Of a stretch of DNA of 64,000 nucleotides, positions 1-64,000 are shown piece after piece. Both the position numbers and the translations under genes were made by a program. This stretch comes from Nitrospira sp. (GTDB lineage: Bacteria > Nitrospirota > Nitrospiria > Nitrospirales > Nitrospiraceae). The notes under the pieces are model-generated. The model was not told where the DNA came from. It did not search any database and was given only the letters and a program-made list of their open reading frames with translations. How positions within the stretch are numbered: position 1 is the stretch's first letter; each line of letters starts with the position of its first letter. The stretch lies in assembly GCA_009594865.1 (NCBI GenBank), contig VOPT01000011.1:1-64000 (forward strand), written 5' to 3'.

Positions 1-1113
1 ACTGGGCACCTCTATGTCAAAAGTGTTCGAGAGCGCCTGCACCTTTATCCCCGCTTCCACATGCTTTTGCTCTTCCTCTGCGGTCTTCATTCCCCCCTTG
101 ATAACCGACATGAGATCCGCGTACCTCAACGTAACCGGCCTGTCCGCCTCTATTGGAGCAACCAAAGCAACCGCTTCTACTATGGACCGTGGCCTATGGA
201 GTCGGCATTTGCTCGCAAGCTCTGGAACAGGCTCGACCAGCAACCCGTGCCACCCACGGCAAGCCTCAAAGTGCAATGTATTACTTTGTTTTACGCCATC
301 GTTAGCCCCTGCTTCGACAAAGACGCCACCGTCAAAGTCTAAATACTGCTCAAGTTTCTTGTCGAGGTCGTTCAAAGCAAAGTAGCGCTGCACCTTACGC
401 ATGATAAGCACCCGTGAGAACTGCCGCTGGTAGGGAGCCGGCCCCCAGAATTCCTTAATTTCGAAACCGAGAGCACGAGCCATCATATCTATATATGCAT
501 ACTGTGGCCGCTCGGCATTATTCAGGACTATGATGCCCCCGAACTTCACTTTATGGAGGGCATGCTTAAAGCAGGAGGGTCGCGCCCGACCGTCAATCAA
601 CACGAGATCGAAGTAGTTATCCTGATACGCTTCAATCGTTGCCGCATAGTTGCGGAAGGAAAGACCGGAAAATCGTTCTTCGGATGAAACATACGCATCC
701 GGATCACTTGGTAGATGCCTAGCAGAGACAACAGAGGGGGCCGGGGAAACTAGATGCGGAATCCAGCACGCATGGGTACGCCCACCCATTTCCGCTTGCA
801 CACATTTCAACCATACAGGGTCATGTTCGACGGACACAAGTTCACTAACACGGTCGGCAAAAAATAGCGTTGCCCCCCCACACCCATACTCGAAGATCCG
901 AGAGGTGTACGATACTAAATTTTCTAAAGAGGCGACCGCATCGAAGTTGATCCATGGGCGACGATCAATGAATCTATTTCCGTCCGAACGCAAGCTGTGC
1001 GCCCAATTGGAATACCACCGCGAGAGCACTTCACGGCTACAATATGGCCGATGCTTGATCGACAGCTTGAGACATTCGTATATGTAGCGTGGAAGTTCGT
1101 ATGTCCCCCGCAT
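1..1113 (-). CDS. Two-domain methyltransferase (class I SAM domain + FkbM domain), 3' end cut by window
   Basis: The minus-strand reading frame is open from ATG at 1113 to the window edge (371 codons, no stop), so the C-terminus is missing. A Shine-Dalgarno-like AAGGA sits 5 nt before the ATG. Residues ~74-80 (FEYGCGG) form a SAM-binding motif I, with LIDGR at ~172-176. A second module begins near residue 260 with FVEAGANDG and SNT, typical of FkbM-family methyltransferases. This suggests a protein that methylates glycans at two sites, or one active and one accessory domain. It is the last gene seen in the leftward glycan operon, 127 bp after the SDR gene. The domain calls are firm; the substrate is unknown. 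Confidence 0.8.
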   Translation of the reverse strand, partial: MRGTYELPRYIYECLKLSIKHRPYCSREVLSRWYSNWAHSLRSDGNRFIDRRPWINFDAVASLENLVSYTSRIFEYGCGGATLFFADRVSELVSVEHDPVWLKCVQAEMGGRTHACWIPHLVSPAPSVVSARHLPSDPDAYVSSEERFSGLSFRNYAATIEAYQDNYFDLVLIDGRARPSCFKHALHKVKFGGIIVLNNAERPQYAYIDMMARALGFEIKEFWGPAPYQRQFSRVLIMRKVQRYFALNDLDKKLEQYLDFDGGVFVEAGANDGVKQSNTLHFEACRGWHGLLVEPVPELASKCRLHRPRSIVEAVALVAPIEADRPVTLRYADLMSVIKGGMKTAEEEQKHVEAGIKVQALSNTFDIEVPS

Positions 1114-1240
1114 TACATTCCTTAACCACGATTTCGGTAGGTGAAGATTCCTGTCCTTCCACCGAATTACGCGTGACTTTGATCGTCCGACTTAGCCATT
1201 GGCAGTTGCCATCCTGGAGGTGGCTGCCCAGGACGTTCTG

Positions 1241-2227
1241 TTATAGGTACTTCGCTAGATGCTGGCGATAGAAGGCCACGGTACGAGCCAGCCCATCGGA
1301 CAATGGCACTTTAGGCTCCCATCCCAGCATGGAACGGATCTTGTCAAAGTTTGAATAATAGTCGCCGATATCGATCTTCTTCCGATCGTTAGGAAAAGTC
1401 TTCAGTGCATAGGTACCGGAACCACTCACTTTCACAAGCAACTCAGCCAGACTCTTTAAGTTGATGACGGCTTCTCCGCCAAGATTAAACACTTGCCCAT
1501 TTGCCACATCGCTCGCAGCCGCCAGCAGGAACGCCTCCACCGCATCATCAACATAAGTAAAGTCTCTTACCTGGTGGCCATCCCATACATCGAAGGCATT
1601 ACCTTGAATGACCTGTCGAACCCAGATGCCGAGAAAGGTTTGGCGGGCATCTTTTATCCGCATCCTGGGTCCGTAGGTATTTGTCAGACGCAACGCACAC
1701 GCGCGGAGATCGTATACGTTATTGTACAAAATGTGATACCACTCTCCGGCCATTTTATTGATCCCGTTGACGTCCACAGGCCTCAATAAATGATCTTCGG
1801 CCACGGGGAGCGAATCAGGCTTCCCGTAGATCTGTCGAGTGCTCGCGAAGACGATCTTCACTTCAGGGTTGTATCTTCTGCAGGCTTCCAAAATGGACAA
1901 CTGGGCACGGCAATTAATCTCCAGGTCCGTCGAGGGATCTTGCATCGAGTCCATATGGCTCGTCTGACCCGCCAAATTAAACAGGTAGTCCTTTCCCTGT
2001 ACCAGATACCGCATGCTATGTTCGTCACGCACATCTGAAATATTAATGTGCAACCGAGACTCGTACCCGCTTGTATTCGACAAGTTGCCGCCATACTCGG
2101 GAATCAGGCTATCAACGACCGTGACATCGGCACCAAGGTCCGCTAGTTTCATCGCGAGCGTCGAGCCGATAAACCCGAGGCCACCCGTGATCAGAATGCG
2201 ACTATCGCAGAATGCCTGACTCGTCAC
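1241..2227 (-). CDS. NAD-dependent sugar epimerase/dehydratase (extended SDR), catalytic Tyr replaced
   Basis: This 328-residue extended SDR resembles nucleotide-sugar epimerases and dehydratases. The N-terminal Rossmann motif TGGLGFIG and the FASTRQIYG strand are present. At the usual YxxxK active site the sequence is NGINK, so the lysine is kept but asparagine stands where tyrosine is expected. The GTG at 2227 is preferred: it overlaps the upstream stop as GTGA and has AGGAG 9 nt upstream. An ATG at 2269 is open but would overlap the previous gene by 46 bp without a ribosome site. It lies between an FkbM methyltransferase and the two-domain methyltransferase, so it probably makes or alters a sugar of the same glycan. 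The exact reaction cannot be told. Confidence 0.85.
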   Translation of the reverse strand: MTSQAFCDSRILITGGLGFIGSTLAMKLADLGADVTVVDSLIPEYGGNLSNTSGYESRLHINISDVRDEHSMRYLVQGKDYLFNLAGQTSHMDSMQDPSTDLEINCRAQLSILEACRRYNPEVKIVFASTRQIYGKPDSLPVAEDHLLRPVDVNGINKMAGEWYHILYNNVYDLRACALRLTNTYGPRMRIKDARQTFLGIWVRQVIQGNAFDVWDGHQVRDFTYVDDAVEAFLLAAASDVANGQVFNLGGEAVINLKSLAELLVKVSGSGTYALKTFPNDRKKIDIGDYYSNFDKIRSMLGWEPKVPLSDGLARTVAFYRQHLAKYL

Positions 2228-3234
2228 GACCCCGCTCTCCTGAGCGCCGGAAAGGTCCCTTTGAGCCATGTCTTAATCGGCGCAGGAACCCACCGTTTTA
2301 CGATTTGACGCATGCTATGTCGCCGCCTTGCCAAACGCTGGAGTGCGCCGATCGTCTCAGCATTCATGAGGCGACTGGCGTTGTCATGGCCAAATTTCTT
2401 CTCGTATTCCAGGACGATATCCGCCGCATACCCGATTTGATTGTCGATGAGCGAAAAGATCCAGAGGAGGACGTATTGCCGGGGGTCGCATCGAGCTGAG
2501 GCTAAAGACGATAGTGTCCGAAGGTATCGAGCATTGACCCAACCCGGACTCGTCCGGATCGCCTGCATGAGCCCCTCCTTGGACAATCTCTGATCATTCG
2601 TGAGCAAATGGGACACCGTCGTTTCGCTCATACGAGCCGTCCCCTGGACCTCAAGATTCGATAACCAAAACCCACTCCGCACAAGTTTTTGATGGGCTTC
2701 GACAAACAGATCTTCGCCGAGGTACGCATCCATCAGGCCGGGCTCAATGTCCAGCGCGAGAACTCGCGAACGAACATCAGGGCGCAGACTTTCAAAAAGG
2801 CGATAATCCGTTCCCTGCGAATCAACCTTCAACCAATCTATACCGGATAATTGAAATCGTTCGAGAACTGCGTTGAGCGTGGTCGCCCGAACCCGCCCCT
2901 CTTTTTCGACGGTAAAAAGATCGGAAAACACATAGTTTGACAGCGATTGAGCATCCGGGCGAAGGGTACTGGAACAAGTAGGTGACTTTGTAAAATAAAA
3001 CACGGCCTCGGTGACCGAAGGATCTGCCGTGACCGCCTCATCTACAATGACAGACTTCAAAAACACTCCTTGTGTTTCTTCTCTAGGCTCACGTAGGTCG
3101 GGGTCAAACCCGAGATAAATTGACTGTGCGGCAATGGGTCCCCACATCTCTGGGAACCCGACCGAGGCCCCAATGTCAGCCAATATGGGGCGAATCTGTA
3201 ATTCTTGAAGCAAGCGATTCGCAGGTATGTTCAT
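2224..3234 (-). CDS. FkbM family methyltransferase
   Basis: The 336-residue protein has the FkbM layout: SAM-binding motif ADIGASVGFP near residue 19-28 and the family's LKVDSQGTDYRLF stretch near residue 140. FkbM enzymes are SAM-dependent O-methyltransferases often found in glycan and polyketide clusters. The ATG overlaps the stop of the preceding glycosyltransferase-methyltransferase gene as ATGA, and its own stop overlaps the next gene as GTGA, which indicates translational coupling in one operon. About 100 C-terminal residues beyond the methyltransferase fold are not assigned. Substrate unknown; sugar hydroxyl methylation is the likely role. Confidence 0.85.
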   Translation of the reverse strand: MNIPANRLLQELQIRPILADIGASVGFPEMWGPIAAQSIYLGFDPDLREPREETQGVFLKSVIVDEAVTADPSVTEAVFYFTKSPTCSSTLRPDAQSLSNYVFSDLFTVEKEGRVRATTLNAVLERFQLSGIDWLKVDSQGTDYRLFESLRPDVRSRVLALDIEPGLMDAYLGEDLFVEAHQKLVRSGFWLSNLEVQGTARMSETTVSHLLTNDQRLSKEGLMQAIRTSPGWVNARYLRTLSSLASARCDPRQYVLLWIFSLIDNQIGYAADIVLEYEKKFGHDNASRLMNAETIGALQRLARRRHSMRQIVKRWVPAPIKTWLKGTFPALRRAGS

Positions 3235-5048
3235 GACCGTGGGTCTTCTTTCTTATTCCCAGCGGCCGACACGGGCCTGAAGAGGAATCCTTGATACTCA
3301 TTTTGCTCTGGCGCATTCTTGATGACAGGCTGAAAGCCCACGATAAATTCACGGACCAGTTGTAGACGAGCGGCCTTTGCCGCATCCAGAAATTCTTGGC
3401 GGTTCAGGCACCAGGCTAGATACTCCGTGTTGTATCCATATTGATAGGGACGCTGAACAAAGACGAACGATTTGGCGTTGCTGACTACCGGCAGCTGCGT
3501 GACAAACAAATACCGACCTGTAGCACGCGCAAGCCCTTGAAGGGTAGCGCTCCAGTCTTTCGCATATTGAAGCGAGGTACTGGCATTCACAAGGTCGTAC
3601 GTTCTATTAAGACACGCTTCGTCAGTACAGAACTGTACCTCAGGATTTAGTGCTCGTCCTTCTGCCACCAGTAACTCCACATCTTTACAGTAGTAGTCTA
3701 CAATCAACTGTGGATACAATGCCTTGTTGAGCAAGCCGTAATGTCCGAGGCCGCCCCCCCAATCAAGCATCGAGATCTTCGATGACTCTAGGGCACATAG
3801 GCCGAGCACATACGCATAGCTCATGACAATATTGTGACAGGCAAGATTCTTATACGTATCCTGCTCGGAATCGAAAGAAAATCCCAGCGGTCCGACAAGG
3901 GCGAGTTTGCGGGAAAAAGCCGTCCACCTGGACCGTTGAGAAGAACGAACCGCGGGTACATTCCAGCCCTTGATGGCCGGATCCGTCTCCATCCGACCGA
4001 AACCCTCCGGGATATACTCCCATTCACTGGCCTCTCGACCACGCGAGCGCACAAGCGGCCGCAATGCCGCAACAAGCACAGGTGGTAGCACCATTCTTAG
4101 AAAGTTCGTGTTGGCGAGCATCCGCACAATACGCTTTACCTTTCGAAGGACATTCAAAACTGGCTCCGGCAATTTTTTCCGTATAGTATTCAGCCACCGT
4201 GACGGCCATGATGGCTCTTCGCCGCAAGCACTTCGCCATAGAGACGGGCAAACAGGATGCTCAATGGGTGTCGGCCATTTGGAAGGGACGGCTGGACAAG
4301 GTTCCAATGGTGGATTCGACCAATAACTTCCGTCACTCGCATGGGTCGCATCGGCATCAAACCCAATATGCTCTACGAGGGTGCGAGGAGGGCGGAAACA
4401 CAACCCACCTGCGACAATGTGCCGATAGAGCCATCGCACCGCCCAAATATTTTTGCGTTGTTCTTCATCGGCCATCGCGGGTAAATCTGCTCCATACCGA
4501 TAAATATCCTTCCCTATTCGTTTACACTCACGTATGAAGCCAAGCGCATCGACATCCATGCCCTGCCATGCCCGGGCCCAAGTACCCCATACCCAACACT
4601 CGGATCTTCCATCGAAATACGGCTGATCACCGACATCCTCCGGAGTGACTCTCGGGTGAGTCCACCCCGTCACGCTAAACACCTCCGGACTCTGCGCATA
4701 AGTGTGTAAGGCTGCGCACAGATACTGATACGTCCCCGGCACACACACAAGGTCATCCTCAAAAACGATGACGCTTTCATGAATTTTGAGCACCTGCTGC
4801 ACACCGTCAAGAATAGATCGGCCGAGCCCCCAATTCCGATCTCTTTCGCATACCACCGTTTTGCACCAGGAAATGCCGTGAAGAATCTCACGCACAGTCT
4901 TCACACGTGATGCCACCTCTGAATTCCGCGGACCGTCGCTGAACACGTACAAGAGCGGAACCTTATCTCGCTCCAAGCAAGCCAGAGTTTGCAGCAAATG
5001 CTTGGGACGAGCATAGGCGAACAGTACTACTGGAACTACAGTCGTCAC
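3231..5048 (-). CDS. Fused glycosyltransferase and TIGR04325-like methyltransferase
   Basis: A 605-residue two-part protein. Residues ~1-290 look like a GT-A glycosyltransferase of the GNT-I/POMGnT-like type: PVVLFAYARP at the start, a FSDGPR strand and the metal-binding EDD in VIVFEDD. Residues ~330-600 carry a methyltransferase-like domain with the motif DWGGGLGHYG and a following VNASTSLQY strand, resembling the TIGR04325 (LIC12133) family. A GTG start at 5048 is preferred because GGAGAGG lies 5 nt upstream; an in-frame GTG at 5072 lacks one. It probably adds a sugar and methylates it or a neighbouring residue. It overlaps the FkbM gene by 4 bp. Confidence 0.8.
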   Translation of the reverse strand: MTTVVPVVLFAYARPKHLLQTLACLERDKVPLLYVFSDGPRNSEVASRVKTVREILHGISWCKTVVCERDRNWGLGRSILDGVQQVLKIHESVIVFEDDLVCVPGTYQYLCAALHTYAQSPEVFSVTGWTHPRVTPEDVGDQPYFDGRSECWVWGTWARAWQGMDVDALGFIRECKRIGKDIYRYGADLPAMADEEQRKNIWAVRWLYRHIVAGGLCFRPPRTLVEHIGFDADATHASDGSYWSNPPLEPCPAVPSKWPTPIEHPVCPSLWRSACGEEPSWPSRWLNTIRKKLPEPVLNVLRKVKRIVRMLANTNFLRMVLPPVLVAALRPLVRSRGREASEWEYIPEGFGRMETDPAIKGWNVPAVRSSQRSRWTAFSRKLALVGPLGFSFDSEQDTYKNLACHNIVMSYAYVLGLCALESSKISMLDWGGGLGHYGLLNKALYPQLIVDYYCKDVELLVAEGRALNPEVQFCTDEACLNRTYDLVNASTSLQYAKDWSATLQGLARATGRYLFVTQLPVVSNAKSFVFVQRPYQYGYNTEYLAWCLNRQEFLDAAKAARLQLVREFIVGFQPVIKNAPEQNEYQGFLFRPVSAAGNKKEDPRS

Positions 5049-5280
5049 GTCGCCCTCTCCAAACAACAACACTTTTTCCAGCCTTCCTGATTCATTGGCG
5101 CTTCATGCTGATTGCAAGAACCCCTCTCTCAAAAATCGTCGTATCAAGAACCCGAGTCCTACGTCCTTCGATGGCTAGTGTGGCAACCGACATGCCGACG
5201 GCCCTCTCCAACTCACGAGAGGTGTCACAGTTGCCGTCCCTTGCACGAGCTACTTAGGCAGGCCTATCCGTTAACCTATT

Positions 5281-6423
5281 CTATTCCTTTGGGAAGGCCC
5301 GAAGCTTTGGATCTGCATGCCGCTCGCTAGAGGGGATTGGCCGCGTCTCCTCCCCAGCGCCCTGAAAATGCCGATAGAAGTTTCGGAAATACCCCTCAGG
5401 AGAAAGAAACGTCTGCCAAAAATCCCGACAGCTTCTCTGAAGGTCTATAAATTGTTGGTCTGTCAAAGCATCATGAAATTGCGTGATTTTATCAGGCAGT
5501 TGCTCAAGCTCGCTGTGATCAACCCACACACAATGCTGCTTCCAGGCAATTGCCGAATGGTATGGTAACAAACAGTCGGTATCGACAAAAACAGGAATGC
5601 GTCCGCAGGAGAGCGCTTCGTACAATCTGCAGGAAAAATTTCCCGCGCCTCTGATGCAGAGAATGTAGTCACTGTCGCGGATATTCTCGACGTACTCTTT
5701 ACGAGACTGCGCCAATACATGCCAGTCCGGCTCTCCGGTCGGCAACAGAGCCCCCCCAAGAAATTGATCCCTTAGCACAAAATTTGTTTCGACACGAGAG
5801 CTTTCTGCCAGCACCCGCACTGCCGCTGCTCGGACGTACCGGCCCCTGGTATCTGCACCGGTTGTTCGAGATCTCCAATAATCTCTCGCCGCCAGAGCCA
5901 CTCGTTTCAGCATCATGGGGCGGGATGGCGCGAAGCCGCAAAAGCCGACTACAGGCTTCCCTCGCTTGCGACGAACAGGGCCCTCGCCTTGGAGGTATCG
6001 ATCGACAAAATCCTCACTCCACGCCGGCATGGCAAATTCATTCGGAGATTTCCGGGATCGAAACAATGATGTACGAAAGACCAGCCAATGGGGGTTCGGC
6101 AGCGTTTTCATGGAATCGCTCGAAAAAAATAGAGCCATGGGCTTACCTGCTGCCTGTGCGTGCTGACCCAATTGTTCTGCCAAAACGATCCCCTCTTTAC
6201 TGAAGGCACGGTGCTCCCAACCAAAAGGGAGTATTGCTACATCGGCATCCTTCAAAGAGGTGAGAGAGAGAAACTGACGACCATTGTCGGCAAGTCGATC
6301 AAAACGACCGGCATTCGGATCCCCCTGAGGCTCGGGATTTTTTCCCCAAAACGGGTAGAGCATGGTGATATGCGGCAGCCCTGCCGGGAGATAGGTCCGC
6401 TCGGTAAAGAAATTCAACATCAT
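5281..6423 (-). CDS. Exostosin-like glycosyltransferase
   Basis: The 380-residue protein shows the exostosin-family GT-B C-terminal signature: RGAGNFSCRLYEALSCG followed by IPVFVDTDCLLP. Bacterial members transfer sugars in capsule or O-antigen assembly. The start is placed at ATG 6423, with GGAGG about 10 nt upstream; an upstream TTG at 6444 is open but would contain that ribosome site. It follows a GT2 gene after ~40 bp and precedes the fused glycosyltransferase gene after ~230 bp in which no gene or clear terminator is seen. The sugar transferred cannot be predicted. The fold assignment is good. Confidence 0.82.
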   Translation of the reverse strand: MMLNFFTERTYLPAGLPHITMLYPFWGKNPEPQGDPNAGRFDRLADNGRQFLSLTSLKDADVAILPFGWEHRAFSKEGIVLAEQLGQHAQAAGKPMALFFSSDSMKTLPNPHWLVFRTSLFRSRKSPNEFAMPAWSEDFVDRYLQGEGPVRRKRGKPVVGFCGFAPSRPMMLKRVALAARDYWRSRTTGADTRGRYVRAAAVRVLAESSRVETNFVLRDQFLGGALLPTGEPDWHVLAQSRKEYVENIRDSDYILCIRGAGNFSCRLYEALSCGRIPVFVDTDCLLPYHSAIAWKQHCVWVDHSELEQLPDKITQFHDALTDQQFIDLQRSCRDFWQTFLSPEGYFRNFYRHFQGAGEETRPIPSSERHADPKLRAFPKE

Positions 6424-6462
6424 CGTCCCGGAACCTCCAGACAAACCGTCGCGTCGAAGTGC

Positions 6463-7488
6463 TTAGGCAAATCCCTCGCAAATAATGCCCACGCGTTTTA
6501 ATCCCCAAACAACCAGAGGCCTCAGCCAGACAGAAAACGGCAACCTGCCGTAAAGGAGCACCCTATAGCACTTCCTCCTCAGCACAAACCAACTCCTCTG
6601 CCAGGCGATTGTGCCTTTCTCCTCATGAGACTGAATGCCATGCGCACGCCGAATGTCTTGTTCAATCTGTGCCCTTCTCGCCGCTGACTCTGTCGACAAC
6701 TTGGAAGCCGGATGTACTCGATAGCACCCTCCTGATCGGCCGAGCAGAACGGGCAGAGAAACTACTTGGCCAACTCTGATAAACCAGTCCCAGTCGAACC
6801 CGACAGAGATATCTTCGCGCATAGGCCCCACCCTTGCCAGAAGGCCTCTCTGAATGAAAACGGCCTGGCTCGAGAGATTCCAGCCGAGACAAGTTAGTTC
6901 ACGCAATGCAAATGGCACAAAGCGAGACTCCTGATACACTCTGCCCTGATCATCAATCAGATACACATTTCCAAAGAACAGGTCGCCATCCGGATTTCTG
7001 CGCAACGCGTCTGCTACCGCATGAAAGAATCCAGGGAGATAGAGATCATCTGAATTTTGCCACCCAATCAACTGACCTGTCGCCATGGCCATTCCTCTGT
7101 TTATGGCCGCAGCCTGCCCTTTATCAGGCTCGCTGACCCAATAGGACACATGGCGGTCATATCTCTTCAGCACATCGACAGTACCGTCGGTGGACCCCCC
7201 ATCCATAATGATAATTTCAGTATTGGGGTACTCCTGGTTCAAAATAGACCGCAGGGTCATTTCTAAAAATTGCCCCTGGTTATATGAAGGAATGATGACT
7301 GAAATCCTGGGAAACCGATTGTCTACGGGTGGCTGAGCAACAGGCGAGTAGATAAGATCCCTCGTGAAAATCTCTATTTGTCGCGACAATGCTTCCCAAG
7401 ACTCGCTGACCGCTTGAACCTTTTTCATGTGGCTACTGTGCGCATACATTGCGGAGGTGTGATTATTCCAATGCCAGTACGGGAGCAT
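6463..7488 (-). CDS. Glycosyltransferase family 2
   Basis: The 341-residue protein has a classic GT2 start near residue 60 (RISVIIPSYNQGQFLEMTL), then IIMDGGSTDGT and the metal-binding region in GWQNSDDLYLPG. The ~55 residues before the domain are unusually long, so a later ATG (7449 or 7428) may be the true start; no good ribosome site separates them. It lies in the leftward glycan operon between an ABC exporter (209 bp upstream, no gene in the gap) and the exostosin-like gene. It is expected to act at the cytoplasmic face on a nucleotide sugar. Acceptor unknown. Confidence 0.85.
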   Translation of the reverse strand: MLPYWHWNNHTSAMYAHSSHMKKVQAVSESWEALSRQIEIFTRDLIYSPVAQPPVDNRFPRISVIIPSYNQGQFLEMTLRSILNQEYPNTEIIIMDGGSTDGTVDVLKRYDRHVSYWVSEPDKGQAAAINRGMAMATGQLIGWQNSDDLYLPGFFHAVADALRRNPDGDLFFGNVYLIDDQGRVYQESRFVPFALRELTCLGWNLSSQAVFIQRGLLARVGPMREDISVGFDWDWFIRVGQVVSLPVLLGRSGGCYRVHPASKLSTESAARRAQIEQDIRRAHGIQSHEEKGTIAWQRSWFVLRRKCYRVLLYGRLPFSVWLRPLVVWGLKRVGIICEGFA

Positions 7489-7697
7489 CCCCGAGGCTCA
7501 GAAAATCACCCTCCCAAGAAATCGTCATCTCACTGGATACGATGGTGTAGTGAGCAGGAATGGACAACTGTTCTTAACACGCTCTTGGGCGTTGCTATTG
7601 ACCATCGCCACCACGGGGCTTCCTCACCGAGGCTATGCAGATCTGCACGACAACGAAACCCTCCGTCAAACAATACGCTCTGAAGACCCGCGTAGCG

Positions 7698-9503
7698 CTA
7701 CTCTGCCGCTGAGTTCATCTTAGTCGAAGCGTCAGTTGTAACCCCGCCGGGTTGCCGTCCGGAGCAAACCGATGTTTGACTGAGCCTTGCCAGGTCCAAT
7801 ACCTGGGACACACGGGAAGCGATCCCGCGGTCGTGGGTAACAAACAGAAGAATCCGGTCACGAAATTCTTTAATTAAGTTGGTCACCACACGTTCACGAA
7901 TATCATGATCCAGTGCGGCGGTGCTTTCATCCAGCACAAGAACTTCCGGCCTTCGCAATACGGCACGGGCAATCCCCAAACGTTGTCGCTGCCCGCCGGA
8001 CAGGTTGCTTCCTTGATATTGCAGGACGGTCTCCTCGGCCTTGGGCAACCGGGCGATCACATCGTTGAGGCACGCGATCTCGCACGCATGCCGCACAACA
8101 TCGCGATCCATGGAGACGCCCAAAGTCAGGTTGTGAAGAATTGAATCATGAAACAAGGGGACTTGCTGCTCAACAACCCCCACATGCTGCCGCACTGAAA
8201 AGGAGCTGATTCCCGCGAGATCAAATCCATTCACAAGAATTCGGCCTTCGGTGGGGACGTACAGCTTCAGCAGGAGATCGATCAAGGTTGATTTTCCGGC
8301 TCCTGAAGGTCCAATCAGGGCATAGCTATGCCCCTTCTCAAAGCGGGTGTTTAAGTGATCGATCACGGGCTTTGCACGATGATAACGAAAACCGACCGAT
8401 TCAAACTCAATGGAAGAAATCCCTTTCTCCAACTGTGTGCCAACCTCCGCGGGAGTCGATTCAAGGGCCGCCACGAGTGCCATTGCACGGGTGACCTCCT
8501 CCCCTGCCATAAGATCAGACACCGTTCGCATAAAGATGTCGAGGGACTGACCAAGAAGCGGGAAGAAGCGCAGGAGTAAGATCGCAAGAACCACAAAATC
8601 CGCATAGCGATCTGTAAAGCTGCCATCACCAAGGAGGAGAACAGTAGCAACAGCCGCTCCAGACACCAACACCAATGAAGGCCCTGTCCGTGCCAGATCC
8701 TTCAAGGCATCCACCTTGAAGCACGTCCACGCGTACGTGCCAATCATGTCCGCATAGCGTGTCGCAACAAAGCCTTCGGCATTGTAGGCCCGAATCGTTC
8801 GTAGGGAGTTCAAACATTCTACGAAGTGGGTATTCAGAATCCGCGATTGCATTTGCTGCTCCGTCCCCAGTTGGTGCGAGCGACGGAATGACCCCAGCAA
8901 CGCCACCCCTGCGATAGCGATGAAGAGTGACACGCCCCCGCCTGTCCATGGTGACTTCACAGTTATCGCCAACCAATAGAGCCCGGCAAGCGCCATGACT
9001 GGTACCAATCGACTCACTGACATCACGATCTGACTAGCTCGGTTCGCTTCGTCTCCCGCGAGGCTAATGTAATAGCCGATGGTATTCTTCTGAACGTCGC
9101 GAAAGCTTAACCCTTGGACGAACGCCTTGAACGCACGGGATGAAAAATGTGCAATCAAATCCCGATACACACGACTAACCGTCAAGCTCGCGGCGGTATC
9201 GGTGAGCAGCCTCGTCATCATGAGGCCGAGAAACAGGAGCAGGAATGCGCGAAGAGTCGAAGGTGCGCCGAAGGCATCCATAAGCCATCGCCAGCGACTG
9301 CCTGCAGCAATTTCCTCTCCGGAGGCCAAGTGTGTAACCGGGAACAAACTCAGCATAGCCGCCAATTCAAGGCTGACAGAAAGGAGGGAAAGGAGGGTCG
9401 CAAGACACAGGATGGGAAATTGGCGAAACGAATACGAAAGAAGCCCGACCAGGGCCTTGCCCCGGCCGATCACTCCGGGCTTGACGGGATCATCACTATT
9501 CAT
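7698..9503 (-). CDS. ABC transporter, fused permease/ATPase (lipid-linked glycan flippase type)
   Basis: The 601-residue half-transporter has about six membrane segments in residues ~20-330 and an ATPase domain at ~360-570: Walker A GPSGAGKST, signature LSGGQRQR, Walker B VLVLDEST and the H-loop VTHD. The architecture is that of MsbA and PglK. A second, canonical MsbA is encoded at 45954-47690 beside lpxB, so this copy is more likely the exporter or flippase of the glycan made by this cluster. It overlaps the preceding FkbM gene by 8 bp. A ~40-residue tail after the ATPase is unassigned. Confidence 0.88.
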   Translation of the reverse strand: MNSDDPVKPGVIGRGKALVGLLSYSFRQFPILCLATLLSLLSVSLELAAMLSLFPVTHLASGEEIAAGSRWRWLMDAFGAPSTLRAFLLLFLGLMMTRLLTDTAASLTVSRVYRDLIAHFSSRAFKAFVQGLSFRDVQKNTIGYYISLAGDEANRASQIVMSVSRLVPVMALAGLYWLAITVKSPWTGGGVSLFIAIAGVALLGSFRRSHQLGTEQQMQSRILNTHFVECLNSLRTIRAYNAEGFVATRYADMIGTYAWTCFKVDALKDLARTGPSLVLVSGAAVATVLLLGDGSFTDRYADFVVLAILLLRFFPLLGQSLDIFMRTVSDLMAGEEVTRAMALVAALESTPAEVGTQLEKGISSIEFESVGFRYHRAKPVIDHLNTRFEKGHSYALIGPSGAGKSTLIDLLLKLYVPTEGRILVNGFDLAGISSFSVRQHVGVVEQQVPLFHDSILHNLTLGVSMDRDVVRHACEIACLNDVIARLPKAEETVLQYQGSNLSGGQRQRLGIARAVLRRPEVLVLDESTAALDHDIRERVVTNLIKEFRDRILLFVTHDRGIASRVSQVLDLARLSQTSVCSGRQPGGVTTDASTKMNSAAE

Positions 9504-10527
9504 TGACCAACCACGTCGAGCTGCGTGGGCGACAGAACAGCCGAGAAATACGATTCCTCCACGAGGAAATGACCTCTCGGATCGTCCACCATCGCGGAGA
9601 TTCCTTCATGGAATAGTGCCGATGGCGATGCCAGGCAATCACAGCATTGCGTAAGCTCTCTACTTCAGGGCTCGGAAGAATATGGTCCTCCATCACACGC
9701 GTCAGAAGATAGTGTGCTTCGGCAAAGAACCCATACGCACAATACAAAACAACCAGCTTCCGCAAACCTGATCTGTCGCCAGTTTTCAGGAGATGTTCCG
9801 CTCCACGAAAGTACAAGGCGTCAACTTCCCAAATTCGTTTTGACACACTGGTTGAGTTTTCGTGCACTCCGAAAATCTTCCGAGGGTAGTAGGTACGGTC
9901 ACCGTGCACCGGCCGGTGTAAGCGAACAGGGCGCAGATCGAACAACGTAAACCCGCGAGAACGGAGAAACTCGTCTACCTGTCCCATTGACGGTTGCTCA
10001 AGGTACCCACCAGGGAGCCCCACTTCCAGCTCGACGCCTAGGGTTGACTGTCGAAGCCTGTCCCCGAGACCATGCAGCACTTCGATCTCTGCCCCCTGCA
10101 CGTCTAATTTTAGAAAATCAACGCGGTGAATACCGGCTTCATCTAAGACGTCATCGAGGCGACGAGTTTGAATAGTATGCGCGTGAATGGGGAAAAAATA
10201 TGATGGATCACCAAACTCATTGAGCGTATCGCTTCCAGGCTTCAGCAGAGAACTGCCGGTTGGGACATGAGTCTCATAGAGGACTCGCTCGCCCCCCGAT
10301 GCCGACAGGGCCGTTTCAAATACATGAGCCTTGTTCCGGCGATTTGATTTTTTGTACGCCTTTCGCAATTCTTCGGCCCGCGCCGTGTTCGGTTCAAACA
10401 AGCACAGGGTCGCCCACTCCTCCAGCACCTGAAGATACCAGGGCAACCCATATGCCGCTCCCACATCCGCAATGACGAGATCTTCTGCATTGAGAAGAAG
10501 CTTGAGTGCTTGATCGAGAGAAACCAT
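9496..10527 (-). CDS. FkbM family methyltransferase
   Basis: A SAM-dependent methyltransferase of the FkbM family: IADVGAAYGLPW near the N-terminus, ALSASGGERVLYE in the middle and DFLKLDVQGAEIEVL as the family hallmark. The ATG at 10527 gives 343 residues and aligns the start with the FkbM protein at 2224-3234, which begins the same distance from its SAM motif. An upstream ATG at 10596 is open but would overlap the previous gene by 50 bp. It sits between a PhyH-like dioxygenase and the ABC exporter and shares about 100 extra C-terminal residues with its paralogue. Likely O-methylation of the glycan. Confidence 0.84.
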   Translation of the reverse strand: MVSLDQALKLLLNAEDLVIADVGAAYGLPWYLQVLEEWATLCLFEPNTARAEELRKAYKKSNRRNKAHVFETALSASGGERVLYETHVPTGSSLLKPGSDTLNEFGDPSYFFPIHAHTIQTRRLDDVLDEAGIHRVDFLKLDVQGAEIEVLHGLGDRLRQSTLGVELEVGLPGGYLEQPSMGQVDEFLRSRGFTLFDLRPVRLHRPVHGDRTYYPRKIFGVHENSTSVSKRIWEVDALYFRGAEHLLKTGDRSGLRKLVVLYCAYGFFAEAHYLLTRVMEDHILPSPEVESLRNAVIAWHRHRHYSMKESPRWWTIREVISSWRNRISRLFCRPRSSTWLVNE

Positions 10528-10546
10528 TGGTGAATCAACTGACTCG

Positions 10547-11884
10547 CTAAATTGAAAACAGCTGACTGATGACATCCTTCGTGCGGGAAAGCTCATACCG
10601 CATACGACCTTTTATGGCCGCCTTTACGATACTTCTACGGGACGCAGGAGATTGTCGTCGTGAAGAGACGGCCCGCATAGCGATTTGAACCGCCCACCGC
10701 TCTCCCCTCTCAACCTGTGACCCGCGGTGGATTCCCGCTGACCCATCAAACACAATGAGAGTACCTGAGGGTCCCAGAAACGTATCCTCGCCGGCTAACA
10801 AACGCCGCGACAAATCGCTTTCATCTACGATGTCATCGCCGAAATGCGTAGTCCCACGAAATGCAGACGGTAAGGTCAGAAGGTCTCGTCTGTGATCCTT
10901 CAGAAAAAACCGGGGACGATAATAACCGAGCTTATAGTCCAATCCGTCGGCCTCCATTGGGAATGACTTTGTCTGCTCCATATCAAATCCTTTGTGTAGA
11001 GCAAACAGAAACGGGGAACGTCGCCATCGATGGCTCCCTCTCACATACCGAAAAGGACCGGAAGCCGAATCAACATCCGAAAGATAGAGCATCGCTTTCA
11101 CGATATCGGGATCTGCGTCAAAATGCATGTACACCGTTTTTGCTGTGGGGAGGTCGCTATCCGCGTAGCAGTCCTTATACCAACTCTGACGATGATGCGA
11201 AAAATCCAAGGCTGCATACAGCCATTCCATTTCACATCCCATGTAGTGCGACACCGCCGACACAATGCCTTTCGAGTGGAGCGCTCGCTGAATGGAGCCT
11301 GTGGCGGGTGAACATGCATCGAGTGGCATCGCGCAATGGCGTCCTGGGCTGGCTTCTTTACGCTTTCGCAACACAGAACGCTCCCACCAGGTCTGGCGCC
11401 AAACAGAGGATGCCAGATCAGCAGTCACCGGACATTGGTAGTACCCGTTCGTCCGAAGACCGTCTACGAACCCCGTCAGGTTTTCCGGCAACGCACGAGG
11501 ATCCGTAGGTTTCTCTGCACGGCGGCGATCGAAAACGAGCTGATCGCTCAGAAATTGACGGGCGCGATCGATGGCGTGCTTCGTGGTCCGACGCAGTTCG
11601 TCACGCATATCAGCGCTAAGGACGTATTGTTCCAATTCAGTGAACAGCGGCCCTGCCTTTGCCGCAAATTCAGTCGACACATTCTCAGAATCGGGCCTTC
11701 CGGCCTTAAGCAAATCCAGATAGGCATTGTCTATAGACTCAATGAATCGGAACACAACGTTATCGTCAAGCGTGCATGTGACAGTGAGGCCACTGAACGC
11801 CGGATGTTGATCATATTGAATACAAGGAAGGGCCAGGTCGGATTCCATCATAGTGTCTCGGATCGAACAATGTGTGGGCAACAT
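10547..11884 (-). CDS. Phytanoyl-CoA dioxygenase-like (PhyH) Fe(II)/2-oxoglutarate oxygenase
   Basis: The 445-residue protein has the facial-triad pattern of 2OG-Fe(II) oxygenases: HFDAD near residue 250 (HxD), a PFRYVRGSH strand typical of PhyH proteins, and a distal His in GIHRGSQ near residue 385 followed by RWAVQI, whose Arg would bind 2-oxoglutarate. PhyH enzymes hydroxylate many substrates; here the setting suggests oxidation of a sugar or lipid carrier group. The ATG at 11884 overlaps the upstream stop as TAATG; a second ATG lies at 11851-11848. The first ~140 residues match nothing I recognise. Confidence 0.75.
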   Translation of the reverse strand: MLPTHCSIRDTMMESDLALPCIQYDQHPAFSGLTVTCTLDDNVVFRFIESIDNAYLDLLKAGRPDSENVSTEFAAKAGPLFTELEQYVLSADMRDELRRTTKHAIDRARQFLSDQLVFDRRRAEKPTDPRALPENLTGFVDGLRTNGYYQCPVTADLASSVWRQTWWERSVLRKRKEASPGRHCAMPLDACSPATGSIQRALHSKGIVSAVSHYMGCEMEWLYAALDFSHHRQSWYKDCYADSDLPTAKTVYMHFDADPDIVKAMLYLSDVDSASGPFRYVRGSHRWRRSPFLFALHKGFDMEQTKSFPMEADGLDYKLGYYRPRFFLKDHRRDLLTLPSAFRGTTHFGDDIVDESDLSRRLLAGEDTFLGPSGTLIVFDGSAGIHRGSQVERGERWAVQIAMRAVSSRRQSPASRRSIVKAAIKGRMRYELSRTKDVISQLFSI

Positions 11885-13683
11885 TACACGGTAGCGATAG
11901 CGGCATCCCGGCGTTCTTCGCCTAACGCCTGCAGCCGCCGAGCTAAGTTTCCTCCGAAGGAGGACCGCTGAGATTCGTACAGTGCCTGAGCGATGCGGGT
12001 GATCTCATATCGCAACATGCGATCTTCCAGATCAAGCGTCACCTGACTCGCTTGCGTTCGAGAGGCAAGCTCTAATGGCGTCTCGAGGCTCCCTCGCAGC
12101 AACGCATCGATATCGTTTCCCCCAGCAAGCACCTTCGGCCGCCGGCGACAGTCTCCTCGCTGATCAAAATTTGGATCAAATTTCCTCCGGAGCCGGTGAA
12201 GAATATGCTTTCCAAATGAAAGATTAGGAGGATTCACATGTTCTTTTTTCGGATATCCATCCTGGATATCGATCACCCCGTACCCATACTCCACGGCTAA
12301 CCATCGATACGCCATCCGCACATGTTCAAGGCTCCATCCGTCCGTGAGAGCACGCTCAATCTGTGCAAAATAATCTTTCTCAGTCGTCCCCGCATAATTC
12401 AGGTCCGATGGGTAAAATACCAACTCCGGCGAGTAGATTACTACAGGAAGTCCGAGGAGGCTCATTTCTTTGCCCGCGGTCGACCAGGCGTTCAAAAACA
12501 CATCGGCAATGTCGGCTAAATCATAGATCGACACTTCATCCGTTGGCCAATTCACGCGAACATTGGAGGGAAGGGTCGCAAACAATTGTTCCAACAACCT
12601 GGCATGTTCCGATTTTCCCCCGCTACGCATAGTACCGGGAAATTCACGCGGATGGACTCGGACAATAAGAAAGAGATCCGGCCTGGTCGATACCCATTTA
12701 ACCAAGGCCCGAATCCAATCCACCTGGCGTGGGAACAACTGTGAATAGTCCGATGGCAAGGCACCCACAACCTCGGCGGCAAAACGCTCATCGTAGCTGC
12801 TCATTGTCGCGACTAACACCCGCTGTGATGCGGCAACCCCGAAGAAGCGAGACAAATCTTGGGGGCCCTTACCGGCGCCCGACGAAAAGGTGAAGGCACT
12901 GCTGCCGCCAAGCAATACGAGAAAATGATCGGTGATTTGCCGCATCACTTCCGGAGGGCACGGTCGTTGTTGAAATTCCGGCCATTTCTCAATTAATCGT
13001 TTCACGTACCGAAAGGTATAGTCCCGTCCAAACATGAGGGATTGCAGGCGATGAGCAAGGTTGCCTCCGGCATGCAGAAAATAGTGGGGAATGCCGCGTC
13101 GCTCACCAAGCATGCAAACGGTCCGGTTCACGGAATAGAGAGAGTTGTAGACGACGATGTGATCAGGACGCTCCCTGTCCAGTATCTTTCGGACACCAAA
13201 TAGTGATAGCAGCACATACCGGAGACTGATCTGATATTCCTTCCACTCAGAGTCGTTCAACGCCAAGCTCAACTTTTTGTGCCTGAGCAACAATTCATAG
13301 GTGGCCAGCTTTCCGACTGGCACCTGATCAACAACAAGATGCGGAAAATTTTCCGGTGTTGTTTGCCCCAGAATACCCTCAACTTGGTGATGGTCCTCGG
13401 CATCGAGTACGTGCCCAAGATCATATCCGGCCAAACTAAATTCCCGCCGCAGGAGGTCTCTTGATGCCACACATTGCCGACAGATATCTTCGCGCTGGTG
13501 CCCCTCGCTCTGCCATCCAACCCGAGCAGCATCCATGACCACGCACTGCTTTGAAAACACCTGGCCGCATGTGATGTAGATCAGCTCATGGCCATGCTTC
13601 ACCAAGGTCTCTGCCACAAGTGCCTCAGGAAAGGCATGCACCCAGATTCCCGAGTGCGGCGCAAAGAACAGCACCTTACTCAC
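11884..13683 (-). CDS. Capsule-polysaccharide-type GT-B glycosyltransferase
   Basis: The 599-residue protein begins with a Rossmann-like segment (KVLFFAPHSGIWVHAFPEALVAE) and has a C-terminal GT-B half with RVHPRE near residue 350 and IYDLADIADVFLNAWSTAGKEMSLLG, reminiscent of capsule and Kdo-type transferases (PF05159-like). The GTG at 13683 has GAGGT 6 nt upstream. It lies directly after pseI (4 bp gap), so it is a good candidate for the transferase that uses the CMP-activated pseudaminic acid. That role is inferred from position only. The last ~120 residues are charged and unassigned. Confidence 0.7.
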   Translation of the reverse strand: MSKVLFFAPHSGIWVHAFPEALVAETLVKHGHELIYITCGQVFSKQCVVMDAARVGWQSEGHQREDICRQCVASRDLLRREFSLAGYDLGHVLDAEDHHQVEGILGQTTPENFPHLVVDQVPVGKLATYELLLRHKKLSLALNDSEWKEYQISLRYVLLSLFGVRKILDRERPDHIVVYNSLYSVNRTVCMLGERRGIPHYFLHAGGNLAHRLQSLMFGRDYTFRYVKRLIEKWPEFQQRPCPPEVMRQITDHFLVLLGGSSAFTFSSGAGKGPQDLSRFFGVAASQRVLVATMSSYDERFAAEVVGALPSDYSQLFPRQVDWIRALVKWVSTRPDLFLIVRVHPREFPGTMRSGGKSEHARLLEQLFATLPSNVRVNWPTDEVSIYDLADIADVFLNAWSTAGKEMSLLGLPVVIYSPELVFYPSDLNYAGTTEKDYFAQIERALTDGWSLEHVRMAYRWLAVEYGYGVIDIQDGYPKKEHVNPPNLSFGKHILHRLRRKFDPNFDQRGDCRRRPKVLAGGNDIDALLRGSLETPLELASRTQASQVTLDLEDRMLRYEITRIAQALYESQRSSFGGNLARRLQALGEERRDAAIATV

Positions 13684-13687
13684 AGCA

Positions 13688-14740
13688 TTACCTCACCAAC
13701 TCCCACGTCACGGCCGTCCCCTTCTTCACATCTTTGGCGACCGACTTCCCTATAAGGACGTCGTAGAATTTTGGCGGAAGTCCCATTCCAGGCCGCACAA
13801 TGCGGAGCGTCTCGGGGGTGAACCGTTCCCCTGCCTTCATATCCTGCGCAACATATAATGAGCGTCGAAAAACCAGGGAGGACCGCTCTTCATCGAGAAC
13901 TCCATAAGTGACTGATCCTAAAGCTTGCCATGCGCGACTCGTCTCATTCACCAAACTGGCCAATTCAGCCGGCTCCAAGGAGAAGTCTGCATCAACCCCT
14001 CCGTCACTGCGTTGTAAAGTCACGTGCTTCTCGATTGCCACCGCGCCAAGCGCCACGCTTGCCACTGCAGCACCAATTCCTAGCGTATGGTCAGACAAGC
14101 CAACTGGACAATCGAACGTAGCCCGCATATGGGGAATGGTGAGCAGATGACTATGCTCCGGCGAGGCAGGATAGCTGCTTGTGCATTTGAGCAACAGGAG
14201 TTCTCGACATCCGGCTTCTCGGGCGGCGGACACCGCCTCTTCGATGTCAGAAAGGCTGGCCATCCCCGTAGACAGAATCAGGGGTTTGCCCGTCTTAGCG
14301 ACCCTACGGATTAACGGAAGGTCGCTATTTTCAAAAGAGGCGATCTTGTAGCAGGGCACCTCCAATCGCTCCAAGAAGTCCACCGCCGTGGAATCGAATG
14401 GGGTACTAAACACGATCAACCCCAATTCACGACATCGCCGGAAAATCGGCTCATGCCACTCCCACGGCGTATACGCCTTCTGATACAGCTCATACAACGA
14501 ATGTCCCCGCCACAGGCTTTGCGGGTCTGAGATAAAGAACTCCCCTTCACGAACATCAAGGGTCATGGTATCTGCGGTATACGTCTGTAATTTCAGAGCA
14601 TGTGCCCCCGAACGGGCGACCGCTTCAACGATGGCCATCGCGCGTTCATACGACTGGTTGTGATTGCCAGACATTTCCGCCATGACGAATGGCGATGAGC
14701 TATTACCCACAACTCGCCCTTGAATGCGGATCTCCATCAT
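13688..14740 (-). CDS. pseI: Pseudaminic acid synthase PseI
   Basis: The 350-residue protein belongs to the NeuB/PseI/LegI family: AEMSGNHNQS at the N-terminus, ALKLQTYTADTMTLD, KIASFENSD, and a C-terminal SAF-like antifreeze domain (RRSLYVAQDMKAGE). The wording SGNHNQS with LQTYTADTMT is the PseI form rather than NeuB. It condenses phosphoenolpyruvate with 2,4-diacylamino-2,4,6-trideoxy-L-altrose to give pseudaminic acid. GAGG lies 4 nt before the ATG. It is found in the pse operon, 15 bp after the PIG-L gene and 4 bp before the glycosyltransferase gene. High confidence. Confidence 0.93.
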   Translation of the reverse strand: MMEIRIQGRVVGNSSSPFVMAEMSGNHNQSYERAMAIVEAVARSGAHALKLQTYTADTMTLDVREGEFFISDPQSLWRGHSLYELYQKAYTPWEWHEPIFRRCRELGLIVFSTPFDSTAVDFLERLEVPCYKIASFENSDLPLIRRVAKTGKPLILSTGMASLSDIEEAVSAAREAGCRELLLLKCTSSYPASPEHSHLLTIPHMRATFDCPVGLSDHTLGIGAAVASVALGAVAIEKHVTLQRSDGGVDADFSLEPAELASLVNETSRAWQALGSVTYGVLDEERSSLVFRRSLYVAQDMKAGERFTPETLRIVRPGMGLPPKFYDVLIGKSVAKDVKKGTAVTWELVR

Positions 14741-14755
14741 TTGGCCTCAGTCCTC

Positions 14756-15439
14756 TTATCTGACGAGCCGTGACAACTCGAATGCCTCAACGGCCTGCTT
14801 CCCAACACTTGCACCACGCCAGTGGGCAAGAGCCTCGACCCCTCGATATGAGCGAGGATGAGGCCACGGCCGCATCTCCATTTGATAACACTGAAGCGCC
14901 TCGAGCTTTCGGGCCAAGGTATGTTCGATATCCTCATACCAGTTAGGGTGAAATGGTTGAGCGATGCTCCACTCCGTACTAGATGGCACCTCAAAACACA
15001 ACAGGGTTTGAATCGTTGAACCAGGGAGTGGACGACAGGCCGTGTGGACAGCACGATGGACAATCTGATGGTCGATATTGAGATCCCCGCTGTGGTGGGT
15101 CAGCACCGTATGAATCTGTCTCTCCACGAGAAACAGTTCTACGCGCTTGACGATATCCAGCAAATCCGTCCCATCCATCCGATTGTCTGGAAACCCTCCA
15201 AAAGCAACACTCTGCACACCGAGCACCTTGGCCGCAGCAAGAGCGGCCCGTCTCAGCATATCGAGTTCATAATCCTTACCCTCTTCATGGCCCAAAGGAT
15301 TACGACTAGTCGCCCCCTCCCCCAGTACCAAGACATGCACGTCGTGGCCGGAATCAGCCAACCGCGCCATGGTACCGCCACAACCAAGGACTTCATCGTC
15401 GGGATGGGCACAGATGACACCTATCCTATTTGTCATCAT
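14756..15439 (-). CDS. PIG-L family deacetylase
   Basis: The 227-residue protein opens with the zinc-binding AHPDDEVLGCGGT motif and has the distal HHSGDLNIDHQIVH motif, both diagnostic of PIG-L/LmbE N-deacetylases. These remove N-acyl groups from amino sugars. Its place between two formyltransferase modules and pseI suggests that it trims an N-acetyl group so that another acyl group can be attached, or modifies the finished nonulosonate; that is inference. The ATG at 15439 overlaps the formyltransferase gene by 14 bp. Confidence 0.88.
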   Translation of the reverse strand: MMTNRIGVICAHPDDEVLGCGGTMARLADSGHDVHVLVLGEGATSRNPLGHEEGKDYELDMLRRAALAAAKVLGVQSVAFGGFPDNRMDGTDLLDIVKRVELFLVERQIHTVLTHHSGDLNIDHQIVHRAVHTACRPLPGSTIQTLLCFEVPSSTEWSIAQPFHPNWYEDIEHTLARKLEALQCYQMEMRPWPHPRSYRGVEALAHWRGASVGKQAVEAFELSRLVR

Positions 15440-16112
15440 CGACCACCGTAATCACCACATCAGCCCGTAGCCGGTCTTCCCTGAGCGCCGCACGAGAAAA
15501 CTCAAATCGCAACTTTCCGACCTGTAGAAATGCAGGAGGATACCCCTCGGCATCCAGCATGCGGATGACATCATAGGTCTCTTGGACAGTCCGCAGATCG
15601 GCAAGGTTCCCTTCCGATGGTTTTCTCCGTTTGAAAGCCACCGGAGTTCCCTCCTGCGGCCTTGGTATTGGACGATTCTGCAGGATCTCCACGATCATGT
15701 CCTCAATGATACGACTCGCGTGGGAATAAATGTCCTGTGCCGTCCCCTGCAAAGAAAGAGGGTGCTTCATGTAGACTGGACCAGCATCCACCTCTGCCAC
15801 GCAACGGAGTGCTGAGACTTTGGTCTCACTCACCCCCCGGGCAATAAGGTTTTGAAGCGGACTGCCGCCCCGACCAAAAGGAACATCCGTCATGTGAAAA
15901 ATCACACACTCAAACTGTTCATGAATCTCCTGCGGGACGATATAGGACCAATGCGGAAAAAACACATAGTCCGGTTTCATCCGGCTGAGATACTCGACGG
16001 TGAGCGCATCTTTAGTTGTGATCAGCGAACAGGCTACACCGGTCCTTCGAGCCACTTCCTCGGTCATCTGTGGCCGCCATACTCGACTCGAAGCGATCAC
16101 GCAAGACGCCAT
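15426..16112 (-). CDS. Formyltransferase-fold protein (PseJ-like) of the pse cluster
   Basis: The 228-residue protein is related to the N-terminal domain of methionyl-tRNA and sugar N-formyltransferases. The loop FHMTDVPFGRGGSP aligns with the family's HxSLLPxxRGxxP loop and keeps the His; VDAGPVYMK supplies the Asp. The Asn two residues before the His in classic enzymes is Ile here. A formyl group on N7 of pseudaminic acid is known (PseJ), so this is a plausible PseJ. An ATG at 16112 is used; a GTG at 16121 lies nearer to a strong AAGGAGG and may be used instead. It overlaps or abuts the stop of the PseG fusion. Confidence 0.75.
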   Translation of the reverse strand: MASCVIASSRVWRPQMTEEVARRTGVACSLITTKDALTVEYLSRMKPDYVFFPHWSYIVPQEIHEQFECVIFHMTDVPFGRGGSPLQNLIARGVSETKVSALRCVAEVDAGPVYMKHPLSLQGTAQDIYSHASRIIEDMIVEILQNRPIPRPQEGTPVAFKRRKPSEGNLADLRTVQETYDVIRMLDAEGYPPAFLQVGKLRFEFSRAALREDRLRADVVITVVDDDK

Positions 16113-16120
16113 GACGCACA

Positions 16121-17917
16121 CTAGCCTCCTTCAGGGATTCGTCGGTGCTCTATTCGGACAACGTACTGATGCCCATCCAATTCAAAAAAAGCCGGATAGC
16201 GCTCATTGTCCACAACTCGAAGCAAGGCGAATTGTTCTCGCAACGTTTTATCAAGATCTAGCCGGCTATCTTCTGGAGTTCTTCGGGGATAATAACTACT
16301 CTCCCCTCGCTGTACCGTCGCGTCAGTGAGAAGCCAGGGGTAACTTTCCACGAAACGACGGCAGAGTGCAAGGGTTGCACGAGCCTGCTCTCGCCGAAGG
16401 TCGCCACATAGTTCATAGCCGGCAAACCTGAGCTGATCGGTAAGATAGACGTCCCCTGCATCAACCGCCTCAGCGGCCTCAAGCAACAAGACGGGAATCT
16501 CGTTTTTCCCTTCGAGAATTTGCCACGTAAGAGGAGCCCATCCCTTCCCTAACGGTAACGGGCTTTCATGAACAACAAGATTGTTTGTATTACGCGCTAG
16601 TACCTGAGGCCGCGCGAGTTGGCCGCAACTGAGGTAAAACGCGCAATCACCGGCGGGAATATCTGCGACCTGGTGAACCCACGAAACGATGTGGCCTTGA
16701 GCCCTGAACGAGTCAATAAGAGTCGGCAGGAATTCGTTAAGCCAGCTGTCCTTGTCCGAGACAACCGCGATCGAGAGTTTCCGAGGAAACAGAGCCAACG
16801 ACACCCGGTGCGCGCCTTTTCCATCCACTAACTTACGCGCAGCCTGCCGCATGACTCCCAACCGACTCGGATCACGCATGCAGGCTTCCACTGAAGCCAC
16901 AATATCTGCAACAGATACTCCTGCCGAGGGTCCCAAATACGTTCCAGCCCCGAAACTTGCGACCGCCTCACCGATATGGCGTTGATTGTCAGCCACTGCA
17001 AGCATGATAGAGGGCAGCCCGAGAACGCAGCGTTCCCATGCCGCAGATCCCGCCGCACCAATCGCCAAATCGGCATCGCCCATTAATCGATGAAACTCTC
17101 GGCTATGTGAATGCACTCGCCACTTGGAGCTCCCTGCACATCGCTTCTGAACAGATGTTCTGTGTGGGTTCGAAGCCCCGATCACAATGTCTACCTCTAC
17201 GTCGGCAAGAGCCGGATTTTCGAAGGCATCCAAAACCTTCGATGTCTCGTTGGTAGGATCAGCCCCACCCATGAATACAAGCACTCTCTTAAGCATATTG
17301 GTGCGCTTCCCGAGCGTTGCGCGCAGGGCAGCGAACTCTTCCCGCAGGAGCGCATACTGCGGACCCGCTAACAGTCTCGAGGAACCATCAAGATAGTTTT
17401 GATATCGCACGCGAGGGTTATGATAATAATTCTGGTCGAGCAAAACATCACAGTGATGCGCACGATCAGAAAGATCATCGATCACGAGGACCTGCCGCAC
17501 GTTCCTCCTAATCGTCTGCTCCCACGCTTTGTCGAGGGCATAACTGTCTACAATTAACCAGTCGATAGGACCGACCGCTTGGAGGGCGGCAATCGTCTCC
17601 GTGCAATCAATTGACCAATCAACTTCCAACCAACCAGCATGCTTCATCCGACGGTCTGTCACCGTTTCTCCGGAGCGGGGAGCGCGTAGCTGAAGAACCG
17701 AGAAGCCCCACTCCCGAATGAGATCCATCGTGTGCCCCGCAAGAGCGCGACAAACAAAATGAACCTCGACCCCTTGCGCCCGGAACACGTCGGCTAACGC
17801 CAGACACCTCATTACATGCCCGATACCAACTTGCACGGAAGCATCGACACGAAATGCAACACGACCTGTCGGCGTTCCATCGAATCCTGTTCCCACACTC
17901 CCCCCCGAGCTTGACAC
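16121..17917 (-). CDS. pseG: PseG hydrolase fused to a formyltransferase-like domain
   Basis: A 598-residue protein in two parts. Residues ~18-370 are PseG, the UDP-sugar hydrolase that releases 2,4-diacylamino-2,4,6-trideoxy-L-altrose: FRVDASVQVGIGHVMRCL, VFMGGADPTNETSKVL and IGAAGSAAWERCVLGLP. Residues ~380-598 form a second domain resembling formyltransferases, with VVHESPLPLGKGWAPL (catalytic-type His) near 450 and AVDAGDVYL (Asp). Usual PseG is about 350 residues, so this is a fusion. Start GTG 17917, 18 bp after pseF; an in-frame GTG seven codons later follows a G-rich run and is an alternative. Confidence 0.88.
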   Translation of the reverse strand: MSSSGGSVGTGFDGTPTGRVAFRVDASVQVGIGHVMRCLALADVFRAQGVEVHFVCRALAGHTMDLIREWGFSVLQLRAPRSGETVTDRRMKHAGWLEVDWSIDCTETIAALQAVGPIDWLIVDSYALDKAWEQTIRRNVRQVLVIDDLSDRAHHCDVLLDQNYYHNPRVRYQNYLDGSSRLLAGPQYALLREEFAALRATLGKRTNMLKRVLVFMGGADPTNETSKVLDAFENPALADVEVDIVIGASNPHRTSVQKRCAGSSKWRVHSHSREFHRLMGDADLAIGAAGSAAWERCVLGLPSIMLAVADNQRHIGEAVASFGAGTYLGPSAGVSVADIVASVEACMRDPSRLGVMRQAARKLVDGKGAHRVSLALFPRKLSIAVVSDKDSWLNEFLPTLIDSFRAQGHIVSWVHQVADIPAGDCAFYLSCGQLARPQVLARNTNNLVVHESPLPLGKGWAPLTWQILEGKNEIPVLLLEAAEAVDAGDVYLTDQLRFAGYELCGDLRREQARATLALCRRFVESYPWLLTDATVQRGESSYYPRRTPEDSRLDLDKTLREQFALLRVVDNERYPAFFELDGHQYVVRIEHRRIPEGG

Positions 17918-17935
17918 TCCACATGAGTCTGAGGG

Positions 17936-18661
17936 TTACCGTTCTTCGCGCGACTCCTGCTCCCACACCTCAGAAAAGTGAGTGAGTGCTGCATACATAA
18001 GTTCAGCCTCACGCCAATCTTCAATCGTATCAATGTCTTTAACCAAATATCGAGGGACTACAATCCCGATGGAAGCCGGAGAGAAGAGTGGAACATCCTC
18101 CAGAAACGCTCCAGCTGTGCCCCAATAAAACTGCCCCGCGTCATGATAGGCCTCTTCGAGATCCTGCGATCGCGTCATGATGTGCTCAGGCTGAAAGGGT
18201 TCGACTGTCCCGTCCAGCCTTCGACGCAAAGCCCGCTGAATGGGAGCGGCGTAAGAGGTCACCGAAAAGGCAAAAGACCGTTCGGATCCGTGCAACAGCT
18301 CAAAACCTTGCCGGAGAAAGCGCGCCTGGAGGAACGGCGCCGTAGCGTAAATACAACAGGCGTGGGTGATGGACACTCCCCGTTGGTTTAACCACTGGAT
18401 CGCGTGCTTGGTAACCGCATTGGTCCCAGTGAAGTCATCAGATAGTTCAGGCGGACGTAGGAACGGAGTCTCTGCACCAAACTGAGCTGCAACGGAGGCA
18501 ATTTCCTCTTGGTCCGTGGAGACGATCACTTTATCGAAGAGGCCGCAGGACCTCGCGGCCTTAATCGAATAGGCAAGAATAGGCACTCCGCCAAAGAGCT
18601 TGATGTTCTTCTTTGGAATTCGCTTACTGCCTCCACGGGCAGGAATTACGGCAACGTTTAT
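17936..18661 (-). CDS. pseF: CMP-pseudaminic acid synthetase PseF, apparent ATA start
   Basis: The protein activates pseudaminic acid with CTP to CMP-Pse. From the first usual start (GTG 18586) the product would begin at PILAYSIKAA and lack the CTP-binding loop. Reading upstream in frame gives INVAVIPARGGSKRIPKKN, the conserved N-terminus of PseF/NeuA-type cytidylyltransferases, starting from ATA at 18659-18661. AGGGAGGT lies 6 nt before that ATA, the ideal spacing, and no ATG, GTG or TTG exists in frame between the upstream stop and 18586. ATA overlaps the pseC stop as ATAA, where ATGA would be expected. Full length is 241 residues, the family norm. The alternative is a sequencing error. Confidence 0.88.
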   Translation of the reverse strand: MNVAVIPARGGSKRIPKKNIKLFGGVPILAYSIKAARSCGLFDKVIVSTDQEEIASVAAQFGAETPFLRPPELSDDFTGTNAVTKHAIQWLNQRGVSITHACCIYATAPFLQARFLRQGFELLHGSERSFAFSVTSYAAPIQRALRRRLDGTVEPFQPEHIMTRSQDLEEAYHDAGQFYWGTAGAFLEDVPLFSPASIGIVVPRYLVKDIDTIEDWREAELMYAALTHFSEVWEQESREER

Positions 18662-19802
18662 TGCAATACCTCCCTAAGCGCAGTGATTATCTGATCTTGC
18701 TCAGATTCTTTGAGACTTGGATAGAGAGGGAGACTGATCGCTTCATGATAGTGTTGTTCAGCCGCAGGGAAATCCCCTTCGCGAAACCCAAAACGTCGGT
18801 AGTAGGGTTGTAGGTGCACGGGAATATAATGGACATTTACGCCAAAACCCCGCTCCCGCAGCTGATTGAAAACCTGCCGGCGTCGATCAGCAGACACATA
18901 CACCACATAGAGGTGCAACGCAGAACGGTTGGTAGTTGATCGTGGAAGCCATCGGACCGGTAAGCCTGGAAGAGCCGCATTGTAACGGGATGCCAACAGG
19001 TGACGTCGCGAAACAAACTCTTCAATGCGAGACAGCTGGCTTATTCCCAGCGCAGCCTGAAGATCGGTCATGCGATAATTGAACCCCAGCATGACCTGTT
19101 CATAATACCACGTCCCGTGCGTACTCCCGGTCATTTCCGCCGTGTCGCGCGTGATGCCGTGGGTCCTTAGGAGTGCCAGCTTCCTAGCCAACTCGGGCCG
19201 TCGCGTAGTCAACGCGCCACCTTCACCGGTTGTAATGATCTTTACCGGATGAAAACTAAACACCGTAATGTCACTGTGACGACAATCCCCCACGACGCCA
19301 TCAGAATATTTTGCACCGATCGCGTGTGAGGCATCTTCGATGATCCGAAACCCATAACGATGGGCGAGTCTCCCCATCTCCACCATATCGCAAGGCTCTC
19401 CCGAAAAATGGACTGGGATTACGACCTTGGGCAAGCCACCTTTAGCCTCTGCATCTTGCAGCTTTCTCGCGAGTGCTTGCACACCCATATTGGCGGTAGC
19501 AGGATCGATATCGACGAAATCAACTGTGGCATTGCAATACAACGCGCAGTTTGCGCTGGCCACAAACGTGTTGGGCGTAGTCCACACTCGATCGCCAGGG
19601 CCGACATCGAGAGCCAAACACGCAAGATGAAGCGCCGCCGTCGCGCTGGTCACAGCCACACTATATGGCACGTGACAATACGTGGCGACTGCCTGTTCAA
19701 ATCGAGGAATGGCGGGACCTTGAGTGATCCAATCAGAGCGAAGCACGGCCGTCACAGCCTGAATGTCTTCCTCAGAAATAGTTTGTCGTCCATACGGAAT
19801 CA

Positions 19803-19803
<1 letters not shown>
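18658..19803 (-). CDS. pseC: UDP-4-amino-4,6-dideoxy-L-AltNAc transaminase PseC
   Basis: The 381-residue PLP aminotransferase (DegT/AHBA family) matches PseC: IPYGRQTISEEDI at the start, TSATAALHLACLAL, EDASHAIGAKY, and the lysine that binds PLP in FSFHPVKIITTGEGG. It aminates C4 of the UDP-4-keto-6-deoxy-L-sugar made by PseB. It overlaps pseB by one base (TGATG) and pseF by four, so the three are translationally coupled. High confidence. Confidence 0.94.
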
Positions 19804-20822
<1,019 letters not shown>

Positions 20823-21148
20823 TTAGGATTTCGCCGATCTGGGAGTAGAGAGCTCGAGCGGAGCCTTGTCATGACTGAAGATTGCCGGCAACAGAAATCA
20901 GTTTCATCTGCGTCAAGGTCCATTGTGATTTCACGTCACATTCACTGAGTCCGGCTCTCTCGAAAGATGAGTCCGACATCACTACCCTGCAGCGTAACCC
21001 TCAGGTTCTTGGCATGGCAGCAAGTCGAGGGAAAGTAAATTTCGTGATACGCCTTACCGAACGGAGACCGGACACAAATCAGTCGCTTACTCCCCAAGCA
21101 GTCGAGCGGCCACCCGACCCGGGAATCGCCGGCTACACGTGGCACGGA

Positions 21149-21177
21149 AGTATAGTGAACCCCCCATGATTCCACAA
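21149..21177 (-). promoter_or_regulatory. Candidate sigma70-type promoter for the pse operon
   Basis: On the minus strand TTGTGG, a 17-bp spacer, then TATACT. The -10 box matches consensus in 5 of 6 and the -35 in 3 of 6. The expected start would be near 21142, about 350 nt before pseB. A nearly identical element lies upstream of the O-antigen ligase gene (25023-25051). Confidence 0.4.
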
Positions 21178-21383
21178 GGATATCTTCCTCTCCAAAATCT
21201 GAAGCCCCATAAAAGCAGAGAGAGGAAAACGGTAGGAGCCGGACAACGAATCAACTCCGAAGTGGAATCTGCCGGGTCCTTGTCAGGCTTGAGGGAAAGA
21301 CGCTGGAACGATGTGCGTGCAGTCGATGACGCTGAATGCAATGAGACACACTCCAATGAATCTCCGCATTGCCCGCCTGGTCA

Positions 21384-21427
21384 CTGACACAGGAAATGGA
21401 AAGGCTGGTCTCGCCTTAACCTGTCAG
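21384..21427 (-). terminator. Hairpin downstream of fcl, possible terminator without T-tract
   Basis: Outer arms CTGACA(CA)GG and CCTGTCAG enclose an inner stem AAGGC/GCCTT. It starts 13 nt past the fcl stop codon. No run of T follows in the direction of transcription, so intrinsic termination is doubtful; RNA processing or Rho-dependent release are alternatives. Confidence 0.3.
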
Positions 21428-21439
21428 AGAGGCCGAGAC

Positions 21440-22381
21440 TCAATCGTGACGCGCCCCAATGTGACCTTGATACCAAGCATAGGCATCCATCAACCCTTCT
21501 CGAAGCGCAATTCTTGGTCTCCATCCCAATGAAGTCATGCGGCTGCAATCCATGAGCTTCCGTGGCATGCCATCCGGCTTGGTCCGATCCCAATGAATGT
21601 CGCCTCGATAACCGACCACCTCGGCGACTAGCGCCGCAAGATTCGCAATCGAAATCTCTTCCCCTGCACCAACGTTCACGATCATGGGATCGGAATACCT
21701 GTCCATCAAAAACAAACAGGCCTCCGCACAATCATCCGTGTGGAGAAATTCCCGTCGGGGGGTCCCGGAGCCCCAGAGCGTGGGAGAGCTTCCTTGCTCG
21801 CGCGCTTCATGGAACCGCCGGATCAACGCCGCAAGGACGTGGGAATGGTGTAAATCAAAATTGTCGTTCGGGCCGTACAGATTCGTGGGCATCGCCGCAA
21901 TAAAATCGCACCCGTATTGGCGCCGATAGGCCTGGCACATCTTGATCCCGGCGATTTTCGCCACGGCATACCACTCGTTGGTCGGCTCGAGGGGGCCGGT
22001 CAACAAATACTCCTCCTTCATCGGCTGAGGAGAATCCCTGGGATAGATGCAGGACGAACCCAGCAGCAACAGTTTCTTCACACCATGGAGATAGGCCTGG
22101 TGTACCACGTTGGTTTGAATCGCGAGATTGTCGTAGATGAATTCCGCCGGCAAGGTGCTGTTTGCCAGAATGCCGCCCACCTTGGCCGCAGCCAGATACA
22201 CGTACTCCGGCCTTGTCTCCGAAAAGAATCCAGCGACTTGCCTGTTATCACGCAAATCCAATTCGTTGCTGGTGCGCACGATCAGATTGTCGTATCCACG
22301 GGCCGTGAGGGCCCGTACAATCGCGGATCCCACCATTCCCCGATGCCCGGCCACGTAAACGCGCGCGTGTTTGTCGATCAC
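21440..22381 (-). CDS. fcl: GDP-L-fucose synthase
   Basis: The 313-residue SDR epimerase-reductase shows VYVAGHRGMVGSAIVRAL, SSCIYPRDSPQPMKEE and the active site EWYAVAKIAGIKMC (YxxxK). It turns GDP-4-keto-6-deoxymannose into GDP-L-fucose. The start is GTG 22381 with GGGGAG 6 nt upstream; it directly follows gmd, whose product is its substrate. GDP-mannose would have to be supplied by a manC/manB pair, which is not in the window. Confidence 0.94.
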   Translation of the reverse strand: MIDKHARVYVAGHRGMVGSAIVRALTARGYDNLIVRTSNELDLRDNRQVAGFFSETRPEYVYLAAAKVGGILANSTLPAEFIYDNLAIQTNVVHQAYLHGVKKLLLLGSSCIYPRDSPQPMKEEYLLTGPLEPTNEWYAVAKIAGIKMCQAYRRQYGCDFIAAMPTNLYGPNDNFDLHHSHVLAALIRRFHEAREQGSSPTLWGSGTPRREFLHTDDCAEACLFLMDRYSDPMIVNVGAGEEISIANLAALVAEVVGYRGDIHWDRTKPDGMPRKLMDCSRMTSLGWRPRIALREGLMDAYAWYQGHIGARHD

Positions 22382-22382
22382 C

Positions 22383-23408
<1,026 letters not shown>

Positions 23409-23460
23409 TCAGAACCTGAACGACCAGCCACATGTGCACTCCCAAACCTATCCGGACAGA

Positions 23461-24804
23461 TTACAGAGGGGCCCGCGAGGTTGCCCCCGCCGACGCTTGA
23501 CCATGACTCATGCCGCCTTGCGTATGATCCGGTCCGCGGGAGCCGGTGAGCGTAATGCCGACGGCCGCCAGTAACCAGAACAGATGCGCCAGACTCCCCA
23601 TGAACATGTAGTCAAAGAGATTGCGAACGGCAAAGCCGATCACCGCCAACCCGATTCCCCCAGCGATCACGGCGGTGACACGATCACGACCAATCGTCCA
23701 GGGAATCGGGACGAGCCGCCGCAACAGCGCAACGAAGATCCACGCAAAACTCAGCAGGGCGGGAATGCCGCTGCCGAGCGCCACCATTAAAAAGGTGTTG
23801 TGCACGGCAGGAATAATGCGGTCACGCTCCGGCAGGTGCGCCTGCTTTTCAACCGAGTACTCAGGAAACCTTTTCACAAACGAATTGTTTCCAAAGCCGA
23901 TGCCGACCACGGGATGCGTCGCCACTTGGCCTAAACCGATCGTCCACACCATTAATCTGGTATCGACGGTCTTGGCATCCACCGTGTCGGTCTGAAAACC
24001 GGAATGAGACGCTACCACCAACCCTGCACCGATCATGGCGAGCAACCCCAATACTGCAAGCACCATACGCCGGCCGCCGATCATCAATGCCAGGGTTACG
24101 CCTTGCGCGGCATGCCCAAGCCACCCACCTCGAGTGTAGGAAAACAACTGGGCAGCCCCTGCCAGGAGAAGAGCCAGTCCTTGCGCGGCGCGCATCCAGG
24201 CCACACGTGCGATGGCCAGGAGACTGCCCGCCACAGGAATCGCCACCACCATATAGGTGCTGAGCCAGTTATAGTCGGAACCAAAGGCATGGGCTCGAAT
24301 AAACCGATCTCGCCAGGTGCCACCTTGGCGCACAAATTCGACGAGGGCATAACAGGCCAGCAACGACGCGCTCACCACGAGAGCCTGAAGCACCAGCCGC
24401 GGCAACCGTTCGTTTCGGCAACGAGACAGAACTAACAAGGCCCAATAGAACACGCCGGCCTGCGCCACAAACTTTTTCCATTCGGCAAAACTATAGGCAG
24501 GATCAGTTGCGAAGGGAATCGTACCAAGCACCCAGACCATGAAGCACCAAAGCGGAAGGTCCAACGGATTTCTCACCCAGGGGCTCTTTTTCTCCACCGC
24601 ACACATCCCCAGGCAGAGCACGACGAGAACGATGACCGTATGTTCTTGATAGCGGAAGAGCAGAGGGAAAAAACTCGCGCAGGCAATGACCACCATCACA
24701 TAGCTTTGGAACCTCCAGAAGAAGGCGGGAGCAGGATCCTTCTGCTTCTCGATGGAAACAGAGTGGAAGGCCGGATACGAACGTGCCGAACTCACTGCAT
24801 CCAT
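23461..24804 (-). CDS. O-antigen ligase/polymerase (Wzy_C family) membrane protein
   Basis: The 447-residue protein has some ten to twelve hydrophobic segments and the Wzy_C/WaaL-type region: AGAAQLFSYTRGGWLGH near residue 225 and a periplasmic loop rich in charged residues ending in IPAVHNTFLMVALGSG. Such proteins either join O-antigen to lipid A-core (WaaL) or polymerise repeat units (Wzy); sequence alone does not decide. As the only such protein in the window it probably attaches the glycan to the core made by the waa genes to the right. The ATG at 24804 has no clear ribosome site. Confidence 0.82.
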   Translation of the reverse strand: MDAVSSARSYPAFHSVSIEKQKDPAPAFFWRFQSYVMVVIACASFFPLLFRYQEHTVIVLVVLCLGMCAVEKKSPWVRNPLDLPLWCFMVWVLGTIPFATDPAYSFAEWKKFVAQAGVFYWALLVLSRCRNERLPRLVLQALVVSASLLACYALVEFVRQGGTWRDRFIRAHAFGSDYNWLSTYMVVAIPVAGSLLAIARVAWMRAAQGLALLLAGAAQLFSYTRGGWLGHAAQGVTLALMIGGRRMVLAVLGLLAMIGAGLVVASHSGFQTDTVDAKTVDTRLMVWTIGLGQVATHPVVGIGFGNNSFVKRFPEYSVEKQAHLPERDRIIPAVHNTFLMVALGSGIPALLSFAWIFVALLRRLVPIPWTIGRDRVTAVIAGGIGLAVIGFAVRNLFDYMFMGSLAHLFWLLAAVGITLTGSRGPDHTQGGMSHGQASAGATSRAPL

Positions 24805-25464
24805 GAATCAACAACTACAACTCGCGAGATTGACTTAATTGACCTGCCACTCATCCCGGCTTCTTCCCGACCATGTGCCTACATAAGAGTGGGCATGGAA
24901 GTGCCTTCGTTGGCTCGTCCATGCAAGAGGCATCTCATGTGGCAGATAAGCATAGCCCCGTTCGACGCTTTATCGGTGCCATAAACGGCGGAGCATATAG
25001 TCATGAGAGTCTATGGGACCGAAGTATAGAGAAAACACAAGACCTGCACAAGAAATGCGTCGCAGGAACACAAATTCATATTTCGGACGTTGTCGCTCAC
25101 TGTACGGTCGACAATGCCTTACAATAGAGCGAATACCGTCCTCGTTGGATTGGATCGCGCGGGAGTGTATCCCCAGCGCAACTCAGAAGAAATTCAGCAT
25201 CAACGTATAGAGCAGGCATCGATCTGAACCATGTGTTAGCGAACGTCTCTCGCCATAAAAAAGACACAGTGCAGGTTGCCTGCCAGATTCGAACTTTTAG
25301 TCATCCCACAGACACCTCCGCTTGACGTATCAAGGCGAGAGATGCACTCGGGCATGATTCCCGTTGCCATCATTTACCAACCTACGTAAACCGCAAACCA
25401 CTTTTACTCCGTAGTAGGACAAGGCCATCTAGATTTTCCACACAAGCTGCTCGATACCGGCATC
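24805..25464. other. 660-bp non-coding interval
   Basis: Nothing gene-like is visible on either strand. It is more AT-rich than its surroundings. It contains a promoter-like element toward the ligase gene (25023-25051) and a weak GCAGG/CCTGC hairpin near 25270-25285 with a T-run 8 nt further on, a poor terminator candidate for the acetyltransferase gene. Confidence 0.45.
25023..25051 (-). promoter_or_regulatory. Candidate sigma70-type promoter toward the O-antigen ligase gene
   Basis: TTGTGC, 17-bp spacer, TATACT on the minus strand. The expected start near 25016 would give a leader of about 210 nt. The element matches the one upstream of pseB in both boxes, spacing and the bases after the -10 (TATACTTC then GT). 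Confidence 0.4.
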
Positions 25465-26079
25465 CTACGACGATCCAGCATCCAGATCACATTGCGCGAT
25501 GAACTCTTCGACTCGGCCAGACATGAGGAGCGGAAGCGTTGATTCAATCTTCTCCCGGGGCCAATCCCACCACGCTATACGCAACAAGCTGGCAATGACG
25601 GCTCCGTCGAAGCGATATTTAATCACTCGTGCAGGCACACCGGCCACAACCGAATAGGGCGGAACATTTTTGGTAACGACGCTCCGAGCGCCAACGACCG
25701 CTCCATGCCCTATAGAAACTCCGGAGAGAATCAAGGCCTCGGCACCGATCCATACATCATGCCCAATGTCCACACTGCCCTTCGAATGGGACGGCCTTGG
25801 TAAACCTCGTTCATGCCCAAAAATCAATTGAAAAGGATATGTAGAGACCCAGCGAATATGATGCTCTTGGCTCGTGAGAATTACCACCCCGCTCGCAAAG
25901 GAGCAATACCGCCCTATCCGGACACGACTTCCATCATCAGGGATTACGATTTCAGGATGTCCATATGTCCCCTCTCCCACCTCCAAGCCCACGTACCGAG
26001 GATTCTGCCTCATAAATAATGTGGAAGACTTTTTATGCGTTATTCCTAATGCGGAGAGAATATTTTTCCACATCTTCAT
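25465..26079 (-). CDS. CatB-like O-acetyltransferase (left-handed beta-helix)
   Basis: The 204-residue protein carries hexapeptide repeats ending in [50 protein letters not shown], the xenobiotic/sugar acetyltransferase (LbH_XAT) pattern, with a catalytic-type His in TSQEHHIRW. It would use acetyl-CoA to acetylate a sugar of the surface glycan. It is the last gene of the rmlABD group, 65 bp after rmlD. The acceptor is unknown. Confidence 0.85.
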
Positions 26080-26144
26080 GGTAAGACATTCCGTCGAATT
26101 GCCTCGGACCAGTCGAGCATCGCTGCCCCACAGAGCGAGACAAA

Positions 26145-26999
26145 TTATTTGTGCCCATGCGCTTTGGAATTGGTGTCGGTCTTGATGAATCGCTGCAGAC
26201 CGTCCTGCCAGGATGGCATGCGGAAGCCGAGATGGTGAAGCCGCTCCGCCGAGAGGACCGAATAGGTCGGGCGCTTGGCGGGACGAGGCATGTCGGCCGT
26301 CGTGATGGGCTCGACTGGAACGTGGTGCCCTGCTCGCCTGATGATCTCCGTCGCGAATTCATGCCACGTGCAGTCGCCTTCGTTGGTCACATGAAGAATT
26401 CCTCGTGCGGAATGCGCCACCAGCTTGCCGATCATGCTGGCCAGGTCTTCCGCAAAGGTTGGGCACCCTCGTTGATCCGCCACGACTCGTAGGGAGGGAC
26501 GATCGGCCGCCAGTTGCAACATGGTCTTCACGAAATTCTTCCCCTGCAGCCCATAGAGCCATGCGGTCCGCACCACCAGCGTATTCTCGCAGCAGGCCAG
26601 AGCCCGCTCCTCACCGGCACATTTCGAGGCACCGTACGCGTTGACAGGATTGGTCTGATCGGTTTCAAGATACGGACGCGTGCCGCTGCCGTCGAACACA
26701 TAGTCGGTGGAAATATAGATGAGCCTGGCTCCCACCTGAGCGGCAGCGCGCGCGACACGTTCTGTCCCCTCGGCGTTGACGGCCATCGCCAATCCCGGAT
26801 CGCGTTCGGCGCCATCCACATCCGTATGCGCCCCGGCATGAATCACCACGTCGGGCGCGGCATCGACGATCACCCCCCCACAGGCATCATGCGTCAGGTC
26901 AAATGTGGGAAGATCCAGTAACGTCAGCTGATGCCCCTGCAGAACCTGCTGGAGATCCCTGCCTAATTGCCCCTGCGCCCCGGTGACTACGATCCGCAC
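26145..26999 (-). CDS. rmlD: dTDP-4-dehydrorhamnose reductase
   Basis: The 284-residue reductase starts [16 protein letters not shown] and has [17 protein letters not shown] and the active site [12 protein letters not shown]. It reduces dTDP-4-keto-L-rhamnose to dTDP-L-rhamnose. The GTG at 26999 is chosen: AAAGGAA is 4-5 nt upstream and the protein then begins exactly at the family start; an ATG at 27080 would add 27 non-homologous residues. It overlaps rmlB by 13 bp. Confidence 0.92.
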
Positions 27000-28015
27000 G
27001 CTGTTCCTTTGGCCAAGCGCTGGCCGTATTGTTGCTGATAATATGCCTTGAACTCGCCGGACTTGATCTTCCGCCACCACTGTTCATGCGTGCGATACCA
27101 CTCGACCGTCTGCTTCAGCCCTTCCTCGAACGGCACCTGCGGCGTCCAGCCCAGAGCCCGCAGCCGGCCGCAATCGATGGAATAGCGGCGATCGTGTCCA
27201 GGACGGTCCTGAACAAACCGGATCAATGATCGCGACTTTCCGAGCTCCGCCACGATTTGTTCGGCGACCGTGATATTTTCGCGTTCGTTCCCGCCGCCGA
27301 CATTGTACACAGTTCCCGGCTGGCCCTCTTCGAACGCGTGCTGGATCCCCGCGGCATGATCGTAGACCGACAACCAATCCCGGCATTGCTTCCCGTCGCC
27401 ATAGAGCGGCAACGGCTCCCCATCGATGGCATTCGTGGCAAACAGCGGAATGAATTTCTCAGGATACTGATTCGGTCCGTAGGTGTTGCTGCCCCGAGTA
27501 ACCACGACAGGAAAATGGTAGGTCGTCCAGTAACTCAACACCAGTAGATCCCCGCCCGCCTTGCTTGCCGAATAGGGGCTGCGCGGTTCCAGCCGGTCGC
27601 CCTCCGCGGAACTGCCCTGCTCGACGCTGCCGTACACTTCATCGGTGCTGACCTGGAGAAACCGTTGCACCCCCGCCTGCCGCGCTTCTTCCAGCAGAAT
27701 ACCCGTGCCCACCACATCCGTGCGGGCGAAAGCCCCGGGATCGAGAATCGAGCGATCGACATGGGTCTCGGCCGCGCAATTGATGATGCCCTCGATCCGG
27801 TGTTCTTGCAACAGGGCATGCACCGCCTTCTGATCGCCGATATCCGCATGGACGAAGGTGTAATTTGAATGGCCGGCGAGATCCGCCAGATTTTCCAGGT
27901 TGCCTGAATACTTCAGCGCGTCGAGATTCACGACCGAATGACGGCCGCTCTGAACTAATCGACGCACCAGATGCGAGCCAATAAACCCGGCGCCGCCCGT
28001 GACGAGAATACGCAT
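26987..28015 (-). CDS. rmlB: dTDP-glucose 4,6-dehydratase
   Basis: The 342-residue SDR enzyme has the expected RILVTGGAGFIGSHLVRRL, NCAAETHVDRSI, STDEVYGSVE and the active site SPYSASKAGGDLLV. It makes dTDP-4-keto-6-deoxyglucose from dTDP-glucose. The ATG follows the rmlA stop directly, with TGGAG 6 nt before it. It is one of three 6-deoxysugar routes in the window. Confidence 0.95.
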   Translation of the reverse strand: MRILVTGGAGFIGSHLVRRLVQSGRHSVVNLDALKYSGNLENLADLAGHSNYTFVHADIGDQKAVHALLQEHRIEGIINCAAETHVDRSILDPGAFARTDVVGTGILLEEARQAGVQRFLQVSTDEVYGSVEQGSSAEGDRLEPRSPYSASKAGGDLLVLSYWTTYHFPVVVTRGSNTYGPNQYPEKFIPLFATNAIDGEPLPLYGDGKQCRDWLSVYDHAAGIQHAFEEGQPGTVYNVGGGNERENITVAEQIVAELGKSRSLIRFVQDRPGHDRRYSIDCGRLRALGWTPQVPFEEGLKQTVEWYRTHEQWWRKIKSGEFKAYYQQQYGQRLAKGTACGS

Positions 28016-28750
28016 TTAGAACTCCATCCTGTTCGCCCCTGTCTGCGCCACAAGCTGATTCGCGGCAAGGAGCGATTCAATCGTGCCCGCATCCGTCCAC
28101 CACCCGTCCAGCACATTCCAGGTCAACTCTCCGGATGCAATGTAGGCGTTGTTGACATCGGTAATTTCCAGCTCACCGCGCCCCGATGGCTTCAGCATCC
28201 GCGTGATCTCGAACACCCGAGCATCGTAGAAATAAATACCTGTCACCGCATAGGATGACTTGGGCTGCGTCGGCTTTTCCTCAATGCTTACCACGCGGTT
28301 CCCGTCCAGATGCGGCACACCGAACCGCTGTGGATCTTTCACTTCCTTCAGTAAAATCTTCGCGCCTGTTTTCTGCGCACGAAACGCCTCGGCAGCCTTG
28401 GCGATGTTCCCCTGGATCAGATTGTCTCCCAGCACGACGCAGAGCGGACCATCATCGGCAAAATGCTCCGCCAACCGTAACGCATCGGCGATCCCCCCTT
28501 CGCCCTGCTGGTAGGTATAGCTAAGGTGTTTGAGGCCGAAATCTCGACCGTTCCCCAGCAACTTCAGGAAATCGCCGGCGCTGTTTCCCCCGGTCACCAA
28601 CATGATTTCCGTGATACCGGCGTTCACCAGCGTCTGGATCGGATAATAAATCATCGGCTTGTTATAGACAGGAAGCAGATGCTTGTTCGTCACTTTGGTA
28701 AGCGGGAGCAGGCGCGATCCGAGCCCTCCCGCAAGTACGACACCTTTCAT
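28016..28750 (-). CDS. rmlA: Sugar-phosphate nucleotidyltransferase (short RmlA type)
   Basis: The 244-residue protein begins MKGVVLAGGLGSRLLPLTK and contains NKHLLPVYNKPMIYYP, VVLGDNLIQGN and WTDAGTIESLLAA, features of glucose-1-phosphate thymidylyltransferases. It lacks the C-terminal ~45 residues of the 290-residue RmlA of enterobacteria and belongs to the short form. A purine-rich ribosome site precedes ATG 28750; an upstream TTG at 28789 is open but unlikely. With rmlB and rmlD it makes dTDP-rhamnose or a related sugar; rmlC is not here. Confidence 0.87.
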   Translation of the reverse strand: MKGVVLAGGLGSRLLPLTKVTNKHLLPVYNKPMIYYPIQTLVNAGITEIMLVTGGNSAGDFLKLLGNGRDFGLKHLSYTYQQGEGGIADALRLAEHFADDGPLCVVLGDNLIQGNIAKAAEAFRAQKTGAKILLKEVKDPQRFGVPHLDGNRVVSIEEKPTQPKSSYAVTGIYFYDARVFEITRMLKPSGRGELEITDVNNAYIASGELTWNVLDGWWTDAGTIESLLAANQLVAQTGANRMEF

Positions 28751-28997
28751 ACTTCCCCCCTTCCGCGACACGATCTTTCTCTTGAACAAGCGAATTGTGG
28801 ACTATGCATTCCTGTCTCGCGTGAATAGGCAACCAGAGCGATCTTAACGTATTGTCTCACGTTCAGACGAGAAAAATTCGCTGATGTGCGATGACACAGA
28901 AGCCATAGAAGCGGCCCGAAAATTGGTCCTACGGCAATCAGCGTTGCAGAACGGAAATAGCCACGAGGCTGGCCTACCACACGATCCAAATTCGCAT

Positions 28998-29038
28998 GAA
29001 AAGTACGATCGCTCGGCTCTCCCAGGAGGCCGAGCGAT
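28998..29038 (-). terminator. Rho-independent terminator after the GT4 gene
   Basis: A perfect 10-bp inverted repeat, ATCGCTCGGC at 29008-29017 and GCCGAGCGAT at 29029-29038, with a further CTCC/GGAG pairing inside the loop. It lies 11 nt past the stop of the minus-strand gene ending at 29050 and is followed in that direction by CGTACTTTT. It should stop transcription before the rml genes. Confidence 0.7.
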
Positions 29039-29049
29039 GGATGAATGTT

Positions 29050-30177
29050 TCACGATGCCATGCGGGACAATTGGCGATCGTAGGCCGAAACGAGACCTTC
29101 CATCATGGAGCTAACCGTGAAGGCCGCCTCAACCCTGGCCCGACCTGCCTCGCCCATCTCGGCACGCCATTTTGGATTGTTCAATACCTTCAGCACTGCA
29201 TGCGCCAAGGAGTCAGCGTCACCGGGGTCAACAAGTACACCGGTTTGGTCTTCCAGAACAATTTCCGGAACACCGCCCGTCCGCGTCGCCACGACCGGCT
29301 TGTGCAGAGCCATGGCTTCAAGCACGGCAATACCAAAACCCTCCATCAAAGCAGGATGGACGTAGAGATCCATGGCAGCTAGACAGGGGTACACCGCCTC
29401 CTGAAATCCGAGGAAGTGCACTACGCGCTCTAATCCTTGCTCTCGAACAGTCCTACGAAGCCGTCGCTCGAATGTCGAATCGCCAGTCCCGACAATCAGA
29501 TATTCCGTCTTTGGACACGAGGATCGAATTACCGACAGTGCCCGCAACATCACCTCATACCCTTTGCGAGGAAAAAGGTTCGCCACAGTCCCGAGGACCA
29601 GAGTATCGTCAGAAATCTCAAGTCGCCGCCGAAGATCCTTGCCTTCTATGCATACAGGGAGATTCGACAAATCAAGCCCGCCGTATAGTGTAACCACACG
29701 CTCAGAAGGTACTCCGCCGGCCACCAAGGATTTTCGAACTTGATGAGAAATTGCCATCACGAGGTCTGCTTGTGCCAACTCATACCGCGAAACTTTCGGC
29801 GACTCGATTTCCTGCCTCACATGCGCCACTATAGGCAGGCCGAGACCGGACGCGGCTCGCAGGGTCTGCGGCACCCACCACATATCATTGACATGAATCA
29901 GAGCGGGCTGTTCCCGCTCAATCACAGTTCGAAGCGTTCGAACGGCTGCTGTTCGATACAGCACACTCGATACTTTTCTCCAGGGAGGAAACGGCGCCTC
30001 ACAGACCCGTACCTCCGCATTCTCAAGCCGGCTTACGAGCGCTCCTTGCGCAGGACAGACGACGACCGGGCGGTAGCCCATCCCGGGCAGACGCTCGACA
30101 TAGAGCAGCAGCTCCCGCTCAGCGCCGCCGATCTCAGTGACTCCATGGACAAACAAGATGGTTTGCTTTGCTGGCAT
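29050..30177 (-). CDS. Glycosyltransferase family 4 (GT-B)
   Basis: A 375-residue GT4 enzyme counted from ATG 30177, where the family sequence begins (TILFVHGVTEIGGAERELL). The acceptor half comes first; the donor half has VANLFPRKGYEVMLRAL and the EGFGIAVLE motif (E-x7-E) that binds the nucleotide sugar. In-frame starts upstream (30201, 30219, 30249 and TTG 30264) cannot be excluded, since none has a good ribosome site. It precedes a strong terminator, so it ends its own transcript. The sugar is unknown. Confidence 0.85.
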   Translation of the reverse strand: MPAKQTILFVHGVTEIGGAERELLLYVERLPGMGYRPVVVCPAQGALVSRLENAEVRVCEAPFPPWRKVSSVLYRTAAVRTLRTVIEREQPALIHVNDMWWVPQTLRAASGLGLPIVAHVRQEIESPKVSRYELAQADLVMAISHQVRKSLVAGGVPSERVVTLYGGLDLSNLPVCIEGKDLRRRLEISDDTLVLGTVANLFPRKGYEVMLRALSVIRSSCPKTEYLIVGTGDSTFERRLRRTVREQGLERVVHFLGFQEAVYPCLAAMDLYVHPALMEGFGIAVLEAMALHKPVVATRTGGVPEIVLEDQTGVLVDPGDADSLAHAVLKVLNNPKWRAEMGEAGRARVEAAFTVSSMMEGLVSAYDRQLSRMAS

Positions 30178-30431
30178 GATGATCACATGATTTCCGGTCA
30201 TCCGAACCCGGTTTGCCATCGCGGAATAGCAACCAATCTCCCTTGACATCTCGTCATGGAGCAAACCAGCATCGCTCGCACATTTTCAATTAGGCCACGC
30301 ATTACAAGACGTCGAGGAAATCGTTTGGTTGTTCGTCGATTTGGCTCGCACTAACGAAGCGTGCCCTCCAGAGGCTCTGCACAGTCTCCCCAATCAAATG
30401 AGAGCCACACCATATAACGTCACGAGCCGCT

Positions 30432-31250
30432 TCAATCGAAACTAGGCGGAAGCTCTAATGAGGGAACCAACTTTTCGACGAGTGTATGGCCAAACCGTCG
30501 CTGCTCCGACCGCTTGACCCACTTTGCGTGCCAGTCCGTCCAGCGACGCTGAAACCAGTTGCCACGAATGGTACGTCCCCATTTCTTTTGGAAGTGAGCC
30601 ATGTTGTTGTTCCAGTAATCGTCTGTCTCTGTCCGTGTTACGGCATCCTGCGTCACCTTGGAGTAATGGTGGATAAGCACCGACCCTGTCATGGCGACTG
30701 AAAATCTGGCGGCCTTCGTCCGCCAGAAGAAATCCGTATCCTCACATCCTCCGTAGGTGAACGCTTCATCAAACAGGCCGATGCGATCAAAGACCGCTCG
30801 ATCGATGAACATGCAGGGCGCATACAAATCCTCGCGGACGGCTTCAGCACACGTATGCGTAAAGGCTCGTGCGTAGGCGGTCAGATCGTAATCGAGCAGT
30901 CCCTCTCGAGCTGATGGACAAACGATGCCATGGCTTTCCCGTTCCATAAACGCCAGCAATGCGTCGCTCCACTGAGGCGTGACGAGTATGTCATTGTTCA
31001 AGATTCCGACCACTTCTCCATGACTGGCCCGAATGCCTTGATTCCAGGCCTTAGCACAGCCGAGGTTGCGTTCATTCGTTACGACCGTGGCATCCAAGCC
31101 TTCCAAATACTCGGCCGTTCCATCGACACACCCGTTATTGATGAGAATGAGCTCAAATGGACCAGGGGTGTACTGCTTGATAGACGCGATACAGCGGCGA
31201 GTAAATTCAAGTTGATTGTAGAGAGCAATAACCAGGCTAAGCGTTTTCAT
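30432..31250 (-). CDS. Glycosyltransferase family 2 (rhamnosyltransferase-like)
   Basis: The 272-residue protein starts KTLSLVIALYNQLEFTRRCI and has LILINNGCVDGTAEYL, the DxD-like GILNNDILVTPQW, and GGCEDTDFFWR near residue 200, where the catalytic ED lies. This is the GT2 pattern of O-antigen rhamnosyl- and related transferases. ATG 31250 is chosen; a TTG at 31280 is open. It sits 12 bp after the CgeB-like gene and is followed by a ~170-bp gap without a gene. Confidence 0.85.
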   Translation of the reverse strand: MKTLSLVIALYNQLEFTRRCIASIKQYTPGPFELILINNGCVDGTAEYLEGLDATVVTNERNLGCAKAWNQGIRASHGEVVGILNNDILVTPQWSDALLAFMERESHGIVCPSAREGLLDYDLTAYARAFTHTCAEAVREDLYAPCMFIDRAVFDRIGLFDEAFTYGGCEDTDFFWRTKAARFSVAMTGSVLIHHYSKVTQDAVTRTETDDYWNNNMAHFQKKWGRTIRGNWFQRRWTDWHAKWVKRSEQRRFGHTLVEKLVPSLELPPSFD

Positions 31251-31261
31251 GAGTGGTGCCG

Positions 31262-32341
31262 TTAAATGGCTCCTCGGCAAAGATCTATCAGATACGTTGC
31301 TCGTCGTGCAGTCGTGTGATAAGCGAGCAGATGCGCAAACGCCGCATTGGCCATTCGCCGTCGCTCGGCCTCATTGTTTTTGAGATACCGTACCCATTCG
31401 GGGAGATCCCTTAAGTCTGGCCGACAAAAGATGGCATGAACGCCATGTTCAAAGTTGTTGGGAATTTCGATATCGGGCCGCTCAGAGATCAGTGGCGTCT
31501 TCGCGGCGACAATTTCCCAATATCGCACGGTATCGAACCCGCCACCTCGCACCGATACGGCGGTTTTGGACCTATGAAGCATGGCCAGATGTGCCTCGGG
31601 GGGAATTTTTCGGATGGAATCCCGCGCAGGCGGATCCCCTATCAGCTTGGCTGCCATCCTGCCAAACCAGGATTCGGCAACTTTGGACGCACGATCGGAT
31701 GGATCCACATAGAATCCTCCCTCGAAATGAAGATCCGTTGCCTGCTTCAACAATCTAACCGCTCTCACACGGTTTCGATGAGACGCTCTCCCGACGAATG
31801 ACACATCGATATCCCGATCAAGTTCAGGCACGGGCTTGAGTGACGCGCCAGTCACTGAAAAAGGCAGCGGATGTGTTCGCAGAGCAGAACGAGCATTACC
31901 GAGCCACCCACGCCATTTAAAATGGCCCCTGGCCTCATCGAGAACGCCAAGCTTGACTTCTCGCTTGAAGTACAATGCCGCACCAATAGACTGGGCAAGC
32001 TCCGCTCGAATGTGCCTGTCATCCTCACCATCCAGTATCACGACAGGTGGAGTGCGGACTCGCTCTGCCAGAAGACGATAGGCCTTGACCGCACCCTGCC
32101 GCGGAGAGGAGACAATCGCCAAATCTACTGACTGGTCGCGGATAACTCCAACCACATCCTCCATCCCATATTCATGTCCCGGGTTCTGAGCTAGGTAACT
32201 CACACGCTCGCCGGGGTCGTGATACGCGGCTTTTGGAGGAAAGTCAAAAACATTTTGCCAGCCCAGGACGGCACAGAGGCCATCGTAAATCTGGTCGGCT
32301 AGATAGTCGAGCTGCGGATCTGTGCAATACAACACTTTCAT
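31262..32341 (-). CDS. CgeB-like GT-B glycosyltransferase
   Basis: The 359-residue protein ends with the Glyco_trans_1_2 pattern: SVRGGGFDTVRYWEIVAAKTPLI, then EHGVHAIFC and an alternating-helix tail. That region resembles CgeB-type transferases. The N-terminal half (KVLYCTDPQLDYLADQIYDGL) is not assigned. It probably transfers a sugar in O-antigen or core assembly. It is transcribed with the GT2 gene after it and the small methyltransferase before it. Confidence 0.7.
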   Translation of the reverse strand: MKVLYCTDPQLDYLADQIYDGLCAVLGWQNVFDFPPKAAYHDPGERVSYLAQNPGHEYGMEDVVGVIRDQSVDLAIVSSPRQGAVKAYRLLAERVRTPPVVILDGEDDRHIRAELAQSIGAALYFKREVKLGVLDEARGHFKWRGWLGNARSALRTHPLPFSVTGASLKPVPELDRDIDVSFVGRASHRNRVRAVRLLKQATDLHFEGGFYVDPSDRASKVAESWFGRMAAKLIGDPPARDSIRKIPPEAHLAMLHRSKTAVSVRGGGFDTVRYWEIVAAKTPLISERPDIEIPNNFEHGVHAIFCRPDLRDLPEWVRYLKNNEAERRRMANAAFAHLLAYHTTARRATYLIDLCRGAI

Positions 32342-32371
32342 GCGAGTTGTGTATAGAGGAGCTCTCGACGC

Positions 32372-32878
32372 TTACGGTTTCCTCACCCTAAGCGTAACTT
32401 GCATGTTCTCCACGACGTTCCAAAGATGACGCCGACAGCGTTTGCGCACAAACTCAGGCAAATACCGGAAAGGTTTCCGCATCTCATAGCATATCGTCTC
32501 AATGCGAAAATCCGTTCGAATACCATAATCAGTCGGATGTTCGAAATATTGAAACGTATCTTCGGCAATATAGCGAACGTGCGTTGGATCGCGAAACGCC
32601 CCACGAGAAGTATAGTATGGAACTACAATTTTCACGACGGCCCCTGCCTTGCAGGCACGATAGAGTTCCTCCATAAATGGAATGAGATTTTGAATATGCT
32701 CCATAACATGACTTAAGTGAATGACGTCGGCACAATCGTTTTTCAGTGGCAACGGTTGCTCAATGTCGCACAGCACGTTCACCCCTGGTTCCTTCCGACA
32801 ATCGAATCCTAATGTGCCTTGCTGCTTATTTTTCCCACAACCAAGGTCGATGGCAACCACTCTCTCCCTCTCTCTCAT
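32372..32878 (-). CDS. Small class I SAM-dependent methyltransferase
   Basis: The 168-residue protein has motif I VVAIDLGCGKNKQQG, the acidic DIEQPLPLKND, and HVMEHIQNLIPFMEEL (post-motif), as in Methyltransf_11 proteins. ATG 32878 opens with a GA-repeat that itself looks like a ribosome site for a GTG six codons later (32860), so the true start may be there. It lies between heptosyltransferase and glycosyltransferase genes; a role in modifying LPS sugars is inferred. Confidence 0.8.
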   Translation of the reverse strand: MRERERVVAIDLGCGKNKQQGTLGFDCRKEPGVNVLCDIEQPLPLKNDCADVIHLSHVMEHIQNLIPFMEELYRACKAGAVVKIVVPYYTSRGAFRDPTHVRYIAEDTFQYFEHPTDYGIRTDFRIETICYEMRKPFRYLPEFVRKRCRRHLWNVVENMQVTLRVRKP

Positions 32879-32966
32879 GACGATCCAAAAATGAATCGCA
32901 CTCGGAATCGACGATCCCCGCTATACGCTCTTACTCCACCCTACTGGCTTTCACGCTTTTTCATTC

Positions 32967-34010
32967 CTACCTCATACGGTCTAGAATCCGGCCCGCCGCT
33001 TCGAATACTTCGTCGACCGTGATCTGGCGCATGCAACTATCGTCTCCGCGCAAACAGCTGGGATGGTAGCAGGCCCGGCAGTCCAGACCTTTGTAGATCA
33101 CCTGCGTCAATCCGCCACGCGGGCCCCATCGCTCCGGATAGGTGGGACCAAACAACGCCACCACCGGCGTACCTACCGTCGCGGCAATATGCATCGCACC
33201 GCCGTCGTTTCCCACGAACAGCGCACACCGTTTCACCAGTGAGGCATACTGCAGCAAGGAAAACTTCCCCGCTACCACGATTGGAGCGCAATGCGATTTT
33301 CGGGCGACCTGTTCGGCGACCTCACGCTCCCGCTGATCACCACCCAGCAAAATCCGACAACGAAACTGCTGAACCAGGCGATCACTTAATTGTGCAAACC
33401 GTTCAGGCGGCCAGACTTTCAACGAATACCGTGCCCCCGGCTGCACCAGCACCAACGGCGGGCAATGGTCGCCGGTCAGTCCCTGCTCCCTCAACCATTG
33501 GTCCACCATCTGCTCTTCCGCCTCGGCCACAAAGACCGACGGCATCCCTCGTGTGGGGTCGAGCCCCAACGCTCTGAGAGCGCACAAGTCATACTCCACG
33601 CGATGCTGATCGACGGGGCGCGGTTTCGCCACCTTGCTATACAACAAACCACGCCAACGATGCTCCGCGTTAAAACCGATCCGGATCGGTGCGCCGGTCG
33701 CGAGGCTCATGACGGCAGAACGGTCCCCATCGGTCAGGTCGATCACACAATCGAATCCCCGTTCCCGAAGACGATAGACGAACTTACATTGATCAGCCCA
33801 TGCGCCCTTTTCAAGACACAGCACTTCGTCCACATCCGGATGATGCGCCAGCACCCCTTCCGTCCCTCGATTCACCAACATCGTCAGCTGCGCGGCGGGA
33901 AAGGCCTCTCGCAACGCGTGTAACACCGGCGTCGATAACAGCACATCCCCGATATGCCGCAACTTGATGATCAGGATATTCTTCGGACGCAGCATGCGGA
34001 GGGGCGTCAT
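32967..34010 (-). CDS. LPS heptosyltransferase (GT9, RfaQ/WaaQ-like)
   Basis: The 347-residue protein has NILIIKLRHIGDVLLSTPVLHALR at the start, WPPERFAQLSDRL and the donor-site GNDGGAMHIAATVGTPVVALFGPT. These mark ADP-heptose:LPS heptosyltransferases; the KLRHIGDVLL wording is that of heptosyltransferase III. It overlaps the upstream GT4 gene by 4 bp. It is one of three GT9 proteins in the window, consistent with at least three heptoses in the inner core. Confidence 0.87.
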   Translation of the reverse strand: MTPLRMLRPKNILIIKLRHIGDVLLSTPVLHALREAFPAAQLTMLVNRGTEGVLAHHPDVDEVLCLEKGAWADQCKFVYRLRERGFDCVIDLTDGDRSAVMSLATGAPIRIGFNAEHRWRGLLYSKVAKPRPVDQHRVEYDLCALRALGLDPTRGMPSVFVAEAEEQMVDQWLREQGLTGDHCPPLVLVQPGARYSLKVWPPERFAQLSDRLVQQFRCRILLGGDQREREVAEQVARKSHCAPIVVAGKFSLLQYASLVKRCALFVGNDGGAMHIAATVGTPVVALFGPTYPERWGPRGGLTQVIYKGLDCRACYHPSCLRGDDSCMRQITVDEVFEAAGRILDRMR

Positions 34011-35110
34011 GCGCAGAGCTCGCGATAGAGGGCAGTGGTCGCCAGGGCCGCACGCTGCCAGGTAAAATGCCGCGCCCGTTCGTAGCCACGCTGCCGCAGG
34101 TTCGCTCTGAGGTTCGCATCGGACAGCACGGTTACCATGGCATGGGCTAATTCTTCGACATTGTCGGGATCGACCAGCAATGCTGCATCCCCAGCCACCT
34201 CCGGTAACGATGAGGTCGAAGACGTCACGGTCGGCGCACCGCAGGCCATCGCCTCCAGAACCGGCATACCGAATCCCTCATAGCGGGACGGGAAGACGAA
34301 GAGATCGGTGCAGGAGTAGAGCCGGCGCAGGTCTTCACGGTCGAGACGCCCCGTACAACGAACCTCCTGCTCCAATCCGAGGGACTGAGCCGTCGCTGCA
34401 TAACTTCCCTGCGGATGCACCGCGTCTCCTACCAGCACGATCACCCGGCCCCCCAATTGCGCACGGCACTTGGCTACAGCTTGCAAAAAGCCCACGTGAT
34501 TTTTTCTCGGATCAGCCCCGCCGACGAAGAGAATGAAGCCGGCCGGCGGAAGGGACCAACGTGCCCGCACCTCCGCTCTGATCTGCTCATTGCACAGGGG
34601 GGTAAAATCTTCCGACACGCCGTTATGAATCACCCTGACATGATCTCGCGGAAGGCCGTACAGCGATTCGATCTCCTTGGCCGAAAATTCGGAGACGGTC
34701 ACGACCTTCCGCGCCCGGTTCGCCGTCGCGATAGCGCGCCGGGAGGACCCCGCCTGCCCCAACAGTTTGCGTGAATATTCCGGATGCCGGACGAGCCACA
34801 GGTCATGGATGGTGACGATTCCCCCGTACCGGCCGGTCGTGTGCATCTTAAAGTTGGGACCGTGATACAGGTCCAGCCGATCCCATCGGCCTCGCCAGAA
34901 CATCAACCACCGTTGCGTCTCGATCCACTGCATGCGTGAGCATGATGGCCATCCGCTCAGCTGACCGTTTTGCAGCGATCCGGGCCGGAGATACCCGACG
35001 TAGTCCGTCGTCTCATTCAGTTGCAACAATGCCTTCAGCAGATGATGGGTATGCCAGCCAACGCCACCTTTATCGCCCACCAATGAAGCCGCGTCGATCC
35101 CGATACGCAT
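34007..35110 (-). CDS. Glycosyltransferase family 4
   Basis: The 367-residue GT-B enzyme starts MRIGIDAASLVGDKGGVGWHT and has GGIVTIHDLW, VTVSEFSAKEI, FVGGADPRKNHVGFLQA and the donor-binding EGFGMPVLEAMACG. The layout is that of mannosyl- or rhamnosyltransferases (RfaB/WbpY type). It overlaps the next gene as ATGA and follows the tandem GT2 pair after ~50 bp. Sugar unknown. Confidence 0.87.
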   Translation of the reverse strand: MRIGIDAASLVGDKGGVGWHTHHLLKALLQLNETTDYVGYLRPGSLQNGQLSGWPSCSRMQWIETQRWLMFWRGRWDRLDLYHGPNFKMHTTGRYGGIVTIHDLWLVRHPEYSRKLLGQAGSSRRAIATANRARKVVTVSEFSAKEIESLYGLPRDHVRVIHNGVSEDFTPLCNEQIRAEVRARWSLPPAGFILFVGGADPRKNHVGFLQAVAKCRAQLGGRVIVLVGDAVHPQGSYAATAQSLGLEQEVRCTGRLDREDLRRLYSCTDLFVFPSRYEGFGMPVLEAMACGAPTVTSSTSSLPEVAGDAALLVDPDNVEELAHAMVTVLSDANLRANLRQRGYERARHFTWQRAALATTALYRELCA

Positions 35111-35159
35111 CAGACGATCGAGACCTCAGTCACAGTTCGGCGATGGAACATCGAGAAAA

Positions 35160-35921
35160 TCATGCGCCACGCCTGACGTTCAACCGCTCCCAGGCCTTGG
35201 CATATTTCACAAAGGTATGGAGGCCGGCGAACATCGCCACCACCAGCCCGTGCACACCGTCGCGATAACCACCGCGCGTGAACAGCGTTTTCAAAATGGT
35301 GCCAATGTGGTGCGTGGCAATAGTCCAACCGCTGATCTGGCGGACACGCTTCAGCTTTTCATCGGCGCCCAGCGTGGTATACCGCATCATCTTGCGGATG
35401 TGATGGTTCACGGTGGGCATGCTGTAATGAAGGAAGGGCTCCCGGAGACGCTCCCGCCGGCCGGTCAGCGCGAGGTTTTCGTGCAGACGCACATCGTCGT
35501 AGCGGCCGGCCGTCTTACGGAACAGCCGCAGTTGATAGTCCGGGTACAAGCCGCCGCCTTGAATCCATTTCCCGTAAAAAAAGTTCCGGCGGGGGACTTC
35601 ATACCCTCCGATGTCGGCAGATGGCCGACTGGTCACCAGGGCTTGGATTTCTCGCCGCAAGGCGTCTGGCACTCGCTCATCGGCGTCCACCACCAGGATC
35701 CAGTCCGCTCCGGCCTGGTCGATCCCGAAGTTCTTTTGCGGCCCGTACCCTGGCCAGGGTCGCACAAACACCTTCGAGGTGTACCCCTTTGCCAGCTCGA
35801 CGGTTCGATCCCGGCTTTCCGCATCCACGACGATCAGCTCATCCGCCCACCGCAGGGATTCAAGGCACTCCGCGATATTCTGCTCCTCGTCCTTGGTAAT
35901 CACCACTGCCGCAATCGTCAT
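35160..35921 (-). CDS. Glycosyltransferase family 2 (WaaE/LgtF-like), copy 1 of a tandem pair
   Basis: The 253-residue protein has AAVVITKDEEQNIAECLESLRWADEL, VVDAESRDRT and VVDADERVP, as in the beta-1,4-glucosyltransferases WaaE and LgtF that act on the inner-core heptose. The C-terminal half contains RNFFYGKWIQGGGLYPDYQLRLFR. It shares this pattern with the gene at 35951-36748, so the two arose by duplication. It ends the core region's GT2 pair and follows its paralogue after 29 bp. Confidence 0.87.
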   Translation of the reverse strand: MTIAAVVITKDEEQNIAECLESLRWADELIVVDAESRDRTVELAKGYTSKVFVRPWPGYGPQKNFGIDQAGADWILVVDADERVPDALRREIQALVTSRPSADIGGYEVPRRNFFYGKWIQGGGLYPDYQLRLFRKTAGRYDDVRLHENLALTGRRERLREPFLHYSMPTVNHHIRKMMRYTTLGADEKLKRVRQISGWTIATHHIGTILKTLFTRGGYRDGVHGLVVAMFAGLHTFVKYAKAWERLNVRRGA

Positions 35922-35950
35922 GCCGTCCCGCCCTGCTCCACGTTACTGTG

Positions 35951-36748
35951 CTACCCTTGTTTCGCCGGGGCAACCTGGTTCGGCTGCCGACCGTCTCGCG
36001 ACTGAAGTTCCCAGAACCGAGCATATTTGATGAACGTGTAATAGGCGTAGAGACCGGACAAAATGAGGCCCGGCACCCCATCCAGGCATCCCTTGCGCCC
36101 GACATACATCTTGAGAAATGTAAAACAAGGGTGCGACACCAGCTGATGCCACGAAAACGAGCGCCCTTGCTCGACCATCCGCTTAGCCATGAGATCAGAA
36201 TACCGCTCCTGCTTGGCCAGGTAATGATCGATATCGCGGAAGGGGTACTGCAGCGCGGCGGCCGTCATGTAGCCGAGTCGTCCATCCAGATCGAAGCTTT
36301 CATGGACGAGTTCATCCCGATAACGCAACTTGCTTTTCCGGAACAATTGCGGTTGCCGATAGTCGGGAAACCAGCCGCAATGTTTGATCCAACGCCCGAG
36401 AAAATAATTTTTGCGCGGCACGAAATACGCGTCGGCTGTTGGCCCTTCGGCTAACAGCCGACTGATCTCGTCGCGCAGTTCGGGAGTCGCCCGTTCGTCC
36501 GTGTCGAGACTGAACACCCAGTCATGCGTGGCATGCGTCAGGGCTTCGTTCCTGAGGCGACCGAACCCGTGGAAGTCATGCTGGTAGACCTTGTCCGTGA
36601 ACTCGCGACTGATGCGTTCGGTCCCGTCGGTGCTGTGAGAATCCACCACGATGATTTCATCCGCCCACGTGATGGATTCCAGGCAGGCTCGCATGTTGGG
36701 TTCGTCGTTGTAGGCAATGACGACCGCCGATACCGGTAGACGTTCCAC
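35951..36748 (-). CDS. Glycosyltransferase family 2 (WaaE/LgtF-like), copy 2 of a tandem pair
   Basis: The 265-residue protein has VSAVVIAYNDEPNMRACLESITWADEI, VVDSHSTDGT and SLDTDERATPE, then RKNYFLGRWIKHCGWFPDYRQPQLFR. It is clearly related to the neighbouring GT2 protein but differs in most positions outside the motifs. The start GTG 36748 has AGGA upstream. Both probably add sugars to the heptose core; whether they share an acceptor cannot be judged. Confidence 0.87.
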   Translation of the reverse strand: MERLPVSAVVIAYNDEPNMRACLESITWADEIIVVDSHSTDGTERISREFTDKVYQHDFHGFGRLRNEALTHATHDWVFSLDTDERATPELRDEISRLLAEGPTADAYFVPRKNYFLGRWIKHCGWFPDYRQPQLFRKSKLRYRDELVHESFDLDGRLGYMTAAALQYPFRDIDHYLAKQERYSDLMAKRMVEQGRSFSWHQLVSHPCFTFLKMYVGRKGCLDGVPGLILSGLYAYYTFIKYARFWELQSRDGRQPNQVAPAKQG

Positions 36749-36801
36749 AGAGAATGATCCTTTTCAACGCGCTTCGACGATGGGCGCTTGCCGCAGACCG
36801 G

Positions 36802-38943
36802 TCACAATCGGCCCCCGAACTCTCGCCAAGACCACAGACGATTGGAATCCAGCGCGACATTTGCGACTTCGTAGAGCGCCATCAATTCCCGGTCACGAGA
36901 CGCCGACAGCCACCTGCCGCCCGTCTGTTCATCGGGCATCGGCTCGAAGGTCAGCGTGGCTTCCTGAAACGTTTCGGTCGCGAACGAATACAACAGCAAT
37001 CCCTCAGCGCTCGCAAGTCCGACCAGGTTGTCGTACACGCTTGTCAGATACGCCACCTGACCGGGCAGACAGTCTCGCACGAGAGTGCAGCTCACATCAT
37101 GCCCCGCAAACGAACCCATCGCCGGCAATCCCGCGTTGAGCGCCAACAGGGTCGGAGCCAGATCCACCTGACTGGCGATAGTGCTCACGGTCCGGGGGTG
37201 ATAGGTCGCCGGGGTCCGCAACGACTCGTCCATCCAGATGAACAAGGGCGAGGCAAAATGCCCGGCCTTGCGCTCGATATCGGAACTCCCCACCGGCTCA
37301 TGCCGGCCATGATCCCCGAGAATAACGACGACCGTATTCCGCAGGAGCCCCTCACGGACGAGCCTGGTGAAGACCCGCTCCAATTCGAGATCCGTATATC
37401 GCAACGCCCCGACATACTTATCCTGCACCTGGTGCTGGAGCAACCGGACCTCAGGATGAGTCGCAGGCGCCGCGAACGGATGATGGGTCGAGAGCGTCAG
37501 CGTGGCGAGAAAAAACGGTTTCCCTTCTGACTGGCGCTGCTTGATCCGTTCATAACAGAGGTCGAACAGCGCCCCATCGACAATGCCGAGCCCCGCCCGT
37601 TCCGTATTGGGCGGGAAATCTCCCTCATCCAGCAATTGCTGCAAGCCATTACGGGCCGCGAACGTCTGCAACCGGTTCAGGTCCCGATGCTGTCCGATCA
37701 CCATTTCGGTACTATACCCCTGACGTTGCAGGAGGGACGGCAGGCAGAGGTAGTCGTGCGCATAGCGCGTCTTCATCGCGGCGGCGCCTTGTCGCGGAAA
37801 GGTACTACAGAGCGTCGCGAACAGTCCTCGTGAGGTTTGCACGCCGTTCGAAAAAAAGTTCTCGAAATAGACACTGTCCTGTTTCAGCCGATCGAGAAAG
37901 GGGGTGCCCTTCACCTCGCCATAGGTCTGCCCCAAATATCGGCGATCCAATCCCTCGAGAAACACCAAGAGGATGTTGGCCGGCTTGGACAGGCGAACGC
38001 CATCGCGGGAGAGAGACGTCGTCCGCACGAATGGATACCGGGCATCCACAAACGTCTCGGTGGGGCCCAGTAGTTGTTGGGCCGTACGCACGGCCACGGC
38101 ATACGGCATGGCCTCGGTATTGGCCCGCCGTTCAATCGGATTTCGGGACACCACCGCAATCCGCAGGGCTTCGGCGGCAAACAGCACGGGGTTCTGCGCC
38201 AGCGTGTAATACACCATGCTGCCGATCGGCGCGATGCGAATGCCGTACGGACCGGAATGGTGAAACCCGGCGCCGCCGGCCACCAATGCCACGACCAATA
38301 ACGCATTGGCCTGAAAACCTGAGCCCGGCCGCCAGCGGTCCAGCGCCGGCACCACCGCGCGGGAAAAACTCCACCACCACAACCCAATGCCCGCGGCTTG
38401 AATGGCGAGAAAAACCGTCAGTCGCCAGGCCCACTTCCCCGCCGCTCCCAGCTCCGCGCTGGTCTGCTGCATGGCCTGCACGTTCGTCCCCTCCGTCGTC
38501 GTCGCCGGCGCGAGGAGATCGCCGATATACTCCAGGAATACAAAATCCATATGTTGATGATTGAAACCGTAGTACCCCATGTCGACACACAAGAGCACGA
38601 ACAGGAGCAATCCGGCGAGCAGACAACCGACATGGAAGGCGGGGCGAAAGGAGGCCAAAAAGTGTCGCGACGCGTGACGTAATCCGCCCAAGCCCTGTCG
38701 TAACAGCGCGTAGAGACCGGCCGCGATGCCGCCCAGCACGAGGGCGAAGGTGGCGGTGATGAAATCCCCTCGCACGCCGACGAGGAGCGTCTTGAGCAGC
38801 AACGCCGCCGTGGGCGTCTCTTGGTCGAGTGCATCGCGCAGCAGAAACACCCGCTCCGCCATTTGGATCACGACGAACAGAATCCACCAGAACAAGACAC
38901 TCTTCCGGATAGACGCTCCCGACTCGGCCCACCGTCGCATCAT
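36802..38943 (-). CDS. LTA-synthase/MdoB-like sulfatase-family membrane transferase
   Basis: The 713-residue protein has about five membrane segments in residues ~15-260, then a periplasmic alkaline-phosphatase-fold domain (~320-640): NILLVFLEGLDRRYLG, the nucleophile Thr in NGVQTSRGLFATL, LSTHHPFAAP, and the metal site ILGDHGRHEP. Such enzymes transfer phosphoglycerol or phosphoethanolamine from phospholipids to glycans or lipid A. Its place among core LPS genes suggests core decoration. It overlaps the upstream GT4 gene as ATGA. Confidence 0.86.
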   Translation of the reverse strand: MMRRWAESGASIRKSVLFWWILFVVIQMAERVFLLRDALDQETPTAALLLKTLLVGVRGDFITATFALVLGGIAAGLYALLRQGLGGLRHASRHFLASFRPAFHVGCLLAGLLLFVLLCVDMGYYGFNHQHMDFVFLEYIGDLLAPATTTEGTNVQAMQQTSAELGAAGKWAWRLTVFLAIQAAGIGLWWWSFSRAVVPALDRWRPGSGFQANALLVVALVAGGAGFHHSGPYGIRIAPIGSMVYYTLAQNPVLFAAEALRIAVVSRNPIERRANTEAMPYAVAVRTAQQLLGPTETFVDARYPFVRTTSLSRDGVRLSKPANILLVFLEGLDRRYLGQTYGEVKGTPFLDRLKQDSVYFENFFSNGVQTSRGLFATLCSTFPRQGAAAMKTRYAHDYLCLPSLLQRQGYSTEMVIGQHRDLNRLQTFAARNGLQQLLDEGDFPPNTERAGLGIVDGALFDLCYERIKQRQSEGKPFFLATLTLSTHHPFAAPATHPEVRLLQHQVQDKYVGALRYTDLELERVFTRLVREGLLRNTVVVILGDHGRHEPVGSSDIERKAGHFASPLFIWMDESLRTPATYHPRTVSTIASQVDLAPTLLALNAGLPAMGSFAGHDVSCTLVRDCLPGQVAYLTSVYDNLVGLASAEGLLLYSFATETFQEATLTFEPMPDEQTGGRWLSASRDRELMALYEVANVALDSNRLWSWREFGGRL

Positions 38944-40043
38944 GACGCGAGGACCTTCCGATAGACCCGCTCCAATTCATCCACCATCCGATCGATCGAA
39001 TAGGACTGCGCCACGGTGTGCCGCCCGCGCGTTCCCATGGCCGTACGAAGCTCGGAATCTTTCAAGAGCCGAACGATGCGATCGGCTAGCGCCTCGGGAT
39101 CCCGAGGCGGGACGAGAAAACCCGACTCACCGTCGGCAATCACGTCGGGAATGGACCCGGTGGTCGTCGACACGACCGGCAGACCGATCGCCAGGGCCTG
39201 CATGAGCACCTGGGGAATCGTATCGCCCTCCACCGTGGGAATCACAAACAGGTTCAATGAACGGAAGACATCCAAAAGATCGTCACGGAATCCCAGCATG
39301 CGGACATCGGTCGTCAACCCGAGGCGCTCGATCTGGGCACGAATGTTTTGCTCCTCCGGCCCTTCTCCCACGATGAGAAATGCCGCCGCCGGATATTGCT
39401 TCAAGACCTTGGCTGCCGCCTCGACCAGGTAGCGATGGCCCTTATAGTCCCGGAGATAGGAAATCATCCCGACCAGCAAATGCCCGGGCGGAATGCCGAG
39501 CTCCGCTCGGATATCGTGCTTGGGCTGAGCCGGTGAAAACTGTTCCACATCCAGGCCAATCGGAAACGCCGCCACACGATCCGGCGACAGACCGTCTCGA
39601 TGAATCAAATCCTGCCGGTTTCGCTCGCTGCCGGTGACGATGACCATATCGAACAGGCGGCGATACAACAGGTGCGTGGTGGCATTGTTGTTCAGCGGCG
39701 CCGAGATATGACGCGTGCGAATGACTTTCGGACGCGGAGTGAGGAGACGCGTGGAAAGGGCGGCGATCCAACTGTCTCGGGAACTGTTGACGTGAACGAT
39801 GTCGGGGCGCTCTCGTGTGAGCAACTGCCGGAACGCAAGGATGGACAGCGGCAGGCGCCATTGCCGCATGACGAATGGCTCAACCGGAAGCCCACGCTCC
39901 CGGGCCATCGTCATGATGGGACTGCGCGGCTCCAGGACCAATCGAATGCGATGGCCACGCTTCAACAAGCGCTCCGCGTGCAGCAGAACGGCCAGTTCTT
40001 GTCCGCCGACCGCCATGCTGGATTCCGCAATGAGAATGTTCAC
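38940..40043 (-). CDS. Glycosyltransferase family 4
   Basis: A 367-residue GT4 enzyme counted from GTG 40043, which overlaps the heptosyltransferase stop as GTGA and has AGGA 5 nt upstream. The sequence then starts VNILIAESSMAVGGQELAVLLHA, the family start; a start at 40172 would add 43 unrelated residues. Donor-site features are GMISYLRDYKGHRYLVEAA and PTVEGDTIPQVLMQALAIG, so the first Glu of the usual E-x7-E motif is present. Likely a core glycosyltransferase. Confidence 0.87.
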   Translation of the reverse strand: MNILIAESSMAVGGQELAVLLHAERLLKRGHRIRLVLEPRSPIMTMARERGLPVEPFVMRQWRLPLSILAFRQLLTRERPDIVHVNSSRDSWIAALSTRLLTPRPKVIRTRHISAPLNNNATTHLLYRRLFDMVIVTGSERNRQDLIHRDGLSPDRVAAFPIGLDVEQFSPAQPKHDIRAELGIPPGHLLVGMISYLRDYKGHRYLVEAAAKVLKQYPAAAFLIVGEGPEEQNIRAQIERLGLTTDVRMLGFRDDLLDVFRSLNLFVIPTVEGDTIPQVLMQALAIGLPVVSTTTGSIPDVIADGESGFLVPPRDPEALADRIVRLLKDSELRTAMGTRGRHTVAQSYSIDRMVDELERVYRKVLAS

Positions 40044-41080
40044 GATGATCCTGATGTCCCGACTCGCCCAAGTTGCTGCTGGACGGCGCGCACGACTTGC
40101 TCCGATGTCACGCCGGTCAAACACTCGAGCGTGACGGCGCGCGAACATTCGCGACGAAAACAGGGGCGGCACTCGACCGGATTGGACAAGACAACATGCC
40201 CCCGGCCATAGGGGCCCGTCCTCACCGGATCGGTCGGCCCGAACAGGGCCACCACCGGAGTGCCGACAGCCGCCGCAATATGCATGGGCCCTGAATCGTT
40301 CGTCACGAGCACGGCTGCTCGGCGCAATAAACTGGGCAGCAAGCCTACAGGTGTCTGTCCTGTCAGATCAACCGCTTTCGTGCGCATGCGCGCCATCACC
40401 GCACGCGTCTCGGGCCGCTCGGCCGGGCCACCCATAAAGACGATCGGTATGCCCGCCTCGGCCAGTTGATCTGCCGCCTCGGCAAAGTGCTGCGGAGGCC
40501 AACGTTTCGTCTCCCAGCGGGCGGATACGTTCATCGCAACCCATGGTAATACACCGGCGAGACCCGCTGCGGTGAGCAGCGTTTCCACGGCCTGCCGGTC
40601 TTCAGCCCGGTCAATGAATTCAAATCGCGGCTCTTTCGGTCGCGCGGCGCCCAGTGCCTCTGTCACCAGCAGATACCGGTCCACGGCATGCATCGATCCG
40701 GTCGGGACGGCGACGCGTTGGGTATAGAAGAACGGACTGCCTTCGCGCGCATTCGCAAAGCCCACGCGCCGACTGCAGCCGGTGAGCCAGGCCATCGCGC
40801 CGCTTCTGAACAATCCTTGGAGATCGACGACCAGATCGAACCCGGCTGCGCGGAGATCCGGCACGCGCCCCAACCAGCCCATGAGCCCCTGCTCCACCGC
40901 GCAGACGTGATCAACCCCCTTGATGACTTCCACCAGGGAGACCCATTGCCGCTTGACCAGCCACGTCACCTCAGCGTCCGGAAACCGTTCGCGCAATGCG
41001 AACAGCGTCGGCATCGCGTGCACGATATCGCCAAGAGAACTCGGTTTGATGAGCAGGATGCGGCGGACTGGCTCGGTCAT
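40040..41080 (-). CDS. LPS heptosyltransferase I (RfaC/WaaC-like, GT9)
   Basis: The 346-residue protein has RILLIKPSSLGDIVHAMPTLFALRER, LVVDLQGLFRSG, MNVSARWETKRWPPQHF and the donor site NDSGPMHIAAAVGTPVVALFGPTDP. The KPSSLGDIVHAMPTL wording is typical of heptosyltransferase I, which adds the first heptose to Kdo. It follows the waaF-gmhB fusion after 23 bp and overlaps the next GT4 gene as GTGA. Confidence 0.88.
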   Translation of the reverse strand: MTEPVRRILLIKPSSLGDIVHAMPTLFALRERFPDAEVTWLVKRQWVSLVEVIKGVDHVCAVEQGLMGWLGRVPDLRAAGFDLVVDLQGLFRSGAMAWLTGCSRRVGFANAREGSPFFYTQRVAVPTGSMHAVDRYLLVTEALGAARPKEPRFEFIDRAEDRQAVETLLTAAGLAGVLPWVAMNVSARWETKRWPPQHFAEAADQLAEAGIPIVFMGGPAERPETRAVMARMRTKAVDLTGQTPVGLLPSLLRRAAVLVTNDSGPMHIAAAVGTPVVALFGPTDPVRTGPYGRGHVVLSNPVECRPCFRRECSRAVTLECLTGVTSEQVVRAVQQQLGRVGTSGSS

Positions 41081-41103
41081 TCGGCCACCAGGATGATGCT
41101 GGC

Positions 41104-42795
41104 TCAGCGGGTTAGGTCGGCAACCGGTTTACGCGTCGCATGCGCAATGGTCCATTCAACCGCCTGCGACAGATCAGCGGCCACATGGTCCGGGGACAGA
41201 TCGCGCGCCGTCAGATCGGCTAACGCCTCCGCCCCTGACGGGCCGGTCATGACCAGCACCGCACGCGCACCGACCTGCTTGGCCAGTTCGATATCCCGCG
41301 CACTGTCCCCGACGACATAGGCGCGGCTAAGGTCTACCTGCAACTCCGCCAAGGCCCGATCGACCATCCCCCGGGACGGCTTCCGGCAATTGCATCGATC
41401 GTCGGGGTGATGCGGGCAGAAGTACAAGCCGTCGAGCGTGACTCCGTCTTCGGCCAGCAGGAGTCGCAACTTGTTATGAATCGCTTCGAGATCCTTTGAG
41501 CTGAAATACCCTCGTCCCACGCCGGACTGATTCGTCACCACGACCAGCTTCGCGCCACCACTTTTGAGTCTGGCCAGCGCCGCGCCCACACCGGGAAGCA
41601 GCGTGAACTCCTCCGGCGTCTTCACGTACCCGCTGTCGATATTCAACGTCCCATCCCGATCCAAAAACACGGTCACTCCCGCCAGCGCCGTGGGTGATAA
41701 GGCAGGTTCCACGGCTGCTGATGCACTGATAGAGGGAGGGGTGGCGAGCGGTAGATGTCGTACTGCCGCATCGTGGACCTGCTCCACCGTCACACCGGTC
41801 ATGCAGCGATGATCGATGGGACATTCCCGCAAGAGGCACGGGGCGCACGATACCGGCTGCCGGACCAGCTGCGCATCGACGCCGAACGGCGACGTCGTCT
41901 GCCAATCAGTCGGGCCGAACACCGCCACCAGGGGAACGTTGAAGGCGGCAGCCACATGCATGGGCCCTGTATCGTTCGTCAGAAACAGCTGGCACCGCTT
42001 CACCAACGCCATCAACTCGCGCACCGTGGTTTGGCCTGAACAGACGACGGTGCGAGTCTGAATCTGGTCGGCAATAGCCTTTCCCAACGGCTCTTCGCCC
42101 TTGGCCCCGATAATGGCGACCCCGACGCGCGCCCCCGATTGAGCCTGCGCATCCTTCACCACACGATTGACGACCTCGGCATACCGGTCCGGCAACCATC
42201 GCTTGGCCTGGCCGTACGTCGAACCGGGGTTTACGCCGATGACCACATCCGACGGACCGATTCCGGCATCCGCCAGGCGGCGGCCGATCAACGCGGATTC
42301 TTCGGGCGTGACGAACAGACGCGGCGCCGGAGGCCGCCCCTGCCCCCCCAAAGATTTGAGCAGGTCCCAATAGTATTCGACCTGGTGTCTCTGCGCGCTG
42401 CGCGGCGGCACGGCAACCGGATCGGTGAGAAGCAGACTCCGGCCATCCGTGGCATACCCGAATCGGCGGGGGATGCCGGCCAGGAAGCTGATCAGCGCCG
42501 CCTCAAACGCGTTTTGAAACAGGATGGCGAGATTGAAGCGGTGACGACGCAAGACACCGGCCAGGGTCCACTTGCCGGTCAACCCCGCATGACGTCCCCG
42601 GTCGTCATACACCAGGGTGCGATTCACCGCCGGATGCTGCGCCAACAGATCCGCGATGGCCGGCTTCACCAGCAGCGTGATCTCGGCCTGCGGAAACAAC
42701 GTGCGCACCTGACTGAGGGCGGGCTCGCACATGACGGCATCGCCCAGCCAGTTGGGACCGCGCACGACGATGCGACGGATCTCTTCCTTACGCAT
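41104..42795 (-). CDS. waaF: Heptosyltransferase II (WaaF) fused to heptose-1,7-bisphosphate phosphatase (GmhB)
   Basis: A 563-residue fusion. Residues ~1-350 are a GT9 heptosyltransferase II: RIVVRGPNWLGDAVMCEPAL, GVNPGSTYGQAKRW and TNDTGPMHVAAAFNVPLVAVFGPTD. Residues ~390-563 are a HAD phosphatase of the GmhB type: FLDRDGTLN, TNQSGVGRG, the zinc-binding CPHHPDDRCNCRKP and GDSARDIELA. One part makes the ADP-heptose precursor, the other uses the product. The start is ATG 42795, overlapping lpxK by 8 bp; an ATG at 42897 would intrude into lpxK. Confidence 0.92.
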   Translation of the reverse strand: MRKEEIRRIVVRGPNWLGDAVMCEPALSQVRTLFPQAEITLLVKPAIADLLAQHPAVNRTLVYDDRGRHAGLTGKWTLAGVLRRHRFNLAILFQNAFEAALISFLAGIPRRFGYATDGRSLLLTDPVAVPPRSAQRHQVEYYWDLLKSLGGQGRPPAPRLFVTPEESALIGRRLADAGIGPSDVVIGVNPGSTYGQAKRWLPDRYAEVVNRVVKDAQAQSGARVGVAIIGAKGEEPLGKAIADQIQTRTVVCSGQTTVRELMALVKRCQLFLTNDTGPMHVAAAFNVPLVAVFGPTDWQTTSPFGVDAQLVRQPVSCAPCLLRECPIDHRCMTGVTVEQVHDAAVRHLPLATPPSISASAAVEPALSPTALAGVTVFLDRDGTLNIDSGYVKTPEEFTLLPGVGAALARLKSGGAKLVVVTNQSGVGRGYFSSKDLEAIHNKLRLLLAEDGVTLDGLYFCPHHPDDRCNCRKPSRGMVDRALAELQVDLSRAYVVGDSARDIELAKQVGARAVLVMTGPSGAEALADLTARDLSPDHVAADLSQAVEWTIAHATRKPVADLTR

Positions 42796-43855
42796 GACTC
42801 GCCGGCCCGTCTTCCGGATCGAGGCGCAGGAGCCGCTCCAGTTGATCTTGCCTGGACACAATCTGCGTGCCAAGCCGGATGGCCCAACAGGCATCATCCG
42901 CCTTCAAAAACGGCATGACCTTGTCCGCATCTTTCTCCGTCGTCACCAGCAGATCGACGCCGCCGGCTTTTGCTTTGGCACGGATCGTTTCCATCATGAT
43001 ATGGGTATAGTGCACATGGTCGGGAAATGCCAGGGTCTCAACCACCGTGATGCCCAATTCTTCCACCAAGGCGTGAAACGACCCCGCATTGCCGATCCCG
43101 CTGAAAATCACGGCGGAACGGCCGTGAAAGGCCTCCCGCGCTCGTCGTTCATCCCGTCCCACGCGCCGGAATTCCTCGGCGGTGAATCCCACGCAGATCG
43201 GGGGCGGAAGGGTCGGGCATGCCTGCACCAGCTGCCGCCAAACCTGTTCACCGGACTCTTTGCGATCAACCCTGGTGATGAGCACCGCCGACGCCCGGGC
43301 CCCTGCCGAAAGCGGTTCCCGCAAGCGACCAACCGGCAACGCCGCTCTGAGCCCGGCGGTATCGGTGGCATCCACGAGCAACAGATTCACGTCGCGGTGA
43401 AGTTGCACATGCTGAAATCCGTCATCCAGCACAAAACAATCCACCGGCTGACGGCTCAACACCCACTGACCGAGCGCATACCGGTCCGCGCCGACCGCCA
43501 CAATGGCGTGGGGGCAGCGGCGCGCCATGAGATAGGGTTCATCGCCGGCCTCTTCCGGTCCCGCCAAGACCTGCCGCCCGTCCGACACGAGTAATTGCGG
43601 AGCCTTGCTGCGACGCCGGTACCCGCGACTCAAGATCGCGACGCGTTTGCCTTGGGCCGTCAATCGATCGACGACATGCATGACGACCGGCGTCTTCCCT
43701 GTGCCGCCCACGGTGAGATTTCCGATGCTGATCACGGGACGGGGCAAGCGATGCGTCTCAAACCAGCCGCGTGTGTAGCCCCACAGGCGAAGTCTGGCCG
43801 CCAGCTCATACGGATATCCGGCCCATCGCAACCAGGATTGCAGCATCGCCGTCAT
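42788..43855 (-). CDS. lpxK: Tetraacyldisaccharide 4'-kinase
   Basis: The 355-residue protein has the LpxK P-loop ISIGNLTVGGTGKTP near residue 43, AILSRGYRRRSK, and FVLDDGFQHVQLHRDVN. It phosphorylates the 4' position of the lipid A disaccharide at the inner membrane. It overlaps waaA as ATGA and the waaF-gmhB gene by 8 bp. High confidence. Confidence 0.93.
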   Translation of the reverse strand: MTAMLQSWLRWAGYPYELAARLRLWGYTRGWFETHRLPRPVISIGNLTVGGTGKTPVVMHVVDRLTAQGKRVAILSRGYRRRSKAPQLLVSDGRQVLAGPEEAGDEPYLMARRCPHAIVAVGADRYALGQWVLSRQPVDCFVLDDGFQHVQLHRDVNLLLVDATDTAGLRAALPVGRLREPLSAGARASAVLITRVDRKESGEQVWRQLVQACPTLPPPICVGFTAEEFRRVGRDERRAREAFHGRSAVIFSGIGNAGSFHALVEELGITVVETLAFPDHVHYTHIMMETIRAKAKAGGVDLLVTTEKDADKVMPFLKADDACWAIRLGTQIVSRQDQLERLLRLDPEDGPASHA

Positions 43856-45207
43856 GAGGAGCGTGGACGCGACAACGCGCCAGGCGGATTGCCTGCGGAT
43901 TCAGCCGGCGTGACCGGCGGCGGAAGAAACGAGGCAATGATCTCCGCGCTGCGCTGAAGCGCGCCCTGATTGTCCGCGACCACTTGCTGCGCGGCTTGCC
44001 CCATCCGTTTCAGATCGTCTGAACTTCCGAGGAGTTCCCGCAGGCTCTGCGCAAGACCCTGTTCCCCCTCCACCACGCGCCCGCCCCGGGCATTCAACAA
44101 GAGCGCCGCCACTTCGGCGCAATGATCGGTGTGCGGTCCGAAGAGCACCGGTTTTCCCCACACGGCCGGTTCCAACAGATTGTGTCCGCCAACGGGAACC
44201 AATGTGCCACCGACAAATGCCACGTCAGCCTCTCGATACAGCAACGCCAATTCACCGCGGGTATCCAAGACCACCACGCGCGGACCGGATGTGGCCATCG
44301 CTTCCGTACTGCCGGTGCTGCGTCGAGACACGGGCAACCCTTTGGCTCGCACCATCTGCTCGACCTGCGCCGCCCGTTCGATATGCCGCGGAGCCAGCAC
44401 GAGACGGAGATCGGGGAACTCTTCACACACAGCCTGATAGGCGCCGACGATGATTTCTTCCTCACCGGGATGAGTACTGCCTGCTACCACAAGCCGCTCG
44501 CGCTCGCGCAGTCCAATGACCTGCTTAGAGACAGGCGTGCCGCCGGCAGCGACCTGCGGGACCGGCTGGTCGAACTTGATATTGCCGGTGCAACGAACCC
44601 GCGACGGGTCAGCGCCCAAGTCAATCATACGCTGCGCATCCCGCTCCGATTGCATGAGGCAACTGCTGATCAGATTCAGCATCGTGCGATAAAAATCCCG
44701 GACCACGGGCAGACGCTGTCGCTCGAACGACCTGGTGGAAAGCCGCCCGTTGACCAGGACCGATGGAATGTTCCGCCTCCTGAGGCTCCGGAGCAGATTG
44801 GGCCAGAGCTCGGTTTCGACGAACACGTAGAGACTGGGCCTGAGCTGGTCGATGGCTTGATTGACGACCCAGGGAAAATCCAACGGAGCGTATCGATGTT
44901 CTGCCACACCTTCCAAGCGCTGCTCCACCGCCTCCCGTCCCGTTTCGGTCACGGTCGAGACCACCATTCTCGCCTCGGGATACCGCCGGCGAAGCTCCCG
45001 TACCAGCGGCGCCACGGCCACCACCTCACCCAAGGACACCGCGTGAACCCAGATACAGGTTGTCGCCAAGCCGGACTCACGCGGCGACTCCGACAGCAGA
45101 CCCAGCCGCTGGGGCAATCCGCGCCGGCACCGCTGCTTCGCGAGCAACACACCGAGAATAACCGGGGAGACGAGGAGGAGCAGACTGTTATAGAGCAGAT
45201 ACCACAT
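43852..45207 (-). CDS. waaA: 3-deoxy-D-manno-octulosonic acid (Kdo) transferase
   Basis: The 451-residue GT30 enzyme has an N-terminal membrane anchor, GLPQRLGLL, WVHAVSLGEVVAVAPLVREL (with the catalytic-type Glu), FVETELWPNLLR and a GT-B donor half with GGHNLLEPAVWGKPVLFGPH. It adds Kdo to lipid IVA. It overlaps the DUF374 gene stop as TAATG and lpxK as ATGA. Confidence 0.94.
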   Translation of the reverse strand: MWYLLYNSLLLLVSPVILGVLLAKQRCRRGLPQRLGLLSESPRESGLATTCIWVHAVSLGEVVAVAPLVRELRRRYPEARMVVSTVTETGREAVEQRLEGVAEHRYAPLDFPWVVNQAIDQLRPSLYVFVETELWPNLLRSLRRRNIPSVLVNGRLSTRSFERQRLPVVRDFYRTMLNLISSCLMQSERDAQRMIDLGADPSRVRCTGNIKFDQPVPQVAAGGTPVSKQVIGLRERERLVVAGSTHPGEEEIIVGAYQAVCEEFPDLRLVLAPRHIERAAQVEQMVRAKGLPVSRRSTGSTEAMATSGPRVVVLDTRGELALLYREADVAFVGGTLVPVGGHNLLEPAVWGKPVLFGPHTDHCAEVAALLLNARGGRVVEGEQGLAQSLRELLGSSDDLKRMGQAAQQVVADNQGALQRSAEIIASFLPPPVTPAESAGNPPGALSRPRSS

Positions 45208-45946
45208 TACGGACGCGCCCGCTGGGCCGCCGCATCGGCCTCGATCGTCATGCGGTTCAGGGTCGCTTCCAACTCCCCGCGCAGGCGCTCCAACTGATCA
45301 GCGGATGCATCCGGCGGGACTGGAATCGGCGCCCCGATGAGGAAGATCCCCTGCGAGAACGGATAGGGCATGATGAACCGGTCCCAGCTCGCGAAGAGTT
45401 TTTTTTTGAGCAACCGAAGGCCATGGGGATGATCGGCAAGCCCGTGGCCCTGGCCAACTGCACCACGCCCACCTTGGCGACTTGGCGCGGGCCTTTTGGT
45501 CCGTCTGGCGTCAGCACCAGGTTGCCGCCAGACCGTCCGAGGCGAACCAGCCGGCGAAAGGCTTCCGCGCCGCCTCTGGTGCTGGACCCCCGCACGGCGT
45601 CCAACCCGAACCGCGCGACGATCCGGCAGATCAACTCGCCATCCCGGTGCTGGCTGATCAGGATATGGGCTTTGAGACCGGGGATGGCCAACGGCATCAT
45701 CAGTTGCTGCGCGTGCCAAAAGGCAAGGATCGTCCGCTGTCCCTGTCCGAATATCCGGGACACGTGCTCCAGGCCGTCGGTTCTCCAGCTCATGGTGCGT
45801 TGCAGTAGCCGAATCACCGAATACCCGACGGGCGGCACCACCGCGACTTTGAGCGCATTCGTCACGCGCTTCGACCAGGCCTGTTTCGTGTGGGGCACTG
45901 CCGGAGGTCTGTTTGTCAGGAGGTCGTTCACGGCTTCACCTTCCAT
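45207..45946 (-). pseudogene. DUF374 lysophospholipid acyltransferase-like gene, frame broken at an A9 run
   Basis: Two frames together encode one ~246-residue DUF374 protein. The first part (ATG 45946) has ILAFWHAQQLMMPLAIPG, the HX4D-like SQHRDGELI and TPDGPKGPRQ, then reaches GCSKK. There the coding strand has nine A (plus-strand T 45399-45407); ten would continue as KKKLFASWDRFIMPYPFSQG, the family sequence, to the stop at 45207. As written, translation runs on in a wrong frame to 45257. This is a sequencing error, a true mutation, or productive slippage on A9. The place between msbA and waaA is the usual one; a GTG at 45931 may be the start. Confidence 0.85.
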
Positions 45947-45953
45947 CGTTCGG

Positions 45954-47690
45954 TTACTGCGGAAGCGCATCGGCAAACTGCATGGCATGCAGACGCTTAT
46001 AGAGGCCGCCCTTGCGCAACAACTCGTCATGCGTGCCGACTTCCGCGACCGTGCCTCGGTCGAGCACCACAATACGATCGGCATTTTGAATGGTCGACAA
46101 CCGGTGCGCGACCACCAGGGTGGTCCGGTTCCGCATCAGGTTGGAGAGGGCCATCTGCACGATGCGCTCCGACTGGGTGTCCAACGCGGACGTCGCCTCA
46201 TCCAGTACCAAAATCGGTGGATCGCGCAGAATCGCCCGTGCGATCGCCAGACGCTGGCGCTCGCCGCCCGATAATTTCAGCCCGCGCTCCCCGATCAATG
46301 TGTCATAGCCATCCGGCATACGCGCGATAAAGTCATGCGCATAGGCCAATTGCGCCGCCCGCATCACGTCGTCGAGCGTCGCTCCCTGTCGCCCATAGCC
46401 AATGTTATTACGGACCGTGTCGTCGAACAGCACCACTTCCTGCGACACGATCCCGATCTGCCCGCGCACCGACTGCAGGGTGCAGGTCCGGATATCCACA
46501 CCGTCGATCAAAATCTGACCGTCGCTCGGGTCATAAAATCTCGGCAAGAGACTCACCAAGGTGGTCTTCCCGCTTCCACTGCTACCCACGAGCGCAATGA
46601 CCTCGCCCGCACGTATCGTCAGGTCGATGGCCTTCAGCGCCGCAACTCCCTGGCCTTCATACTGGAAGGCGACCTGCCGGAACTCGAGCGAGCGGGAAAT
46701 CTGCGGCAACTCTGTCTGCCCGCCACTCGCTACCTGCTCGGTCGGCAGATCCAGCACGTCGAAGACGCGCTCCGCAGCCGCGAGTGCCTGCTGAACGGTA
46801 TTGTTGGCACCAGACAAGCGTCGAATGGGCGTGTAGGCCATGAACATCGCGGCCAGGAAGGAAAAGAAAGCGCCGGGCGTCATTTCGTCGTGAATCACCA
46901 GGTAGCCGCCGTACCAGATGATCCCCGCCACCCCGAGCACGCCGATGACCTCCATATGGGAGGACCCCAGGGAAGAGACCTGGATGGCTTTCATCGTGGT
47001 ATGGATGAAGGCGTCGTTGCTCTGACGGAACCGCTTGGCCTCGTCCTCCTCCCGGCCGAAGGATTTCACCATCCGGATACCGGCCAGCGCCTCTTGGAGC
47101 GTGGAGGCCATGTCGCCCATACGCTCCTGGCCGCGTGTGGCGAGCCCGCGCAACTTTTTTCCCATCCGCGCCATCGTGACGACGGACAGCGGCACCACGA
47201 TCATCGACACCATGGCCAACTTCCAATTCTGATAGATGATCACCCCGATCATCGCCAGAAAAGTCAGCCCCTGCTGAAATAAGTCTTTCAGGACGCCGGT
47301 CACGGCGTTCGCCATTTGGTTCACATCGTTAATGACGCGCGAGACGAGCCTCCCTGACGTATTCGTATCGTGAAAGTGGACGGGCAAGCGAACCAGTTTC
47401 GAGAAGAGTTGTTCTCTGATGTCCCCGATCACCTGATTGCCGACATAGTTCATCAGATAGGTTTGACCGTAGTTGAACACCCCCTTGAGTACCGCCACGG
47501 CCAGAATCGCCACCGGCAGGACGAGGAGCAGGCTTTCATCCTTGCTGATGAAGAGGCCGTCGAGCACGGGACGTACCAGCCACGCATAGGCGGCGGACAG
47601 GCCGGCCACGAGGAGCGCGCACACGAATGCGGCGCCCAAGCGGAATCGATAGGGGTTCAAATAGGCGAGGAGGCGAAGATAGTGTTTCAT
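45954..47690 (-). CDS. msbA: Lipid A export ATP-binding/permease protein MsbA
   Basis: The 578-residue half-transporter has six membrane segments in residues ~10-300 and an ATPase domain with Walker A VGSSGSGKTT, the signature LSGGERQRLAIARA, Walker B ILVLDEATSALD and VAHRLSTI. It flips lipid A-core across the inner membrane. The ATG at 47690 overlaps the lpxB stop as ATGA; an in-frame GTG three codons earlier is less likely. Genomic position beside lpxB supports MsbA rather than another ABC exporter. Confidence 0.92.
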   Translation of the reverse strand: MKHYLRLLAYLNPYRFRLGAAFVCALLVAGLSAAYAWLVRPVLDGLFISKDESLLLVLPVAILAVAVLKGVFNYGQTYLMNYVGNQVIGDIREQLFSKLVRLPVHFHDTNTSGRLVSRVINDVNQMANAVTGVLKDLFQQGLTFLAMIGVIIYQNWKLAMVSMIVVPLSVVTMARMGKKLRGLATRGQERMGDMASTLQEALAGIRMVKSFGREEDEAKRFRQSNDAFIHTTMKAIQVSSLGSSHMEVIGVLGVAGIIWYGGYLVIHDEMTPGAFFSFLAAMFMAYTPIRRLSGANNTVQQALAAAERVFDVLDLPTEQVASGGQTELPQISRSLEFRQVAFQYEGQGVAALKAIDLTIRAGEVIALVGSSGSGKTTLVSLLPRFYDPSDGQILIDGVDIRTCTLQSVRGQIGIVSQEVVLFDDTVRNNIGYGRQGATLDDVMRAAQLAYAHDFIARMPDGYDTLIGERGLKLSGGERQRLAIARAILRDPPILVLDEATSALDTQSERIVQMALSNLMRNRTTLVVAHRLSTIQNADRIVVLDRGTVAEVGTHDELLRKGGLYKRLHAMQFADALPQ

Positions 47691-48820
47691 GATCGGCACT
47701 CAGTCAGCACGGCTTCGGCTGCCCGTCGGGAGGCACCCGGTGTGCCTAACGCCTGGCGCACCGACAGCAGGGCGGCCTTCATCTCCGCATAGGCGCGCGG
47801 ATCCACCAACAGCCGCTCGGCCTCCTGGACCAATCGTTCCGGCGTAGCCTCGTCATGAATCAGCTCGGGCACAATGCCACGGCCCGCCACCAGATTCGCC
47901 AACCCGATCCACGGCACCCGGATCAACAGCCGCGCCAACCGGTACGTAATCCACGAGGGGGCCCGATAAAACAAAATCATCGGCGTTCCCACCACCGCCG
48001 CCTGCAAGGTGGAGGTTCCCGATTTGACGACCAGCAGATCCGCCGCGGCCATCACTTCGCTCGCCTGGTTGCGAAAGACTTTGATGGGAACCGGGCTATT
48101 CTTCAACAGATCCGCAAGAAACTGGTCCTGCACCGATGACGCTTGCGCCAGAATGAATTGCATGGTCGGATGGCGTTCGGCCAGCCGCTTCACCGTCTCT
48201 AGCAACAGCGGAACATGCTCAAGCAATTCGGCCTTGCGGCTGCCCGGAAACAACCCGATCACCGGCCCCGCATCCGACAACCCGAATTGGCGGCGCAACG
48301 CCTCCCGATCATAGGATAGGGCGACTTCGTCGAGGATCGGATTCCCGACAAAGGTGCAGCGCACACCCGCGTTCTTGTAGAGGGATTCCTCGAACGGCAG
48401 AATCGCCAGGACATGGTCGACCCGCTGCTGAATCCAACGCATCCGACCACGCCGCCAGGCCCAGACTTGCGGCGCAATGTAGTAGACGACCTTCAGTCGG
48501 CAGGCCCGGGCGACGCGAGCAAAATGGAAGTTGAGTCCGGGATTGTCGATCAAGACCACAAGATCCCAGCGCTCTCCTTTGATCAACTTGCGGATACGGG
48601 AGATCCTCTGCAGCATGGTCTTCACCGCTGACAGACCGATGAGTCCCATCACATCCAGTTGAGGAATATCCTTCACCAGTTCCGCGCCGGCCGCCCGCAT
48701 CGAGGCACCCCCGATTCCCACGAGCTGGAGCGACGGAGCGAGATCCTTCAACGCCTTGACCAAATGGGCTCCGTGGAGATCGCCGGAGGCCTCTCCGGTC
48801 ACGATTAAGATACGTGGCAT
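47687..48820 (-). CDS. lpxB: Lipid-A-disaccharide synthase
   Basis: The 377-residue GT19 enzyme starts RILIVTGEASGDLHGAHLV and has IDNPGLNFHFAR, YYIAPQVWAWRRGR and LLVVKSGTSTLQAAVVGTPM. It joins UDP-diacylglucosamine with lipid X. It follows the Gfo/Idh gene after ~40 bp and overlaps msbA as ATGA. High confidence. Confidence 0.95.
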   Translation of the reverse strand: MPRILIVTGEASGDLHGAHLVKALKDLAPSLQLVGIGGASMRAAGAELVKDIPQLDVMGLIGLSAVKTMLQRISRIRKLIKGERWDLVVLIDNPGLNFHFARVARACRLKVVYYIAPQVWAWRRGRMRWIQQRVDHVLAILPFEESLYKNAGVRCTFVGNPILDEVALSYDREALRRQFGLSDAGPVIGLFPGSRKAELLEHVPLLLETVKRLAERHPTMQFILAQASSVQDQFLADLLKNSPVPIKVFRNQASEVMAAADLLVVKSGTSTLQAAVVGTPMILFYRAPSWITYRLARLLIRVPWIGLANLVAGRGIVPELIHDEATPERLVQEAERLLVDPRAYAEMKAALLSVRQALGTPGASRRAAEAVLTECRS

Positions 48821-48859
48821 GTCGCTCTGCTCAGGCGGACCAACATCGACATGGCCCTC

Positions 48860-49849
48860 CTAGAGACTGTCATGGCCGAATGCCGCGGCAGATACGTCGC
48901 CGGCGGAATGGCGCTGCGTGAATTGACCAATGGCGTCCAACACCCGGGCAGCCAGGTTGAGCGCGGCCTCGCCGTCCTCGCCCGACACGACGGGACGCGA
49001 TCCGGTCGCCACGGCATGAATGAAGGATTCCAGTTCCAACCGCAACGGTTCTTCATCCCCGGCTTGGAATGTTTCCACATCGATTGTCGGCCTCGGCCCA
49101 GTGCCCTGCAAGCGCCGCGAGACCATCGCCTGACGGGACTGAAAATCGATCGAGACATAGCGGTCCCGCTGAAAGAATCGCAACCGGCGCATCTTATTGG
49201 TGGACACGCGGCTCGCCGTCAGATTCGCCACGCATCCGCTCGCAAAGGCGATGCGGGCATTGGCGATATCGATATTGGACGAGAGCACGGGCACCCCGGC
49301 GGCGCGGACCTCTTCCACCGGGCCGGGATGAAACGACAGCACGAGATCCAAATCGTGAATCATCAAATCGAGCACCACATCGACGTCGGTGCCCCGTTCG
49401 CCGAAGGCGCTCAGCCGATGGCCTTCGATGAAGGCCGGACGTTCGATCGAGCCACGCATGCGCTGCATGATCGGGTTGAATCGCTCACTATGCCCCACCT
49501 GCAGCAGGCACCCGTGCCGGGCAGCCAGTTCGACCAGTTCGTGCGCCTCGGTGGAGGTCACGGCAATCGGCTTTTCCACCAGGACATGTTTGCCGGCTTC
49601 CAGACAGGCCTTCGCCGCGGCGAAATGGGCGGAAGTTGGAGCTGCGACGCTGACGAGATCCACCTGTTTCAGCACCTCAGCGAGGTTCGTCCAGGCCTGC
49701 ACACCGTGACGCTCGGCAATCAGCTTGGCGCGGTCTGGTGACGCATCATACACGCCGGCCAGCCTGACACCGGGTAGCGTGGCATAATGCCTCGCATGGT
49801 GCTGCCCGAGATGACCGACGCCGATCACCCCGGCACGAAGCGGCGTCAT
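48860..49849 (-). CDS. Gfo/Idh/MocA family oxidoreductase within the lipid A operon
   Basis: The 329-residue NAD(P)-dependent oxidoreductase has the Rossmann motif GVIGVGHLGQHHARHY, the EKP motif in HVLVEKPIAV and a substrate region LDLMIHDLDLVL. In some bacteria a member of this family, GnnA, oxidises C3 of UDP-GlcNAc before the transaminase GnnB gives the diamino sugar used by LpxA. The position between lpxI and lpxB suggests a similar role, but no GnnB-like gene lies next to it. ATG 49849 is chosen (GGAG 8 nt upstream); GTG 49858 is open. Confidence 0.85.
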   Translation of the reverse strand: MTPLRAGVIGVGHLGQHHARHYATLPGVRLAGVYDASPDRAKLIAERHGVQAWTNLAEVLKQVDLVSVAAPTSAHFAAAKACLEAGKHVLVEKPIAVTSTEAHELVELAARHGCLLQVGHSERFNPIMQRMRGSIERPAFIEGHRLSAFGERGTDVDVVLDLMIHDLDLVLSFHPGPVEEVRAAGVPVLSSNIDIANARIAFASGCVANLTASRVSTNKMRRLRFFQRDRYVSIDFQSRQAMVSRRLQGTGPRPTIDVETFQAGDEEPLRLELESFIHAVATGSRPVVSGEDGEAALNLAARVLDAIGQFTQRHSAGDVSAAAFGHDSL

Positions 49850-49901
49850 CGCGTGCACTCCCGTCTCACGAACCCGGCCTCTGTACCCATGGCGGTTGGC
49901 C

Positions 49902-50744
49902 TCATGTCATCCCGACAATGGCGATGCCGGCGCGGTTCGCCTTGGCAATCGTGTCGTCGCGATCTAAAAGAATGCCGCGTCCGGCTTCCAAGGCCAGCAC
50001 CGACGCCTTGACGGTTTCCATGACTTCGATCGTACGCGGGCCGACGGCGGGAAGATCGAACCGGAGGTCCTGCTGGGGCTTGCAGCGCTTCACGACCACC
50101 GCGCCTCCGTGCGCCAATTCTCCGCCTCGGCGAATGGCTCCGTCCGTGCCCTCCACGGCTTCGACTGCGACGATCACGCGATCTTTCACCACCACGCACT
50201 GGCCGATATCCAACGCGCCAATCTGCTTGCCCACATCCCAGCCGTAGCGAATGTCTTCCCATTCCTTCTTACTCGGCTCGCGCCTGGTCAGCGTGCCCGC
50301 CTCCACAAGAATCCCTTGCAGCCCGAAGGTCGATTCGCAGATTCGAATGCCTTCCTGCTCGATTTCCTCCGCGACCCGCCGAAGAATGTCGTCATCCTTG
50401 AGATGAACCAGCTTGGCAGCCAGCGCCAAGGCGCGGAAGTCCGGGCGGACCGTACTAAAGACGTGCGTTTTCTTGATGCCGCCCAACATGACGGCCTGCT
50501 GCACGCCATCCCCTTTGAGCGCATCGATCAACTTGCCGAATTGCCCGATCTTGATCCAGTGGATGTTGTCGACGTGCCGGGCCAATTCCGGATCGGTTTC
50601 GCCTTCATGCGCCACCGCAAAGACGGAGTACCCGAGGCGTTTCGCATTGTCGGCGAAAATGATCGGAAACCGGCCGTTGCCCGCGATCAGTCCGATCCGC
50701 TGGCCCTCTGGCGCCTGACCGTCATACCCTGCATGCCCGCCCAC
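49902..50744 (-). CDS. lpxI: UDP-2,3-diacylglucosamine pyrophosphatase LpxI
   Basis: The 280-residue protein is of the DUF1009/LpxI type: IGLIAGNGRFPIIFADNAK, LGGIKKTH, LRFDLPAVGPRTIE and a C-terminal ALEAGRGILLDRDDTIAKANRAGI. It hydrolyses UDP-diacyl-GlcN to lipid X, replacing LpxH. Start GTG 50744 with GAGGA 9 nt upstream, right after lpxA; a start at 50792 would overlap lpxA. Confidence 0.92.
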   Translation of the reverse strand: MGGHAGYDGQAPEGQRIGLIAGNGRFPIIFADNAKRLGYSVFAVAHEGETDPELARHVDNIHWIKIGQFGKLIDALKGDGVQQAVMLGGIKKTHVFSTVRPDFRALALAAKLVHLKDDDILRRVAEEIEQEGIRICESTFGLQGILVEAGTLTRREPSKKEWEDIRYGWDVGKQIGALDIGQCVVVKDRVIVAVEAVEGTDGAIRRGGELAHGGAVVVKRCKPQQDLRFDLPAVGPRTIEVMETVKASVLALEAGRGILLDRDDTIAKANRAGIAIVGMT

Positions 50745-50749
50745 CTCGG

Positions 50750-51559
50750 TTATTCCTCTTCGCCTTCCTGGTCTTTGCCCACTGAGCGGCAAATGCCCCG
50801 TTTCGTGCCTTGCATAAAATCGGCGACCTGCATGACATCTTGGCTCGCACCGAACGTCTCTCGCGCCAGCTTGACGGCTTCCGCGACCCGATGACCGGAT
50901 CGAAAGAGCACCTCATAGGCCTTCTTCAGGGCCGCGATACGTTCGGCTGAAAATCCGTGCCGGCGCAGCCCGATCGAGTTCAATCCGTACATCCGGGCAC
51001 GATAGCCTCCGGCCGCCCGCATGAACGGCGGAAGGTCCTGGCCGAGCGCGCAACAGCCCCCGACCATGGCATAGGCGCCGATGCGCACGAACTGGTGAAT
51101 GCCGGAGAGCCCGCCGATAATGGCATGGTCGCCGATAGAAATATGCCCCGCCAGACTGGCCGCGTTGGCCAGAATGAGATGATTGCCCAGATGGCAATCG
51201 TGCGCGACATGGACATAGGCCATCAGAAAATTGGAATGGCCCACGGTGGTCACCCCGCCGCCCTGCACGGTGGCCCGATTGACGGTCACATACTCGCGCA
51301 AAATGTTATCGTGGCCGATCATGACCTTCGTCGGTTCGCCTTTGTATTGCATATGTTGCGGCGGCCCGCCCACCGACACGAACGGATGCAGTTCGCATCG
51401 CTCCCCGATATCGGTCCATCCGTCGATCGACACATGAGACAGGACGCGCGTCCCGGCACCGATGGTGACGTGTTCACCGACGACGGAATACGCCCCGACC
51501 TCCACGTCATCTGCGAGCACCGCTTTCGGATGGATCACCGCGGTCGGATGAATCTTCAC
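50750..51559 (-). CDS. lpxA: UDP-N-acetylglucosamine acyltransferase LpxA
   Basis: The 269-residue left-handed beta-helix protein has hexapeptide repeats from residue 1, the catalytic His region VHVAHDCHLGNH, IHQFVRIGAYAMVGG and the C-terminal helix start GLRRHGFSAERI. It puts the first acyl chain on UDP-GlcNAc. GTG 51559 is chosen because GAGGAGG lies 5 nt upstream; a GTG two codons earlier would sit on that site. The order fabZ-lpxA-lpxI is conserved. Confidence 0.94.
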   Translation of the reverse strand: MKIHPTAVIHPKAVLADDVEVGAYSVVGEHVTIGAGTRVLSHVSIDGWTDIGERCELHPFVSVGGPPQHMQYKGEPTKVMIGHDNILREYVTVNRATVQGGGVTTVGHSNFLMAYVHVAHDCHLGNHLILANAASLAGHISIGDHAIIGGLSGIHQFVRIGAYAMVGGCCALGQDLPPFMRAAGGYRARMYGLNSIGLRRHGFSAERIAALKKAYEVLFRSGHRVAEAVKLARETFGASQDVMQVADFMQGTKRGICRSVGKDQEGEEE

Positions 51560-51693
51560 GCACACCTCCTCGCCCTCTGGCAGACCGCCGCACCACCGGT
51601 CAGCGCGGTCATCATCCCGCTGAACGGCGCATGCATACAGCCTGCGGTTCCCCTGGACTCCCCGGCCGTCCGGCCGGGAAAAATCTGGTGTCT

Positions 51694-52158
51694 CTACCCC
51701 GCGGCCTTCTCGCCTGCCGCCTTTTCGTCCATCACCATGGCCGTGACTTCCGCTTCGCAGACCAATTCGGTGTCGACAAAGGCTTTGCCCTGCATCTTCC
51801 AGAAGGGCGCGCGCTTCTTGAGCACATCCACTTCCAAGCGCAGAATATCGCCGGGGACGACAGGCTTTCGGAACTTCGCCCCGTCGATGCCGGTCAAGTA
51901 CACGACCGGACGCCCGACCGCGCCGAGGGATTTGAATGCGAGCACGCCGCCGACCTGGGCCAATGCTTCGAGAATCAGCACGCCCGGCATGACCGGACGT
52001 CCCGGAAAGTGCCCTTGAAAAAACGGCTCGTTGAACGTCACATTTTTGATGCCCACAATCCGGCGATCAGGGTCGAGCTCGCGAATGCGATCGACCAGCA
52101 AAAACGGATACCGGTGGGGAAGGATCGATTGAATCTCAACGCTGTCCATCACTGACAT
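51694..52158 (-). CDS. fabZ: (3R)-hydroxyacyl-ACP dehydratase FabZ
   Basis: The 154-residue hotdog-fold enzyme has LPHRYPFLLVDRI with the catalytic His and GHFPGRPVMPGVLILEALAQ with the catalytic Glu. It dehydrates hydroxyacyl-ACP in fatty-acid synthesis and so competes with lipid A acylation for the same pool, hence its usual place next to lpxA. GGAGG lies 8 nt before the ATG. The C-terminus ends in a short EKAAG duplication. Confidence 0.94.
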   Translation of the reverse strand: MSVMDSVEIQSILPHRYPFLLVDRIRELDPDRRIVGIKNVTFNEPFFQGHFPGRPVMPGVLILEALAQVGGVLAFKSLGAVGRPVVYLTGIDGAKFRKPVVPGDILRLEVDVLKKRAPFWKMQGKAFVDTELVCEAEVTAMVMDEKAAGEKAAG

Positions 52159-52200
52159 CAGCCCCGCCTCCTGTGTTGCGTAGACGATTACGGCACACGG

Positions 52201-52737
52201 CTACTTGTTCTGTCGGTCGAACTCCTTGATGATCTGTTCCGTCAAATCGACCGATGGGTGACTGTAGATCACAATCTTCACGGTCGTCTCGCTGCCCTTA
52301 TCCAGGACGGCCGTGAAGCCTTCCTTCTGCGCGACCGCCGCCGCCGCGGCCTGAATCTTTTGGGCATACTCCGCCACCATGCCGCGCTGTTTCTCCTGCA
52401 CCTCGCGATTGAAGTCCTGAATCCGGCGCTGATAGGCTTCGAGCTTCGTTCGGAAATGGTCTTGCTTCTCTTTGCGCGCCTCCTCCGACATGGAGGCGTC
52501 CTGCATGCCCTTTTCCAGCTCTTTCAATTCCTGGTCATCGGAATCGATGATCTTCTGGCGCGTCGTCGAATAGCTCTTGAGTTCCTCCAACGCGCGTTTC
52601 CCGGCCACGCTCCGCTCAATGACCTGTTGTTGATCCATCATGGCCACCTTGAGGTAATCCGCAGCCAAGACCGGCTGCGCCCCCCAGGCCACCAGGACGT
52701 GTAGAACACCGGTCGCCATCCAATTACGTACGTTCAT
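52201..52737 (-). CDS. Periplasmic chaperone OmpH/Skp-like
   Basis: A 178-residue secreted protein: signal peptide in residues 1-25 (cleavage near VLAADY), then KVAMMDQQQVIERSVAGKRALEEL, a long charged coiled-coil and a C-terminal VDLTEQIIKEFDRQNK. This is the Skp/OmpH layout; Skp carries unfolded outer-membrane proteins to BamA. ATG 52737 has GAGGG 5 nt upstream. It lies between a second Skp-like gene and fabZ, where lpxD often intervenes. Confidence 0.88.
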   Translation of the reverse strand: MNVRNWMATGVLHVLVAWGAQPVLAADYLKVAMMDQQQVIERSVAGKRALEELKSYSTTRQKIIDSDDQELKELEKGMQDASMSEEARKEKQDHFRTKLEAYQRRIQDFNREVQEKQRGMVAEYAQKIQAAAAAVAQKEGFTAVLDKGSETTVKIVIYSHPSVDLTEQIIKEFDRQNK

Positions 52738-52747
52738 GGATTCCCTC

Positions 52748-53323
52748 TCATGGATACGTTTTGTTGAATTCCTCAATCAACTGCGACGACACATCCACCG
52801 CCTCATCGAAATAGAGGGTGGGCCCTCCGCGCCCGCGGTCGAGGATGACTTGCAACTCCAGCCGCTTGGCCACCTTGGCCGACAGGGCTTCGATCTTATC
52901 CCGAAATCCGTCCAAGACTTCCTTCTGTTTGTCCTGCACTTCTCGATTCAGATCGGTGACTTTCTGCTGATATTCAGCCATCCGGCGCCGGAACTGTTCT
53001 TCCCGTTCACGTTTGGCGGTCGCGCTGAGCACGCTGCCCTGCTTGACGAAGTCTTCTTCCATGCGGCGCAGTTCTTTCTCTTCCAGCTCGATCAACGCCT
53101 GCCGGTTCTTGGCAAAGGAAGCCAGCATGTCCTTGGCTCGTTTCCCGGCATTGGTTTCGCCGAGAATACGCTGAGGATCCACCACACCGACGCGTGTGGA
53201 CGTCGGCACCGTCGATGGATTCGACCGGCAGCCGCCGACCAGCAGTATCACGGTCAGCAGCGCCAGGCACCATGCATTCCACCCGGCTCCTCGCGCCATT
53301 CTCCAGTCCGCCAGTCCACGCAT
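52748..53323 (-). CDS. OmpH/Skp-like lipoprotein
   Basis: The 191-residue protein carries a type II signal with lipobox LLVGGC near residue 30, followed by a Skp-like body: RVGVVDPQRILGETNAGKRAKDML, a long coiled-coil and VDVSSQLIEEFNKTYP at the end. ATG 53323 has AAAGGA 7-8 nt upstream; an ATG-like start at 53473 would place the signal internally. It is a paralogue of the next gene but membrane-tethered. It begins 41 bp after bamA. Confidence 0.87.
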   Translation of the reverse strand: MRGLADWRMARGAGWNAWCLALLTVILLVGGCRSNPSTVPTSTRVGVVDPQRILGETNAGKRAKDMLASFAKNRQALIELEEKELRRMEEDFVKQGSVLSATAKREREEQFRRRMAEYQQKVTDLNREVQDKQKEVLDGFRDKIEALSAKVAKRLELQVILDRGRGGPTLYFDEAVDVSSQLIEEFNKTYP

Positions 53324-53364
53324 TCGTCCGATTCCTTTCCCACACCCGCGCCGCATCGCCGGCC

Positions 53365-55689
53365 TCAGAACAACGATCCGATCGTAAACTCGAAGACGCC
53401 CATTCGCTCGGTCGGCCGGGGATCGAGGTTGATTCCATAGGCCGCCCGCAAGGGACCGAACGGAGAAATCCACCGAGCCTCAAATCCCGCCGCGCTCCGC
53501 AATTTACTGAATTGCACCGGCTCGTTATCGTCGAATCCGTTTCCGTAATCGAAGAAGAACACGCCGTTCAACTTCGCCTCGGAGGAAATCGTAAAGATAA
53601 AATCGTTGTTAATAATGAGCTGCTTGGCGGAGCCGAGGAGCGAGCCCGATGGCGTCACGGGGCCTGCTCGGCCGAACACGAATCCGCGCATGGTATTGAT
53701 GCCTCCGACGAAGAAGCGCTCGGTGAGGGGAATGGGCCGGCCCCCGATCCCCTCTGTCTGCCCGTACCGGACATGTACCGAGAACCGCGTGTCATAGACG
53801 AGCGGCGTGTATTTGATGACGTCGAAGTACACCTTATAGAAATGGTTCGTGCCTCCGAGCGCGGGCGTTCCGTAATCGGCCCCGATGCTCAAGCGCCATC
53901 CCGTGCGAGGATCCAGATAATAGTCCCGCGTGTCACGAAACAGCGAGGTGCGGAACCCGGTCGACGATTGCGTTCCGAGCTGGCGACAGATCAATGGAAT
54001 CAGATCCGGGCACAATCCCGCCTGCGGATCGCTGTACTTGAGTTGCTCGCCGAAGAGGCTGATGCTCCCGTTCACATACTCCGACAGCCATCGGCTCCAG
54101 GTGGCACTGGCTCCCGACTTGGATTCGAAGTAGGAGATATAGTTGGTCATCGAGCGGTAAATATCCAGCTGAACGGCATTGTAAGAATCGTTCACGTAGG
54201 GATTCCGGAATGTCACAAGGCCCAAGGAACGCTGTTGGCCCAATTGCCCGCGGATACGGCCCAGCCAGCCGTTCCCGCCCAGGTTGCCTTCCGTGATATC
54301 CGCAATCGCCACCAGTTTATCGAGAGTGCTGAATCCGCCGCCGATGCTGAACTGGCCGGTGGGTTTCTCTTTGACCTTCACATTAAGGTCGACCTTATCC
54401 ACATCGACCTGCTGAGGAAGAATTTCCACGGTTTCAAAAAAATTGAGGTTGTTCAAGCGCTGAAAGCTGCGCTTCAAGGCCAGCGTATCGATGACATCCT
54501 GTTCATCCAAGCGCAGTTCCCGGCGCACGACATTGTCCCGGGTTTTGTCGTTGCCGGTGACATGAATTTCGCGGATCCGCATCATCTCACCCTCTTTGAC
54601 ATTGAGGGTGATGGTCGCGGTGCGCGCGTTGTTGTCCGGCGTCACGTTGGGGACGACATCCGCGAAGACGTAGCCCTTCGCGCCATAGAGATCGGTGATG
54701 CGAGTGATTTCGCCGCGGATTTTGGCCCGTTGAAAGATTTCGCCCGGCCGGATCCCTATCCCTTCCCGCAATTCATGGTCCTCGAAGACCGTGTTGCCGC
54801 GGAAGCCGACCTCCTGCACGATGAACGGTTCACCTTCGACGACCGAGTAGCTGATTTCGAACCATTTCTTATCGTCGCTCAGTTCCAGGGTGGGCTGGCT
54901 GATCTGCACATTCAAATAGCCCTTATTCAAATACACTTCACGGATACGCTCGATATCGTTGCCGAGCTCCTCGCGCTTCAGCACACCGGCATCCGACAGC
55001 AACGACGGCAGCTTCAGCTGCGTCACCAGGCCGTACCAGGGTATCCACTCGCGCGTGGCCGTCACCTTAAAGACTTCTTCCTTCGTCACCGCGCGCATGC
55101 CCTCGAAACTGATCCGACGGACTTTCGCCTTGGTGCCTTCCTTGATGAAATAGGTCAGCCGCTTGCGGTCCTCATCGACGGCTTGAATCACCGGAATGAC
55201 CTGGCAATTGTAGAAGCCGTCTTCCTGGTAGGCGAGGCGGATCTTCTCCGCGCTCTCTTTCGCCTGCTGCTGGTCGAGAAAGGTTTGGCTTTTGATCGTG
55301 ATCTTTTCCTTGAGCTTGTCGTCGCTCAATTCCTCATTGCCGTCGAACACAATCTCGGTAATGAACGGTTTCTCACGGACGATGAAGCCGACGGCGACGC
55401 CGCCATCGGCCGACTCCGTTTCCACCTGTACATCTTCGAAATAGCCGGTACCGTAGAGAATCTTGACCTGTTCCCGGAGCGCGTCAGGAGTAAACCGATC
55501 ATTGGCCTTGAGGGTGAGACGCCCCTGGATCGCCTGCAGTTCAATACGTTTCTGACCACGGATGGTGACGGAACTGACCAGCGGGGCACTGACCTGGGCT
55601 CGCACCCACTCTGCGTCGCCGATCGCGAACAGCGCCGCCAGGACGAGCACGAGAATCGGCACCCACCGCCTGCCTCCCGACTTGGTCAC
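53365..55689 (-). CDS. bamA: Outer membrane protein assembly factor BamA
   Basis: The 774-residue protein has a signal peptide (residues ~1-31), five POTRA-like repeats to ~residue 430 (VSSVTIRGQKRI, ITEIVFDGNEEL, VRRISFEGMRAV and so on) and a beta-barrel with the FVGGINTMRGF motif (RGF) near residue 660 and a final Phe. It inserts beta-barrel proteins into the outer membrane. The start is GTG 55689 with AAGGA 5 nt upstream. It is the first gene of the leftward envelope operon, with a strong promoter at 55885-55913. Confidence 0.95.
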   Translation of the reverse strand: MTKSGGRRWVPILVLVLAALFAIGDAEWVRAQVSAPLVSSVTIRGQKRIELQAIQGRLTLKANDRFTPDALREQVKILYGTGYFEDVQVETESADGGVAVGFIVREKPFITEIVFDGNEELSDDKLKEKITIKSQTFLDQQQAKESAEKIRLAYQEDGFYNCQVIPVIQAVDEDRKRLTYFIKEGTKAKVRRISFEGMRAVTKEEVFKVTATREWIPWYGLVTQLKLPSLLSDAGVLKREELGNDIERIREVYLNKGYLNVQISQPTLELSDDKKWFEISYSVVEGEPFIVQEVGFRGNTVFEDHELREGIGIRPGEIFQRAKIRGEITRITDLYGAKGYVFADVVPNVTPDNNARTATITLNVKEGEMMRIREIHVTGNDKTRDNVVRRELRLDEQDVIDTLALKRSFQRLNNLNFFETVEILPQQVDVDKVDLNVKVKEKPTGQFSIGGGFSTLDKLVAIADITEGNLGGNGWLGRIRGQLGQQRSLGLVTFRNPYVNDSYNAVQLDIYRSMTNYISYFESKSGASATWSRWLSEYVNGSISLFGEQLKYSDPQAGLCPDLIPLICRQLGTQSSTGFRTSLFRDTRDYYLDPRTGWRLSIGADYGTPALGGTNHFYKVYFDVIKYTPLVYDTRFSVHVRYGQTEGIGGRPIPLTERFFVGGINTMRGFVFGRAGPVTPSGSLLGSAKQLIINNDFIFTISSEAKLNGVFFFDYGNGFDDNEPVQFSKLRSAAGFEARWISPFGPLRAAYGINLDPRPTERMGVFEFTIGSLF

Positions 55690-55884
55690 CGTAATCCTTC
55701 CGTACCGTCTGGGAGAGCAAGCACTGGTTCTTTCGACCCTCGAGATGAGAAATCGTCACATTCCATGCCGCGTTGCTTGCCACAAACCGATGGTCGGGCG
55801 AAGGGACGCGAACTGTCGCCATAAGAGTCACCGATGCGCCGCGTTCATTGCAGCACCACCGCACGTCTGCAGAAAAACTCTCGG

Positions 55885-55913
55885 ATTATATTGACCACAT
55901 TTTTCAATGTAAA
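55885..55913 (-). promoter_or_regulatory. Strong sigma70-type promoter for bamA and the lipid A operon
   Basis: On the minus strand TTTACA, a 17-bp spacer, then a perfect TATAAT. Transcription would begin near 55878 and give bamA a leader of about 190 nt, in which I see no known riboswitch. Confidence 0.7.
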
Positions 55914-55967
55914 GGAGTTTCCCCGCACAGCGGCGCGCCGGCAGCGATCGAAAAGAGCCGACAAATC

Positions 55968-55996
55968 TTGACTTCATGTACCCCATCACATACTAT
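55968..55996 (+). promoter_or_regulatory. Sigma70-type promoter giving a leaderless galU transcript
   Basis: TTGACT, a 17-bp spacer, then TACTAT, with the galU ATG only 7 nt downstream of the -10 box at 56004. The expected transcription start coincides with the A of ATG, and no Shine-Dalgarno sequence precedes it. Confidence 0.6.
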
Positions 55997-56003
55997 CGCC
56001 CGT

Positions 56004-56930
56004 ATGACAAGAACAGACGTACGTAAAGCGATTATTCCCGCTGCCGGACTGGGCACACGCTTTCTTCCCGCCACCAAAGCCTCCCCGAAAGAGATGCTGC
56101 CGCTGGTCGACAAACCGCTGATTCAATACGTCGTCGAGGAAGCGGTCGCGTCGGGCATCGAAGACATCATCGTCATCACGGGGCGAGGCAAGCGCGCGAT
56201 CGAAGATCACTTCGATCGCTCTCTCGAACTCGAAGAAAACCTCAAGGGCAGCGGCAAAGGGCAGGTCTTGAACCAGATGCGCCACATTTCCAATCTGGCG
56301 AACTTCTGCTACGTGCGCCAGCCGGAAGCCATGGGTCTGGGCCATGCCGTGTTGTGCGCGCAACATTTGATCGGCGACGAACCCTTCGCCGTCATTCTGG
56401 GTGACGAGATCATCGATGCGGCGGTTCCCGGTCTCGCACAATTGATCCATATCTACAAGCAGCGCAAAGGCGCCGTGCTCGGCGTGCAGGAAGTTCCGCA
56501 ACAGGAAGTGAGCCGGTATGGCATCGTCTCGGCGCGCAAGGTGCGCAGCGGTCTGCACCGGGTGGACGACCTGGTCGAAAAACCCGCGCCCGCCGACGCA
56601 CCGTCGAATCTCGCCGTCATCGGACGGTATGTGCTGCCGCCTGAAATTTTCCCGATCCTCCGCAAGACCCCTCCGGGCAAGAACGGAGAAATCCAATTGA
56701 CGGATGCCCTGCGGCAACTCGTGAAGAACACGCCGATGTTCGCGCATGAAGTCGAAGGGCAGCGGCACGATGCCGGCGACAAACTCGGATTTCTCATCGC
56801 CACGGTGGAATTGGCCCTGAAGAACCCGTCCTTGGGACCTGCATTCGGCGATTTTCTGCAGCAGCGACTCCGACCGACTACCGCCGACGTCCGTCGCCGC
56901 GGCCCGGCCCGGGGACGCGCGACGACCTAG
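56004..56930 (+). CDS. galU: UTP-glucose-1-phosphate uridylyltransferase
   Basis: The 308-residue enzyme has IPAAGLGTRFLPATKASPKEMLPLVDKPLIQYVVEEA, VILGDEIIDA and GNGEIQLTDALRQL-like KNGEIQLTDAL. It makes UDP-glucose for core and surface glycans. ATG 56004 is where family homology begins (MTRTDVRKAIIPAAG); an upstream frame start at 55773 would cross the promoter region. It has no ribosome site, which fits a leaderless message. The C-terminus ends in a short Arg-rich tail. Confidence 0.93.
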   Translation: MTRTDVRKAIIPAAGLGTRFLPATKASPKEMLPLVDKPLIQYVVEEAVASGIEDIIVITGRGKRAIEDHFDRSLELEENLKGSGKGQVLNQMRHISNLANFCYVRQPEAMGLGHAVLCAQHLIGDEPFAVILGDEIIDAAVPGLAQLIHIYKQRKGAVLGVQEVPQQEVSRYGIVSARKVRSGLHRVDDLVEKPAPADAPSNLAVIGRYVLPPEIFPILRKTPPGKNGEIQLTDALRQLVKNTPMFAHEVEGQRHDAGDKLGFLIATVELALKNPSLGPAFGDFLQQRLRPTTADVRRRGPARGRATT

Positions 56931-57016
56931 CCCCGGGCATGATGGATCACCGTCACCCGAACCGTGCCCTCGCACGACATCGTCACTGAGACCATACACC
57001 AGCAGACTGGAGCCTC

Positions 57017-59512
57017 ATGGCTGAAGCAGTAGAACAAGATTTTTCGAGCAATCAGAACCTTGAACCGCCGGATCAGCTTCCCCTCCTCCCCGTCCGAGAT
57101 ATCGTCGTCTTTCCGTATATGGTGCTCCCCCTGTTCGTCGGCCGCGAAATGTCCATCAAAGCGATCGAGGCGGCGCTGGCGGGCAACCGGATGTTGTTCC
57201 TCGCGACACAAAAATCCCTGGATGTGGAAAACCCGCAGCCGGAGGACATTCATTCGGTGGGAACTGTGGGCATCATCATGCGGATGCTCAAACTGCCCGA
57301 TGAGCGGATCAAGATCCTGGTGCAGGGCCTCGCCAAGGGCCGGATTGAATCCTACATTCAGAACGATCCCTACTACTCCGTCAAAATCGAAAAACTCGTC
57401 GAGACCAAGCAACCCGGCTCCACCTTGGAGACCGAGGCGGTCATGCGCACCGTCAAGGAGCAGATCGAAAAAATCGTCAGCCTCGGCAAAGTCCTGATTC
57501 CTGACGTGATGGTCGTGATTGAAAACCTGGAGGATCCGGGACGCCTTGCCGATATGGTGGCCTCCAACCTCGGGTTGAAAGTCGACATCACCCAGGCCGT
57601 CCTGGAGATCGTGGACCCGATCCTGCGGCTGCGGCAGATCAGCGAAATTCTCGCGAAGGAAATCGATGTCCTCTCGATGCAGCAGAAAATCCAGGCGCAG
57701 GCCAAAGGCGAGATGGACAAGACCCAGCGGGAATATTTCCTGCGCGAGCAATTGAAAGCCATTCAAAAAGAGCTGGGCGAGTTGGACGAGCGCGCGGAGG
57801 AAGTGGCCGAATTCCGCAAGCGCATCAAAGACGCCAAGATGCCCGAGAAGGTGCTCAAGGAAACCGAGAAGCAGCTCAAGCGGCTGGAAAAAATGCATCC
57901 GGACACGGCCGAATCGGCGACCGTCCGCACCTATCTGGAGTGGATGGTCGAGCTGCCCTGGAATAAAAAGTCCAAGGACAATCTCGACCTGAAAGCCGCC
58001 ATGAAGGTCCTGAACGAGGACCACTATGATCTCGAAAAGGTGAAGGAGCGCATCGTCGAGTACCTGGCCGTGCGCAAGCTGAAAGAAAAAATGAAGGGCC
58101 CGATCCTCTGTTTCGTGGGTCCTCCCGGCGTCGGCAAAACCTCGTTGGGAAAATCGATCGCGCGGGCTTTGGGCCGGGAATTCGTCCGGATCAGCCTGGG
58201 TGGCGTGCGCGACGAGGCCGAAATCCGCGGCCATCGCCGGACCTACGTCGGCGCGCTGCCGGGACGGATCATCCAAGGCATGAAGCAGGCGGGCACGAAC
58301 AACCCGGTCTTCATGCTCGATGAAGTCGACAAGGTCGGGATGGATTTTCGCGGCGACCCTTCGGCGGCGCTCCTCGAAGTGTTGGATCCCGAGCAGAACA
58401 GCACGTTCACCGATCACTATCTCGGCGTGCCGTTCGATTTGACGGAAGTCATGTTCGTCACAACGGCCAACCTGATGGATCCGATTCTCCCCGCCCTCCG
58501 GGATCGCATGGAAGTCATCGATATTCCCGGATACACGGAGGAAGAAAAACTCGGGATTGCGCAAAAGTATCTCATTCCCCGGCAGATGAACGAGCATGGG
58601 ATCACCGAAAAACATATCCGCGTCTCCGAAACGGCGATTCGCCATGTGATTTCTCATTACACGCGCGAGGCCGGCGTCCGGAACCTGGAGCGGGAAATTG
58701 CCAATCTCATGCGGAAAGTGGCCAAGAAGGTCGCCGAGGGCAAGGCTGAATGTCATGCCGTCGATCAGACCAACTTGAACAAATTTTTGGGCGTGGCGAA
58801 ATTCATCCCCGAAGCGGAACTGGAAAAGGACGAGATCGGCGTCGCCACAGGCCTGGCTTGGACCGAAAGCGGCGGAGACGTCCTTTATATTGAAGCGACC
58901 GTCATGAAGGGCAAGGGCCAGCTCACCCTGACCGGACATCTCGGCGACGTCATGAAAGAGTCGGCGCAAGCTGCCTTGAGTTATGTGCGGTCACGCGAGA
59001 AGACGCTGGGGATCAGCCCCGACCTCTTTGCCAAAAACGACATCCATATCCACGTGCCGGCCGGGGCGACGCCGAAAGACGGACCCTCCGCCGGCATTAC
59101 CATGGCCACCGCCATTGCGTCGGCCTTGGCCCAAATCCCCGTGCGGCGCGATCTTGCCATGACCGGAGAAATCACGCTCCGCGGCCGGGTGCTGCCGATC
59201 GGAGGCTTGAAAGAAAAAATCCTCGCGGCCAAACGAGCCAAACTTTCCACCGTCGCCCTCCCGAAGCGCAATAAGAAAGATTTGGAGGAGATCCCCAAAC
59301 ATATCCTGAAGGGGATTGAATTGATCTTCGTCGATACCGTGGACGATGTCATCAAGGCCGCCCTGCGACGGGCTCCCTCGCGTACAGCTAAGGCTGCGGC
59401 ACCGAAAACGCCGCTGAAGAAAGCTGCCCGCGCGACTGCCTCGAAGCGAAAGGCCGCCTCGCCACGGCGCGCGCAACCTCAACCCGGGACTGCCCGCTCG
59501 TTGTCTCTGTAG
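57017..59512 (+). CDS. lon: ATP-dependent protease Lon (LonA)
   Basis: The 831-residue protein has the N-terminal LON substrate domain ([23 protein letters not shown]), a coiled-coil, an AAA+ module with Walker [10 protein letters not shown] and FMLDEVDK, and the protease domain with the catalytic Ser in [10 protein letters not shown] and Lys in [13 protein letters not shown]. It degrades misfolded and regulatory proteins in the cytoplasm. TGGAG lies 4 nt before ATG. After the usual end near VDDVIKAAL it carries about 50 extra residues rich in Lys, Arg, Ala and Pro. Confidence 0.95.
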
Positions 59513-59588
59513 CCCGCCGCTGCATGAGGACTGCTGCTGCCATCACGGAAGATTGGGTACGGCAACCGGCCTGGAAGAAGGTGGAGTA

Positions 59589-60629
59589 ATGCCGCCAGGC
59601 CGATCCCGCCAGGCCAATGCGGTGCACAGCGAGTTCGCTCTGATCCGGCGGCTCCGGGCACAGGCCGCCCAACCGGACCCGCAGGTGATCAAAGGAATCG
59701 GCGACGACACCGCCGTCATCAAAACATCGTCGACCGAATGGACCCTCATCACCACGGACCTGCTGGCCGAGGGGGTGCATTTCGATCCAGCCACATCCTC
59801 ATTTCGAGACATCGGCTACCGGGCCGCCATCGCCAATCTCAGCGACATCGCCGCGATGGGCGGCACGCCACGGTTCATGCTGGTCTCCATTGCGATCCCG
59901 CCCACCTGCTCGCAGGCGCAGATTGAGCAACTCTACCGAGGCATGACGCAGGCGGGCGCGCCCTATCACGTGCGCCTCATCGGCGGGGATACGTCCGCAT
60001 CCAAAACCGGTCTCTTTCTCAACATTACGCTCACCGGTGTCGTGAAACCGCGCCAGGCCCTGTTGCGCAGCGCCGCGCGTGTCGGGGACTTGATTTACGT
60101 CACCGGTACACTGGGAGACTCCCGAGCCGGCCTGGATCTCCTGACGTCGCGCCGGCGCCCGAAGCTCCGACCGATACACACGCGTTTTCTGCTGGCCAGG
60201 CATCATCGTCCGTCGGCTCGCATTGCCGAAGGGTTATGGCTGGTCAAGCAAGGGCTCGCCGGAGCCGCCATCGATCTCTCGGACGGCCTGACCGGCGACC
60301 TTCGTCATATCTGCGAGGAAAGCGGGGTCGGCGTGGAAATCGTCGCCGGTTCGCTGCCCATTTCGCCGGCCTGTCGAGCCTATGCCATGGCTCGCGGGCT
60401 CGCCCCTCAGCAAATCGCTCTACAGGGAGGCGAGGATTATGAATTGCTGTTTACCGTCTCTCGCCGAATGCAGCCCCGGTTCGAACGACTGATCGGAAAG
60501 AGCGGATTTCGCATGACCTGTATCGGTTCAATCACACCAAAGGCATCCGGTCTACGCCTGAGGACAGACCCGGGCACCACACAACCGTTGCCACTCACCA
60601 GTTACGAACATTTTCTCAGACCGACGTAA
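59589..60629 (+). CDS. thiL: Thiamine-monophosphate kinase
   Basis: The 346-residue AIRS/PurM-like kinase has FALIRRLR, GIGDDTAVI, TTDLLAEGVHFD, ANLSDIAAMGG and AAIDLSDGLTGDL. It phosphorylates thiamine monophosphate to the diphosphate cofactor. ATG 59589 with AAGGTGGAG just upstream is chosen; a TTG at 59553 is open. It follows lon after 76 bp with no evident terminator, and has no link to the envelope genes. Confidence 0.93.
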   Translation: MPPGRSRQANAVHSEFALIRRLRAQAAQPDPQVIKGIGDDTAVIKTSSTEWTLITTDLLAEGVHFDPATSSFRDIGYRAAIANLSDIAAMGGTPRFMLVSIAIPPTCSQAQIEQLYRGMTQAGAPYHVRLIGGDTSASKTGLFLNITLTGVVKPRQALLRSAARVGDLIYVTGTLGDSRAGLDLLTSRRRPKLRPIHTRFLLARHHRPSARIAEGLWLVKQGLAGAAIDLSDGLTGDLRHICEESGVGVEIVAGSLPISPACRAYAMARGLAPQQIALQGGEDYELLFTVSRRMQPRFERLIGKSGFRMTCIGSITPKASGLRLRTDPGTTQPLPLTSYEHFLRPT

Positions 60630-60652
60630 CCGAGCCCGGCATCAAACGCTTT

Positions 60653-61132
60653 ATGGCCGACGTACGATCGCTGTTTCGCCAGATTCTCCACCTCGATGAA
60701 TCGCCGCACCGGACCGCGCTGGCCTTTGCCGTCGGCGTCTTCATCGGATTTTCTCCGGCCTATGGGCTCCATATGGTCATGGTCGGCATGTGCGCCTGGG
60801 CGTTCGGGTGGAACGTCGTGGCGCTGCTCGCCGGCGCATTCCTCAATAACCCCTGGACGCTCATCCCGATCCTCGGCGCGACGTACTGGACTGGAGCGGT
60901 CTTACTCGGTGTGCGCGAATTTCCCGCGTTTGATTGGACCGACTTGTCATTCACGGGCATCTATCACCAGGTCGCCCCTTATGCCTGGCCGTTTGTCCTC
61001 GGGGGGATGGTCCTGAGCGTCGCAGGCGGGCTGTTGGCCTACCCGGTCGCGTATATGCTGCTCACGCGCTATCGCCGTGCGAGAGCGGTTGAACGCTCCA
61101 CCCATTTGCCCCCGCCATCGGGGCTGGGCTAA
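60653..61132 (+). CDS. DUF2062 membrane protein
   Basis: The 159-residue protein matches the DUF2062 pattern: SPHRTALAFAVGVFIGFSPAYGLHMV, LLAGAFLNNPWTLIPI, and further hydrophobic segments at ~60-75 and ~115-140, three to four in all. The family's function is unknown; members often lie near glycan genes. It follows thiL after 23 bp. Confidence 0.85.
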   Translation: MADVRSLFRQILHLDESPHRTALAFAVGVFIGFSPAYGLHMVMVGMCAWAFGWNVVALLAGAFLNNPWTLIPILGATYWTGAVLLGVREFPAFDWTDLSFTGIYHQVAPYAWPFVLGGMVLSVAGGLLAYPVAYMLLTRYRRARAVERSTHLPPPSGLG

Positions 61133-61155
61133 GATCGCCCGTCGGTCGTAATCCT

Positions 61156-62577
61156 ATGAAACTACCACCCGCCACTCCACCGGCTCCATACGACGGATCG
61201 GCCCTCATCGCCGATCCCATTCACGAATACGTGTCGTTCACCGTGCCCTATGCGACACCCGACCCGTCGGAACGAACCGAGAAAGACCTGATCGATTCTC
61301 CCTGGGTTCAACGGCTGCGCTACATTTATCAGCTACAGAGCGCGCGCTGGGTCTACCCGTCCGCCGAGCATACGCGGTTCGTGCACTCACTGGGCACCAT
61401 GCATGTGGCCGGACGGTTCGCACAACACCTGTATCCATTTTTGCGCAACGCCGTTCCGGACCTTCCCTCTGCCGCCTTTGTCGAAGAATTCCTGCGCATC
61501 ACGGCCCTCGTCCACGACATCGGGCATGGCCCGTTCTGCCATTTCTTCGATGACAACTATCTGCACAGCTTCGGCCTTTCGCATGAAAAGCTCGGCCAGA
61601 TCATCGTCCGAGAACATCTCGGTCCGATCATCAAGAAAATCCGACGCAGCCCGTCGGGTCCGTTCGATCGCGGCGAGGAACTGAATCCGGATCATATCGC
61701 CCATGTCATCCTGAAGGAGAAGGGAAAGGACAATTCAAAAATTCCCCGCTGGATCAATGTGCTCCAGCCGGTCGTTTCAGGAAGTTATACCGCCGACAAT
61801 TTGGACTATGTGCTGCGCGACGCCTACATGTGTGGCGTGGCGGTTGGTCCGGTCGACCTCACGCGATTGATTCATTACACCATCGTGACCGAGAAGGGCT
61901 TCACGATCCATAAAACCGGACTCCCGGCCCTGCACATGTTTTTGAACACCAGAATGTACTTGTATTCGAACGTGTATTATCACCGGACGACCAGGGCCAT
62001 CGACATTCATCTCCGCGACATCTTCGGCGACACCATGAAGCTGTTGTTCCCGTCGAATCCGGCCAAGCACATGGACGAGTACCTGACGCTCACGGACTGG
62101 TCGCTACTAGAAGATGTGCGGCGATGGAAAAAAGCCGGGCAGAGCAGCCTGCGTCGCTTGCATCAGGAATGGGCGCATATCCTCAGCCGCGACGTGAAAT
62201 GGAAAATGGCCTACAGCACGGTGTTGAAAGAAAAAGGTATCGAGCGGGGCATGGACTTTCCCAGCCACGAGCAGTTTCAGCAGCAGATTCAAAAGGCCTT
62301 GCCGCCTAAGTTACAAGACCTGCCCTTCCGCGTCGATATGGCGCCATTGGATCCTCGCCCCGACCCCAAGGATACGCGTGGCATTCCCCTGCTCGTCTAC
62401 GATCCCGGTACCAAGGGTCTTTCAACTGAACCATTGGAAGAGTTTCTCGACCTGCTTCCCACCCGTCTGGTGCAATTTCGTATCTATGCGCTCGATCACA
62501 CCCATGACGCCGCCCTCTCCAGAGCCGCTGCGACCGTGCTGAATAAGACTCCGTCCAGTATCGAGACGAATTTCTAA
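61156..62577 (+). CDS. HD-domain phosphohydrolase (dNTPase/YdhJ-like)
   Basis: The 473-residue protein has the dGTPase-like HD core: SAEHTRFVHSLGTMHVAGRF (first His), ALVHDIGHGPFCHFFDD (HD pair), then TADNLDYVLRDAYMCGV with a distal Asp. Such enzymes hydrolyse (d)NTPs or related phosphates with metal ions. The last ~150 residues are less conserved. It ends the co-directional group lon-thiL-DUF2062. The exact substrate is not predictable. Confidence 0.88.
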   Translation: MKLPPATPPAPYDGSALIADPIHEYVSFTVPYATPDPSERTEKDLIDSPWVQRLRYIYQLQSARWVYPSAEHTRFVHSLGTMHVAGRFAQHLYPFLRNAVPDLPSAAFVEEFLRITALVHDIGHGPFCHFFDDNYLHSFGLSHEKLGQIIVREHLGPIIKKIRRSPSGPFDRGEELNPDHIAHVILKEKGKDNSKIPRWINVLQPVVSGSYTADNLDYVLRDAYMCGVAVGPVDLTRLIHYTIVTEKGFTIHKTGLPALHMFLNTRMYLYSNVYYHRTTRAIDIHLRDIFGDTMKLLFPSNPAKHMDEYLTLTDWSLLEDVRRWKKAGQSSLRRLHQEWAHILSRDVKWKMAYSTVLKEKGIERGMDFPSHEQFQQQIQKALPPKLQDLPFRVDMAPLDPRPDPKDTRGIPLLVYDPGTKGLSTEPLEEFLDLLPTRLVQFRIYALDHTHDAALSRAAATVLNKTPSSIETNF

Positions 62578-62646
62578 TCGTCAATAAATTGCTACTCCTG
62601 CTGCCGTTCCACAGCCGTAGAATGGATCACAGCCCGGAAGCGACAA

Positions 62647-62666
62647 CCCTAGGAATTGCACTAGGG
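62647..62666. repeat. Short inverted repeat in the gap before the PAS gene
   Basis: CCCTAG and CTAGGG separated by 8 nt, in the 200-bp interval between the HD gene and the PAS sensor gene. It could be an operator or a weak hairpin; no T-tract follows. Confidence 0.25.
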
Positions 62667-62777
62667 CATATCGCATCTATTGAACTTTGCTCTTCTTACT
62701 CATACTGAGCAGACAATTGATCTGTCGCTCTCTGCCTATCTGACCGACGGCACGGTGCGCCACAAAGCAGGAGCCCC

Positions 62778-64000
62778 ATGACCAGCAATGGTCTCTGCGG
62801 GCCAATGACAGACAAACTGACACCCCGCATTCGCGAACTAGGCATAACCGCTTTTATTGCCGCATCGTGCGGCGCCACGTTTGTGGTGGACTGCCTCACC
62901 CCACGAGGCATTCCCGGGTGGGTCCTGTATACCATTCCGATTGTCCTCACCGCCTGGACACCGCATCGCTGGAGCTCTCCCGCCGTAGCAGCCGCCTGTG
63001 CGGGCCTCACATTCCTAGGTTATGTGTTCTCTGCCGATGTGCCGGGAGTGCCCACCTGGCTGCCCCAGATCAGCCGTTCGTTCAGCATTTTCCTTTTTCC
63101 CCTCATTGCCTATGTCGTGGACCGTCAAAAGCGCTTGACCACCGAACGACTGAAGGCCGCCACCATCGCTGCTGAGCACAAGGCCCTGCTGGACCGATCG
63201 CAGTTGCTGAGAAAGACCGCGGAAGAGGTACAGGATCTCTACGACCACGCTCCCTGCGGGTACCACTCCCTCGATGTGAACGGTCTCCTTGTGGCGGTGA
63301 ATCAGACCGAGGTGGACTGGCTGGGCTATACGAAAGACGAGCTCATCGGGAAAATCCGATTTTCGGACTTGATGACGCCGGCGAGTGCCGACCTGTTCAA
63401 GGAACGATTCGCCCGCTTCATCAGGGAAGGCCTCGTCAAAGATTTGGAATTTGAGGTCGTTCGCAAGGACGGCTCCGTCTTTACAGTCTTGCTCAGCGCG
63501 ACGGCGGTGACAGATTCGCAGGGGCGCTACCTGCTGAGCCGTACCACGCTGATTGACATCACAGATCGCAAACGCGTGGATCAGGCCTTGCGTCTGAGCC
63601 ACCAGTCGCTTGAGGCCTTGGTTGCAGAACGTACTGCCGCCCTTCAGGAAGCGAATCGTCGTTTAGCGCAGGAACTGGCGCAAAGCAAACACATCCAGCA
63701 GGCGCTCACTGCCAGCGAAAGCCGGTTTCGGGAACTCGTCGAGTCCCTGCCGCTGCCGATTTGGACCTGCCTTCCGGACGGCACCTGTGACTATCTGAGC
63801 CCCCGATGGGTGACGTATACGGGACGATCTGCAGACGAGCCCTTCAGCACCGGATGTCTCCAGCACGTTCACCCCGAAGACCGCCCGAGAATCACCGAGC
63901 AATGGCGCGACGCGGTGGCGCGTATCCAGCCCCTCGACACGGAACTGCGGTTCCAGCGGGCGGATGGCCTCTACCGCTGGTTCCATGCGCACGCGACGCC
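62778..64000 (+). CDS. Membrane-bound PAS-PAS sensor protein, 3' end cut by window
   Basis: The frame is open from ATG 62778 (CAGGAG 4 nt upstream) to the window edge, 407 codons without a stop. Residues ~18-115 hold about four hydrophobic segments with short loops. A coiled-coil (~116-155) leads to a first PAS domain (LYDHAPCGYHSLDVNGLLVAVN ... WLGYTKDELIGK ... VRKDGSVF), a second helix, and a second PAS from ~320 (FRELVESLPLPIWTCLPDG ... ELRFQRADGLYRWFH). This is the sensor part of a histidine kinase, diguanylate cyclase or similar; the output domain lies outside the window. Confidence 0.85.
   Translation, partial: MTSNGLCGPMTDKLTPRIRELGITAFIAASCGATFVVDCLTPRGIPGWVLYTIPIVLTAWTPHRWSSPAVAAACAGLTFLGYVFSADVPGVPTWLPQISRSFSIFLFPLIAYVVDRQKRLTTERLKAATIAAEHKALLDRSQLLRKTAEEVQDLYDHAPCGYHSLDVNGLLVAVNQTEVDWLGYTKDELIGKIRFSDLMTPASADLFKERFARFIREGLVKDLEFEVVRKDGSVFTVLLSATAVTDSQGRYLLSRTTLIDITDRKRVDQALRLSHQSLEALVAERTAALQEANRRLAQELAQSKHIQQALTASESRFRELVESLPLPIWTCLPDGTCDYLSPRWVTYTGRSADEPFSTGCLQHVHPEDRPRITEQWRDAVARIQPLDTELRFQRADGLYRWFHAHAT

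Follow-up and report, generated by a model that had tools for sequence, protein, structure and literature searches.

A single open reading frame in a Nitrospira genome encodes the pseudaminic acid pathway hydrolase PseG fused to a formyltransferase-fold domain, here called FMTa. We interpret this protein as a bifunctional enzyme of pseudaminic acid (Pse) synthesis in which FMTa would carry out an N-formylation, PseG would act next and PseI would follow, with a PIG-L family deacetylase and a second formyltransferase-like protein (FMTb) acting as a separate unit; we assign this reading a probability of about 0.66. The window analyzed is the whole 64,000-nucleotide stretch of contig VOPT01000011.1. 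Its relevant genes lie in one operon, all on the minus strand, in the order PseB, PseC, PseF, PseG-FMTa, FMTb, PIG-L, PseI:

19803..20798, minus strand: PseB 4,6-dehydratase/5-epimerase (TIGR03589, 538 bits, cut-off 408)
18658..19803, minus strand: PseC aminotransferase (TIGR03588, 542 bits, cut-off 424)
17936..18586, minus strand: PseF CMP-pseudaminic acid synthetase (TIGR03584, 282 bits, cut-off 206)
16790..17866, minus strand: PseG (UDP-sugar hydrolase) domain of the fusion, residues ~18-376 (TIGR03590, 3hbm, 3hbn)
16124..16780, minus strand: FMTa formyltransferase domain of the fusion, residues ~380-598 (NCBIfam, PDB, structure, 72 homologues)
15426..16121, minus strand: FMTb, second formyltransferase-like gene (PDB 1zgh, E 1.3e-68; PF21553, E 7e-21)
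14756..15439, minus strand: PIG-L family N-deacetylase (PF02585, E 2.2e-25)
13688..14740, minus strand: PseI pseudaminic acid synthase (TIGR03586, 490 bits, cut-off 340)

A preliminary description of this DNA had proposed the PseG-formyltransferase architecture without stating its strand. The open reading frame occupies exactly positions 16121-17917 of the minus strand, and its product has 598 residues; the opposite (plus) strand contains stop codons throughout this interval. AlphaFold modeled the full fusion with a mean pLDDT of 92.6 and a pTM of 0.86. Across 149 genomes, comprising the window's own and its relatives, full-length matches were confined to one species pair: in a sister species of the genus the fusion is ~90% identical and continuous across the junction, and the differences fall mostly at third codon positions in the PseG half and the FMTa half alike. 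Purifying selection therefore acts on both halves, and because the second species keeps the junction intact with this pattern of change, an assembly or frameshift artefact is ruled out. A search of phage records returned no match.

Residues 19-317 of the fusion match the PseG model TIGR03590 at 309.4 bits (E 2.6e-92), against a curated equivalog cut-off of 153.55. The PseG half also aligns to PDB 3hbm (E 3.7e-14) across the GxGH motif, and its His34 aligns with His17 of Campylobacter jejuni PseG, so the active-site histidine of this motif is conserved. A structural search with the predicted full-length model matched this half to 3hbn with a Z-score of 28.7. The C. jejuni enzyme, a UDP-6-deoxy-AltdiNAc hydrolase (3hbm/3hbn), thus resembles the PseG half in sequence, fold, the His17 equivalent and operon context; however, it is a single-domain protein that acts after PseH, whereas the window's PseG is fused to a formyltransferase domain in a genome (84.8% complete) where PseH was not found.

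PseB, PseC, PseF, PseG and PseI all exceed their equivalog cut-offs. The listed PseF frame starts at a GTG codon, and its true start may lie further upstream because the model is matched only from profile position 25 onward. For PseH (TIGR03585), the best score in the window's genome, 18.7 bits, is below the cut-off of 93.1; at this level of completeness, a PseH-like GNAT could be missed. Profile searches of the operon recognized no 4-N-transferase besides the FMTa domain. Nearby genes encode an O-antigen ligase domain, a heptosyltransferase family protein, RmlD and GDP-mannose dehydratase types, an ABC transporter and glycosyltransferases, which suggests a locus for lipopolysaccharide or another surface polysaccharide. 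Directly after PseI, a gene at positions 11884-13683 encodes a 599-residue protein that matches glycosyltransferases only weakly (BFO_1060 family, E 4.6e-7); its product is a candidate transferase of the operon's sugar.

In the FMTa domain, residues ~412-588 match the formyltransferase models PRK06988 (E 6.5e-12), ArnA (E 4.6e-11) and fmt (E 5.5e-8), and the PDB sequences of ArnA structures match the domain with E 1.6e-10. The profile search suggested in the preliminary description, against Pfam Formyl_trans_N, gave a weaker result: the window's domain scored 18-20 bits, under the gathering cut-off of 26.1 (E 0.0026 with the whole protein and 0.00063 with the domain alone). The same model was matched at E≤0.001 by 50 of the 50 FMTa family members scanned, some of them above the cut-off (best E 7e-13). 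The full-length structural search in VIA-align returned the PseG half only, and the FMTa domain was folded and searched separately. AlphaFold predicted a formyltransferase fold for it (pLDDT 95.6), with Z-scores of 20.7 to PDB 1zgh, the nearest solved fold, 18.7 to WbkC and 17.3 to ArnA; the superpositions on WbkC and ArnA extend over 204-206 residues.

His and Asp motifs of the formyltransferase type had been noted in this domain, and they are indeed present: in window numbering, His450 and Asp486 are invariant in 72 FMTa homologues. The canonical Asn-x-His ... Asp triad is nonetheless incomplete, as Val448 takes the Asn position, where Val or Ile occurs in 72/72 homologues. We therefore classify FMTa as a formyltransferase-fold domain that would work like such an enzyme, rather than as a proven member of the family. 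A distinctive motif, WQILEGKN, is invariant in FMTa and absent from the aligned ArnA and 1zgh sequences. With ArnA, WbkC and VioF, FMTa shares a fold over ~200 residues, the invariant His and Asp and a sugar pathway context; it differs from them in the Val/Ile replacement of the triad Asn, in identity (18-21% in structural alignment) and in its presumed substrate, a UDP-altrose. Homology thus points to formyl transfer by FMTa, with a site that departs from the canonical one at the catalytic Asn.

FMTb, which overlaps the stop of the fusion gene by one base, likewise keeps the catalytic His and Asp and lacks the Asn of the canonical triad. The adjoining PIG-L protein has intact AHPDDE and HHxGDxxxDH motifs. 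PDB 1zgh, deposited as a Clostridium thermocellum ‘methionyl-tRNA formyltransferase’, is a clear orthologue of FMTb. The FMTb/1zgh homologues found here occupy pse loci next to a gene for a PIG-L deacetylase, which makes the deposited name probably incorrect; if that is true, this PDB entry, now labelled a tRNA enzyme, would need to be reassigned. The preliminary description had mentioned neither FMTb nor PIG-L, and both change the predicted product.

In the pathway as established, UDP removal by PseG follows acylation of the PseC product at its 4-amine by PseH (PMC7910423). The earlier suggestion that sugar release and formylation are coupled is supported as a functional link, as FMTa lies near pseG and tends to replace PseH; the order it implied needs correcting, since acylation of the 4-amine before UDP removal would place formylation first. 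The fusion would accordingly join two consecutive steps. We infer the following reactions and their order, together with the substrates, the donor and the product. FMTa would take over from PseH and formylate the PseC product at its 4-amine. The resulting formylated UDP-sugar would pass to the attached PseG half, which would cleave off UDP. PseI would then condense the released formylated sugar with phosphoenolpyruvate to give 7-N-formyl pseudaminic acid. FMTa and PseH, a GNAT protein, would share the step of 4-N-acylation; however, their folds are unrelated, and the acetyl-CoA donor of PseH contrasts with the formyl-THF presumed for FMTa. Because a formyl-adding enzyme probably replaces the usual acetyl-adding step, the organism likely makes a formylated pseudaminic acid.

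PIG-L and FMTb, probably a separate unit, would remove the other N-acetyl group and replace it, most likely with formyl; the end product may then be 5,7-di-N-formyl pseudaminic acid. A general scheme of modular acyl exchange, in which FMTa substitutes for PseH, PIG-L and FMTb re-formylate the second position to yield this di-N-formyl sugar and both formyltransferase-like families work with an Asn-less site, is more tentative, and we hold it at somewhat under even odds. There are precedents for such sugars: Pseudoalteromonas distincta KMM 638 makes a 7-formamido Pse, the 5-acetamido-7-formamido form (cited in PMC7281560), and Pse bearing lactoyl at N5 (PMC7281560) and 5-N-formyl legionaminic acid (PMC6137143) have also been described.

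We surveyed loci sampled by PseG, irrespective of FMTa, in the phyla of the window, Herbaspirillum (L018) and Desulforamulus (L012). Of 97 loci, 45 were complete, with PseB, PseC and PseI nearby; these include the window. Among the complete loci, 1 has both FMTa and GNAT/PseH, 5 have FMTa only, 29 have GNAT only and 10 have neither. This tendency to alternate has p=0.012 by Fisher's test, although only 6 complete loci contain FMTa and the counts are uncorrected for relatedness. PIG-L is present in 9/9 complete loci with FMTb versus 2/36 others (p=6e-8, relatedness again uncorrected). With one exception, the FMTb loci also hold GNAT or FMTa, which argues that FMTb is independent of the first acylation slot; because FMTb pairs with PIG-L in the company of either GNAT or FMTa, it points to a different amine. 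PseG is fused to FMTa in 2 of the 97 sampled loci and to a C-terminal PseH-like GNAT in 19 (L113, L116, L118, L119, L140, L149, L155, L187 and L198 are examples), so the joining of PseG to the transferase that would make its substrate recurs.

A genome scan for relatives identified 71 loci. The cultured Desulforamulus aquiferis (L012) has an operon like that of the window. FMTa is mostly a free-standing gene, usually just downstream of pseG; where the two are separate genes on one strand, it lies in most loci no more than ~100 bp from where pseG ends. The fusion occurs in six phyla (Bacillota, Cyanobacteriota, Pseudomonadota, Verrucomicrobiota, Methanobacteriota and the window's phylum), so it is not unique to the window. 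The ten fused FMTa rows fall in one 19-row clade beside nine separate ones. Repeated independent fusion is unsupported, because a single origin followed by later splits fits this clade equally well. Four loci have a PseG-GNAT-FMTa architecture (L019, L028, L030, L114), two have PseG-GNAT and an adjacent FMTa gene (L024, L025), and in four others FMTa adjoins GNAT or PseH (L036, L071, L072, L073). Since FMTa coexists with GNAT or PseH in this minority of loci, it is not a strict replacement of PseH everywhere.

Such coexistence, together with the incompleteness of the window's genome, would fit a role of FMTa on another amine or intermediate, such as the 2-amine exposed by PIG-L or a product of PseG or PseI, with 4-N-acylation by an unrecognized enzyme encoded elsewhere. 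We consider this unlikely: some pse loci have FMTa but no PIG-L (L137, L139, L145), and no free 2-amine would arise there, FMTa tends to alternate with GNAT/PseH, and PIG-L is tracked by FMTb rather than by FMTa.

Replacement of the catalytic Asn across the family could mean that FMTa transfers a different one-carbon or acyl group, or uses a donor other than N10-formyl-THF, and the invariant WQILEGKN motif, lacking in the aligned ArnA and 1zgh, is compatible with this. The invariant His and Asp in 72 homologues and a fold matching folate-dependent sugar N-formyltransferases over ~200 residues argue against this, and we regard a different group or donor as improbable. The missing Asn could also be taken to mean that the C-terminal half is a catalytically inactive domain which binds or presents the UDP-sugar or stabilizes PseG. 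That reading is more improbable still, given that FMTa is usually a gene of its own, that it is strongly conserved under purifying selection with both active-site residues invariant, and that the operon has no other recognized 4-N-transferase.

Pseudaminic acids occur on flagella, capsules and lipopolysaccharides, where their N-acyl groups contribute to antigenic diversity. If the formylation reading is true, formylated and acetylated forms could be predicted from genome sequence alone, the fusion would offer a ready-made biocatalyst that performs two steps towards formylated nonulosonic acids, and PIG-L with FMTb would explain replacement of the N-acetyl group inherited from UDP-GlcNAc. In the open-licence literature, our searches turned up no report of PseG fused to a formyltransferase, of the PIG-L and FMTb unit or of a role for PIG-L in making nonulosonic acids. 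The components are already known and many public genomes encode the fusion; the fusion and its product seem to be unstudied. Based on the sections of PMC5109656 that describe them, flagellin glycosylation islands of Geobacillus carry pse genes without pseH, some with an fmt gene. These PseH-less and in part formyltransferase-bearing loci resemble the present one and fit the formylation reading; however, in those sections formyl-for-acetyl exchange is proposed only for fmt3, on a different sugar, and neither the fusion nor the PIG-L unit is part of the description.

Several loci vary the genes around pseG. In Sulfurospirillum (L052, positions 8001-9104), FMTa is fused to a PseH that exceeds the curated cut-off, which places a formyltransferase and an acetyltransferase domain on one chain. 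At positions 10847-11479 of L130, a canonical formyltransferase of the NLHISYLP type (PF00551, 76 bits) lies between PseG and PseI; an Asn-x-His enzyme in the slot of FMTa supports formyl transfer at this step, rather than the chemistry of FMTa itself. In L111 (8899-13053) and L112 (8827-12793), where GNAT and FMTa were not found, pseG is flanked on one side by a SAM methyltransferase-like gene (checked against Pfam in L112) and on the other by an aminotransferase-like gene. This arrangement appears to be another variant of the amine-modifying slot.
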